From Acorus gramineus (taxonomy: Eukaryota; Streptophyta; Magnoliopsida; Acorales; Acoraceae), in NCBI GenBank assembly GCA_030737835.1, contig CM060850.1:27563385-27627384 (forward strand): a stretch of DNA of 64,000 bases. The letters are read 5' to 3'. The position numbers and the translations under genes are program-made. Positions 1-64,000 of this stretch are shown piece by piece (position 1 is the stretch's first letter; each line of letters starts with the position of its first letter). The notes under the pieces are model-generated. The model was not told the DNA's origin. It ran no database searches and saw nothing but the letters and a program-made list of their open reading frames with translations.

Positions 1-363
1 TTTCCGTCAAAAAAAATTTGGGAGTAATAATTTCTTTTTGTTTTATTGATTGTTGGGTTTTACAAATCCAGTTAACATTTAATGGGGGTTTATAATGATA
101 TTGTGTTTTCTAGTGTTATTTTTAATAATTTTCTTGTTTTAAGAGGGGTAGAAACTAAATAACATTTTTTTCTATCAAGTTAGGATTTTTTAGTAAATGT
201 ATTATTGTCAATCCATTATTTAATAACATATTCTATTGAAAAATAACTCATTTGAATTTTTTACAAATTTAATTAACATTTAAATGGGGTTTATAATAAT
301 ATTGTGTTTTAGAATGGATTTTTAATAATTTGACTATTTTAGGAGGGGTGGAGACTAAATAAC
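1..363. mobile_element. Right part of a Mutator-type MITE, cut by window edge
   Basis: This stretch matches the right two thirds of the complete element at 60212-60762 almost line by line, in the same orientation. Both contain a repeated inner phrase, ACATTT followed by a G-rich step and TTTATAAT, and both end in GGAGGGGTGG followed by ACTAAATAAC. The left part lies outside the window, so its target duplication cannot be checked. No coding capacity is seen. It is a non-autonomous copy, probably moved by a transposase encoded elsewhere. The family call rests on the other copy. Confidence 0.7.
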
Positions 364-1503
364 TCATAAAATTAAACATAGAACGACAATAACATCCCTA
401 CCTACATTGCTTGTTACATATTATTTAAATATCATATTTGATCAGAGAGAAAAAAAGAAGAAGAGTTTATTTTATTTAATTATGAATATGAGTTATAATT
501 ATATAAAATTATGTTATTAATTAAAGGTATAATCGATATTTATAATTAATCCATTAGGATTCTAAGAATCTCCCAATAAATTGGTTGGATTGTGATTCCA
601 TGAGTATTTCCATTTGGATGAATTCTAATCATGTAGGACAAACAATTCATGTTTAGAATACCACCAACCAAATAAATAGATTTTGACATTTTCCTGTAGA
701 AAAAATGATATAATAACCAAAGCATTAATCATTTGGTAACCCAAAGTAATGGATCAACAACTTAAGTAATAACACTTGTACTAAAAAATGATAAGATGCC
801 TACCATTTAATAAAAGAAAAAAAAAGTGATAAGATAATGCGTGATCTTGTTATTGTTTGACTCACTAAATTGGTCATATTTTTTTTAACTTTGGATAAGG
901 TCTCAAGTAGATATCTTCATGACCAATATAATCACCCTACCAAGCAAAAAAATATAATCACCCTCTATTAACAAAAACTAACTCTATAATTCTATGTATC
1001 AAGGATTTCCAGCTAAAGGTGTATTACCCATCACAAAAAATGTGTTATCACACAAAAAAAATACGAGTGTTGTTATATAAAATTTTTTTTTTATAGTCTC
1101 AACTTATATACCGTGTTAGCATTATACACTCACATTAACAAAATATATATCTTGTTAAAAAAAATTTACATTTTTTACAAATGGATTTATGCAATTCATT
1201 AAAATATACACTTCATTTTTATTATATAAAAACATATGTTTCATTAGATAAGATATATCATTTTTTAAAATCAAAATATATGTGAACTGGAATTGAAGAT
1301 GAAACAGGAACTAAACGTGACATTTTTCAAAATATAAACGCCCTCTATCATGATCAATGGACATTTTGACTCAAATTGAAATTTCGAGCTACCTTATAGT
1401 ACTTGCTATCATTATGTTGATAAACTACCTATTTTATGCTCCCTAGGATAGAAAAATGATGTGTAGATCTATCTACAGCCCCTTCGACAATGAAATACAT
1501 AAT

Positions 1504-1552
<49 letters not shown>

Positions 1553-2294
1553 CATATTTTTATTTTTTTGAATAAATAAAATTTAATCAAACCTATACTT
1601 ATTTGAGCAATGGATAATGTCACAAAGAGTCCAGCTCGTAGTTCCATGAATAGTCTCTGTATATTTTATGTAACAAAATATGTATTTTTATAAAAATAAA
1701 AATATATATATACATTTCAATAAATTCTATGATCACTGAAAAAAAAGAAAAAATTACACAAAACCTGTACTTTGTTAGAGGTTCGAGACCACACACAAAA
1801 ACTGTGTATGAGGACATATAATAATGCCCTTGTGCAATTGTATGCTAACCCATAGGAGTCACTCGGGGATGATAGATCCTCTTTATTGAAATGAAAATGT
1901 ACACTTAATCCATTTTCATTTTTTTTAATTCATATAAAAAAATGTCATATGCACTGTTTGGCAGACTTCTCCTTTTTGCTCTTTTTCTTCTTTTATTTTA
2001 TTTCCACCATCTCCCCCCCCCCGCCTCCCTTTTTTTTTTCCCCATGTATACTCTTTTTTATTTGCCCTTTTGTATCATTCTAATAAATATAAAAGGACTA
2101 CTGTTTTGTAAAAAAAAAAATGTAATAAATTTTTAATGAGGTATATATACCAAGTAGAGAGGGTTGAGTAGAGGGAGGCCAACGGGGTATATGAGACTAT
2201 AATTGTGATTTTAAAAATAATCAAGTGAAACAACGCTCATATCGAAAACTTATAAAATCATTTTTGTGAACCAATTATAAACATCACGTGGCCT
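364..2294. other. AT-rich spacer
   Basis: No gene is supported. The stretch holds poly-A and poly-T tracts, a (TA)n microsatellite near 1510-1549, and around 1030-1265 a copy of a dispersed AT-rich repeat whose relatives appear near 36030, 41770, 50090, 53480 and 55930. Short open frames here are low-complexity and lack splice signals or recognisable domains. Confidence 0.6.
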
Positions 2295-2302
2295 ACGTCA
2301 AC

Positions 2303-2715
2303 TAGGGCTGCAACTTGGGTCTCATTGAACCCGAATCTGATAGGTTGAATCCGAACCCAACAGGTTGAACCTGATTTTTATATGGGTTGAGTTGTTCAAA
2401 TCGGGTTAGGTTCGGGTTGACCTCACTCACAATCCGACCCAATCCGAAACCGTAAATTAATAGTTAAAAAAAAAATCATGGTCATTCATTTTGTAGCTCA
2501 TAATCTGGACCGTTCAAATTTTAAGTAAACCTAACTAATCTTACAGGTTGGATCAGGTTGATTTATTTAATTTGCACGTTATTTAATTGCGGATTGGGTT
2601 CGGGTTAGTCCAATTCGGGTTAAAAATCGGATTGGATCGGGTTAAGGTTGAATAGTTTAGAATTCGGGTTGAGTTCGAATCAATCCGAACCCAACCCGTC
2701 CGAGTTACAACCCTA
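2303..2715. mobile_element. hAT-type MITE with 8 bp target duplication
   Basis: The element is 413 bp. It starts TAGGGCTGCAACTTGGGT and ends in the imperfect inverse, ACCCGTCCGAGTTACAACCC TA. It is flanked on both sides by the identical octamer ACGTCAAC (2295-2302 and 2716-2723). An 8 bp duplication with TAGGG-type ends is the hAT superfamily signature. The interior is built of repeated GGTTGAA and CGGGTT motifs and codes for nothing, so it is non-autonomous. A second element of the same general type lies at 36334-36746. Confidence 0.85.
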
Positions 2716-2723
2716 ACGTCAAC

Positions 2724-5700
2724 GGTGGTATTAAGATGAACATGTTTGATTTTTCACGTAAATCCTAATCTCCGTGACGGTTTTTGCAATAGAGTAAAAA
2801 ATATTTTTAGTAAATTTTATTTTATAACAGCAACATTTCAAGTAAAAAAATATCTCTGTGTTTAAATTTTTTTTACATTTTTCCCATTTTCCGTAACTTT
2901 TTCTTGCATTGCTCAAACGCATCCTACTATATATCACAGGCATTGACTCTTAAAAGATTCTCACCCTTGAGTTTAGAAATTCTAAAAAAAAAATTGTTCC
3001 TTGAAATTTGTTTCCCAAGTTTAACAACAATACCTTGGTAAAGTTAAGAAGTTACTTGAGCACTTTATGAGTTGGTTAGATTCAACTTGAGCACTTTATG
3101 AGTTGGTTAGATTCAACAGTGGAAAAAAAAAAAACAAACAAACAAACAAACAATCATTGAAGAAAACCCAAAAAGCAAGGTTAGTATCCTTTTTTTTGTT
3201 TTTTTAATTCAATATCATCTCAGAATCCCTTCTTATTTTTTTTACTTTAGTTCCCACCACAACTCTGCTCTTCTTTTGACCCATTAAGTAACTAACCCCT
3301 GCTGGCCTTAAAATGGTGGTTAGGAAGTAAGGGTCACACCCTTTTTATGTGTCATAAGAGTTAGAGAAAGATAGAGAGAGAAAAAATAACACAATAATTA
3401 ATACAAAGTAGGGACCATATGAAGAAGAGGAGGTCCTCTCTAAACAAACTAATAGTGCAAGTTGTTGGCCTAATCACAAATACCCCACCACTCCCACCAT
3501 CACCACCTCTTAAAACTAAGGCCAACAAAATACAACCATCCTTTCTGTCACCAAAAACATGATGTTTCACTATGTTTTAGGCTTTCTATAATTTTCCCAC
3601 CTTGTGAGTTTTCTTTCACACGTTATGTACATTTTTTTTTTCTCATGAGACTTGAAAATAGTTTCAACAAAAACATAGGGTGGACAACCTAGCTGTCAAC
3701 ACTAGCAAGACCAAATAATGAAGAAAAAAAGAGTAAAGTTTGTTTGGCAATGACTACATGAATGAATGGATTAACTAGGAAGGATGGTTCATGGCACATG
3801 CGCACCTCCCTATAATTCTCTATATTTTCTCTACTGTTTAGCTGTTTGTAGTCGGCTTGGTCATGTGCACCTTATAAATAAAAACAAGAAAGCCCCCACA
3901 TTTTGTGTATTGTTTTGTACTAATAACAAACAAAGCAACTACAAATCTTCATGAAGTTTATAACACCAATAATCATTCATTGATGAATGTGATGCATCAT
4001 CACATTTCATTGCAATTCTTGAGATGTGAAGACAAGTTCATCACTAATTCAACAATGGATCATACATTCTGTTTTTTTTTATACAATTCATCTCTAGCAC
4101 ATGCAAGAGCCCCTCATTTAAGGGTTTTCCCCATCTATCTAGATCCCCCACCCTATGAAGAAACTTCACTGATCTCAAGTCAGAAGCACCAACTTGTTCC
4201 CCTCTTGTTATGCTTGTTAGGGGGCAATAATGCACATCTACACTTATAAAATGGTCATTCCATTTTCACCATCTATGATGTGTGGAGGGGGGGACTGTGT
4301 TGTGAGTCCCTGTTTAGGGGGACTCAGTGGGGAGAGTCTAATCAACTTTCACTTTTAACATTGTCTCCTGGAATTACTGTACTAATAATCCCTCTCACCA
4401 GATAACAATAAAAAAAAATGACAACTGAAGTTACTTCCACTGCCTTAGACTTGACTGCATGCAAGGACCATGATCTTGTACTGTAGATCCTCATGAGAGA
4501 ATATTAAAGTGTGCTAATACACCATTACATGTTTTTTTTAATACAAAAAGATATTCATTCAATATATTTGAGTGTATACTTCATTTATTGTGAAAGTATG
4601 TTCTTTATTAAACAAATACATACATTTTTAAAAATTGACAGCAAAGACTGCCTAAAATTTTCAAATTTGAAAAGGAAAAAAAAAAAAAAAGTATTGGTAG
4701 AGACTAATTATAAGTTGGGTGAAATTGGGTCCCTAAAGAGTGATTTTAGGTTGAAAGAATGTGATGAGCACTCACTGACTCAGGCAAAACACTACATGCT
4801 CTTTGTTCTTTCTCTTCTTTTCTTATTGTGTGTTCCAATTATTTATAATTGTTTTTTTTCATCTCTCTCTCTCTCTCTCTCTTTTCTTTCCCATTTTTTA
4901 ATCGAGTCTTGCTATTCTTCAAAGCTCAAACAACCACCACCAACTCAAAAGCCTGTCGGGCTGTGCCTCTCTGTTCGCTCCCACCTTCCAACATTACTAG
5001 AAGGGTGAAAAAAAAAATGCTATATATTCAATAGTGTTTTTTTTTGTTGTGTACATAATAGGATAGAATATATTCCTATAAAATCACACTATTCAATATT
5101 TGCTAATACTGGACTTCCTGATATACGAATGGCATCTTATTCTAGCCAACTATATTTGTGCATGTATTTCTACTTTACCACTTTTATCACCCCCCCAACC
5201 CATTTTTTTTCAAAACCTAACAATCAATCTAAACTGTAACTCCCATTTGGTAAAGAATAAATTATTTCAGAAAAAATAATCTTATCAATGAAATAATTTA
5301 TTTTCTGTTTGATTACATATTTTAATTATTCTAGTTGAAAATTTTGATTAGAAAGCTTTTTTTGTTGTTTTGTTGATAAAATGTGAATAAATACTTATAA
5401 GAGTTGATAACAAGTGATTTGATATGTAAATCAATAGATTAAGTACAATAATACAATTCTAGATAATACTACACAATTTTCATTTATTTTTCAGGTTTAT
5501 CCACCCTTATTTCCCCCATATTTGACATCTATTTTTCTAGTTTCTACCCAAACAAAACTAGAATCTTAATTCCCCTCTCAGTGGCAATTTAGTAATTTTA
5601 AGTAATTATGAAAAGGAGGTTACTGTGTCCTCAGCAACGCTGAGTACAGATCTTGGGATGTAACAGAAAAATCAAATAAACCCATTCAACTTACTTATTT

Positions 5701-6600
5701 ATTTTTTTAAAAAATTAAATTAAATTTTTTTTATTTAATTATATAAATATAAAAGATACCCCCAAACCCCACATCAAGTGCGGGAAACAAAAGAGGGGAA
5801 CCTCACGGCGGAAATCGGGAAAGCATGATTGCACGTTCAACACGCCATCCCCCTGTACTTCTTCTCTATGGCACTGTCCATCCACCATCAATTAAAATCC
5901 CACCCTACTTAAATCTTTATTAATATTTAATAACACAATAATAACAAATCAGGAGATCAGAACCGTCCAATACCCATCAGACTGTCTACATTTACTGGTG
6001 ACTTTTTTTTATTAAAAGTCCTAACCTCTCCTAAGCTTACGTTAGGCCGACCATCCTCATATTAACACTCACCATTAGACCATATATTAAATATATTTTT
6101 ATGGACTAAAAAATAAATAAAGGTCCAGAAGTAACAGTAAGAACAGCAGCAGCAGCAGCAACAACAACAAAATCACTGGAACACTCAAAGTATATGAAAA
6201 GGAAAGTTTTGAAGGGAATATTTATAGAGTTACCCCAACTGTAGCATAAGTTAGTGACATGTCACCACCTCTTGATAAGGTGAAAAAATATTTCAAATAA
6301 TCAAACATTTAAAAATGAAAACAAATCCCTGAATATTCGCATTAATTCAAATTTGTAGACCTACTAAAAAGGATGGGTTGAGAAGAAAAACACAACAGCT
6401 GGAAACACCTCACCAGTCTCGAAATCTCCGGTGGTTTTGATGGAACAGAAGAACCAACAGAACAAATAATTTTCTTTTAATCAAAATTAAAATTAAAACT
6501 GAATTTCTGAAGTACTGAAAAAACCAACTCTGAAGCTGCTACAGTGAGTGAATCACTCCACCTTTTTTTTAAAAAAAAAAAATCCCCCAAAATATGAACA
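2724..6600. other. Spacer with small repeats
   Basis: No gene is supported. A 31 bp unit starting CTTGAGCACTTTATGAG is duplicated in tandem at 3055-3085 and 3086-3116. There are a CT microsatellite near 4861-4885, a CAG/CAA triplet tract near 6143-6170, and at about 5235-5600 a dispersed repeat related to 58995-59400 and 63600-63990. A 114-codon open frame at 3905-4249 has no domain and is antisense-overlapped by another. The last few hundred bases probably include the 3' untranslated region of the zinc-finger gene that follows. Confidence 0.55.
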
Positions 6601-6659
6601 AATTAAGCATCGACAACTAAAAGAGGAACAAATGAAGAACCATTTGAATTACTTACCGA

Positions 6660-7589
6660 TCAATCGATTCGATGGAGGAACTCCGCATCGGAGACGGCGG
6701 AGAGGCTGAGGTCCTCGTCGTCGATCGGCGCGGGAAGGTTGAGATCCAACAAATTCTCGGCGGCCGCGGGTCTGGTGCTCGAACCGGCTCCGGCGACGGC
6801 AGGGGAGGCAGAGGTGGAGGCGGCGGCCGCGGCGGAGGCGGCGATGGCGTGGGAACGCTTGTGGCCGCCGAGGGCCTGGCCGGAGGCGAAGACGCGGAAG
6901 CAGAAGGGGCATTGATGGACGGCGGCCGTCCGATCGATCGCCGCGGCGGCCTCGGACGATCCGTGACCCTCCGATTCGATCGAGGCGGCGCAGCCCCCCC
7001 TCGCCTTCTTGTGACTCGCCCGGTGCCCGCCGAGCGCCTGATACGACTTGAAGACCTTCTTGCACGTCCCGCACTGGAACTTCGTCCGCCCCCGCTTCGC
7101 CGGCGGTCGCACCCCGTCGGACGCTCCGCCGTCCTCCGATCGCTCCCTCTTCCCCCAAACATCCCTCGAAAGCATCATCAGCGACATCGCGACGTCCTCC
7201 TCCGCCGTCGTGTCCGACACCGAGCTCGCCGGCAGGTGCCGGGACCCGGTCTCGCTCTCCCGATCCTGCACGACCGTTCCGCCGCAGCCGCCGCCGCCAT
7301 CTTCATCGACGGCGAACTCCGGATCGACGACTCGGAAGCTCTTCCTCGGATTCTCCCTCAACCCGTAATAGATCTTCTCCTCCTCTGCTTCTTCGACTTC
7401 ATAAGCTTCGGCTTCGGAAGACGCTTCGGAAATCGAAGCAGAGGAGAGTCCGCGCTTGATCCGATGAGCAGGCGAAGAAGAAGAAGCATTGAATCCGCCA
7501 GAATTGATGACGTGGGATCTCATGTGACCTCCGAGAGCTCTCCCGTTCGAGAATCGACGGTAGCAGAGCTTGCAAGTGTGTTTTTCCAT
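6660..7589 (-). CDS. C2H2 zinc-finger transcription factor, ZAT1/ZAT4/ZAT9-like
   Basis: An intact single-exon gene for a 309-residue protein; the ATG at 7589-7587 is the first in frame, since the codons upstream begin with TTG. There are three fingers of the plant Q-type: residues 4-26 (variant core GRALGGH), 171-193 and 225-247 (both QALGGH). All keep the Cys pair and His pair. Residues 130-143 (EEDVAMSLMMLSRD) are the acidic-leucine box typical of ZAT1/4/9 proteins. A basic stretch at 162-170 may be a nuclear localisation signal. LLDLNLPAP at 280-288 is an EAR (DLN) repression motif. The family acts in the nucleus as DNA-binding repressors, often stress-responsive; the target genes cannot be read from here. 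The coding region is GC-rich against AT-rich flanks, a common feature of intronless plant regulators. A GA microsatellite at 7620-7636 lies in the likely 5' leader. A GGTAAGT just after the stop could be a 3' UTR splice donor. Confidence 0.93.
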   Translation of the reverse strand: MEKHTCKLCYRRFSNGRALGGHMRSHVINSGGFNASSSSPAHRIKRGLSSASISEASSEAEAYEVEEAEEEKIYYGLRENPRKSFRVVDPEFAVDEDGGGGCGGTVVQDRESETGSRHLPASSVSDTTAEEDVAMSLMMLSRDVWGKRERSEDGGASDGVRPPAKRGRTKFQCGTCKKVFKSYQALGGHRASHKKARGGCAASIESEGHGSSEAAAAIDRTAAVHQCPFCFRVFASGQALGGHKRSHAIAASAAAAASTSASPAVAGAGSSTRPAAAENLLDLNLPAPIDDEDLSLSAVSDAEFLHRID

Positions 7590-7862
7590 TGAAAGATCCA
7601 ATTTTTATTTTTAAGTTTTTGAGAGAGAGAGAGAGAGAAGTAAGAGTGGAAACTAAAAGGAGTAGGTGACAAGCATTCCTCCACCAAAAGACACAGAGAA
7701 TGGATTTTAATCGATTAATTGCTATTTAGGGGGACTTAATGTGCTGGACATTTAAAAAAACCGATACACCCCCCCCCCCTTTTTAATTAAAGTTGAAATC
7801 CAAAACGCTTTCATATAATATTTGTGTGTGTGAAATGAATTGATTGGGATTTTCATTAAAAC

Positions 7863-7868
7863 CACGTG
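7863..7868. promoter_or_regulatory. G-box/ABRE-like palindrome upstream of zinc-finger gene
   Basis: CCACGTGGC, with the palindromic core CACGTG, lies about 275 bp upstream of the start codon of the minus-strand zinc-finger gene. This is the bZIP/bHLH recognition core and is common in abscisic-acid and stress-responsive promoters. The position is suitable; function is inferred only. Confidence 0.35.
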
Positions 7869-7899
7869 GCATAACATACTTTCCACCGTGTCATGCCGG

Positions 7900-10636
7900 C
7901 TTATTCTTTGTATTATTTTATTTTAATGATATTTATTATATTAATTAGTATGAGTGACATGCATTTCATTAACGCGTCGTGGTTGGAGTCTTGAAGATGT
8001 CTGTATCCGTGGCCATCGACGGTTAGAAATGAAGGGTCGAATAATCAGAGATTTTTTTGATGGAGATATATGCGTGTATGCGGCGTTTTGTTAGGGAGAT
8101 TAGAGACTCGTGGACCAAGTCGTGTTAACTTTACCTAAAATAGCTTTTCATCAAAAAAATAATAAAACTTTATTTAAACTTTGCTTAAAACAAGAGCATC
8201 TTCAATATTATTTGAATTTCAATTTAAATAAAAATCACTTAAATTTTTTTTTAATCATTTATTCATACTCATACCAAATTAAATTTATATAAAATAAGAC
8301 TCAAACTTTTATTCAAATTTAAAACAACTCATTTTTTTTCTAATTTTACATTTTCTTCAAACCAATATCAAATTAAGATATTTGAGTAAAACACAAGATG
8401 ATAGTTGAAGACATAAATGAAATTTTTATATAGATTTGATCTCTTGATCTCCTCCACAGATATGGGAGGTCTTTTCTAACTTACAAAGCTCGATTTACTT
8501 AAGATGAATCAATACGAGAATAATTCGTCAATTTAGATGAAATATCTCATAAATGAATTTTAGATTTTTTTTAAAATTTTATAAATTTTGCATGTCAACC
8601 TCAACTTCAATAGAGATTTATATAAAATTACTCATGTTCGTACAAACAGGTAGATACGCCTTTAATTTTGTTTTCATGTGTATTTGACAGTGGCAAAGCC
8701 CTCTCACACACGCATGCTTACGCGTGTGGTTTTTTTATTACACGTGTGGTGCATGGATGGACTCGTGGTCCCTTTTTATCTCTGAAATTATTAAAAATGA
8801 GGGGGATTCGGAATAATCATGTTTTGAATAGGGTGATTCGATTTTGTGCGTGTACATGGCATGGAAGGAAATATTGTTGACATGAATTAATTGTGGAAAA
8901 TGTGTTTTTATGTATTAGAAAAAAGTGGAATACAATGAATACATTGTGAATGAGTGAATGAGAATGGGATCACGGGGTGAGGGAGGCTATCCCCGAATTT
9001 TCTGAATAAAAGGGGGATAAGCAAAAAAGAGCAATCGATGAATCCTCGCTGTCTTGGACCAGATCCGCCGTTGATTTCGAATTCGTCCGTCTACGTGAGT
9101 GTGCGAGGAGATAAATTTGGGGGATTTTAGTTGCACCCTTTAAAATCATTTTATACACCACCTTAAAAAGTAATTTATGATGCATTTATGACAAATTAAT
9201 TTTATAATGCATATAATGCGTCTTATAAAAATTTTATATGCATCAACTTTTACCCTAGTGTGACGGGTGATATTGAGTTATTCAATCTTGATAATTATAT
9301 TATCATAGAAAACAATGCGGGTTGAATAAACAAATTTTTGCTTGATTGATTTTTCTGTTATTCTTATTAAAAAAACGTAAAAATGATTTTTTTGTTATTT
9401 GATTGACATCGGATAAATTTTATTTTATTATATAATATATCACAAATATGACTTTCCAAGATTTATATCATCGATAAGATATTAAAGAATATTAGAATAT
9501 AATAAACTTCAAAAATAAAAACAATTTGAATAAATTATTGAATTTGAATATACAAATCAAATTCGAATTTTCATAGTAATGTTTTTAATCCGTCAAATAT
9601 GGATTTGGATATAAAAAATCAGTAAATATATATAATATTTATGTAGATTTTGGACCAGAAGTTATTGCTTTTCCAAACTCTGATTATATAATATATCAAA
9701 ATAAATTATGGGTGTATTTAAGCATAAGTCTGTGTCGCTTTCATATGGCAAATCAATAACTGAATCGGTCTGCTGACGACACGTGCCAATGAATGGGGAT
9801 ATTTGCATCCCACCGTCCAAATAAATGAATAAAAGATCGTACGGCTGTGATTGAGAATCCCCGGTGCTCGAAAGGCGGGAAAACAAGAAACCGTGTTTCG
9901 GTCCTACCGTGGACCTTATTGGAAATGTCCATCTGACATCAACCGTTAGATCTAAAATGCCGGTCGTTTGATTTTACGGGATAGATGCCGATCGAACGGT
10001 TGTAATTTTAGGATTCTGTAGTGAGGCCTCATGCAGACTACTAAATTTTTCAAAAGTTCTTTTAATTTACTTTCAGTTTTTTTTTTAATTTTAAATTATA
10101 TTAATTTTTTAAATTTTTTTATCAACTATCTGAATTTTGGTTTTTTATGTGAATTTTGATCATTTATGGCATTGATAGCTTGCGATAAAATATTTTATAA
10201 TAATTCATCATTAAACACTCTCTCTTTTGGTTTTTCGGATGGAGAGAGAAGAATTAGGTAATTTTATGTTTGATTGGTATTCTTTATCGGTCTTGATAAA
10301 AAAAATTTGTCTCATTAAAATAATTATGGTTTTAAATTGAGAAGTAGTAATAAAATGTGACTTTTTAGATATAGTTAAAGTGTTTATTTTAACTTATTAA
10401 GATATACCTGTTTAGTTCAGTCGGGCTAAACATGTGTTTCCTTTGTTCACTCTCTTATTTTCTGAAACAAAATCAAGGGTTAATTTTTTTTTTTTTTTTT
10501 CACTATTTGCAATTCAGAGAATCATTACTCTTCTTGACCTATATGGTTAACCATTGAATTAAATTAAAAAAATTTCCATGTTAGTATACATTCACATTTA
10601 AATTTGGCATCTACATAAGTGGACTCCCCACCCCCC

Positions 10637-10637
<1 letters not shown>
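7900..10637. other. Spacer, nothing recognised
   Basis: AT-rich non-coding sequence with short open frames only. The 8640-9180 part is somewhat less AT-rich but shows no domain, splice pattern or transposon end that I can support. Confidence 0.5.

Positions 10638-10679
<42 letters not shown>
10638..10679. repeat. Uninterrupted poly-C run of 42 bases
   Basis: Forty-two consecutive C follow CCCCACCCCCCACCC, so the C-rich tract begins near 10627. The opposite strand would be poly-G. Runs of this length are rare in plant genomes and unstable in sequencing, so the exact length should be treated as uncertain. Confidence 0.9.
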
Positions 10680-10682
<3 letters not shown>

Positions 10683-13600
10683 TTGTTTTTTTTTGGACTA
10701 AAAGGCCCCATATCAGAGCAAGTTTACATTAAGTATAAAAAAGAAAAGAATTATTTACATGTAAACTTGTAGCTACCCAATCTGCTACCATTGCTATACA
10801 GTCCTTTACACTACCAAAATGTGGAGCCAAAATATGTCTAATAATATCATGAGACAAAGCATCAGAAATACCATGTTGTTGAGTCCTTCTAGCTCAAGCT
10901 AGAACTTCTGCTGATCGAACCAAAACAAACTTCGTGGGACTTTATAAAAGAAGATCTTATCACTGACTAAAATCACACCTGCGAATTGAATCCAGAGGCT
11001 GTTGAAGTGCTAAAAAAAACTTTGACTCGTCTTTTGTATTGATTGTAAAACTCATTCTATTTCAAGCATTAGGTTTCATATGTTTAATGGACAATATAGA
11101 AGGACCCCCAAGAGGCGTATAGCCTAGGGGGCATGGGGCAATGTCTGACAGTTACAAGAGCAAAATGTACCACAATGTCAATGGATTTTCTTTATGATTA
11201 TAAAAAAAATGCTACCAGCAAATCGATAATATACGTCGAGAACATCTGAGAGTCAACTGCCTCATCACGGGGAGCGATGGATTTGGGGTGCTTCATCACG
11301 GGGAGCGATGAATTTCGTTGTCCAACGGAAATATAAAAGTTACAGTTTGAGGGGCGACAAGGTATGAGAAGGGTTTGTGGTGCATCTATAACAACTACGG
11401 GTTGATTAAATCGACAATTTTTTATTTACAAAAATTATGATTAATTGCTAGTTAAAATATTAAATCTAATAAAAGATGAGATACTAATATTATATAACAA
11501 AATGATGGCGTGATGTTATGCTTTAAGATTTTTACATAAAAAATTTATAATATTTTATAATTTATTCATTTATTTATTTAATAACAATAATTCATATATT
11601 TATTATTTCATGATAATTCAATGTTCAAATCCGATTAATCTAACTGTTGAACTACTGACTATTAACCTGTTCATTTTTTTTATTCAATGAACTGTTCGGT
11701 TTCTAAACATTGCTTAAAACTCATCTATTCAACGGGTATGATAGCTAGTTTCGTGGGTTAATCAGATCAAAAGTTAGACAAGTCTACGGTTTAACCAAAT
11801 GAACCAGACGTTTCGGACCAGTTTTTAAACATTGGAAAGACATAATCACCAAAACATTGCTTAAAAATTTTCCTTAGATAGCTGCGTAGAGAATCCTTTT
11901 AAATGTGAGCATGGAATTCGAAACAGCAACATATCCTACTTTTAATTCCAGCCCGACCCATATTCAATCTTGGTTTTAAATAGTAATTGTTAATAATTAA
12001 GACCTGTTCATTTTTGTTTAATTACACTGACCCGGCATGTGAAAGAGGTTTAGATCCTCTGTTTATTTTTTTATACTTGTTTTGTGCTTTGATCAACCAG
12101 AAAGTCATAAATTCATCATATAAAATAGATCTATTTATCCTTTCATGATTTGATATATTTATAACCGTTTGATTTTAATTGTGATGACGAATAAAAGTCA
12201 AATAAGATACAAGGAGAAAAAAACAAGTAGATGATCCAAACCCGTAGATTAACACATCACAACCACTATTAAAAAAAAAACCAACCAAACACATTCATTT
12301 CAGATGCCGCATTGGGACATAACAAAGCTTTTGATCTCCTCTCCACCATCAATGTGTCAGGATTGTCTTAGATCCGAAGTACTCATGTTCCAATGTACCC
12401 AGAGCAGAAGATCACGATGATGAAATCATATTAGGATGGTCAGCTTAGTTGATATTTAATTATAATTAATTAGATAAAATTATGTCTTAGTATCTTCATT
12501 ATTAGGAGGTTTTCAAAAATTTTCTTCATAAATTTAAGTGCATTAATCAGTGGAGTTTTTTTAGTCTCTTTTTAATTCTTGTAACTTACCTTTATTACAG
12601 TGAATATAGGTTTACGCTGATCCACATAAATTTATGTTTTTGATGTGATGTTTATGCTTAGTTATCTGGATCCCGACACATTGATCTACCAAAAAAGTTT
12701 CATTTGTTAAAAAATCTCGTGTTACACTAAACACAAACCCATGTGGCATGGGAGAGATGTTTTAGCTAACAAAATAATAGCATGTGAGGAGGGCCACATG
12801 CAATGCATGATCTTTTTGCATTTGCTGCAACAGAGGAACACCTCAACAGATGATTAATTAGGATGTTAGGTATTTTGGATCTTTTGGGGATACATATCTC
12901 AAGCTCTTGTTTTGTTTTATAAAAGGTTCAGCCACAGTTTCACTGTATATATGCACCCACACTGTACGAGATTCTAAAAAGTGGGGCCACTTTTGATCAA
13001 GGTTTTAGGCCTTTGAGTGTGGTCTGTCGAAAGGACCAACAACCACATTGATGGCTCGCCCTTTTTTAATGCAAAAATGTTACACCAAACACTTAGCCAG
13101 CTTATATTTTCATATTTTTTTCAAATCATATACTATTATCAGATGTGTATTTTTATAAAAATATGAAGTTTATACTTTCATGAATTTAAAGAAACTATTT
13201 ATAGAAAATATAAAAAAATTTCAATATGTAATTCAAATATATATCTGAAAATTATTAAGTTATCAGATATCTGAAAATCTGTATTCGTTTTTGAAAAATA
13301 GTAGCTGTGTACAAAAAAAATCGGATTGAATACAAATATGATGTATCCGGTCCAAAAAAAATTTGCCTTTTGAAAAATATATTGTTCTTTATTATGTTAA
13401 TATATTTGTATTTTGAAGATTAGTATGAGTTTTTATGTTATTTTTCTATGTTAAATCACGTAATTTTTTTTGTGTATAGTTATAAATTATATTTATTGTA
13501 GGTAATATTATTAGATTTTCTACTTGTTACTGATACTGGATATTTGGTTTTATTTTCATATATCGGATTTTTGGATATTTGAGGTGTATTTGCATCTATT

Positions 13601-15380
13601 TAAATGTTTCATCTCAAAATTCGGATGAGATACGAGTTTCTATTTTTAATAGGGTACTTCTATTTGCACCCACTCAAATCTATTTACACCTCCCTTATAC
13701 GGATTGTGGTACATAAAATCTATTTACATCTGTTTGAATTTCACACCCCAAATTTAGACACCCTCCATATTTTCTGGAACTCCCATTTATTTAGAAAAAA
13801 ATAATTTGCACGCCCACCCATTTCAAAACAATTAAATATTATTTTTTGCTGCGCTCGAGAAAGAAAGAAGAAGAGAAAAAGAATTTTGTAGGTTGTTGCA
13901 ACTTGATTTTTTGGGCATGGCATCTTCTTTATCAAATAATAAGATACAAAACTTAATGGGTTGAATAAGAAGGTTTGGGGATTTTCTAAGAGTGGGATGT
14001 GTTAGGGGCCTAGCAGTAGTGTTAGGGTTTGGACTCTGGACTGACCCTGTTAATTGATTATCAATTTATTTGTATTATGTAGGTGAAAAATTATTTGGGA
14101 ACCCAAAATATGATCTAAAATTTGACCCAGACACCATGGCAATTCATCTTTTCAATCCCCACTCAAAAATGATAAGATGACATTCACACAAACATAAAGT
14201 TCTTTCAAATTTTATTTGTAGCTTATTTTTCAAAAAACCCCTATTTTGATGCAAACATGCGACCTCTGATCTTGTAACAGCAGTTGATGTAGAAATTGTG
14301 GATTGTAATGCAAAGTGGCTTCTTTGAGCCACCTTAATGGGATATAAGTAGAGATACAAGCATAAAACAATACATGGAGTTCACATGTCTTGTTAGGACT
14401 ACATGCATCCCTAAAGATAGAGAGAAAAGGTGGGTGGAATATTAATTAATGGTAGACCTCATGAGAAGAACAAAGACAAGATTTTCTTTTTGAATGGCAT
14501 TTAATTAGAAGAATCTGTATCACAGGATAAGAGAAGGGGGGTTGCATACTAGCATTGGACTTTGGCCTGTCTTTTGTCTTTTGACTAACAATCCATCTTG
14601 TTCATTGACTTTATATCCTCATCTATAGTTTTAAAATATCAAATTATTCGTTTTTTTGTAAGATTGAAATCAAATTATTCGTTGAGCTAGAAAAATTGAT
14701 TTTGTTAATAGAAACCATGATATAATATTTTCTCAGCTTTTCAAATCTTTAGATAACATCATTATATTTTTTTTAAGAAATAATATTTTTTTCTTTACTT
14801 AATTATAGTTTAAAATTTGACTGACTTGAATAACATGTACTCAGTTCTTAACTGATTCAATCATTGAGTTAATTGGCTTTTAAATTTTAAGTTGGTTTTT
14901 ATTTATTACTATGTTAAATTATGAGGATTAATCATACCAATTTTTAGGTCAAAAAAAATTCAGGGAATGAAAAGCTATTAAATTTTGTTTTAAAAAAACT
15001 GAATTTAAAACGTGAGATTGTTGGTGCCTATCCATATAAGGATAAGCTGAACTTTGCTTGGATGTCTGGCCAAAAGTTGCAACATAGAGATGTCAGAAAA
15101 AAGAGGGAGGTCAGGTGTTGGAAACTGGAAGTACCACATGAAGACAGTAACTTTGTTTCTGTTGGGAGATAGTCTCCTTTTATGAGAGAAGACAATATAA
15201 TGGAAGGTTGTATATATATATAATTAATAAGGGGAGTCTCTGTTGTCCTCTACTGTTGTTTTTGCCTTCCAAAGCTGTGCACACATAGAACGTGATCTGT
15301 CATCAGTTTGTGCTTTTTACAATGGCATCTTCTTCTTCTTTTAAATTTTGTGATGTGGTCGTCTTTAAGTGCATTTCTTC
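10680..15380. other. Spacer with AT-rich repeats
   Basis: No gene is supported. A 20 bp phrase CATCACGGGGAGCGATG(A/G)ATT occurs twice near 11253-11311. At 13080-13600 lies an AT-rich stretch with repeated ATATCTGA and GGATATTTG phrases, related to 18300-18750 and probably a decayed repeat. The segment 10690-10930 has a weak resemblance, on the minus strand, to a LINE RNase H tail, but it is too short and broken to call. Confidence 0.5.
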
Positions 15381-15387
15381 TAAATGT

Positions 15388-15495
15388 GAAAGACATTTCA
15401 ATCTCTCTCTCTCTCTCTTTTTCTTTTCTTTTTTTTGGATGGTAGTGTTTTTAACACTGTTATTCTTGGATAAAAAATTTTGTAACTAAAAATAT
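15388..15495 (+). repeat. Direct repeat, copy 1 of 2
   Basis: About 100 bp beginning GAAAGACATTTCAATC, followed by a CT-rich tract and GTGTTTTTAACACT, recurs at 16019-16115. The pair is about 630 bp apart and flanks another dispersed repeat. No long-terminal-repeat ends or target duplications are seen, so a segmental duplication is the simplest reading. Confidence 0.65.
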
Positions 15496-15579
15496 TATAA
15501 AAAATTCAACCTCACGTAATGAAAAATGAACCTAAGATTTTTAATATCCACATCCAAAAACGACAAGTGACATATTCCT

Positions 15580-15850
15580 TTGTCATTGGTTGAAATTGTG
15601 TTGGACTAAAAATTTAATCACATTTTAGGTCACATGATTAGTGGCTTGTTTCTAAAGGGGAACAAATCAATGACAAGAAAAACCACACAAAACCTTTTTT
15701 TTTTTTTTTATCTAAACGGATGAGAGAACAACAACAACTAACGAAAAAGATTCAATAAAAAAGTTGACAAATAATTTATCACAAACCAATATGAAAATAA
15801 CAACTCATCCATTCAAAAGTAATAGCACACATCTCAAAATTGATATGATG
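15580..15850 (+). repeat. Dispersed repeat, partner at 34340-34600
   Basis: The phrases TTTAGGTCACATGATTA, ATGAGAGAACAACAAC, ATTCAAAAGTAATAGC and CACATCTCAAAATTGA have counterparts in the same order and orientation at 34340-34600. Identity is estimated at 70-75 percent. No coding sequence or clear ends are seen. Confidence 0.6.
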
Positions 15851-16018
15851 ATATCTCATCTTCTTATTGGTTTTAAAATGCTTGATTAAAAATTTGGTCA
15901 CTAGATCAGCGCTTAGAGAACTACTCCTTAAAAAAAATAATTTACATCATTTATAAAAGGGATGGATGATTTATATCCTTTTGTGATTGGTTTAAAAAGA
16001 AGGTTAAAAAATAGGTCT

Positions 16019-16115
16019 GAAAGACATTTCAATCGCTCTTCTTTTTTTTTTTTTTTTGGATGATAGTGTTTTTAACACTCGTTATTCTTGGATAAAAATT
16101 TGATAACTAAAAATT
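16019..16115 (+). repeat. Direct repeat, copy 2 of 2
   Basis: Second copy of the segment at 15388-15495. It carries a longer poly-T tract and small differences. The homology ends soon after GATAACTAAAAATT. Confidence 0.65.
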
Positions 16116-16263
16116 TGAGGATTAAGTTTGGTGTAACACTTGTTTAACAATTTGATTGTCCAACACATTCGTGACCGTCAAATCTTATTTACATCAAGAT
16201 AATATATTAAAAGTCATTATGTATGATTATCAGTTTAAAAAATAATGATAATATATCTCAATC

Positions 16264-16266
<3 letters not shown>

Positions 16267-16347
<81 letters not shown>
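16267..16347. repeat. (TA)n microsatellite
   Basis: About 40 uninterrupted AT dinucleotides end exactly at the left border of the GC-rich element. A shorter (TA)n tract, 16905-16926, continues on its right side. The element therefore appears to sit inside what was once one (TA)n tract. Confidence 0.9.
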
Positions 16348-16350
<3 letters not shown>

Positions 16351-16904
16351 GCGCGATGGGGTGCGACCGTGCGCACGGTGCACCCCTCGTGCGCCCCTAA
16401 CGTCGACCGTGCGATCGACGTTCTCACGATCGCATGGTCGACGTTTTTTTTTAAAAAAAAAACAAAAAAAACCAAGACCGACCCCCGTCGACGACGACCG
16501 CGACCGACTGCACGGACCGACCCCCGTCGACGACGACCGCGACCCCCGTCGACGACTGCACGGACCGACCCCCGTCGCCCCCGTCGACGACGACCGACTG
16601 CACGGACCGACCCCCGTCGACGACGACCGCGACCCCCGTCGACGACTGCACGGACCGACCCCGTCGCCCCCGTCGACGACGATCGCGACCGACTGCACGG
16701 ACCGACCCCTATCGACGACGACCGCGACCCCGTCGACGACTGCACAGATCGACCCCCATCGACGACGTTTTTTTTTTTCGTTTTTTTTGTTTTTTTTTTA
16801 AAAAAAAACGTCGACCGTGCGATCGCGAGAACGTCGATCGCACGGTCGACTTTAGGGGGGCACGAGGGGTGCACCGTGCGTACGGTCGCACCCCATCGCG
16901 CCCC
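16348..16904. mobile_element. GC-rich inverted-repeat element inside (TA)n
   Basis: The element is 557 bp and extremely GC-rich in an AT-rich region. Its ends are near-perfect inverted repeats of about 105-125 bp, starting GGGGCGCGATGGGGTGCGAC and closing in the exact inverse GTCGCACCCCATCGCGCCCC, with roughly five mismatches over the first 105 bp. Each end contains its own palindromes: ACCGTGCGCACGGT, and the GTCGACCGTGCGATCGACG region. Each arm ends in T9-A9 type tracts before the core. The core is a tandem repeat (separate entry). Flanks are pure TA, so the target is TA or (TA)n. Rice Micron elements are known to sit in (TA)n in this manner, but I cannot link the sequences. There is no plausible coding sequence; the long open frames are repeat translations. 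It is likely a non-autonomous DNA transposon, young, given the arm identity. Confidence 0.75.
16476..16765 (+). repeat. Tandem repeat core, 42-48 bp units
   Basis: About six full units and a partial one. Each unit starts GACCGACCCCCGTCGACGAC and closes ACTGCACG. Unit length alternates because the CGACCGACTGCACG and CCCGTCGACGACTGCACG endings swap, suggesting a higher-order repeat. The unit is rich in GTCGAC palindromes and CpG, so it should be heavily methylated in a plant nucleus. Confidence 0.85.
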
Positions 16905-16926
16905 TATATATATATATATATATATA

Positions 16927-19380
16927 GTTATGAAAAGTGATGAAGTGATGAAAAGTGGTTTATAAAGGATAGATAAAAGTTTATGACATTTTAAATAACA
17001 ATTATACCCATCAGAATAGTGTGAGATATGTATAATTGATTTGATAGATGTAACAATTTTTAAAATTGCTAAGTGAGATAATTTTTTTTAAATGACATAA
17101 AATGTTATTTTTATCCATTGATATAAATAATCTCTGATAAACAATTACAACATTTCCTTAGAATAATTATCAAACCTTATCCTAGATTATTCAGACATAA
17201 CTATCAAAATTTATTCTAGCAAACAAATAATTTTTTTGGGTTATTCTTATGTATTCTTTCTTAGGTTATTCTTATGTATTCTTTCTTATTAATTATTATC
17301 GCTTTATGTTACACACAATATGGGGTTCGGGATTTTGCAGTTCGTAAGCCTCTCAGTAGTTTAACAAAATATGAAGCACACAATGTTGTTCACAACAATG
17401 CTGGTAAATGTGAGTTGTAATCCCCTACTGTAATTGGGACTGCAACTGGGACTAACATATCATCTTTTTAATAAAATAGTTATTAATTTTTTTCTTTTAT
17501 CAAATCTTTACATCACTGGATACTTCTACCACCCTACTAAAACGATGTTTGATAAATATCTAGAATTAAATGTGGTTTCTTATTGACAATTATCCAAAAA
17601 ACTATATGTAATAAGATTTTAAAAATTCAAGTAATTTATTTATATTCTAATGTCAACAAACATATATGTATATATACTCCAAAAAAAAAAAAAAAATCAT
17701 TCTAGTCAATATTATATTATATATTAGAATAATTTTATTTTATAAAATGGGAAAAAATGCATATAAACCCCTAAAAGTTAACTAATATCCATAGCTCCCC
17801 CTGTATTTTATGAAAATCTATATGAACCCCTAAAAGTTTCCCAGATTAAGAAAATACCCCTCTAAGTTACTTTTCCTTGAATTTGTGAGGAATATTCCGT
17901 TAGTTAATGTTAACCCCCTACAGATTTAACAAAATACTAAAAAACCTCTACACATGACAAAAATGTCATTCCAACACTTTTTGCACCGATTCTCTTCTTC
18001 CTTCTTTATACCAGTACCACTGGTATCAGCTCTATTATGCTATCTTCTTCCTTAACCAAGCAATATCTGCTTCCTTAAACACGGATAATTGACGAACCTT
18101 GAGATACAAACCCCAAGTGTTATTCGTCTATTTATTTACATACAGTCCCACAAAAAAACACACACAGAAGTCTAAAAAAAAAAAACAAAAAACCCACCAC
18201 CAACCACCCAAAAGTATAAAAACAAAGCATGAACAAAACCCTAAACGGTAAAAACAGACACCCAAAACTAAGCCAGTCAATCATCCCAATCCTTGTCCAA
18301 AAATTCAAAAAGCATACAATATCCAAAAATATCTATATTTGTATCCAAAAATTTTCAGATCGAATATGGTTGCATCCAATCCAAAAAAATATCTGTATCC
18401 AAAAATATTATTATGCTATTATTTATTTAATTATATATTTATATTTTAAGATTAGTATTGTGTTTTTATTTTTAATTTTACTTTTAAAGTGTGTAATGTT
18501 TTATACTAGATAATTATTAGTTCTTTTACATATTTTAAATACTAGATATATAATTTTTTACTTTCTATATTTAGATATTTTAATCATTTCTTATTCATTT
18601 TGAATTTTCAAATATTTCAAATAATTATCCTTATTCGAATCAGAATTTTTAGATCGGATACTTACTTTTAATATCCGTCGGATATCAAATACAGATATTA
18701 TTTCAGATATCTAATTCAGATATAAATACATATATGGATCTATCCAATCCGTATCCGTTCGATTCACAAGCTTACCCAAAACCCATACATGTAGAGGATA
18801 TCAAAATTTTATCACAGTTGATTGCTCTGGTTGAGCCTCGCCACCGCTGTAGCCGACGCAGCCACCTTGCCGAGGTACGTCATCATCTCCGCATCCTCCT
18901 ATCACCTCCTTGTCCACCGGAAGCTTAGCAGTAGCATCTTATATATCAAAGTTTTCATAAATACCTAACGTTGTGATTCTTATAAGTATATACTTGAATA
19001 GATACATGACACCTTGACACGTAACTATCAAAGAATTTTTTATTTGTGAGCACGTGTCTATATCCTCCAAATATTTTCTAATAAGATTTCCATCAATATT
19101 TAGTGATTAGAAAAATTAAAATATGTCAGCTTTATTCATTAAATATATAGATTCATAGGATGAAATGAGTTTATGAATGCATCTACCATCATTAATTAAA
19201 GGGTAAAATTCAAATAACCCTATATAAACTATCCAAAATCCATATAATCCCTGATTTTTTCTAAATTTCATATAACCCCTTAAAAATACCTATGTAAATC
19301 TAAAAGTCAAGGGGTTATAATATTCCCCTCCCAACCCAGGGTGATGCGTGGAGAGGATTCCATAGTCCATAAAGTTCAGT
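16927..19380. other. Spacer with MITE fragments
   Basis: No gene is supported. A 24 bp phrase, TTATTCTTATGTATTCTTTC, is duplicated at 17250-17290. Segments 17745-17960 and 19196-19340 resemble the outer parts of the foldback element at 36865-37393 (GGGAAAAA or GGGTAAAA starts, then CATATAA and CCCCT blocks). Segment 18300-18750 is the AT-rich repeat related to 13080-13600. A GC-richer patch at 18815-18935 reads on the minus strand as a short start-like peptide (MMTYLGKVAASATAVARL) and may be a captured gene scrap. Confidence 0.5.
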
Positions 19381-19384
19381 TGAA

Positions 19385-19740
19385 ACCCAAAGCAAGCTTG
19401 ATATTTTAAAATTAATATATTTATTTAGACCACAATGTTACCCAATAATTACGTAGGCAAAAAAATAAGACCTCCCTCTCTCCCCTCATCCCTAAAGTGC
19501 CATATAATTCACTACCCCCAAAAAATTAGTGTTCGATTAAAAGGGGTTAGCATTTGAGAAGGCTTGATATTTTAAAATTAACAAATATAGGTTATGATTA
19601 TCTTAAGTTATTACATATAGAGAAAAAAAATAAGATTCCCCCCTACCCGCATTTGAGAAGGCTTGATATTTTAAAATTAACAAATATAGGTTATGATTTT
19701 CTTAAGTTATTACATAGAGAAAAAAAAAAGATTCCCCCCC
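19385..19740 (+). repeat. Tandem duplication, ~95 bp unit, third diverged copy
   Basis: The unit beginning CATTTGAGAAGGCTTGATAT and running through AACAAATATAGGTTATGAT and a purine tract to TCCCCCC occurs at about 19551-19648 and 19649-19740. A more diverged copy, starting AAGCTTGATATTTTAAAATT, lies at 19391-19480. The two good copies are nearly identical, so the last duplication is recent. Confidence 0.8.
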
Positions 19741-19759
19741 ACTCCACCCCACCCCCCAA

Positions 19760-21700
19760 AAAAAAACCTCCATAAGCATGGTTAAATAGAGAAATAAACA
19801 AGTCAATAGCAAAATGAATAGCATACACAAAATATTAGACCATAAGAATAATACCCTAGCTTAACTTTCGCATGGTCAAAACAAGAGTATTGCAAATCCT
19901 ACAAAAATCAAATAAACCATTATTTAATTGGACCACATGGTAAGCTCAAAAATCTTTCCATTTCTTAGAAAAGATGTTTGAACTTTTATAATAAGAATTT
20001 TCTGGCTAAAACAACTAGACTGAAGCAGAGATTCCATTGGCTGTCTCACCATCAAAATAATTAAGCAACATGGAAGAATAAATTTGATTAACACTTATCC
20101 TAGATGGAAAGCACATAGTAATTCCAATAATTACCACATATATTACCTCACAGAGATGTTTTCTCAATTAGATTGTCCCCTCAAATCATGAATTAGTGGG
20201 AGAGGATCGGTTTCATAAGTAATATCCCAACATTTTATGCTCATACACCAAAGAGATTACATTTCCAATATATAAAGTCAAGTTCTACTTTCATCAAGTG
20301 ATAACTCAACCCTAGTATCCAGTGTGCGACCGATAGGTGCGGATTTAACTTTTGATGTAATGTTTTTGTCAACAAGTTGTGAAGAGGAAAATTGATACAA
20401 AACAGAGGAATGGAGGAGGTATGGGAATCCTCTCAACTCTGTTTGTCAGGAAGGAATTTGGTTTAGAAGTGTACGGAAAGTTTGTTGTGTTGACCAAGTT
20501 TGATATGTAACGTATACGCTTACATCTATGCATTTTCATATATAAGAAAACAAAAAACATGAGGAATAATGTACGTGATCACTGTTTTTGGGATAATTAC
20601 TATAAATTCTTATAAAAAACATGAGAAATTCCTTTTCAATCTATAGGTTCAAAGGTCAAACAAGAATATAAAAAATGTTCATGTGGAAGTGGCTTGGGGG
20701 AATAGAGAAACAAGAATTGACAATGAATGTTAGCTTCCAAAATAGATTTCTTTACAATGTCTTTCATAAATCGAGAGGCATAAGGTTCAAGATTGGTGAA
20801 TAAAGAAGCCAACGCTCAATAATGTAGCGTGATCACTACATATCAGTTAGACTTCCCTAAGAAGATAAGTTGATCATATTGTGCAAGCCAGTGAGCCCAG
20901 CAGTTAGAAAGATAACACCTTTTTGTATAAAAGGCAATCCAAAACTGAAACAAAGATACTGACATGAGCGCATTGCAAGGGAAGAAGGACAAGGACATAG
21001 TGAACTTGAGGAAACTATGAAACTTAATGGTAGGAATTAGGATAAAGAATCAATTGAGTTGTTTGAGAGCTTTCAACACAAGCCGCCAGAGAATAGTTGT
21101 CTGTGAGGTTCTCTGCTTGCCTCGGCTATTGAGATTATAAAGTCCACTGGCTTATTCTTACCGTGGCTAAGTTGATTTCTAAATTTTTCTTTCTTAACAC
21201 TTCTTTCCCTCTACATTATTGACTTTGCAATTAATAAAGAATATCAGTCATCTCTTTAATCCCAATAAACCCTACAACAGAACAACATCCTACCCCCATC
21301 CTCTAAAAGTAAAAAAGAAACAAGGATTTACCTTTTATCAAAAGAAGAATGGCATGATTTTTATTACTCCTTTTATTTTGCAACTCAGGATTATCTATAT
21401 CATACAAGTTTCTTGTACTCATTGCCAAATTAACCAATATGAATTCCAAATGTCAAAGAAAATTGCCGAAGTAGATAGTACTCCTATATAGTATATACAT
21501 ACATGATCTCACAGAATTAGTTGTGTTTTATGAGGTTAGGTAACATTAAATAATGCATCCAAACCGTCAGCCGTTAAACCATGTCGAAGAAACAAGGAAT
21601 CATAAAACTCATTGACTCTAGAAAGATGAATAACATTTAAGAGAAAAGTTGATTTATTTACCGAACATAATCATTTGTGTCAAAAGGGTGGGAAGTCCCG
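19760..21700. other. Spacer, nothing recognised
   Basis: Moderately AT-rich, unusually free of simple repeats. No open frame above about 90 codons and no domain, tRNA or organelle gene that I recognise. Confidence 0.45.
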
Positions 21701-21710
21701 TAAGAACAAG

Positions 21711-23832
21711 GGGGAGTATGTCTCGAATTCGTGGGAGGCATGTCTCAGATTCATGAAGGAGTATATCCCGGATTCATAGTCTTATGTCAATGAAAATCCC
21801 CCATGAAACCGAGACTATGAATCTAGGACCACACTCACCCATAAATCTGAAATCATGAATTCAAGAACATACTCTCACATGAATCCGAGACATACTCTCC
21901 CCATGACTCCGATACACTCACCCAAGAATCCAAGACATACTCATGAAACTGGATTCGGGGGGGGGGGGGGAGCGTATGTCTCGGATTCATGTCGGACTAA
22001 TAATGGGGGGAATATGTCTCAGATTCATGGGGGGTGCCTCAAATTCATGGCAGGGGAGCATGTCTCGAATTTCATAGGGAGGATGTCTTGGATCCATGGG
22101 GGGTTTTAGATTCATGGTCTAATTCATGGGGAGTATATCTCGGATTCATGGGGGGAAATAAAGGGGAGTATCGTATCAGATTCATTGGGGAGTATGGTCT
22201 AGGATTCATTGCATGGTACATCTCGCGTTCACGGTAGGATATGTCTCGGATTCATAAGGGGGAGTATGATCTCAGATTCATAAGGGGTAAGCTTAGGATT
22301 CATGGGGGGTATGTCTCGCATTAATGGAGGAGTGTCTCAGATTTATGGGGGAGTGTGCCACAGATTCATGGGTATGTCTTAGATGCATGGAGGGTAAGGT
22401 CTCTGATTATGGTATGTCTCCAATTAATGGGGGAGTATGTCTCCGAATCATGAGGGTCAATATGTCTCCGGGTAAATATGTCTCCGATTTACGGGGGATA
22501 TGTCTCCGATTCATGGGTATATTTCAGATTCATGGGGGGTATATCTCGAATTTTCATGGGTATGTTTTGGATTCGTGAGGGGTATGTCTCAGATTCATAA
22601 GGGGTTGTCTCGAATTCATGGGGGAGTATATCTCTGATTCATGAGTATGTTTCATATTCATGGGGGGGTATATCTCAGATTCATGTGGGAGTATGTCTCA
22701 GATCATGGTCTTGGATTCATGGGGGAGTATGACCTCGGATTCATGGGGGAGTATGGTCTCAGATACAGGTATGGATTCATGATCCTGGATTCATGGGGGG
22801 TATGTCTCAGATTCATTATAAGGTATGTCTCGGATTCATGGTGGGTATGTGTCGGATTCACTGGTAGGGAGTGGGAGAGTATGGTCACGAATTCATGGGG
22901 TGGAAGTATGGTCTCGAATTCATGGGGGGTATGTCTCAAATTCTTGAGTATATTTCATATTCATAGGGGTGTATGTCTCTGATTCATGGGGTGAGTATGT
23001 CTCTGATTCATGCGTATATTTCATATTCATGGGGTGTATGTCTAAGATTTACAAGGGAGTATGTCTCCGATTCGCGGGGTATGTCCCCGATTTATGTGTA
23101 TATTTCATATTCACGGGGGTATGTCTCGGATTCATGGGGGAGTATGGTCTCGGATATATATGGGAGCATGTCTCGCGTTCAAAGGGAGTATGGTCTCAGA
23201 TTCACGAGGAGAGTTTGTCTCAGATTCATGGGGGAGTATGTCTCTGATTAATAGTCTTGGATTCATGCGAAAGTATGTCTCGGATTCATAGGGGAAGTAT
23301 GTCTCGAATTCATAAGGGAGCATGGTCTCGGATTCTTGGGGGAGTATGTCTCGGATTCATGAGGGAGTATGGGCTCTGATTCATGGTCTCGGATTCATGG
23401 GGGAATGGTCTCAGATTCATAAGGGAGCATGGTCTCGGATTCTTGGGAGAATATGTCTCGGATTCATGGGAGAGTATGGGCTCTGATTCATGGGGGAATA
23501 CATCTCCAATTCATGGGTGGAGTATTTCTCCGATTCATGATATCAGATTCATGATGGAGTATATCTCAGTTTCATGGGAGAGTATGTCTCTAATTGATGG
23601 TAGACAATGTCTCGGATTCATGGGAGTATGGATAGTATGGTCTCGGATTCATGAGGGGAGTATGGTCTCGGATTCATGAGGGAAGTATGGTCTCGGATTC
23701 ATGGGAAAGTATATCTTCGATTTGCGGGGAAGTATGTCTCCGATTTGCGAGGGAGTGATTTATGGGTATTTATCAGATTCATGAGGGGTATGTCTCGAAT
23801 TCATGAGGGAATGTCTCATATTCATGGGTACG
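21711..23832. repeat. Degenerate 23-24 bp minisatellite with a strand switch
   Basis: A 2.1 kb array of the unit GTATGTCTCGGATTCATGG plus a G-rich tail (GGGA), with the 24-base variant GTATGGTCTCGGATTCATGG. Many units carry single changes (CAGATT, CCGATT, GAATTC). At about 21793-21950 the units run in the opposite direction (CATGAATCCGAGACATACTC), then the array returns to forward orientation through a 14-base G run at about 21957-21970. The open frames through this region (peptides of the type VSDSWG) are a by-product of the unit length, not genes. Confidence 0.92.
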
Positions 23833-23835
23833 AGA

Positions 23836-25262
23836 GCGAGAGAGAAACCCTAGGGTTTTACTATTTTATTCTTGGTATGAGAGCTAGAGAGACACCCTAG
23901 GGTTTCACGATTGTTTTTTCTTGTGTTCTTTTTGGTGTCAATTCATCACAGTTCGTGTTGACCACCATCTTTTCCTCTCTAGGATCAAGATATGTGGTTT
24001 ATTATTGCTATGGAGACCAAGGCACCTTGTCATTAGGGCACAATACTCAAGCCCAACAAATTACCAAAGTGCTCCTTGATGGACGCAATTTTCATCCTGG
24101 TCGCATTTTATTTGGTTATATTTAGGTAGTAGATTGACAACTGTACGGTTAGGTTGGCTCTTCAAATCCATTGAGAACCAGATCTATAATATGTTCATGT
24201 ATCATGAGACGATCAACTCTTTGTGGGCTGCACTCATGAAGACCCATGCTCATGCAAGGAATGACTCATGAATTTATGAGTTGTAGAAAGACATTGCCCA
24301 AACCACCCAAGGTACACATACTATTGCCGACTACTTTGGATTTCTTCAGGCTTGTTGGGAGGAACTTGCCCGCTGAGTCTGTCTCAAAGTTGTCTACAGA
24401 GGCTGCCAAACTTGTGGTTAGCCGACTGCAGCGCCAACAGACATGCTTTTCTTATGGGCCTTCGACTAGAGTTCGAGTCTCTTCGTGTACAGATTTTGAA
24501 TACCACACTTCCTTCTCTATTTGAGGCATTTGCTATCATTGATGGTGATAAGCGTCGCCATCAGATCTCCTCTTCAACAACCACTAGGACACCCAGTCAT
24601 CAGATGGCATCGGCGGCCAACTCTAGATATTTACTTACAGTCAGGGCGATGGTAATCACGATTGTGGTCGTGGACACAGCAATAGTGTGACTTGTGGCCA
24701 CTATGAAAAATATGGGCATGAGAAAGCGAGGTGTATTCAGCTTTACCCACACTTGATGCGATATCACAAGGCTGGAGATCATTTGGCTACGCTCTTTTGA
24801 CCAAGTTAGGATTCCATGTAGCTAGTTCATCTACTTTGTTCTGTGATAACCAAAATGTCATTATGCTTGCCTCAGACTTTGCCCTTTATGAGATGACCAA
24901 ACACATTGAGATTAACGTTCACTTTCACCAAGAGAAAGTTCAATCGGGTGTTATCGACACAGTTTTTTTGTCTCCACCAATGAGCAACTTGTTGACATGT
25001 TCACCAAGTCTGTCGGTCCATCTACTCTTCGTTCTAGCTTTACCAAGCTGGGCTTGATCGATATCTTCACTCTAGTTTGAGGGAGAGAATTGGAGTTATT
25101 ATAGAGGAATAGACCTATTCCTAAAGGACCGGAGGCTCGAATTTTGTCATGGATTTTTTATTCTTTTATATTTCTAAGGTTTTGTATATATTGTGACCTT
25201 TTGACCTCCATTATTGTATATAACAATATTTCGTTAGTTTCTTTTTTTCTAATACACATCGT
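23836..25262 (+). mobile_element. Ty1/copia retrotransposon fossil
   Basis: A decayed LTR retrotransposon of the Ty1/copia superfamily. TTGGTATGAGAGC at about 23871 resembles a plant primer-binding site. Gag-like sequence follows at about 24150-24600. A pol RNase H end, recognised by the CDNQN and TKHIEI motifs, lies at about 24830-25075. The purine tract GAGGGAGAG and an apparent 3' LTR of about 170 bp (25089-25262) close it. Only gag- and RNase-H-like parts are recognised. It is broken many times over and looks old. No complete 5' LTR is seen. It abuts the minisatellite directly on its left. Confidence 0.75.
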
Positions 25263-26048
25263 CTAACTCTAGGTTTTGAAATATTCTAATCCCTCATATT
25301 TGACTTCGACAACTGAATAGTGATTAATAATACACAAACTAAAATGGTAATAAAGTCATTTATATGTATGTTTTGCTCCTCTTAGATTTTATAGCAACTA
25401 CCAAAATTTTGGTTGGAAATATTTCATTAAGAAGTTCACATACATGTGTCATGAGTTTCTCGTCTTACAAGCACAATGATTCTTTGTCTTGATGTAAAAC
25501 ATATTTAAGATTCATAAATTGGTCTTAGGCTTCATAGTAATTTAGTGCCCTATATTTGTCTCAATAAAGTATTTCCATCTTCGTGTTTAATTATTAATTA
25601 TATGATAAAAACAAAAATCCTATTTATAACCGCATTCAACACTAAATATTGGCATATAATATGAAGTCTTAACCAAAGTAAAATGACAATATGACCATGC
25701 TTCGAAATATATAGGAATGTCACTTTGAGGTTTATCAGGTGTAACTTACATGGGAAGTCCTTAACCTCCATTGCAACTGATGATATAGATGCTAAAAATT
25801 ATTTAGCAAACAAAAAATCAGGTTAGTATATGTAGCTCCTCTTCAGTATACTAATTTACAAGAAAAATGAAGACAAAAACTGAATTACAATAAAATGGAT
25901 AAAAAGTGTGAGCAGTCCTTTTTGTGTACATACATTGGATAATATTTATAACAATGGATGGTGATAGTAGTAGTAGTAGAAGATATCCCAAAATATTGTC
26001 ATTATTGTTTACATGTAAAAGTGTCAAAAAGTGGTAGGAGCTTCCCAT
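25263..26048. other. Spacer, nothing recognised
   Basis: AT-rich non-coding sequence with no repeat or gene that I can support, apart from a short GTA triplet tract near 25965-25978. Confidence 0.5.
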
Positions 26049-26058
26049 ACTCTGATAT

Positions 26059-26800
26059 AGGCCTGTCAACGGGTCGGGTCCAGACCCGGACCCGATTACA
26101 CGTGTAATATACCCGACCCGATTTGGACCCGACCCGAGTTGGACCCTACCCGGCGGACCCGAACAAACAAACGGGTCGGGTCCGGGTCCACCCCGCCCCG
26201 ACCCGTTGGACCTGTTGGACCCGACTGTTTTTTTAATATATGCTCATATATTATAAGACCATTAGTATTAGTTGATACATAATTTTATTTCTTATTTAAC
26301 TTATTTTTGTATCTACAAGTTCATAAATCATAATCATAACAAGCCTATAAATCGGTTTGTTTTGGACAATTAACTTATTAGCTTTTTAATTTGTATGATT
26401 AATTAGTTTGTTGCATGATTTATGTTTATTATTTAGGTTAATATGTTAGTGTTTATTGTTTTGAATGTTGTTTAGGTTAATATTGTTTTGAATGTTGTTT
26501 AGGTTAGTTATGTTTATTATTTATGTTAATATGTTTTTTTATGTTAGTGATTATTGTTTTGGATGTTGTTTAATAATTCATTTACTTCTTTTGAATTGTA
26601 TAAAATTATATTCAAACATAGTCTCATTAACAATAATGTTTTATTACAAAAAATTTCAAATAGAATGATAAGGTAAACAAATACATGAGCTTTTTTTTTT
26701 TTACCCAACCATCCGGGTCGGGTCGGACCCGAACCCGACCCGGGTCCGACGGGTCCGGGTCTGGGTCCACATTTCTCCGGACCCGCCGGGTCTTGGGTTT
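26059..26800. mobile_element. Non-autonomous element with GGGTCGGGTCC ends and 10 bp target duplication
   Basis: The identical decamer ACTCTGATAT lies at 26049-26058 and 26801-26810, bracketing 742 bp. The left end is built of CGGGTCGGGTCC and GGACCCGACCCG phrases, and the right end of CGGGTCGGGTCGG and GGGTCCGGGTCTGGG, so the two ends are inversely related but not a clean terminal repeat. The centre is AT-rich with a GTTTTGAATGTTGTTTAGGTT phrase repeated two to three times near 26455-26580. The 8-10 bp duplication fits hAT or Mutator-type insertion. No transposase is encoded. Confidence 0.75.
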
Positions 26801-26810
26801 ACTCTGATAT

Positions 26811-28298
26811 GTATACAAGCCCTCCTTTGCAAGATCTTTTCATGACCATCTCAATGAAATCAAATAAATACATATGTTTGCTCATGGTCAATGTTGCATC
26901 ATCCTATAATTAATTCTTAAAAAAATGAAATCTTAACCCATACAAGGCATTCTCCTTATAGAGGCTTCTGGACAAATGTCAACGAGAATAAGCACCTTTT
27001 AGAATATATGATGTATAAATCCTTTCAATTAAGGAACATATGCACCAATTTATCATGCCACAATAAGTCAACTTGATCACGACTCATGAAACCAAGACCA
27101 ATTCTCAAATGAATGTAGACTCAGACAACTAGATATCGGAACATCCCACCACCCAATTTGTTTAGCTATCTAAATTGTCAGAGGACATATATCAGTGGAG
27201 GAAAGGTATGGTCACTGTCAATGGACATCATCTAATAAATGAACTTTGTATACAAGTATGTCAACTATGAAGTAAATCTAGGTATTAAGGTATCCAACTC
27301 TGGAAAATAATCTGAATCCAGTGTATTATTATAAAATTATATATATATCCTCATTCTAAAACTACAATCTCCTCAAGAGCATAAAATCCACACAAGAAAA
27401 AAAAAACAAAAAACATCTAGTCAGTCAACATTTGTCAAGCACCCCTAGCTCTGAAAAAAACCTTAACATCGCATGCCTCCCATAGCCCATAGGAACTGAT
27501 GCAAGACCATGTTGTGTAAAGCACAAATCACTTATTCGAAATCCTAAAGTTCAAAATAAAATTAACACCCAACTAATCGACATGAGTCAAGATTAGATTT
27601 TTTGGTCTTCCTCCATTCGTAAACTTTAAATCCCACCATTGATTAGATGCCCCCAACTATCCACATGTTTCAATATATCTGAAAATCTAAAATTACTAGA
27701 AAGTTAATACTTCTATATGATTTTTCAATGAAAATTATTACTCATATATTACATCTATCTGCCTCAAAACAAAATTCCCTTCACCATCAAAAAGAGGGAA
27801 TTAAAAATCTCAATAAACTTTGGACATGGCTTATGTAGCCATAAAAATACTTCACTGATCAGATCTAGTATCCTGCCACATGGATCTCCAGACCACATTG
27901 AAGACTCCCCTCTTACTTTTGAACAGAGGTTGTCTGTTGAGAGACTTTAACATTTTGATTGAGTAGATATTTATTCAACCAGATAAGTAGAGCCTATTCA
28001 GATATTTGCCACTAGGGAGTGATCAGAGATGGGCTCCTTTAAGATGGGATGGAAAAAAATCATGAGTTACAAAGCTATAAACCAAAATCAACATTGCAGA
28101 GGAAAGAATTTTGCACAAGAGAAATTACGACAGTAAAGAATGTACAACTATGATATTATACTGGTGTCTCATGGTCCATAAAGCGTTCATCACTTCAAGT
28201 ATGCTGGCACCAGAATGCCTTGGAAACACCAAGCATTTAACTTTCCAAAAAAAAACAATAAATAGGGAAAAGCTATTGCACCATAAGGTTATATAGTA
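26811..28298. other. Spacer, nothing recognised
   Basis: Non-coding by inspection. I looked on the minus strand for further exons of the neuroguidin-like gene and found none of the conserved central-domain sequence. Confidence 0.45.
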
Positions 28299-29233
28299 TT
28301 ACCTGACGAAAGGATCAGCGCTCGACATCCCAGAGCTATTATTCATGTTTCCAATCATAGTCTGATCCAATATCTCTCTTAAAGACGCATTGTTATAATC
28401 AATGGAACCCTGCACCATTTATAAGATATCACCACGATTTCGAATAATTATACAAACATTAAATGTGAAGATTAGCAACTATTATGTGATTTGTTCAGCA
28501 CCAAAGCGACTCACGGTCAAAACTATGTCACTAAAAACGAAGAAAACAAAAAAAAATCAAATGACTGACTGAGGATTCCATGTTGCATTCGCTTTGCGTC
28601 AAGTCATCGTGGACGCGACAGATGATTAAGAATGTCGATGACAATGGCGGCTCTAGCCATGGCGGCACCAACATTGTCTCCTCCTGTTGTACATTAAACA
28701 GCCATAACAAAAACAAGCCCAATATATATCAATATAAAGATTGGTTTAATGAAAATGTAATCAATGGGCATTATCATTATCAATAAGGGAGGTGGATCGG
28801 AGGCCGTTGGATGATGAGAATGGACGGCTGGGAGGGAAGAGACATGGAAGAGATGCTTTTAACCGAAATGCCACTTAGAACTCAACCAAACCAGTACATG
28901 TTGCGTTCGCTTAGAAATTAAGGAACCCTAATTTACGAGAAAACAAAAACAAATCAAAAGATTGACAGAGAATTCCACCAAGAACTGCAAATAAGGAATC
29001 CTAATTGACGAGAAATAGTCACCTCGCGTAGAAATCGGAGCTCCTGAGTCAGGACGTCCAATCCGTTCTTCATCTCTTCCAATAGAGAGACCAGTTTAGG
29101 AGCTTCGGCCCTGGATGGAATAAGCGTAAGTATGTGGCGATTTGAGGAGATAAAACATAGGTAGAGGTCGGTTCTTCGGAAGGACTCACTTGATTAGGGC
29201 TTCGCTTGGAGGCGAATTCGGCATCACTTCCAT
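28299..29233 (-). CDS. Short neuroguidin-like (Sas10/Utp3/C1D family) gene or truncated remnant
   Basis: Three exons with good splice sites join in frame: 29233-29190, 29110-29023 and 28409-28299, giving about 80 residues. The start MEVMPNSPPSEALIK and the following APKLVSLLEEMKNGLDVL resemble the N-terminus of plant neuroguidin-type proteins of the Sas10/Utp3/C1D family, which act in rRNA processing and RNA decay. After that the match stops: exon 3 (GSIDYNNASLREILDQ...) is not recognised, and the family's central domain (LEAKHLLLLNYC region) is absent. The frame ends TAA at 28301-28299, but the same bases form a GTAATA donor, so another exon is possible. The 5' leader has AG and CAA repeats typical of a plant transcript. 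Alternatives: a truncated duplicate, or a lineage-specific short protein. Confidence 0.4.
28539..29012 (-). repeat. Nested short duplications in intron 2
   Basis: Three short segments recur inside the intron: A (GAAAACAAA...GATTCCA) at 28541-28578 and 28941-28977, B (TGTTGC(A/G)TTCGCTT) at 28580-28596 and 28899-28913, and C (AAGGAA(C/T)CCTAATT) at 28919-28933 and 28993-29006. The order A-B...B-C-A-C indicates successive local duplications, one about 320-400 bp long and one about 75 bp. Confidence 0.6.
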
Positions 29234-32200
29234 TGTTGTTGTTGCTCTCTCTGTGGGGATCATCGGAGCTTTGAATCGATCATCTGATCATATTAAAAAT
29301 GAATGCGATGTTGAATCAGAAGGCAATCGATCGCAATGAATATTGAAAAATAACAAAAGAGAGATCATCTGATCGCATTAATTAATACTAGTCATGTGTA
29401 CGCCCAAATGCGCATGTTGTTTTATTATATTTTACAAAGAGATTTTCATTAGGTACCAATGTTTATGAAAACTATAAACATCTAACAATCTGATATACAA
29501 GTGATAGATAAGAATTTAAAAGATTAACATAGAGATTTGCATAAAAAGAAAATGTATAAATACAACTTTAGAATCATTTATACAAAATTGTACATCAAAA
29601 TGATAGGTAGGTGGCCATTAATGTTGTTTCATGGCAAACACTCTCAGTTTTCATATAACTGCAAGAAAAGCAAGAAAAATCATCAAAGCCACAAATTGTA
29701 ATTTTTTTATATATGACAAGGATATAATGAAAAAGTCAATTAAAGAATGGAAATTAAACACATTTTTTTTAATAAAGCTATGACATTAACCCCAAATAAT
29801 AGGATAATATATATTACATCATAGGATATTATGTATATCTAAATATTCTATTTCTAGATAAGTTGTGCTAACAATAAATAATAAATGTATTATACATCAA
29901 AAAAAAAGATCCATGAGATCTTTTATACACCTCAAAAAATACTTGTGTACAGGTTTGATGTCCTAAAACCATACAAACAAATACATCAATGCCTAACATT
30001 GTTAAATCTTCATCCCAAACATTGCCTAGTTTAACTTAATTTGGATAATTGGGTTTGTCTATCTTTGTATTTGATATTCTAAACTGAGCTGTTGATTCTG
30101 TTTGGATTTTTTTTTTCTGTGTCAGCTTCTATTAAGGATTGGGGTATAGAGAACTAAGAAAATGGTTAGATGATGTAGGCTCATATTAGAATACTGAATA
30201 CCCCCCTCTGGTCATGTCTAAATTGATGTTGAACTTTTAAGTTGGACAATATGGACTTCAATGAGCATTTTATGTTCGCGAGCGTAAACCTTTACTTCTT
30301 AAATTTTGACATCAGTAGTTTAGATATGTTAACAATCCTAATACTTTCCTTTTCAGTCATTTCCAGTAAATGATATTTCACTTCCGAAAGCACAACCATA
30401 TCGGGTTACTATTATGATCCATATAACCTGCTTTGTCAAGAATCAATACTGATATAATAGCAATTAATCATTAATCATGAATGATTAATAAAAAAATATC
30501 AGAAGCTAATGTATGAATCCAATTATAGCATGAAAGAAATTAACATAGCAAACCTAGCAGAAACTGAAACATAGAAAGGCGTACAGGCTACAACTGAATC
30601 AAAACTTCTGACTCCAAAACCCAGAATTCCAAGCAAACCCCCGTGAGCTGGAATAATCAGTGGGTGGATAGTTCACTAACGCCGTGATCACATGGAATGG
30701 AATGCTAGCACACAATGGTGGAATGAGTTATTGAACTTGGTGATTGTCCAAACGGTAATATCTCATACATATGTAGGTATGTATCAAAACATGACATACA
30801 AATAAATGCTCAAAGGTTTTCTCATGATCATTGCCCATTCCACATTTTGCCATTCCACATTTTGTCAGTATATAAAACTCACTTGGTTCTGTATGCCTCT
30901 GTGAGGCATTTTCCCTAATAAAACAGCCACATAGATACTTGAATCTTGTGGGGGTATTTGGGTCTCTATATCTGGCTTTGTTTTCAGGCCATGTTATGAA
31001 GGGATGGGAGATCATTCGTTAACCAGTTGGGATTTGATACACCCAGCCCATTTCTTGCCCTATGCCTTTATTTGGGGGTATATACATGAATATGGGGGTT
31101 CCTTCATTACCGTATACCTTCCAAATAAAGGTATATACCCCAAAGACTTAAGGTGGGGCTAAAAAACAAGGTGGATGTATCTTTGTTCTATAAGATGATT
31201 TAGCAGTGAAACCCATCTTAGCATTTGGGATCCAAATCAAGCCATCAGGGATCCCACTCCATGACATAAGGTTGTAGCAGTCCCAACAGCCTTCGTAAAT
31301 CTAGAAATTTGATATCATTGAGATTTCTTCTCATGTTGATTTCCAATGATGCATTGAACCCTGCTCATGGGCAACTTAAGATATGAAATAGGATCATAGA
31401 GGACTGCCACTTTTACCTTATAGCATATGTCCATACTGCTAAGTAAAGAGGAGAGGTATCAACAAGCATTACTTAGTCAGTTAAATTTAGAATTTTTTTC
31501 CTAGTTACAGATGGACATGTAACTTATTCATCATTCTCTTGATGCTGTCTTATTTAAGGTGACCTCCAAGAAAAATTGCAGCGAGCTAACAGAATTTAAA
31601 GAAGCATGTGTTGAAGATGTACAAAGAGTTTGAAAGAAGTGGGGAAAAACTTGTTCATACTTATACGTAAATCAAGCCTTCTTTAGCAATTTCAATGAAC
31701 TATAAAACACCACAACGTGAAGTTCATTACAGCATCAGTGCAGAATACAAATAGCTTTGGATATTTTGTAAAATAAATAGATGTGTAATTTCAGTAGGAA
31801 ACTTGAGGGAGATAGAGATATGGAATAACATAATTTAGTATAGAAAAAAGGGTAACAATCTGGGATATACGAAACAACAAGATCATATTATAAAAAATTA
31901 CAATATTAAAGGGGATCATTCCTAAATCACTCAATGAGGGTTATTAAACCTGAATGTGAGATGGATTTTTTTTTTTTAGTGATTATGTGAAATTCCTAAA
32001 TCACTCGATGAAGGTTATTAAACCTGAAATGGTAGGATCATGTGAGGTATTTTATTTTTTTAGTGAAACGGTCAATTTCTTAAATTGCTCAATGAAGTTT
32101 ATTGAACCTGAAATGCTAAGGTTGGATCATTTCTATAGGGTTGCTTAATATTTGGAGATCCATATGCCTGATTTTTAGATTTATAATTCCTTTTTCATGC

Positions 32201-34330
32201 ATCAAAATCTTAAGTTGAACCTCCATTAGCATGTAAATACCTGTATAATTTTATAATATTTGTTGATGTGTAAGTTTTTTTTTTAATTGAACCAAGCATT
32301 CTTTGAGGAACCAAACATGGTGGGGACTGATCCAAGCATCATAGAGAAATGACATGGAAGAAACAAAAAAGAGTATGTACACTTTAATGTGATACTTCCA
32401 TTTGTATCCATAGTAGATAAATGGAGATAATAGCCTAAAAAAGAAAAGAAAAATTGACGACATGTATAATTGAGTTGCCAAATAAGTATACTTTGCAAGA
32501 TGAGGTTGCTGCCGCTTAAAATGAAAATCAAATCTTAGTGAAAATCCACTTCTGACAGCACAAGCCATAAAGATAGCTAAAACATGGTATTTAAATAATA
32601 GAACACTAATAATAAAAGATCAAACAAAAGTAGAAACCATGAATTAGAACTTCAAAACTATTCTAGGCTAAGAAACCAAAATTTAAATTTTATACACTTC
32701 CATCAAACATCTTTCTAGCTTCCCTTTCTTTATTTTTCCTTTTATTATTGTTAGCATCCTTTTGATTTCTCAACAACATCAGCCAATTTAAATCTGCATT
32801 CAAAGTTCAAACTAAACACAAAAAAAAAAACAGGGAAAAAAAAGAGACATTTCTTAGTAAGGCACCAAAGCTCTGAATTCTGAAGTAGGGTTTGGGATTA
32901 TAACATGGAGTAGATGCCTACCATTTTCAGATGCAAGACTTAGACACCCCAAGGAGCTCCATAAGTAAGGTGAAAATCACAAAGGGGGCCTGTGGCAAAT
33001 GATTTCCATGGGCAAATCATAAAACGGGGAAGATGTACAAGAGTGCTAACCTTAGCTGCTCATTAAAGTATGAGCAAACTTCATATATGTACTTCATTGA
33101 TCAAAGTTCATCTCCGAATACCTAGGAAAAAACAAAGAATCCACAACAGATTCCAGATTTGAACAATGAAATGAATATCATATATGTAGATCACTCATCT
33201 CCTAAATCTCAATTTACCTGCGAGGTTTGTATCTGCATTTGCAAGAACAGAAACAAAAGGGGAAAAATTGTATGTAAATGCAATGAAATGACTGAACATA
33301 TGGTGTGGTATTTTTTTTAAAAAAAAAAGAACCTCTTTCCAGCCTTTCTATTCATGACTCAACACTTCCAAAGAACAGTTTTATCAAACAAAACCCTAAT
33401 TTTTTTTTTTACTTCAGATGCACAGAGAACGATCGATGATCTATATGAAGCCACACACACACACACACCCAGATAGAGGGAGAGAAAGAGACTCACAAGG
33501 TGTTTAAACATGATGAAGGCGATGAAGAAGAAGAAGAAAAAAATCTCGAACTCCGCCAACCTTATGAAGGCGAAGATGGTGCCGACACCTCCATTTCCAT
33601 TTCAAACGCAAAACCCTATAAACAAATCACTCCAAACAGAGAAAAAAAAAAAAGGTGGTACCCAAATCAAAACCCTAGCCATGGAAGAGAGAAGAAGCGA
33701 GAACCCTCACGTTGAGACGTAAAGAAGGGTGAGATATATGAAGCGAAATGAGCCGTTGGAGGTCCTTTTGTAGTTTCGGGAGGGTGAGTTGGACAGCTGG
33801 ACTCCAGTTAATTTGGCGAGATCTGATTTGATTTTATTTAAGAACCAACGGCTGATACGAAGTAAGGAGTTTATTTGAACTGGCTTCCAAATGATACGTA
33901 AATTTGAACCGCACGATTCTAATCAGGTGGTGTGGTTGTTTTAATGAACTGTCCGGGACTGACCGACTTCCAAACCCCGATTTTTAATATTTAAGGGCAT
34001 TTACTGGGTAGTGGGATTAAATTAGGTTTTTAAAAATTTCAAATTTTAAATTATTAAAAATGAACCGTTGAGATGAATTAAGGAGTTTATGAGATCTCAC
34101 TTTGTCAAAAAATTTCATTTATGACTTTATAAATATGTTAATTTGATACCACACATAAGATGACAGTAGGACTATCCCAATAAAACACCCGACCTAACTC
34201 TGTTGGGAAGAGTCAGATTTGGATTTGAGACGGGGTTAGAATAAATAAAATGAAATCTGACAAGTTTAAGATAAAAAATAGGTTTACTTAGAAAAACCAG
34301 TCCCGATTGCAATTAATAATAAAATTAAAT
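29234..34330. other. Spacer; possible small transcripts only
   Basis: No gene is supported. At 33480-33720 the sequence is less AT-rich and contains telobox-like AAACCCTA phrases and GAAG tracts typical of plant 5' leaders, on the plus strand. On the minus strand, pieces at about 33219-33233 and 32920-32980 are bounded by good acceptor and donor motifs but do not add up to a recognisable protein. A microsatellite (CA)n lies near 33452-33468. Confidence 0.4.
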
Positions 34331-34339
34331 ATTTGCATA

Positions 34340-34600
34340 CCTTTGTCGGTGGCTCAAATTGTGTTAGATTAAAATTTAACCACAATTTAGATCACGGGAT
34401 CAATTGCATGCTTTTAAAGAGAAAAAAAATTAATTATAAAAAAATAGATCAAAGATATTTTATCCAAACCCATGAGAGAACGACAACTAAGGAAAAAGAT
34501 TTTACAATAAAAAAAAATTGACACAAACACATATGCAAATGACAATTCATTCATTCAAAAGTGATAGCGCACGTTCCAAAATTGAACAAATTCTGTCATT
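34340..34600 (+). repeat. Dispersed repeat, partner at 15580-15850
   Basis: Same order of phrases as the partner copy: TTTAGATCACGGGATCA, CATGAGAGAACGACAAC, ATTCAAAAGTGATAGC, then CAAAATTGAACAAATT. Ends are not defined. Confidence 0.6.
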
Positions 34601-35125
34601 TCATTCAATTTCAAAAGATATATTTGTTCTCTTTTTCATTTAATAGAATGATTTTTGTGTTCATAAATCTATGAAAAAAAATCATCATTGACTTGTAGAT
34701 ATGACTTGTAAGGGATCATAAAGAGGTTGGTTTCGATGGAACATATATGACAGCACTAAGTTGAACAAATTCTTGTGCATATATAACTCTTAGGCTCTGT
34801 CAAACTGAGCCTTCGCAGGGCGTTTGCGTTTGTCTACACCAGCCGACGCGAGCTCTCAACCAAACAGAAATAACAGCGTCCGCGTTTTATGTGCATGTTA
34901 GCGGTGTATTTGCAATTTTCCCCGACATTTTCAACGCGCTGAAACATAACTTCTACATCAACAGGTTAATTCGACCATCGCGGTGGTGCGAAGCGCACAC
35001 CCAAATGGAGCCTATGTGATAACACTCTCCTTCCTTAATAATATTTTTTACTCTAAACATGTCTTCTTCTCCGTCATAAAATACTATCTTCTTCACACAA
35101 TAAATGGCATTGCTAATAAATTAAA

Positions 35126-35977
35126 GGGAAAAATCTTCTTAATTCCTTAAAATCTTTTTGAAATCACAAAAAGTCCCTTTAAAGTCAGAAAATCATCTTA
35201 GGTCTCCATAAAGTGTATATGGTTAACGAATTTAGTCTCCCGGTCAAGAGTATATTAAAACAAATTCTAAGAAACTTGTTAAAATTGGATTCAGTCCCTA
35301 CAAACTTTATTAAATCAAATTTAGTTCTTTTGTAAGACAAAAATACCCTCGTTATTTTTCAACATCCCCATCTCCTGAAATGTCATCCTCATCTGTAAAA
35401 AAAAATCCATCAAACCTCATTTTATTTATAAAATTGAGTCATTTTTCAACATTTTCACCTCCTCAATTTCATTAAAAAGACTGAACAAAAAATATTGCAG
35501 CTTCATCAACTCCATTACAAAATTAATAGAGAAAACAATTTAAAAACCCAATCAAAATTCTATAATACATTCTTAACTCAAAATTACTAGCAATAAAAAG
35601 CATAACACCTTGATTATAAAACTATAATTTGTTTAATAAAATTTAAATAAATCAGTATATTTTTAGATAATCATATGGATTTTTGTGATTTTAAGAAGTT
35701 TAAGGGAGTTAAAATGATTTTTAAATTTTACAAGAACTTTTTCGATTTTCATAAGTTTTCAAGGAGTTATATCGATTTTTTTCAACAAAGAAAATAAATT
35801 TTAAAAGGGCATAACAGTAATTTACCATGCATGGTTAGGGTTAACCACACATCTGGTTAGTTATAGGGACTAAAATAAATATTTTCTAATAAGATAGGGA
35901 CCTGAGAGAATTTACCAATTTTACAAGGATTTTTTATGATTTTCATAAGTTTCCAGGGAGCTATATCAATTTTTCCC
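35126..35977. mobile_element. Mutator-type foldback element, 9 bp target duplication
   Basis: The element is 852 bp. It begins GGGAAAAATC and ends GATTTTT-like CAATTTTTCCC; the two halves are inversely related over a long distance. Flanks are TAAATTAAA (35117-35125) and TAAATCAAA (35978-35986), identical at eight of nine positions. A 9 bp duplication with G-starting long inverted ends is the Mutator (MULE) signature. Near the right end a second copy of the terminal motif (CGATTTTCATAAGTTTTCAAGG near 35742) suggests an internal duplication. No coding sequence is present. Confidence 0.7.
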
Positions 35978-36333
35978 TAAATCAAAACATATATGCATCT
36001 TCTCTTCAAACACTTCCTTAGAGGACGAGACATGTTCTTGGTAAATTAAGGAATGAACACTCGTATCCTTAACCTATTTTACAACCCCAGTATCAACCCC
36101 ATACATTATGGTATACATTACGCATCATAATATACGAAGTTTCGTTATAGTGTATAGCGTAATTTTGTTTTAACAAATGCGCTATACTTCTTAGTATGTG
36201 TTTTATTTCACATAACAATATGTATTTTATTGAGTAAGTGTATATTTAAAAAGAAAAAAAAATGGTGTGGACCACTATTAAACTTGTACAAGGAGTAGTT
36301 GGATATATCATTTTCCAATAAGGATATGCCTAA

Positions 36334-36746
36334 TAGGGGTGATAAACGAGCCGAGCTTTGACATGTTCAAGCTCGGCTCGTTTATAAACGAGCTGAGCTG
36401 AGCTCACGAGCCTAGTGTTCTTCTTTATTTTAGGGTTTTTAGGGATTGAAAATAAAATTTTAGCCTAAATGAGCCAAGTTCATGAGCATAAACGAGCATA
36501 ACTTTGTTTTGGTTTAATGTTTTGATTTTACAAAGGAGTTGGGGTAAGCTTCAACTAAGTTTTTATAACATAAACGAGCCGAGTTTGAACACAAAATGAA
36601 GCTCGATCCAGGTCCCGAGCCTAACCGAGCTTTAAAAATTGTTCAAGCTCGCTCGTTTATCTAATTGAATGAGTCTGAATAAGCTCAAACTGAGCTGAGC
36701 CCGAGCCGAGCCGAGTCAGAGCGACTTGGTTCGTTTACCGGCCCTA
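36334..36746. mobile_element. hAT-type MITE with imperfect 8 bp target duplication
   Basis: The element is 413 bp. It starts TAGGGGTGATAAACGAGCC and ends in the imperfect inverse GGTTCGTTTACCGGCCCTA. It is flanked by ATGCCTAA (36326-36333) and ATGACTAA (36747-36754), seven of eight identical. The interior repeats the CGAGC motif (GAGCTCGGCTCG and similar). It is non-coding. End type and duplication length match the element at 2303-2715, although the interiors differ. Confidence 0.78.
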
Positions 36747-36864
36747 ATGACTAATGTGTTGGGCTATGAAATTGTATCAGAACATCATTTCATTATAAAC
36801 CCACTTTTCACGTATTTGCACGGTTCACAAGCACATATTGATGTTTTTTGGTAGTTATAAAATT

Positions 36865-37393
36865 GGGAAAATTTCAAATAACCCCTTGTAAACGGTTTAA
36901 AATCCATATAATCCATGGACTTTTCCTGAAGTCTGTATAACCCTCTAAAAAAAATTGTGTAAATCCAAATACCCCTCTGAGTTAAACTTCCATTAACAGA
37001 TGAAAAATATTATGTGAATATTCCGTTTGGTTAACCCTGGCTAAAAACACAGTACACTGGAATCCTCTATAATGTGTAAAATATGTGAAAAACACTCTAT
37101 TAAATGATGATTTTATCCCCCTCTGAATAGATTATAAAACTCTATCCAAATGACTAAAATCGTCATTTACAGAAGATTTTTCACATTTTTAACATATTGT
37201 AGAAGTTTTCAGTATATTGTGTTTTCAGTTATATGTTTAACTAAACAAAATATTACTCATATGTCAATGAAAATTCAACTCATGAGGTTATTTGGATTTA
37301 TATAGATGTTTTTAGAGTTATATAGACTTCAAAAAAAGTGATGAGGTTATTTAGATCTCAAACAGTTTACAATGGGTTATATGTATTTTTCTC
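36865..37393. mobile_element. Foldback MITE, Mutator-like
   Basis: The element is 529 bp and folds back over most of its length. The left half runs GGGAAAATTTCAAATAACC...AATCCATATAATCC, and the right half returns its inverse, ending GGTTATATGTATTTTTCTC. Flanks TATAAAATT and TAAAAAAAT agree at seven of nine positions, a weak 9 bp duplication. Fragments of the same family occur at 17745 and 19196. Non-coding. Confidence 0.65.
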
Positions 37394-37424
37394 TAAAAAA
37401 ATATCATTGTATCGTGATCTAAAA

Positions 37425-38030
37425 TTTGATCAATTTGATTAAATAAATTAAATTTGAATCAATAATAAAAATTAAACACACAATTATCTCTCACTTTTGA
37501 GAATGATTGATTATCATTTATTATTGCTCCATATCAATGTAGATCATCAAATTAGTCATGGTTATTATGTCTCTTTTGAGTTAAAAATTGGTAGTGTCAC
37601 ACCAAAGGAGACATGCATGAATGTTCTTTTTTGACCTATAAAAGTCACATGAATCATAAATATCTTGAATCCCAATTCCCAAACCATGATAACTCCTACA
37701 AATATTGATCATTCAATATTATAACACTAAGTCCACTGATACAAAATTTGATCAATTTAATGACACAAATTATAATTGAATCAGTAATAAAAAAGCACAC
37801 AATCATCTATCACTTTTGAGAATGCGTGATTGATTATCATTTTATTACTACTCCATGTCAATTTAGATAACCAAATTAGTCATAACTGTTATTATATATT
37901 GCCAGTATCACATGAATGGAGACGCAAGTGTTATTTTTGCAATGAAAGACACCTAAAAATCATAAACATCTTTCCCAAACCATGAATCCGCACCTAGAAA
38001 TATTGATTATTCAATATTCAAGCACTAACC
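37425..38030 (+). repeat. Tandem duplication of ~300 bp, diverged
   Basis: Unit 1 (about 37425-37727) and unit 2 (about 37745-38030) share, in order, AATTTGATCAATTT, CACTTTTGAGAATG, TGATTGATTATCATTT, AAATTAGTCAT, CCCAAACCATGA and AAATATTGAT. Identity is estimated at about 75 percent, so the event is not recent. It lies about 570 bp beyond the 3' end of the second zinc-finger gene. Confidence 0.7.
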
Positions 38031-38601
38031 AATGGCATCCCTTTCACTTTAACCCAACCAACAAACAGTTTAACACAAAAGAAATGCTTTTCACAAAAAA
38101 AAAAAAAAAATTAACACAAAAGAAGTGCTAGAACAAGTTGACTAGTGCTTGTTCTTTCTTTTCTCTTACCTTATAATATTATTCATTATATCCATTGTTT
38201 TTCTTATTTCATTTTCATGTCACTTTTTAAAGTATATATTTATTTAATGAATTTCATATATTTTTACAAAATATGAAATGATTTTTCGAACGAATGAACT
38301 AAAACGATATAAAAAAAAAAAAATGAATGAACTAAATCATACTATTTTGTATTTTTCTTTAAGTATATATATATATTCACTCAATATCATACTTGATAAA
38401 AAAAAATCATATATGACTACACGAAAGACTACGTGTATTAGAGCCCTTAACTAAAATTTAATCAATGATGTATATATCGCTTGTAATTAATTACAATTCT
38501 CAAAAAAAAAAAAAAAAAAAAAATTCAAGTGTAAATAAACATAAATTAAAAAAAAAATTTCTTCCACTTTTATTTTCCACCCAAAATTTTCTTTTTGAAT
38601 T

Positions 38602-39570
38602 TCATGGGCCACTACTTCCATTCCCTGATGAACCAATCCCCACCTGCAACCAAGAAGCATCACCACCACCACCACCTCCACCACCCAATCTCAACTCCTT
38701 CAGCTCACTCAGCCTCCTCATCCTCCCCTTACTCTCCACCTCATCGTCCCCATCCCCACCCAAATAATTCACATTATCATCAATGTTGTCATTACTATTA
38801 TAATTCAAACCATCATTATTGTTATCAAACTCAACATTGTTGTTCTCCTCACTAGTCCTCAGCCCAATCCACGGCCGCACAAACACCGCATCAAACGCCT
38901 CCTCCGCCTGCGCGGGGAGGTTCAAATCAAGGGGACCCACCTCACGCGCCACCACCACCGAATTCGTCGTGATCCAGTGGCACCGCTTGTGCCCACCAAG
39001 CGCCTGCCCTGACGCGAACACGCGGTGGCATATCGAGCACTCGTGCGCCTTCGCCTTCCTCGCCTCGCAAGCGCCCTTCGCGGGCCTCTCCGCGCGCGCG
39101 CGCGCGTCGTCGTCGGGGACGACGCGCGCAGCGAAGCATCCCTTCACCTTCTTGTGGCTCGCGCGGTGCCCGCCGAGCGCCTGGTGCGACCCGAACACCT
39201 TCTTGCACGCCTTGCACTCGAACGCCCCACCCCTCGTCGGGCCGGCCCGACCCACCACGCCGGGCCAGTCCATCGGCCCAATCACGGGCGACGCGCATGA
39301 CTCCTCTGTCTTCGCCGCCGCTGACGACGTGGCGGAGAGCATGAGAAGGCAGTACGCGAGGTCCTCCTCCTCGCTGACCGCCGCCGTCCGCCTCGAGCGC
39401 TTCCCCTTGGACCATCTCAACCGGTCGTCCTCGTCGGACGCGCATCCCGAGACGAGCGCCCCCTCCTCCTCGGAATCCGTGCCGTGGGACCTCATGTGGC
39501 CGCCCAAAGCGCGGCCGCAGACGAAGCCCTGTTGTTCTTCGTTGTTGTTGGTCTCCATAAACAATGCCAT
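38602..39570 (-). CDS. C2H2 zinc-finger protein, ZAT-like, with degenerate first finger
   Basis: An intact single-exon gene of 322 residues from the ATG at 39570-39568. Two complete Q-type fingers lie at residues 117-139 and 176-198, both with QALGGH and the full Cys and His pairs. The N-terminal finger is a remnant: residues 16-29 keep GRALGGHMRSH but only one Cys, so it should not bind zinc normally. Residues 66-80 (SEEEDLAYCLLMLSA) match the acidic-leucine box, and GPLDLNLPAQ at 212-221 is the EAR repression motif. An Asn/Asp-rich segment (243-269) and a Gly run (296-303) fill the C-terminus. The role inferred is a nuclear transcriptional repressor. It shares the layout of the gene at 6660-7589 on the same strand, so the two are probably ancient duplicates. 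A TATA-like ATATTTA lies about 90 bp upstream on the coding strand (near 39656-39666). The coding region is strongly GC-rich, with a (CG)n tract near 39090-39108. Confidence 0.9.
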   Translation of the reverse strand: MALFMETNNNEEQQGFVCGRALGGHMRSHGTDSEEEGALVSGCASDEDDRLRWSKGKRSRRTAAVSEEEDLAYCLLMLSATSSAAAKTEESCASPVIGPMDWPGVVGRAGPTRGGAFECKACKKVFGSHQALGGHRASHKKVKGCFAARVVPDDDARARAERPAKGACEARKAKAHECSICHRVFASGQALGGHKRCHWITTNSVVVAREVGPLDLNLPAQAEEAFDAVFVRPWIGLRTSEENNNVEFDNNNDGLNYNSNDNIDDNVNYLGGDGDDEVESKGRMRRLSELKELRLGGGGGGGGDASWLQVGIGSSGNGSSGP

Positions 39571-40497
39571 ATCTGTTTTTAAATTTTCCTTTTATTATTA
39601 TTTGTGAAACAGAGAAAGAAAAGAAAGAAAGAATGAGATTATGAGTGGTGAAATGTAAATATAAAGTTTTTTTTTTTTTGAAAGGAAATCTAAAGAGATT
39701 TGGACTGTTGGTTAGGCTGAGTTTTAGTTGAGGTATTGGTGGGCAGTGGATGAGATTTTTAAGTGTGTTTTTATTTTAATTTTTTTTTTTAAATGTGTGT
39801 GTGTGTAGGTTGACAAGTGTTTGGGGGAGGACCTATTCGTACTTTATTTTTGAAGGGTCAGGATTTCTCATGGTGGGGAATGGAGGGCTGTGATCTTTGT
39901 AATATTTATTTGTATAGATTTTTTTTCCCTTCAATTCTAAGCTAAGTGACCTCCCGTTAAAGGTAAAGTACCTGTTCCGTTCATGTTTTGGGTCCACTCA
40001 CCCTCCTGTCTTCTTTTTTTATTATTATTGTTTTTATTTTTAAAAAATAAATTGTATATTATGCAATTGAAAATGCATGTTTTTTATAGCTAAGATGAAC
40101 TAATGGGTGTAGTTCAATTTATGTGTTTTGTTGCTTAGGTGGGTCTTTCATGACTGTCTAATTCAAACCCACCACTATAGATCCATGTTTGACTATTAAA
40201 ACTTTTTTTTATTTGTTTATTGTTTTTATTAATAAATGAATACGTGAGCCATATTTTAACTAATCTAATATGCATGATAGAGTAGACATAACTATAATAT
40301 CAGAGAGACCAAATGAGTGTGAGTGAGGGAGTAGCAAAGTCAGTTGGGGATAGTTGGAGGTGAGTGGGTTGCAAGTCCAACAAGTCATGTGGATTGTGAT
40401 GTTGGCATGTCATCCTCCACCTTTTATATATATATTTTTAATTAAAATAATTTATTGTGTCTGTGTGTGTGATATCTAATTTTAAGCAGTTTTAATT
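39571..40497. other. Promoter side of second zinc-finger gene and spacer
   Basis: This contains the likely 5' leader (GAAA repeats at 39610-39632) and upstream region of the zinc-finger gene. There are poly-T runs and a GT microsatellite near 39794-39806. No other gene is seen. Confidence 0.5.
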
Positions 40498-41226
40498 TTA
40501 TAAATATTAATTTCGGTCCTCTAGAAAATTCTTGAATTTGTTTAGGTCTCTGAAACATTTAAAATTAGTTTTAAGTCCTAAATTAGTTTGAGTATTATTT
40601 ATGGATCCTTCTATTAAATGAGATTGACCTTTTATCTTTTATTTTTACCCTTGTCCCCATCTTTTACATATGTCCTCTTTTCTCTCATCCACACCAACAA
40701 AAGCCCCTCTCCCTCCACGCGCAACCTCCCGTCACCCCTCCTCCCATCACCTCCTCTCCGATGACTCCCTCCCTCCTATCACCCCTCCCGTCTTAACAAT
40801 ATACCAGATATATTGACCGTGTATCTAGACATGTTAACAATGTATACAGTCGGTAAAAAGGATGGGTAAAAATGTAAATGTTAACGTTAGATCCAACAGT
40901 TGTTACTCCAAAAAACTAAGGGTGTGTTTGGTTGCACGATTGCAAAATTGATTCTGCAAAAAGCTCATCCCCTCCAGTTTTTCAAAATCGCAGTTTTTGA
41001 GAATTATTTACCAGAAATCTGTGTGCAGGAAACTGCTATAGTAAAACTGTTTAGTTATGCGATTGCAGAAACAATTTCCTACAATCACAAAAGCTGCAGA
41101 ATCGTGCAACCAAACGCACCCTTAAAAATAATAGATAATGGGGTCTTGAAACATAAAAATAAGTTCAAATGATCCAGGGATCTAATGAAAATTTAGGAGC
41201 CGTGAAGGACCCGAAGTAATTTTCCC
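40498..41226. mobile_element. Foldback element with C-rich insert and nested MITE
   Basis: The outer parts are inversely related: left TTTCGGTCCTCTAGAAAATT then GGTCTCTGAAAC, right GTCTTGAAACAT then GGACCCGAAGTAATTTTCCC. Between them lies a pyrimidine-rich block (about 40670-40795, mostly CCTCCC and TCACC motifs) and a nested MITE at 40917-41124. The ends are imperfect and no target duplication is convincing. The overall plan resembles 61680-62358. Non-coding. Confidence 0.5.
40917..41124. mobile_element. Nested MITE with TAAGGGTGTGTTTGG ends
   Basis: About 208 bp with well-matched inverted ends: TAAGGGTGTGTTTGGTTGCA on the left and the inverse of TAAGGGTGCGTTTGGTTGCA on the right, extending some 30 bp. 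The GGGTGTGTTTGGTT start is common among plant MITEs. It lies inside the foldback element, so it is the younger of the two. No clear target duplication. Confidence 0.7.
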
Positions 41227-42267
41227 TTTTATTTATTTATTTTTATTTTTATTTTGGATAAAATCAGTTTCCACATTTAGTGGCGGTCTACGAGTCCTCC
41301 ATTTCCGTGCGCGTCGAGACCACTCGTGTGAACGGCCGGGCTTTGCAGGCCGGGTCAATTTCAGGCCCACTGAGCCGGACCTGGTCAACTGCGACGCGCG
41401 CGCGTTCGCTTAAACGTCTCGCCTCGATTTTTTTTAATCTGATGATACGCGAGGTTATTCGTGTTATGATGCTCTGCATCGATGGGAAGCTAGAGTGGGT
41501 GAATATGAAGAGGACGGGTTGGTGTTGAAAATGAAAAAAAAAGAGAGAGAGAAGATTAGCCTGTGCTTTTTGGAGGTTATAAAGTTGGACCATCTAACGG
41601 TGGTTAGTTGGAGCTAACCCTTGAACACCCGCATCAAAACATTATTTATTAGTGCGGCAGTTGACTGAAGTTTGAGTTTCAACCAAGATGATGACACACA
41701 TTTTTTTTTTTCAAATATAATGCATGTTTCATAGACTTATATATATAATTATTATAATTATTTGAACGCAATGCGTGAAAACCATTGATACATAGTAAGC
41801 TCTGTTTGTATTAATAGAAACGATCCATCAATTGTATATACATTGTGATAGTACATTATACATCGCATTGTATGAAAATTACTTAAAAAAATACACTGAC
41901 ATGTTTTAGGGTATACTTCATTTTTTTATGACCGCATGTACTTCAATGAGAAATGTTTATATTTCAAAAAATAAATCAGTAAAAAAAATTATAATTATAT
42001 ATTTATAATTTTATATGTAACTAGATTGTCTAACACATTAATTTAAATTAATTAAAAGTAATCTATATTACATATTCAATAAATTTCATTGGATTAAAAA
42101 AATTATAGTTTTAATACACATTTATAATTTTTGGATAACTTTTGTTATCAACAAATGAGTATATTCATTATTATTTTTATTTGTTATTTTATTGGTGGAT
42201 TGTTCTTGGATTAATATATCATATTATTAACGGGTTGTAGGGATATAGGCATGGTTCATTTATTTTA
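41227..42267. other. GC-richer patch then AT-rich spacer
   Basis: The segment 41280-41530 is GC-richer than its surroundings, with GCGCGCG and CCGGGC motifs, and is open for 82 codons on the plus strand from 41280, but I recognise no domain. From 41760 to 41970 lies a copy of the dispersed AT-rich repeat also seen near 1030, 36030, 50090 and 55930. The remainder is featureless. Confidence 0.4.
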
Positions 42268-42432
42268 TTCTATTTTATATTTTTTATTATTTAAAATAAT
42301 TAATTTGGATTGAAGGGTTTGAACGTCAAATAATTAACAGGTTGGTAAGTCAGCGTCAAGACTCGAACTTAGGATCTACCAGTAACACCGCTAAGCCCTG
42401 AATCATTGTACTACGATAACTGGAGACAACCG
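42268..42432 (-). mobile_element. Possible tRNA-derived SINE
   Basis: On the minus strand, TAGTACAATGA (42413-42403) resembles an RNA polymerase III A box, and AGTTCGAGTCT (42369-42359) resembles a B box, about 35-45 bp apart as in tRNA-derived promoters. The text between, CAGGGCTTAGCGGTGTTACT, resembles a tRNA-like SINE head, and the unit ends in an A/T-rich tail near 42268. Flanking duplications were not found. It could also be a decayed tRNA-like segment. Confidence 0.4.
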
Positions 42433-42947
42433 TTGTGCCCTGAATATTAGTTAGTTCATCATGGATAAAGAGATAAGATTGAAATCTACGTGGATAAAGA
42501 GATAAGATTGAAATCTAGGTTCGGTGAAGAGGGGTGAATAGCTATAAATTAGGAGAGGGTTCAATCATTAATAGTTATTCCCGTTCATATATTTTTTTAG
42601 CTTATTTATTCAATGCATCCATCTCCATATTTTCTAAATAACAAATTTTCTTTTCCTTGTGTTCAAAAACCTTCTACAAACGATTAGAAATCTTGAACGT
42701 CTGTTCGCTATTCAAGTTATGAATCTCATTAGTTTCATAGAAGAAAAAAAAACTTGAATACTCAGTTGATTCAAGCACTACTGTATAAAGATTTTAGAAT
42801 GCAAATACATGAAATTTTTTGTCACTATCAATCACCCACATCTAAGTAATCTTTCTCTCTATTACTGATCTTTCTATATTTTGTTACTGACTCATATTAA
42901 CAATTATATAAGGTGACTGAAAAAAGAAAAGAAGATAAAAGAAAAAC

Positions 42948-43970
42948 ATGGTTCAGTGGAGAAGAGAAGAGGGAGAGGCATGCACGTTTGATGTTCTTCC
43001 TAAAGACATGCCACCCTTGTGTCTTCCTTTGGGAAACCTCATATTCATCTTGCTTGCGTCAAATCCATGTAAGCTATGCTTTTTATTTTTGTCTTTGTTT
43101 ATAGAGCGATGTTATACAACACGTTTATAGCCTCATCTGCACTATCATATGTCTAGATAGTTGTCCAACATCATATACATCTAGTTAGATATGATCTAGT
43201 TATATACTTGCAAAAGGAGCTATAAATAAGGCAATGTCCAAAATTTTCCTTCTTTATAAGTTAATATGTTATCACATTAATTTATTGTTAATTATTTATT
43301 TGAACATGCATACTTTCGTGGTTTACCTAAGTGTTTAACTTTAGATGTAAAACATTCAAGTTAACGGTGAATGACAAACTTGTAAAGCAGCAGATCAAAT
43401 TTTATGAAGCTTTTGATTGGAAATCACCAGCCTAGTACTCAAGATTGTTTTGAGGGTCAAAACCTATAGGTCATGCATGTATATTAAAGGAATAGTAAGA
43501 AAAACTACTGATATTTTAATAGAATAGTCTCTCGTTCATATTATGTTTTCAATTATTAACATGAAAGTTTATTTATATTTCCTATATAAATGTTGATTAT
43601 TTTCAATGTGATGATACTGAAGCAGGTATCAGCCAACTCAAAAGGGCAACAAACATGGGCTCTATCGAAGTGGTGTACACGTTGGGAGTGATTTATTTGA
43701 GCTCTAATTCGATGAGCAAAGGGTTTGAATTGCTTCACAAAGCCATCACGAGGTGGTGCAAGGAGCAGAGTCGAATGAGGTCGTGGTCGATATTGAGCGT
43801 GATACGGAAGAATCATAGACTGTCTTTACAGGACTGCGTCTACGAGAACGTGAAATGCGTTATATCGAGAGAGAAGGGGATGGGGAGATGGGGGCTTTCA
43901 TGATCAATATTGCTCTAACCGCTGCACGTGGATGAACGAGTATTGGAATTTCTGTGTGCACACTTATTGA
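42948..43970 (+). pseudogene. Decayed F-box gene, left copy (At1g67623-like family)
   Basis: Exon 1 (42948-43068) starts ATGGTTCAGTGG and keeps a worn F-box start (TFDVLPKDM). It ends at a good donor (AT|GTAAGC). Exon 2 begins at 43627 after CAG and reads ISQLKRATNMGSIEVVYTLG and then SKGFELLHKAI, resembling the Sel1-like helical repeats of F-box proteins of the At1g67623/At2g35280 type. The last part, which should end in a QYCSNRCTWMNEYWNF-type cysteine segment, is out of frame after about 43890. The F-box itself is short and shifted. As host gene copies these would have encoded substrate adaptors of SCF ubiquitin ligases; this copy is unlikely to make a working protein. Confidence 0.7.
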
Positions 43971-44054
43971 ATATGAAGTTTGCTGACATGAATGCTCTCA
44001 CAACAAATTATATATTCACATGAACCGTCAGCAGACTCCTTATTTAGTATGTGT

Positions 44055-45712
44055 TCAGAAATTTTGATACTCATTCATCCACATTCGACAACTAAAGCAG
44101 TATTGATCTTGAATGCCCTCTTGATCCCATCTCCTAATCCTCTTCTCTCTCGACATCCCACACTTCACGTTCTCGCACTCGTAATCTTGTAATGATAACC
44201 TATGATTCTTCCATTTCGCACTCAATATTGACCACAACCTCTTCCGGCTTTGCTCTTTGCACCCTCTTGTGATCACTTTGTGAAGCAGCTCGAACCCTTG
44301 CTCACTGGTCGAATCAGAGCTCAAATAAATTCCAATGCGTACAACACTTTGATGGAGCCCATATTTTCTGTTTTTTTGAGTTGGCTGATACCCGCTTTAG
44401 TGTTATCACATTGGAAATAATCAACCTACATATATAGGAATGTATATAAACTCACGTTAATAATTGAAAACATAATATGCGTGAGGGACCATTCTTTTTA
44501 ATATTTTAGTTTTCTTTACCATTCCCTTAATGTATATGGCTCATGGGTTTTCACCCTCTAAACAATCTTCAAACAACCTTGAGTATTGGGTTGGTGATTT
44601 CCAATCATAAGCTTCAAAAAAATTGATTTAATTATGAATCAATATATGTTCAAATTCATAATTGATTAAGAGTAAATAAATGTGATAACCTAAAAAAATG
44701 TTAAACACAATCTTGTGCACAACTAGGGACGGGTTTGGTGAAACTCGAACTCCAACTTGCTAACAAAAACTCGTCCCAAACCCGTGACGGGTTTAGATTT
44801 TCCACTTCAAATTTGTCCCAACAGGTATATAAAAAACCTGCACCCACCCCAACCCGTCTCATTTAGATCTGATCGGGTTGGATCAAAATGGGTTTGGGAA
44901 AAAAAAAACCCAAAATTTAGAAGGTTGGAAACAAGAAAAAAAACACTATAATTATTTTTTATTTACATTGTTGGAACTTGAAAAAACTGTAGTTTTTAAA
45001 GTTTATTTGAAGGATGATAATAAAATGAACTAAGAGGGTGATAAATGGATGCACGTATTCATCAATGAACATGAAGAAAAAAATTTAATAAAAAAAAAAA
45101 TAAAACCAAAATCCAATTATATGTGATACCTAGATGGAATGAAAAAGAGATGTAGAATGATGTATGATGCCAACAACGGGTAATGGTCAATGATCGTGTA
45201 TTTCTGCGTCTTTGTGGGACTTCGTGGCTGATGCGGATTTGGGATTTTTAATCAATATTTCAATTTATTCTTTTATCTAAAAAAAGAATTATTACAATTT
45301 ATTCATTCTTTGTTTTTTTATTTTTGGAATAAAAAAACAAAGCTAAAATAAATCCCATTGTCATCCTTTTGTACAACCACCCAGCCTATAGTTCTCTGTC
45401 TATTTTGAATTCTTCTAAAAAGTATATCTCAATTGTATATAAAATATATCCAACAAATTATATGAACACAAATTATATGATGATGGACAACTATTGAGTA
45501 ATGGTAGTGCAGATGTGATTGTATGCATGTTTAGATGTAACAATGCCCTGTAAAAAAATGACAAAGAAGAAGAAGAAGCGGAGCTTACATTGATTTTGCA
45601 CATACAAGGTGAACGTTAGGTTCTCCCGAGGAAGACGCAAGGCCACCATGTCCTCAGGAAGCGCATCAAGCATGCATGCGCCTCTTCCTCTTCTCTTCTT
45701 CATTGAACCCAT
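44055..45712 (-). pseudogene. Decayed F-box gene, right copy, inverted
   Basis: Mirror copy of 42948-43970. Exon 1 (45712-45589) reads MKKRRGRGACMLDALPEDM, a better-kept F-box start than the left copy, and ends at the same AT|GTAAGC donor. Exon 2 should begin near 44391, but the acceptor CAG of the left copy is CGG here, so splicing is doubtful. A two-base loss near the GVIYL position shifts the frame. The C-terminal half (SEQGFELLHKVITRGCKEQS to QYCFSCRMWMNEYQNF, stop at 44057-44055) is open and complete. The intron is longer than in the left copy and contains a hAT-like fragment at 44723-44905. Confidence 0.7.
44723..44905. mobile_element. Truncated hAT-like MITE fragment
   Basis: It starts TAGGGACGGGTTTGG and repeats ACCCGT and CGGGTT phrases like the elements at 2303 and 26059, but no right end or target duplication is found. 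It lies in the intron of the right F-box copy and is absent from the left copy, so it inserted after the inverted duplication or was lost from the left arm. Confidence 0.45.
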
Positions 45713-47516
45713 GTTTTTTCGTTTTCTTTTCTTTTATTTTTTGTTTTCTTTTGATCACTAAGTACTCCTTATAATGGTTAGTATGAGTTAGTAACAGATA
45801 TAGGAAAGTCGGTAATAAAAAGAGATATTACTTAAAATACTTAAAATGAAAGGGGGGTTCAATGATATTGGTCTCTCTTTGTATTTCAATGGAAGTGTAT
45901 AATTTTATTTATTTATTTAAAAAAAAACAATGTGGACTATAGGTGTGACTGCACAAGATGGACATCATTTTTCAAGACTAATATAGAGCGTTGATACACT
46001 CAGTTCGTTTTACAGCTCAGGCTGCATCCCCATAGCGTTCTATCATAATCTATTATTTACTTATTAAAAGAATTCTGTGACCCAATATTTCCATTTTTCA
46101 TTTTTATAATTAATTTAATTTTTTTAATTCCTGATAGTAATAAATTTATTTAAATTTTAAAATTTTAAAATCATTAAATGATACGATCTGATCTAATAAG
46201 AATATGATTTGTTTAATTACTAAACTATTATTATCAGATTTAGATAAATTATAAAATTTTAAGATATCAAAATCAGATTTTATTAAATCATATAAATATA
46301 TTTTTATTTTAAAATCAATAAATCATATCTACATATTCTATTTTTTTTAATTTCAAAATTAAATATATTCACCATATATATCCATTAAATTTTATTTCCA
46401 TGAATATGTTTTTTTGTAATAGAATGAAAAAACCCTCATGAACTAAAATAAATTATATAAGTGTACATATGAATGTGCATATAATATACCTTATAAATCT
46501 ATATATCTATCTATTATCTACTACTTACTTATTAAAAGGATTATGTGACCCAATATTTTCATTTCTTTTTTTATCCTTTATTCAATTGTTTAATTATTCA
46601 ATAGTCATAGATTTATTTAAATTTAAATTTTTAAAATTATTCAATTATACAATCCAATCTAATAAGATCACTTTTTATCCTTTAATCAATTGTTTAATTG
46701 CTAATAGTAATAAATTTATTTAAATTTTAAAATTATTTAGTGATACAATCTAATCTAATAAGATTGTGATATGATATGATAAAAAATAATGATCTATTGT
46801 TTATTAGATGTGATCCAGCTTTTTCATGTTTATTTTTACCCCCATAAATTTAATAAAAAAAATTATTTATTTTTTAAAACTTATTCATTTTTTATTTATT
46901 TATTATTTGACTTTGTAAATAATAAAATCAATGTACATGTTATATTTCATACATTATGTATTTTGTATCTTTTTGTTTTCTTTTATTCGATTGTTTTCAA
47001 AAAAAAAATAGTCACACGTAATTTTTATTTATTTTTGAATTTTTTGCTATTTATTTCCATTTATACTTATCATCTTTTATTTTCAAATTTTTTACACCCT
47101 ATTTTTTGGGATTCTTATTTAATAAAGGTTTTATGATTTTAAAAATCTTATATATATTTTCTTGTTTCTTTCATCACATAAATATACTTGTTAATTATTG
47201 AAATTTAAAATCCCTAAAGATAATTTAAATTAAATAAATAATTGATAGAAAATGAGTTTTTTTATTTTAAATTTCATGATAGATAAAAGAAAATAAAAAC
47301 ACAAATCGATTTGAATGTTTTTTAAAATTTAAATTTATCAGTTTTTTATTTTAGGATAAATATTTTAACCCATTCTCTCTTGATTTTAGGATAAAATCCA
47401 CCTAAAAAACTATAATTGCTCCTCACCTCTCCTATTAAAGTTCATTCCATTTTTTAGCTCTTCATCTCTTTAGAAAAGAATTTTACTTTTCACTTTTTCT
47501 GTGTTATGATTTATGT

Positions 47517-47790
47517 TTGGTTAATTTTTTTTTGTTTTTAGATGATTTTTTTAGGATGATGAATGTGTTTTATTTTGAATATTTTTTTAATATTTTTGTT
47601 GGGAACTGCTTAACGATGAAAAAATTTATAATCTTTTGCTTGGTTGAATGTTTATATTTGTGCATACATAGAGTTCAACATAAGGTAAGTTCTTTTCAAT
47701 ATTTTTATTTTGATTTTATTTTTATTATCTAATTAATCATTTTAGTCATGAGTAGAGTTCATGTTATTAGAGTTTTTTTTTATTTAAATA
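47517..47790 (+). repeat. Internal direct repeat, copy 1
   Basis: The segment from GTTTTTAGATGA through ATGAATGTGTTTT, TTTTTGTTGGG, TTGGTTGAAT and TTATCTAATTAAT to AGAGTTTTTTTT has a counterpart in the same order at 49255-49560. The second copy carries a roughly 30 bp extra stretch. Neither copy is coding. Confidence 0.75.
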
Positions 47791-49254
47791 ACAATTTAAA
47801 AATAATTATTCAAGAAAATATGCTTCAACCGAAAATAATGTTCTTAGAGAATCTTTAGATATCATTTATTTAATTTATATTTAATATTGAAGTTTAAAAT
47901 TACATCTAACAAATCTTATTTTTAATTTCATGTTTATAATTTTTTGTTTCAATATTTGTATATGTATTGCTGTTTTTTTTTTTTTTTTGTAATGTTGATC
48001 TTTCTATTTCCTTCTTTGGATCTTTATTTGTAGAACTACATAAATTTCGGTTTAATGTTTAATTTTAAGTTTCATGTTCATGATTTATTACTTTTTATAA
48101 GGTTGAGTTTTATATCACATACAATTTGGATCAAACCGGGCTCCATAGGTTATTTTGGTTGCATCTTATAAGTTTTCTTAAACATCTTTTGATATGGGAT
48201 ATATTTAGTTTTAATGGGTGTTGAAGTTCTCGGATCTACTGATTTGACATATTTATAATAGGTTTGTAACATTTATATGGCATATGGTGGGATCCTATAT
48301 ACTATAAAATGTTCCATGCAGCGTTTAATTTTGAAATTTCAAATTAATTATGTAGCCCTATTCTCATTAGTGTTGTGTATTTTGGTTTCCTTATTTATTT
48401 AATATGTCAAAAGTCATACTTTAATAAAATGATATATTAAATAAACAATTCATGTGATGGAAATATGCTGCTTGAGCTTGGTACTTCGTGTAATTTGATA
48501 ATCTTCCTTTGTTTTCTTAACAAGTTCAATTTTTTAATGCATAATGAAAATGCTTGTATGTTAATGTTGTAGTTGTTATTTGGTAATTATCTTTCTATAT
48601 GGCATAAATGCCAATACAAAAAATAATCCCTTTTGATTTTATTTGTATGTTTTTATATAAAATGTTTTATCTGTATCTTTTTTTCCATTTTGGTTTTATT
48701 TATATGTTTTTATCAAATCCCTATTTTTTAGGGATTTGTTTATTTATTTATAAATTAGAGAAAATAAGATATAATTAGTCAAATTTATATTTATATTTTT
48801 AATTTAAGTAATGATTAATAAAATACATTTCATTTTTACACTTTTTTGTCATATAATCTCATAAAAAATATAATGATAGCATAAAAAAACATGTTTTTTT
48901 TTGGCACTCAACCTTTTTGGTGGGTTCCATTTTATGTGTTGGTACAAGGTTTAATGTAGAATTTAACAAATACTTTAATACTCTAGATAAAAAAAAATTA
49001 AATTTGAATGCAAGATACATATAATAATCAATTTTAAAATTTTAAATACATGAAATGGAAAAAACGAATTACAAGTAACAAAATATATCAGTTTTTAATG
49101 ATTTTTAAATTTAAAATATGTGATAGATAATTTAAAATTAAATATATAATGCATTTAAAATCAGTTTTGTTCATACATTTTTTCAAAATTTCAAATGAGA
49201 TAAAAAACACTATCAAATATTTTTTAAATGTCATTACTATGAATTGTGATGTGT

Positions 49255-49560
49255 GATTGAATTTTTATTTGTTTTTAGATGAATTAATTTTTTTGGGATA
49301 TGAATGTGTTTTGTTTTGAATACTTTTTTATATTTTTGTTGGGGATTGCTTTATAAAAAAGTTATAATCATTTATTTGGTTGAATATTTTTATATCTCAG
49401 AAGAAGTGATTAGTGCATACACAAGAGATCGACACACAAAAAGAGTAAGTTGATCGTTTCGATATTTTTATTTTATTTTTATTATCTAATTAATTATTTT
49501 AGTCAAGAATAGAGTTAATGTTCTTAGAGTTTTTTTTATTGAAATAACCATTAAAAAACA
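49255..49560 (+). repeat. Internal direct repeat, copy 2
   Basis: Counterpart of 47517-47790, about 1.74 kb downstream inside the same Helitron-like body, with identity estimated at 75-80 percent. Confidence 0.75.
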
Positions 49561-50079
49561 TTTATTTAAAAAGTAACCTTCAACCTAAAATAGTGGACTA
49601 TATACATATAAAGAGAGAGTTTATAGGGTTGTTAGGGAGTTATTAAAAGATTTAGTTATTTTTTGGGTTTTTTTTCAAGACTATACATTTTATTTTTTTA
49701 TGATTTATTTGTGAGAGTAGAACATGTGCAAAAAATTTTGACTGCTGTTTATTGTTTTTTTTATTTCACTAGCATAAAAATATTGATGATTCTTCATTTA
49801 TTAATGATTGAACTAATAATATGTGTCCAATGTTTTTTTATTTTTCTTTATGAAGATATTTATGATTGATATTACATTTAAGATATTTATATGCTGTCTC
49901 TATAGAATAGTAACATATTCTTTTTTAGTATAATATATAAAAAAAATTGTATTTTTATTTAATGATTATTTAATTTTTGCATAATATATAATTGTCACTA
50001 TATTTTATTTATATATATATAACTATGAATGTTATACCACATGCTTTGGCATGCGCATGATAACTAGTATATGAAGTAA

Positions 50080-52301
50080 AAAAATTATTTTTTAAAAATA
50101 AAAAATACATATACTGTTGTATATCAGTATATATTTTATTTCATACAACAACATGTACTTTATTAAGAGAGTATGAATTTTTTTTAAAATTGTCTGAAGT
50201 GCGGTTGGGGCTGCACGAGGGGTGGACATAACATTTTTTCGATGGAAAATGATATATCCAACCCCATTACAGCCCCAACTGTAGTTTACACATGTTTTCT
50301 TTTTTAAAAAAAATTTATACTCTCCAATTGAAATAAATATTGTTATATGAAATGAGGTATATATTAAAATACATTAGCGTATTTTTTTAGCATTGATAAA
50401 ATGATAAAAAATTTACGTTATACACTATGATAAAAACTTATGCACTATGATAGCTCAGTATATACTATGTTTTCGTAATGTATTAGACTGCAAAATGAAC
50501 TCAGTATATCAACACTCTTTTCCTATTGGAATAACACCATGGGGAATGGAACTTGGAAAAGCCCACACTTGGAAAAGCCCATGAAGCCATGAAGGGCTAC
50601 TCCGCATGGAAGGACATTGTATATATCTTAGAACAAAATTTTACTCACTTTACCATATGGTTTTGTCTTAAAACAGAAAGCATTAATTGGCATGTGTTGA
50701 CACATCATATGTTAGCAATCTACCGAGTACTCTATGCAACTTGTATATTCTTTTCATTTTCTGTTTTTTCCCCCCACATTTGGATCCAAATTGCCACTGA
50801 CAAAAGAGTTAGTGAAAAACAACTGCAACTAATGAGCAGGTCTGTTTAATCATTGGGTGTGAAGTGAGTCCTCATGGGGATTATTTCAAAGAATTTTGTT
50901 TCTTATGCATGCTTTCAATTACCTAACTTCATGGGACCAAACTCATGTTGCTTAAAGCACTTTTTTTTTGTTTTTTGGGTTGCAAGAGGCCACAGGTGAT
51001 TTCTCAGGGAAATAACTGCACTACACCTCTCCCTATTGCCATGGTAAAATAAAGAAAGTATATATACAACCATTTGTAAGATATATGATAGTTTTACATA
51101 TTTTATCAAAAATATAAGCAGGACTAAAAATGATGTTATTATAATATTATTCATGATTCTGCATTTGTGATAATCCTGTATGTGGGATCTCAAATTTTTC
51201 ATCTCTCGGATCGCAAACGTATCTTCACTGTTAGAGATGAGAATGTGGCCAATGTTACTGTCGAAAGTTGATATTTATTCTACTATTTAAATTTGAGTTT
51301 TTTCAGATTCAGCACAAATATGAATTTTTTTATAATTGATATTTTTTAAATATTGATATACTAGTTAGATGATCATGTGAAACATTAAAAATAAAAGATG
51401 AAATTTTTAAAAATATGAGGGTTGAAGACTTTAGGATTTTCATTATTTTTCAGATTTCATAGATAGTTGTTTGTTTAAATTTTAAGGATCATGATTAATT
51501 ATATACAATAATTGAATTAAGTAGTCTCACATACAAATTTTGTAATTTTATATTATTAATTAGTTTTTTAGAAAGAAAACTTGATATTTTTATTCATTTC
51601 TAAAATACTCTAGATATTCAAATATTATAAAATAATATTATTCTTTAGATACGAAAATCGTTACTGGGAAGCATCACAATCACGTCCTCTATCTTCAAGC
51701 TTGAAAAATATGTAGTCCTTGCACCAATCTCCAATAATGTATGGTTAGGATATTATTACACTAGTCATTTTTTATACCACTCTTGCTGTCTACGCTTTCA
51801 TCTAACCTAATGTATACTGACCTATAACCAGTCTCTAAAAAATCATTTCAGTGTCACTTTGTTTAAGTTGATTCAGTTCAATTTGTATGATTACCTAATG
51901 TGATTCGTGAACATTCAATTCGTTATATAAGTTATTAAGTTTAATATAAAAAATTTCTCAATCCCTTGTTATGGATTAACTAGTTTTGATCAGATCTAGT
52001 TTTAAACAAATTAGGCGTCCACATGGGGCACGCATGCACTACTTAATTGGATAGTAGGGTGATGTACAAAAATTAAATCAACCACTCACTATTCAGGGTC
52101 TATGATAGCCTTCAAAAATTCCAATAAAAAACTATTCCTATTTGAATTAGAGACATTATTAACCTATGATTAATTTAACATTCATGGCCCTTGTGGTCAT
52201 TTACTCATTAGGCTATACAAAGCGTTAGGACATGCTCGTAATTAAATCCATTGATTACATATACACATGATAGCGAGTAGTGAGCCAACCACAATGTGAT
52301 T
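50080..52301. other. Spacer with a foldback repeat
   Basis: At about 50090-50470 the sequence folds back: TTAAGAGAGTATGAATTTTTTT on the left against AAAATTTATACTCTCCAATTG on the right, around GGTTGGGGCTGCA and CAGCCCCAACTG. It belongs to the AT-rich dispersed family also near 1030, 36030, 41770, 53480 and 55930. The segment 50550-51230 is less repetitive but shows no recognisable gene. The last part probably includes the 3' UTR of the WAT1-like gene. Confidence 0.5.
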
Positions 52302-55300
52302 CTAGGTTAAGAGAGGCTTCTCACTGTCCCCCACTCCATCAATGGCTTTGCCATACCTTTCTTCCTTCTTCTTGGCCCACAGCACTAGATAGAGACCTCC
52401 AAACATGAGTATCATCCCACCAATGCTGCAAAACATATATTTTGGATGAAACATAAGAGTGCAATCCAAGTTCTTTGCCACTACTTTTAGTTCTATTTTT
52501 AGTCCTCACAGGTAGACAAGTAGTGAAAGGTACTTCATGTACCTTACAAACAAATGCGTATATATATATCTTAGAGTGACAGTTTCTATCAGTGTTCATT
52601 ATGATAAGTAAAATTGTTGTTATACCTTGAGATTGTCATAGGCTGTCCTAAGGTGAGGGCGGAAAGGATGGCGGAGCAGACCGTTCCGACAGGGCTGAAC
52701 ATGGAGACGAGCACGGGGCCTCTCTTCTTCACCGACCACACCTGAAATCCGATGCACAAGCCATTCACTATGCCTCCCTGTTAAAAAAATTTCATTGTTA
52801 GGTCGATAGAAGAATTTTATTTTGAAGAACTTTTGAGCATATCTATTCCAATCATAAATCAAAACAGATGATGTCCGAATACGGTTACAACGGGTGGAAG
52901 AGAGAGAGAGAGAGAAAAAAAAAACAAAGAAAAATAAACGCCGGGTTGGTAAGAAGTGAACCCTGGCTGCAACAAAATCGGCCCCTATTACATGATCAGC
53001 ATGGCATTCTCACCCACATGGATGCAAGCGACTCCAACCATCCCCATCCCCCATTCGCATATGAATAATTTTGAATAAACAAATGCTAGAGATCATAATA
53101 AAAATTACCCAAACCTTACATTGTACAGAAGTTTTTTTAAAAAAATTTACCAACCTAATATTTATACACAGACAATAAGTGAAACTATGTATTGGACAAG
53201 GAAAACTTAATGGAAACCTGTCTTGTTGGGTTCATATTCAGTGGGCTGGGTTACCAGAGTTAAAAGCCCATCACGTTCTAAAGCACAGCCCATTGGGTCC
53301 TCTCACCAGTTCCCTGGTCTGTCAAAGTCCAACCCAGCCCTGTATGTACAACTGCTTTCGGACCAACTTATTTTGTGTTGAAAAGCTGGCTCAACATAGG
53401 CCCAATTTGAGGAACAGTGAAATGGTAAAAATATGCATATAAACAGGGGCGCTCATCTCCTTAATTAGTCTCTTTTACAACCCCATTTGCAATCTAGTGC
53501 AGTGTATAAAAAAATATTTTTTTATTTTTTTCAAAAAAATAGGTAATTGTTTATCTAAGAATATACATGACCTTTAATCGTAACATTTTTTTATGAGAGT
53601 ATGTATACTTTAAGAAAAAATCTGCAGATGAGGTTGTGCACGAAGCTAGATGTATCATTATCCTAAGCTTCACATATAGTTCAACAGAATCTATTTTGTC
53701 ACTTATATACCTTCACAATTCAAATCATGTTGTATTACTTTTTGATATGTAAATACTCAATGCAGGGTTAAATACGAGTGTAGGCATATTAGATTGTTCT
53801 AGGTGAACTCTCAAAATGAATTCACATATACATACACACAATTTTTTGTTTGGGACCATATGGACGCTCAGTTGGGGGGGATTGCCCGCCTAGAATTAAG
53901 GCTAACATTAACTCCATGTTCCTACCATCGAATTTCATAAGGGATTTGGACTCAAACCTCTTCTTCCAAGTGAATGGTGCTTGTTAGCTAATAAAAAACC
54001 TTGGCATACAATCTCTAGTGCAAACATATACGTTGATGTAATTAAGGGGAAGAAAACAACTTACAAGTGAACCAAATAAAATGAGACTTCCAAAACTCAT
54101 GATTGGAAGTCCAATGCCCAAATCTCCATCTACAGCCAGCTTGAAAGCAGCCGTGAAGATGAAAGCTATGAAGGACGAAATTGCGCAAAGAGATAAAGGT
54201 GCGGGGAACTCCTTCATGATTGTTGCCTAAGTAATTATGACAACATCATCAAATTATATCAATACAGTATATATGAAATCTCATGATTTACTATGTGTAT
54301 ATAAACTTTATTACGAAAATTTTTTTAAAACATATTCATTTTAGTAGTCAACATATTCATTTTATTAATCAAGTGTGTGTGTATATATATTTCAATTAAA
54401 AACGTATGTAAATCACAAAGTACCTGCAAAACCATGGAACAAGACAACGATATGACGGCGATCAATAAACACAAGGTGCCGATGATTCTGTCCCTCTCGA
54501 CGGCGATGGCGTCTTGAAGTGAAATGCTTGAGAGGGGAGGACTGCCAGGAAACGGGGAGGGCGGCGGTAGCGGGGAATGGCCTTGCAGGAGGCTCATTGC
54601 AATTGCTCCGGTCAGACATAGCAAGGTTCCCATTATCTTGGTTATGCCGTATTTGCATTTCATGTTTATTTTCTCCAACCTATATATAGTGTCCAATAAA
54701 AGTTTATGAAAATTAAAATATATACTACAATGAATTACATTAATCTATTTATAGAAATTGTAAAAAAAAAATTAATGAGTTATACACTTATTAACATGAG
54801 TATATAATGTTAACAAAGTGTGAGACTGAAATTGAGATTGAAAAATAATTGTGCGCAACAACGCTTGCTAAGAAAACCTTGTCTGACCACACACACAAAT
54901 TTCTCTAGGAAGTGACTTTAGCTCAGGTATTGATTTTCATTTGCAATATCTTAAATAAACATATGATTTTTCAAAAAAAAAAAAATTATAAATAGACACA
55001 TACAATTTTTTGCAATATATATATTTATGATTCTATACATGACATGTACACGATATGAATGCGTTGCATGCGATACCGTCCGTAACATTTTCCTGCAAAG
55101 ACTGTATTAAACATTTATGTACACATCCCTGCCTCGGGAGTTGGTAAATCTGGATTACATGCAAAGACTCGTATCTATATCTAATATTTTTCTTCTATGG
55201 GAGCACCGGGGGCATTTTTGTAATTTCATCAGGGTCATTTTTCAGATAGAATATTAGATTTATCAACCCCTATATGTGTTATAAACAAGTCCCTTATATT

Positions 55301-58080
55301 TATATTACCAAAAACGGCTAATTTTATCATTTGCTGGGCTTCCTGCAGATCCACCCCCAGGTTTCACCAGTTTCACAACTAAACCCTTATGTGTTACAAA
55401 CAGGTCCCTAATTCAGTTTTAATATTTATAAGTAGATCCCTAAGATTTGTCAAACCATTAAAGCATCCATAAAATTATAAAATATAAATATTTTAGTTAT
55501 ATTAATAAATACATAAATTACAGATGAAATTGGACTCATTTGATCCCCATAAAATTATTGATGGATGTCTTGCTTTTGAATTTAAATTTTATCATGTTTC
55601 TTCTTTGTTTTTATTGATTTTGGATCAATATGTATCACTTTTTCTTTATATGTGAAAATAAGTATATTTTTAATTTTTTATAGCAGTATTTTTTTATTTA
55701 TTAGATTGTTTGTAGGAGGTTCAGTAATCGTTTTTTAATAGATAGTGGTCAGAAATTAGATTATATGGTTGACTGTACATACTCTCATTGAAGGTAATTG
55801 TTGATTTTTTTGTGGTCATAGTTTTGGTTGATAAAAATGATTGAGTCTAAAACTTTTCATTAATATCCCTGAAAGAAAAGGAATAAACGTTTTTTTAGTT
55901 TTATTTTTAATGTAACTTCTAGTGGATCTTCACTTAATGTTAGATACAATCCCAAATACAACCCCAAATGCAATTATCACATATTTTAATTTTTTAAACA
56001 GTAAACATTGCACCATTTCAAATTTAATGTACTCATTTTTAGTAAATATTAAAAAAAATTAACAAGATATATATCTCACATACGAATGTATATATATGTA
56101 CATCGTTGGATAACTATTAAATAACCAAAGAGGCATATGAGAGTGTATTTTGAGTTGTAAAATGAATTGTTATATGAAAAATAAATACATACTGAAATAT
56201 AATAATACATTTTTTGTTTTAAAATATAAAATATACATAATAGAACCCAGTTGTCAAACATTGTTTTGTTTTGAAAAAATTACTTATAATAATATGGGTT
56301 CTTATTTATCTTTCAATTATAATATAAAGTAACTTACATAATTCAATTCATACTGAGTATAAATTACGCGCGGGTGTCTGTGTTATACCATCCAACTAGT
56401 ATTGATATATTTATTTACTTTTCATTACCAAAATCAAATAATCCAAAGAGTGCGTTAAAAATGGCATGCGACGTGGACTGATCAGTGTGTCTGTGTTACC
56501 TGAGACAACCAGCAATTAAGAAAATGAAGCCAGGAGCCAGGTTAGGCATGGCTGATGCAATGGCTGGAGAGGTCTTCTTTATCCCCACTAGACTCAGCAA
56601 CTGAAATGATGTCACCCTGTGCACCACAAAATATATAATTTAAAAAAAAAATGTTTTTTATATTTATACTATGTTACACACAATCTCATTCTCCGTGCGC
56701 GTATATCTCTCAAACAAAGCACATGATTTTTTATTATTTTTTTTAAATAAATTCATCAAAAAAGACATTTGAAAACATATATGTGATGTTTGCTTTAAAA
56801 AAAAAAAAAAATTTAAACGCATTTTTAAATACTAACTAAAAATATAGAACTGTAGTAAGATGCACCCTACGAGAAAATGTAAAAAAAGTCAAAGGAAATA
56901 TGTTTTCAAAAAATTATATTTAAAACATATTTTAGGCCAACCAAATTGTAACCAAACTTTACTTTAGAGTCAATAACTATGACAAAAAATTTCTAACTAC
57001 CATATCTTGAATTTCAGTCCCAGCATTTACATTAAAATAATAAACAGATAAAAAAACAAAACAGAAGAACAAGACAAAAAAGGACACAAAAATGTTGTGT
57101 CCCTCTCATGCCCAGGAACCAGGAACGGAGCGGTCCCCTCTAATGGGCGCGTGTATTCCCATCAATCATTTTCATTAACCCACCAATCAAAAAAAAAAAT
57201 AGTGTTTTTTCTGTTCCCACTGATTCGATCAATTCGATCAAACTTGATCGTCACTTTAAATTTTGGATGACCGAACTTAGTCGTCATTTCATATTTTGAG
57301 CGACCTATGCTTAACTACAATTCAAAAAAAGCTTAAAAATGATATATATTTGTCTAATAAGATATTTTTCTATAAAAATTTAAATGAATTGAAAGTATAC
57401 CTACTTACATTTTTTTCAGTCTCTTCTTTACAAGCAAAAGATCAATAAAGCCAAAAAAAATAATAATAAATAAATAAATAAATTATCAGGATTTAAATAA
57501 GTCCTTTATTAATCATTCTATCATCATTTCATGAATGCAAGTACCTTTTTCCGGAAAAAAAAAAAAAGAATCGGGAAATGTTGTATTAATGAGAACAAGA
57601 AACAAATAAATTTCGCAGATTGATTTTTTGTTTAAATTATACTCGTAACAACAATCAAATGAATTTAAAAAAAAAAAAAAGTGAACCTCACCCTCCCAAG
57701 GCGATCAACACAAACTGCATCACCAACATGGGCCTCAATCTCCTCGGCCATCTCTCCCTTCATCATCCATGCAAAAACAAGAAATAATAATAATAATAAA
57801 AGCTCTTATTATTATTATAATAATAAATAAATAAAAATAAAAAAGAATCTCACCTTTCAAAGGCAATCGCGAGAGGGGAGAGGAAAACGAGGGTGGCGAG
57901 GCATCCATAGACGACGAGTGCGACTGGGTCGAGACCCATCATTAGAAGCCGACCCAAGGCGACTCCATAGCTGGCGAACACCAGCTGCACCACCACCAGC
58001 CCGGACACGATCCCCACCTCCTCCACCATCGACGGCCGAGGCGCACCTGACACCGTCCCCTCCTCCTCCCCTTCCCCCAT
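52302..58080 (-). CDS. WAT1-related transporter (EamA/DMT family), seven exons
   Basis: Seven exons with GT-AG borders join in frame: 58080-57854, 57757-57692, 56616-56500, 54679-54424, 54226-54065, 52777-52626 and 52425-52302, giving about 367 residues. Exon 2 could instead start at 57751, two residues shorter. The order of hydrophobic segments fits the usual ten-helix, two-EamA-domain plan: roughly residues 18-150, then 195-345. Recognised family motifs are KKTSPAIASAMPNLAPGFIF in exon 3, QATIMKEFPAPLSL at the exon 4/5 junction, KKRGPVLVSMFSPVG in exon 6 and GGMILMFGGLYLVLWAKKKE in exon 7. The C-terminus EKPLLT resembles that of Arabidopsis At5g47470, the closest relative I recognise. WAT1 itself is a tonoplast auxin exporter; the substrate and membrane of this subgroup are not established. 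Introns hold repeats, including a possible Helitron. The first Met in frame is at 58080. No break is seen, so the gene looks functional. Confidence 0.9.
55174..56399 (+). mobile_element. Possible Helitron in WAT1-like intron 3
   Basis: A segment in intron 3 (between exons ending 56500 and starting 54679) begins A|TCTATATCTAATATTTTTC at 55174 and ends CCAACTAG|T at 56399, with GCGCGGGTGTCTG about 25 bases before the end, as in many plant Helitrons, although no clean hairpin is kept. It inserted without breaking the splice sites. Both ends are short motifs, so chance is possible. Confidence 0.35.
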
Positions 58081-58325
58081 GTCCACCGTCTGATGGACGA
58101 GACTCTCTCGATCTCTCCTGATTAGTCCCTTTTCTTTTCTTTTCTTTTTTTTTCTTCTTCTCTTTCACGACCGCATCTCTCTCTGTTTTTGTAACCAACG
58201 GTCTATTCTCGTCTACCGTTCTCGTTAAACCCCGGCAAGTGAGGGGGGTGCGTGAAAGCTTTGTTTTTAGAGGAACCTTTGAATGCAAGCAAACAAAGGT
58301 CTTTGTATCAACCGTCACTTCTCAT

Positions 58326-59006
58326 TCTCTCTCTCTCTCTCTCCCCCCACTAACTTTTCATTTCTTTTTGTTTTAAGTGTTATGCTAAGTTATGCTTGCT
58401 TGTTATCTTTGCATGTATGGTCACATGTTTTTTATGTTTTTGAAATATGTATTTCATCATTACTTATAAAATATATTTTTATGTAAAAAAAAGTTAGAGT
58501 ATATGATAACATAATAGTATATATTATCGATGCGTCGACCCGAACAGAATAACTGTGCATAAGCATCCTTTTTATGGTTGTTTTCGTTAGATATTTTAAG
58601 CAAATTCTAGAGGTCTCGTTTGGGTGGAGATATAAGATATTCATGAGTTTATATCTATTCCTCTCTCTCTCTCTCCATTAACTTTTCTTCTTTTTTTTCT
58701 TTTTCTTTTTTAAGTGTTATGTTAGTTATTATGTTTGCTGTTATCTTTGCATTTATGGTCACATGTTTTTTATGTTTTTGAAATATATATGTCATCATTA
58801 CTTATAAAATATATTTTTATATAAAAAAAAATTAGAGTATATGATAACATAATAGTATATATTAACGATGCGTCGACCCGGACAGAATGATTGTGCATAA
58901 GCATCCTTTTTATGGTTGTTTTCGTTAGATATTTTAAGCGATTCTAGAGGTCCCATCTGGCATTTGGATAGAGATATAAAATATTCATGAGTTTATATCT
59001 ATTCCT
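58326..59006 (-). repeat. Tandem duplication of ~340 bp upstream of WAT1-like gene
   Basis: Unit 1 (about 58326-58662) and unit 2 (about 58663-59006) match closely from the CT-rich tract and ACTAACTTTTC through GTATATATTA(T/A)CGATGCGTCGACC to GAGTTTATATCTATTCCT. Identity is estimated above 90 percent, so it is recent. It begins about 245 bp upstream of the start codon, so it probably duplicated promoter-side sequence. Confidence 0.88.
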
Positions 59007-59410
59007 GAAATGATTGATTTTATTAATATAATAAGTGATTTTTTGTTTAATTGTGTTTTCAGTTATCCTCGTTGAAAAACATAATAATAAAGATTGGAAT
59101 GTTTGGTTAATAAATAATAAAATGTGAATAGGGTATAAAAAATTGATTTGACATTTAAACTCATTGATGTATAAGAGGTGATGACAGGTGATTTGATTAG
59201 ATGACATGTGATTTGATAGATGATCCTCTTATACCAGTGGAGGAATAACACTATTTTATGGGGGGGCTTGGAATACAAATACTAGCTTATTCTCATCTAA
59301 TTCTGCATAGCTATACCCCTTTATACCACTTACCCAAACAACATTTTTTCCCCTATTCCTCTTTATCCCCCCTATTCTCCTCTTTATTCCCCCATCCAAA
59401 CGGCACCAAA
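58945..59410. mobile_element. MITE with GGTGCCGTTTGGATGG-type ends
   Basis: The right end reads, inverted, GGTGCCGTTTGGATGGGGGA. The left end reads GAGGTCCCATCTGGCATTTGGAT. The interior matches the dispersed repeats at 5235-5600 and 63600-63990 (GTGATTTGAT, GGTTAATAAATAATAAAATG, and CCCCTTTATACC-like blocks). It is non-coding. The first ~60 bp of its left end also occurs at the end of tandem unit 1 (58605-58662), so the element was present before the tandem duplication. Confidence 0.5.
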
Positions 59411-60202
59411 GGTTGGGTTGAGAAAGTTGAGTTTGAGAGAAAGGATGAAAAATAGTCCTATTATTTTAGTTCAACATCAGTTGTTTAAAAAATATTTTAA
59501 AGATTTATAATGTATACTTTTGTATCCTAGTGAATTTTTTTTGTGAACACCTTATAGTGGACCTTTGATGTGGGGTAGTGCGTAGCACCACCACGCGCGT
59601 CGCGCGCATGTGTCATATTAGGCATTTTAAAGGTACACTTTTCTTCTTTTTTGTTAATCGGATGGTGGAGATCATTTTAATCATATACAATCTGTACCGT
59701 CCAATGGAAGAAAGTTCAGATGCATTGTGCATTATTGGATTGATCAGTTAGTAGTTACATTGATCAAAGGGTGCCATTGGAAAGAATGCATTATATGGTG
59801 GACGATCTGGACCACACGATCGAATGAAAATGCTGGAAAAAGGGTATCTTTTTTGTACCAAGAGGAACCATTTGACATGTAAAAGGAGACACTTAGATCT
59901 GAATTTAATAGAATAACATCCACTCATAGCATCTACCTTTTCTTTAAAAAAAAAAAAAAAACATCCACTCATCCTCTCATTTCTTCCATTACAAGTTAAC
60001 ATCATCAACCCTATAAAAAAAAGAGTCATAAGAGGTTAGAAACAAAGAGTACAAATTCTGAGTTCAACACTAATGGAGGCTTCATTGTATCCTGAAGGTT
60101 GTACTTCATCATTCCCAAGGGCAGATCTAGGACTTTATTTTGGAGTGGGCTGAATTAATTTTTTATAGTAAAATTTTTACTTTATATTTTATAAAAAAAT
60201 AT
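59411..60202. other. Spacer, nothing recognised
   Basis: No gene is supported. A short GC-rich phrase, CCACGCGCGTCGCGCGCATG, near 59592-59611 is palindromic in part. The rest is ordinary AT-rich sequence. Confidence 0.5.
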
Positions 60203-60211
60203 TAATTTTTA

Positions 60212-60762
60212 GGGTTATTTAGTTTCCACCCCTCCAAAAACAAGTCAATTATTAAAAACCCCCTCTAAAACATAATATTATTATAAACCCCCTTTAAATG
60301 TTAATTGGATTTGTATAAAACCCAAATAAGTTATTTTTTGACGGAATAGGTTATTAAATGATGGATTAACAATAATACCCTTACTAAAAAATATCCTAAC
60401 TTGATATAAAATTTTGGGAGTATTAATTTCTTTTTGTTTTGTTGACTGTTGAGTTTTACAAATCCCATTAACATTTAAAGGGGGTTTATAATGATATTGT
60501 GTTTTATAGTGTTATTTTTAATAATTTTCCTGTTTTAGGAGGGGTAAAAACTAAATAACATTTTTTTTCTATCAAGTTAGGATTTTTTAGTAATGGTATT
60601 ATTGTCAATCCATCATTTAATAACTTATTCCGTTAAAAAATAACTCATTTGGGTTTTTTACAAATTCAGTTAACATTTAAAGGGGGTTTATAATAATATT
60701 GTGTTTTAGAAGGGGTTTTTAATAATTTGACTGTTTTAGGAGGGGTGGAAACTAGATAACCC
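60212..60762. mobile_element. Mutator-type MITE, complete, perfect 9 bp target duplication
   Basis: The element is 551 bp and starts GGGTTATTTAGTTTCCACCC, ending in the near-exact inverse GGGTGGAAACTAGATAACCC. Homology between the inverted ends continues for at least 80 bp (AAAACA, TCAATTATTAAAAACCCC and TTATTATAAACCCC blocks). It is flanked by TAATTTTTA at 60203-60211 and 60763-60771, identical at all nine positions. This is the Mutator superfamily signature. Non-coding. A second copy reaches into the window at 1-363. Confidence 0.9.
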
Positions 60763-60771
60763 TAATTTTTA

Positions 60772-61678
60772 ATATCTATACTTAAAATAATCAAATAAAT
60801 ATATTTGTATTTCATTAGATTTTTTTACATTTAATAAAAATGAGTCCATTCAATTCGAAATGGAGTGATATACATTTTTTATCAAAACATATACCCCGTT
60901 AAATGATGTTTATTATTTTAAAAAAAAATAAAATATCTATGGTCTGCGTTTTGAACTGTAAACAAAACTTTGTCTTAACATTTTTTATTTTCTCTGTCTC
61001 TACTTAAATTATATTAATCAACCGATTATTATAATCAAAATCAAAACTAACGAACCAAACAATGAAACAAAAACAAATAAAAGACATTCAAGTAGATTCA
61101 AAGCGTCACAATTTGTGGAATAAAAAAATATATATATACTATCGAGGAGGATGAAAATTGAAGGTTGTACAGTTGGGAATAAAGACAAAAAATGAAAACA
61201 TTTTATTTGATTAAAGAAGTCAAAATTTCCAAAATAAAAAAAAATGTACCAAATATGGGGATTAAAAAACAGAGTAATGCCACGTGAAGGTGGATAGAAA
61301 AGGAATCTGGGGATTTATAAAATTATATTTTATGGATGTTAATCTAGGTGGAGAGATTCAGGGGATATGGTAGTTATTTGTAGACTATTTGGAGAGAAAT
61401 TTAGGGGATGATGTCTAGTGATGCATATAGGTGAGCTGTGCAGTCTGGGCCGGTCTGTAATCCCACGTGGCTCCGCCCCTGATCATTCTCTTTTGTTCTT
61501 CTGGTTTTTACTTGAGCAGAAAAAGTCTGTCTAAAATTATAAAAAAATAACTTATTAAGAGTGCATATGAGTATATGAGTTTATATATCAAGGGGTGGGT
61601 TGTATGTAATAATAATAAAAAAAATTACCGGTTTGTGAGGTAATTTCTGAACTTATTTTGATTTTTTTTTTTTGAAAA
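60772..61678. other. Spacer, nothing recognised
   Basis: AT-rich, with a short (TA)n tract near 61130. No open frame or transposon end that I can support. Confidence 0.5.
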
Positions 61679-62360
61679 AATTAATTAGAGGTTTTTGGAG
61701 AACACCTCTGTAATAATAATAAGTTTCTAGACTTTTTCTTATTTTTTTTAGGTTCTTCAGTTAGTGGTGATATTATGTTTAGATTCTTTTATCCATCTTC
61801 CATCCAACTTAATTTTTTTACTTCCTCTTTTACCCCAAACTCAATATTTTTTGCTTTTTCTTCTCCAAACAAATGAAAATATGAGACCACCTCCACCAGC
61901 CCCCCCCCCCCCCTGACCGCCTCCAGCTGGAGCCCGACCTGATCCCCACCCCCTCCTACGACCCCGTTCGTGACCATGACCCCTCCCGCAACCCCGACCT
62001 ACCCCGAGCCCCGATCTCACCTACCGATATCACTCCGTCTGCAACACATAGAACCTGTAACAAGTATAATAGTTTACAAACTGCTGATAACAGTGTATAC
62101 AGTGGAACATACAAAACAGGTATAATAGTGTACAAACTGCGCATAACAGCTTACATAATGGAACACACAGAACATATAACAGGTATAAGAATGTATAAAA
62201 GTGTACACACTGAGCAGTATAACGAAAAGAATGCACACAAAATGAAATGAATGATAGTGCCAGGGACCCAGAAAAAAATAGCTCATCTATTTTAGAGACC
62301 TAAAAAAAATAAAAAAAATTCAAAGACCTATTATTATTACATAGTCACCTCTAATTAATT
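61679..62360. mobile_element. Foldback element with C-rich cargo and tandem repeats
   Basis: The ends are inversely related: left ATTAATTAGAGG then CTGTAATAATAATAAGTTTC and TTTTTTTTAGGTTC, right GACCTAAAAAAAAT then CTATTATTATTACATAG and CCTCTAATTAATT. Inside lies a C-rich block (about 61895-62035, including a 15-base C run) and then three copies of a ~60 bp unit (62041-62225). No target duplication is clear and no coding sequence is recognised. The plan resembles 40498-41226. Confidence 0.55.
62041..62225 (+). repeat. Three ~60 bp tandem repeats
   Basis: The unit contains ACACA(T/C)AGAAC, TAACA(A/G)GTATAATAG, TACAAACTGC and ATAACAG, and recurs three times with small changes. Confidence 0.75.
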
Positions 62361-62830
62361 ACTTTTTTTTGTGTGATGGGTATTTTGAAATCACAAGAGT
62401 TGAAATTTTCCTTCCACGTGTCGAGCCAACTATTCAAAATTGTTTTGAATGTCAGTTGAAAGTGACTCATTGTCAACTTTTCTTATTTATTTATTTTGGT
62501 GGAAACTCATTGTCAACTTTATTGACATCACCCTGTGACTTCATAGTCAGTGAGAGGTTGGTCATTTTTTTTGCACAGTTAAAAGACTGTAACTCGATCT
62601 TTTTATTTTCCTTGTCAGCACATGTTATTTATGAGGTCTCATTGAAGACTGTAACTCAGGTCGGGTGGGATGAATCATGAATAGAAAAAAATTAAATCAT
62701 CAACATTGAATATTTTTTAAAAAAAATAAAAATGATAGGTTAGCTAGAACAAGCTCCGATAGTCAAAAGGAAAAAGAAAATACAGACCGAACAGGCATTA
62801 ACAGAGTTAAACCATCACTCAGATGATAAA
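62361..62830. other. Spacer, nothing recognised
   Basis: Non-coding. The phrase ACTCATTGTCAACTTT is repeated at 62466 and 62505, and GACTGTAACTC is repeated near 62585 and 62647. Confidence 0.5.
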
Positions 62831-63040
62831 AGACAAAAAAAAATTTAGAAGAACAAAGAAGTGTCACAAGGGAGGTGGGATTGGGATCCGTAGATGGAAT
62901 ATTTATATGTCACTCGGTCCCCCCACCATAGACAAAAAAAATCCAGAAGAACAAAGAAGCGTCACACGGGAGGTCCGGAGGTGGGATCGGGAATCTGTAC
63001 ATGGGATATCTACATGCACGTCACTAGGTCCCCCACCATA
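62831..63040 (+). repeat. Tandem duplication of ~105 bp
   Basis: Two units (about 62831-62931 and 62932-63040) share AGAAGAACAAAGAAG(T/C)GTCAC, GGGAGGT, GGTGGGAT, the block before TATCTACATG, GTCACT(C/A)GGTCCCCC and CACCATAG. The second unit has small extra stretches. Short open frames here are repeat translations. Confidence 0.8.
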
Positions 63041-64000
63041 GCTATGTACAACTTAGGAGGTTATCATAATAATATGTTTACCCAATTTTTGTAGACCCCA
63101 TCTAAAAGCAATATATAGGCAATCTGATTTTGACTGTGTAGAAACAGTGATCAGATAATTGGTTTTAAATGGATTTCTTAACTATAAATTTTCTTTCGGA
63201 TTATAATTTTTATGTGTTATAAATATATAAACCAAATTTTATGTAATTTTTTTAGAGAAATAGTTTTTATAAAAAAAAATTATTTATGAAAATTGAGTCT
63301 AAAAGAGACCACACAGAGAAGTTGGAAATTGATTTTCAATTGAATTGGATGTAAAAAAAAATGTTATTGGTCTTGTTTTTATACCCAAATATAGTTTGCA
63401 CCCCTTTAGTATACCTCTTTATAGTGAATATAAGTGGCTAACAATGTATATGGATTGTAAAAAGGACAATAAAGTAGGTTGAACAACACTATAAAATAAT
63501 GATTATGAAAAAGGATAAATATGTCTGCTAATTGGTTTTATATGTGACAATATTAATCATATAAGATATCAAGTACAGTCACAGTATACTTAAAAAGCTA
63601 TCCCATTTGGGGCAAAAAATTAGGTTGTTCAGAAAAAAATAATTATCCCAATACAGAGAATTATGTCAATAAAATAAATTATTTTTTATTTAGTTGCATA
63701 ATTAGTTATTCTCGCTAAAAAATATGATAACAAAGTTTTTGTTGTTTGGTTAACTATTGATAAGTTATGGAGTAAAATAAATCTAAATTTATAAAACTGC
63801 ACAAAATATTTTTAACACATGTGTTCCCCTAATTTGTAAGATGTGATGACAACTGATTTACACATGAGTTACATTATGCTAGTGAAATCATTCGGGTGGA
63901 ATAACACAATTATCATGGAAACCTAGAATACTAATACCATATATCCCCTTATTCTAATATTACTGTACTATATTATTTCTACAATACTAATACCATATAT
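63041..64000. other. Spacer ending in a dispersed repeat
   Basis: 63041-63595 shows nothing recognisable. About 63600-63990 carries the repeat also seen at 5235-5600 and 58995-59400 (TCCCATTTGG start, AATAAATTATTTT, TATTCTCGCTAAAAAATATGATA, GATGTGATGACAACTGATTT). It may run past the window edge. Confidence 0.5.

Follow-up and report, generated by a model that had tools for sequence, protein, structure and literature searches.

Introduction

Tail-to-tail tandem duplicates and inverted paralogous pseudogene pairs are known in plant gene families. In Arabidopsis, IR71 and IR2039 are long hairpin-siRNA loci with closely matched arms and abundant siRNAs. The pair of F-box-like pseudogenes described here resembles inverted paralogous pseudogene pairs in its adjacent convergent members, both decayed, and in the presence of intact relatives on the same contig, but its spacer is almost nil and the homologous arms meet. 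As in IR71 and IR2039, the long inverted repeat could give double-stranded RNA without a polymerase; unlike theirs, its arms are 77.7% identical, and any siRNAs from it are hypothetical.

Inverted duplication has also been linked to the birth of MIRNA genes. According to published accounts, 16 Arabidopsis MIRNA loci are derived from protein-coding sequence (Fahlgren et al. 2007, PMC1790633), and one MIRNA locus overlaps a neighbouring pair of paralogous pseudogenes in inverted orientation (Zhang et al. 2011, PMC3237417), an identity above 0.8 to a cDNA being applied in the latter. These accounts back the general idea, raised in the initial annotation, that inverted duplicates are a source of MIRNA genes. 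With the progenitors of the Allen model, as described in both papers, the present pair shares a convergent protein-coding duplicate and an RNA that could fold; it differs in that its arms are ~22% diverged and that its transcript and small RNAs are hypothetical. A literature search found no young F-box MIRNA arising by inverted gene duplication, and among the matches listed for endogenous hairpin siRNAs from F-box pseudogenes, none was on topic by title. The foldback-origin idea is thus of an already known kind, and the present pair is neither young enough nor well enough matched in its arms to favour it. Its main value is that of a control case. However striking, an inverted gene pair does not by itself indicate an RNA function; for that, the arms would need to resemble one another more than they resemble unlinked copies, or to show changes that keep pairs.

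Architecture of the inverted pair

The window, the whole 64,000-nucleotide stretch analysed, corresponds to C4:27563385-27627384, and the genome searched, judged from the gene family to be that of a plant, comprises 398.6 Mb on 137 contigs. In a blastn comparison of the window with itself, a self-complementary block at 43394-44627 aligns at 74.4% over 1279 columns (E reported as 0.0), as does, at 70.9%, a second and outer pair of blocks that carries exon 1 (E 1.1e-42; Table 1). Alignment with relatives resolves two convergent remnants, each of a three-exon gene: the left copy or arm (L, plus strand) and the right copy or arm (R, minus strand). The tail-to-tail, F-box-like arrangement first proposed for this foldback stands, whereas the proposed ~45-bp gap between the 3′ ends does not. 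The stop positions lie 84 bp apart, the TGA of L that aligns with the intact stop ending at 43970 and the open frame of R at 44055. The 3′ UTR homology of L stops at ~43995 and the homology of R at ~44001, so that the arms, separated by ~5 bp, are almost in contact. By eye against the C1:6302 copy (hereafter C1), the 3′ UTR extends ~22 bp further in the R arm than in the L arm. A false assembly duplication is unlikely because the arms differ by 22%. A tRNA scan with bacterial settings returned 0 genes in the window.

Table 1. Positions of the parts of the inverted pair and of other spacer-free foldbacks (window coordinates).
Feature	Position	Strand	Evidence
Outer left block: ~105 bp 5′ of ATG, exon 1, intron 1 start	42843..43177	+	
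L exon 1 remnant: ATG 42948, GT donor 43069, frame-shifting 16-bp loss near 43008	42948..43068	+	alignment with two intact paralogues
L exon 2 remnant: TAG 43433-43435, 11-bp loss near 43440, TAG 43467-43469 then 4-bp CATG gain	43345..43494	+	
Inner left arm of foldback	43394..43995	+	blastn + alignment
L exon 3 remnant: acceptor AG lost just 5′, internal 3-bp and 8-bp losses	43592..43970	+	
Centre, ~5 bp without assigned homology	43996..44000	.	by eye against C1
Inner right arm: exon 3, last intron, most of exon 2	44001..44627	-	blastn + alignment
R exon 3 remnant: 4-bp loss near 44331, early TGA ending 44055	44055..44425	-	
R remaining intron 1: intron homology 44642-44712; exon 2 start missing	44628..45473	-	
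Dispersed-repeat segments in R intron 1	~44726-44903 and ~44993-45188		
Outer right block, matching 42843-43177	45474..45834	-	blastn + alignment
R exon 1 remnant: ATG 45712-45710, 16-bp loss near 45643	45589..45712	-	alignment
Further spacer-free blocks	36867-37391; 50065-50427; one each in fetched stretches L043, L044, L045		

Both copies are decayed, and the arms are unequal in build. In the R copy, exon 2 has lost ~50 bp at its start together with the acceptor, the homology skipping from 44627 directly into intron 1. The repeat segments within R intron 1 have at least 42 matches including themselves (best 40 of 96 candidates scored). In exon 1, 16 bp are missing from one ~25-bp stretch in both L and R, with apparent breakpoints 4-5 bp apart. 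A single ancestral deletion predating the duplication was considered and is not built upon because the breakpoints differ. In exon 2, one common codon is a stop in L (TAG), R (TGA) and C1 (TGA). The description of the copies as broken at different positions therefore fails for the exon 1 losses and for this codon, and is accurate for the remaining lesions.

Intact and decayed relatives

Searches with arm DNA and protein, in which the best candidates were scored, locate at least the close copies C4:27251, C4:27203 and C1:6302, and distant matches on C3 and C2. The search for intact relatives advised in the initial annotation yields at least two, C4:27251 (C4:27250479-27252241) and C4:27203 (C4:27203371-27204237), at ~354 kb and ~402 kb from the pair. 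Both have open three-exon frames with GT/AG borders and encode 230 and 232 aa, respectively, when the exons are joined by eye. In Pfam they match TPR_27 (PF23310) at 1.4e-22 and 2.9e-20, while their F-box scores are weak and below the Pfam cut-offs (C4:27251, 13.4 bits to F-box-like; C4:27203, 12.9 bits to F-box). The arms match these intact three-exon paralogues and belong, as pseudogenes, to the F-box/TPR_27 family; the broken L and R pieces alone give sub-threshold Pfam matches only. The C1 copy contains frame breaks and stops, and an exon 1 match is absent from its 3651-base locus. At1g67623, the gene to which the initial annotation likened the pair, is listed in one paper's table among the targets of a novel small RNA, miRN08.

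Divergence of the arms and of unlinked copies

Neither arm resembles the other more than it resembles C1, which lies on another contig and is unable to pair with them in cis. The identity between L and R is 0.777 (597 sites), compared with 0.801 for L-C1 (592 sites) and 0.808 for R-C1 (599 sites); C4:27251 reaches 0.778 with L (617 sites) and 0.787 with R (619 sites), whereas the outermost copy, C4:27203, shares 0.669 with L and 0.699 with R. Greater likeness between the arms than among unlinked family copies, an expectation under selection rather than a strict requirement, is not observed, and the view that the arms stay matched while the frames decay is not supported. On the 565 complete columns, the L-R value (0.791) slightly exceeds those of C4:27251 (0.788, 0.790) but not those of C1, and it is the highest of the five identities among L, R, C1 and C4:27251 listed above in 7.3% of 5000 resamples. 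In the outer exon 1 block, for which C1 has no match, L-R (0.737) is slightly above L-C4:27251 (0.727) and R-C4:27251 (0.704).

In the tree, L, R and C1 form an open fork, with support of 84/88 for the three and no L+R sisterhood. In the best tree L and C1 are joined, though not strongly (78/83); a tree constrained to keep L and R as sisters is 5.2 log units worse, and their sisterhood is not formally rejected (p-AU 0.077). At near-neutral sites (exon 3 third positions and the last intron), 39/212 differ between L and C1, 53/210 between R and C1 and 63/216 between L and R. The L-C1 and L-R counts are separated by Fisher p 0.009, the R-C1 and L-R counts by p 0.39. The arms have drifted about as freely as copies elsewhere, which gives no sign that folding was kept for a purpose. 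Gene conversion keeping the arms alike is rejected, since they are not more alike than other copies.

Pairing constraint and coding constraint

Changes that preserve pairing are expected as sites at which L equals R against C1 and C4:27251. The L+R grouping accounts for 10 of the 41 informative sites, the other two groupings for 16 and 15. Joint L+R changes number 10 against 5.3 expected under independence, and the control groupings give 17 against 6.5 and 17 against 6.4; shared L+R changes are not in excess of the controls. On the plus transcript, differences between L and R that keep pairing as G:U (50) are not significantly more numerous than those that break it as A:C (44; p 0.61). Selection for wobble keeping is thus rejected, and the differences between the arms bear no mark of pairing constraint. 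An unusual excess of transitions is also rejected, the L-R ratio of 94:39 being similar to 81:37 for L-C1 (p 0.78) and 76:39 for R-C1 (p 0.49).

In exon 3, the differences between L and R are concentrated at third positions (42/124, against 35/244 at positions 1+2; p 2e-5). The same bias is present in R-C1 (39/127 against 42/250, p 0.002) and L-C4:27251 (37/126 against 38/250, p 0.002); L-C1 exhibits none (28/126 against 51/248, p 0.79). Pairing is blind to codon position, and the bias of the L-R differences points instead to a constraint on the protein in the past.

The stop common to exon 2 of L, R and C1 is hard to reconcile with an exon 3 that stayed under coding constraint once L and R had separated. 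Either translation would have had to begin at an ATG within exon 3, or the losses would have had to be independent.

Predicted folding of the centre

An RNA crossing the centre is predicted to form a long duplex, as the initial annotation had anticipated. For the 1234-nt plus transcript the prediction is a single foldback with 510 pairs and -680.7 kcal/mol (-646.8 for the minus strand), compared with a mean of -283 kcal/mol for 10 mononucleotide shuffles, and the predicted stem contains four uninterrupted runs of 24-32 pairs with G:U allowed. Such an RNA could fold as those of hairpin-siRNA loci do, but this ability comes with the inverted arrangement and does not prove use.

The stability of the stem was placed against artificial hairpins, in which arms were joined computationally in 20 ordered pairs. 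Within the set of four close copies (L, R, C1 and C4:27251), L-R reaches -0.566 kcal/mol per nt, L-C1 -0.578, C4:27251-R -0.596 and C4:27251-C1 -0.578, and the remaining 8 ordered pairs range from -0.505 to -0.565. Three of the 11 other close-copy pairs are therefore more stable than the L-R hairpin and 8 less; the 8 hairpins involving C4:27203 are weaker (-0.359 to -0.454). Unlinked copies give hairpins of about equal stability, which indicates that stability is set by homology and orientation.

Foldbacks of this geometry also occur in the background sample, a non-random set of 121,306 bases made up of the window plus six stretches chosen because they contain F-box matches. Five further spacer-free self-complementary blocks (363-525 bp, 67-71%; Table 1) are present, of which those in L044 and L045 are the same element, and none matches the F-box pair. 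The F-box foldback is the longest of the six, but spacer-free foldbacks are evidently not rare here.

Origin of the pair and alternative explanations

The locus is very probably an old, ordinary tail-to-tail pair of paralogues, both decayed, whose complementarity is residual homology. An old local duplication, or a juxtaposition, would have set two members of the F-box/TPR_27 family tail to tail; we infer this order and mechanism from the pattern of divergence. Both L and R were presumably read as protein during part of their separate history, and both would then have decayed as frames shifted or gained stops, a splice site and the start of an exon were lost, and repeats inserted, leaving the remaining complementarity as leftover homology. 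Should either copy still be transcribed, and end in a normal 3′ UTR, the RNA would extend over the centre and form a foldback that Dicer-like enzymes could cut; any such cutting would probably be a by-product with no maintained function.

Substitution rates assumed for such sites are 1.5e-8, 7e-9 and 2.5e-9 per site per year. From one arm to the other, near-neutral K amounts to 0.369, which would correspond to an age of roughly 12, 26 or 74 million years, respectively. The pair is not young at any of these rates, and simple youth, once offered as an explanation of arm likeness, is set aside.

A recent inverted duplication, with arms later held alike by pairing or gene conversion, agrees with the same order of parts in both arms, the near-zero spacer and the 16 bp missing from the same exon 1 stretch, but unlinked copies are as close to the arms as these are to one another, and L is nearer to C1 than to R at near-neutral sites; largely contradicted by the divergence comparison, it is very improbable. 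A young MIRNA gene, born as the inverted-duplication model describes and giving a single dominant small RNA from part of the stem, fits the geometry and has precedents in PMC1790633 and PMC3237417. The near-neutral divergence of the arms argues against it, as do their similarity of 77.7% to each other and of 77.8%/78.7% to the nearer intact gene, where a recent origin predicts high similarity of arms and donor. Rfam gives no match to E 1 in 42000-46500, which counts against this explanation and leads to the rejection of a known RNA family there. A young MIRNA gene is scarcely credible.

A working hairpin-siRNA locus, in which a read-through duplex is cut by DCL2/3/4 and the siRNAs silence C4:27203 and C4:27251 while the arms are under no visible selection, agrees with the single strong foldback and with the existence of intact paralogues. 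Perfect runs are shared with C4:27251 (31 nt and 23 nt in the R arm, 21 nt in the L arm). Upstream of each ATG, ~100 bp can still be aligned, which makes transcription possible. However, excess pairing constraint is not found, and perfect 21-nt windows amount to 4/632 between the arms and to none between either arm and C4:27203; such a locus is unlikely. If transcribed, the pair would be physically able to give double-stranded RNA, but a silencer role is not favoured. That the pair is transcribed across its centre and that its siRNAs silence both intact paralogues, ~354 and 402 kb away, with pairing selection not yet visible, is distinctly improbable; if true, two genes whose protein role was lost would have become a trans-silencer of their own family by position alone. 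Small RNAs, if they exist here, would define a hairpin locus without visible stem selection, at the start (or end) of the MIRNA path.

Returning to the old paralogue pair, the 3′ UTR missing from the L arm is retained in C1. A history in which the foldback formed first and C1 was copied from L would thus need a later loss at the centre.

Inverted and dispersed repeats around the F-box pair

Repeat features of the window and of contig C2
Feature	Position	Character
Inverted repeat	window 16326-16475 / 16777-16926	150-bp arms, 96%; 301-bp spacer
AT-rich foldback	window 36867-37391	spacer-free; 71.4% across 545 columns
Dispersed-repeat segments, right copy intron 1	window 44726-44903; 44993-45188	repeated genome-wide
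Second foldback	window 50065-50427	no spacer; 68.4% across 374 columns
C2 foldback element, two copies	L044 2401-2784; L045 2953-3336	95.6% alike

The whole repeat stretch inside intron 1 of the right, minus-strand pseudogene copy has at least 42 genome matches, itself included, with 40 of the 96 candidates scored. Two self-complementary elements lie elsewhere in the window. The AT-rich one carries a ATAACCCCTTGTAAAC-like stretch close to one end and looks like a foldback MITE. The second shares a 64-bp piece (78%) with the C2 element, found in both genome stretches fetched for their F-box matches (L044 and L045). Each C2 copy has an F-box exon-1-like match a few kilobases away or less, and this shared setting, together with the similarity of the two copies, suggests a segmental duplication on C2.

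Among the matches listed in the window self-comparison is the tabulated inverted repeat, whose arm match is far above that of the F-box pseudogene pair (43394-44627). The matches listed also include a 91.5% identical direct repeat (12-363 versus 60408-60760), with inverted pieces (85-88%) around 60170-60805, by its second copy, and a direct-repeat array at 21966-23830, whose repeats show roughly 67-69% similarity across as much as 1.8 kb.
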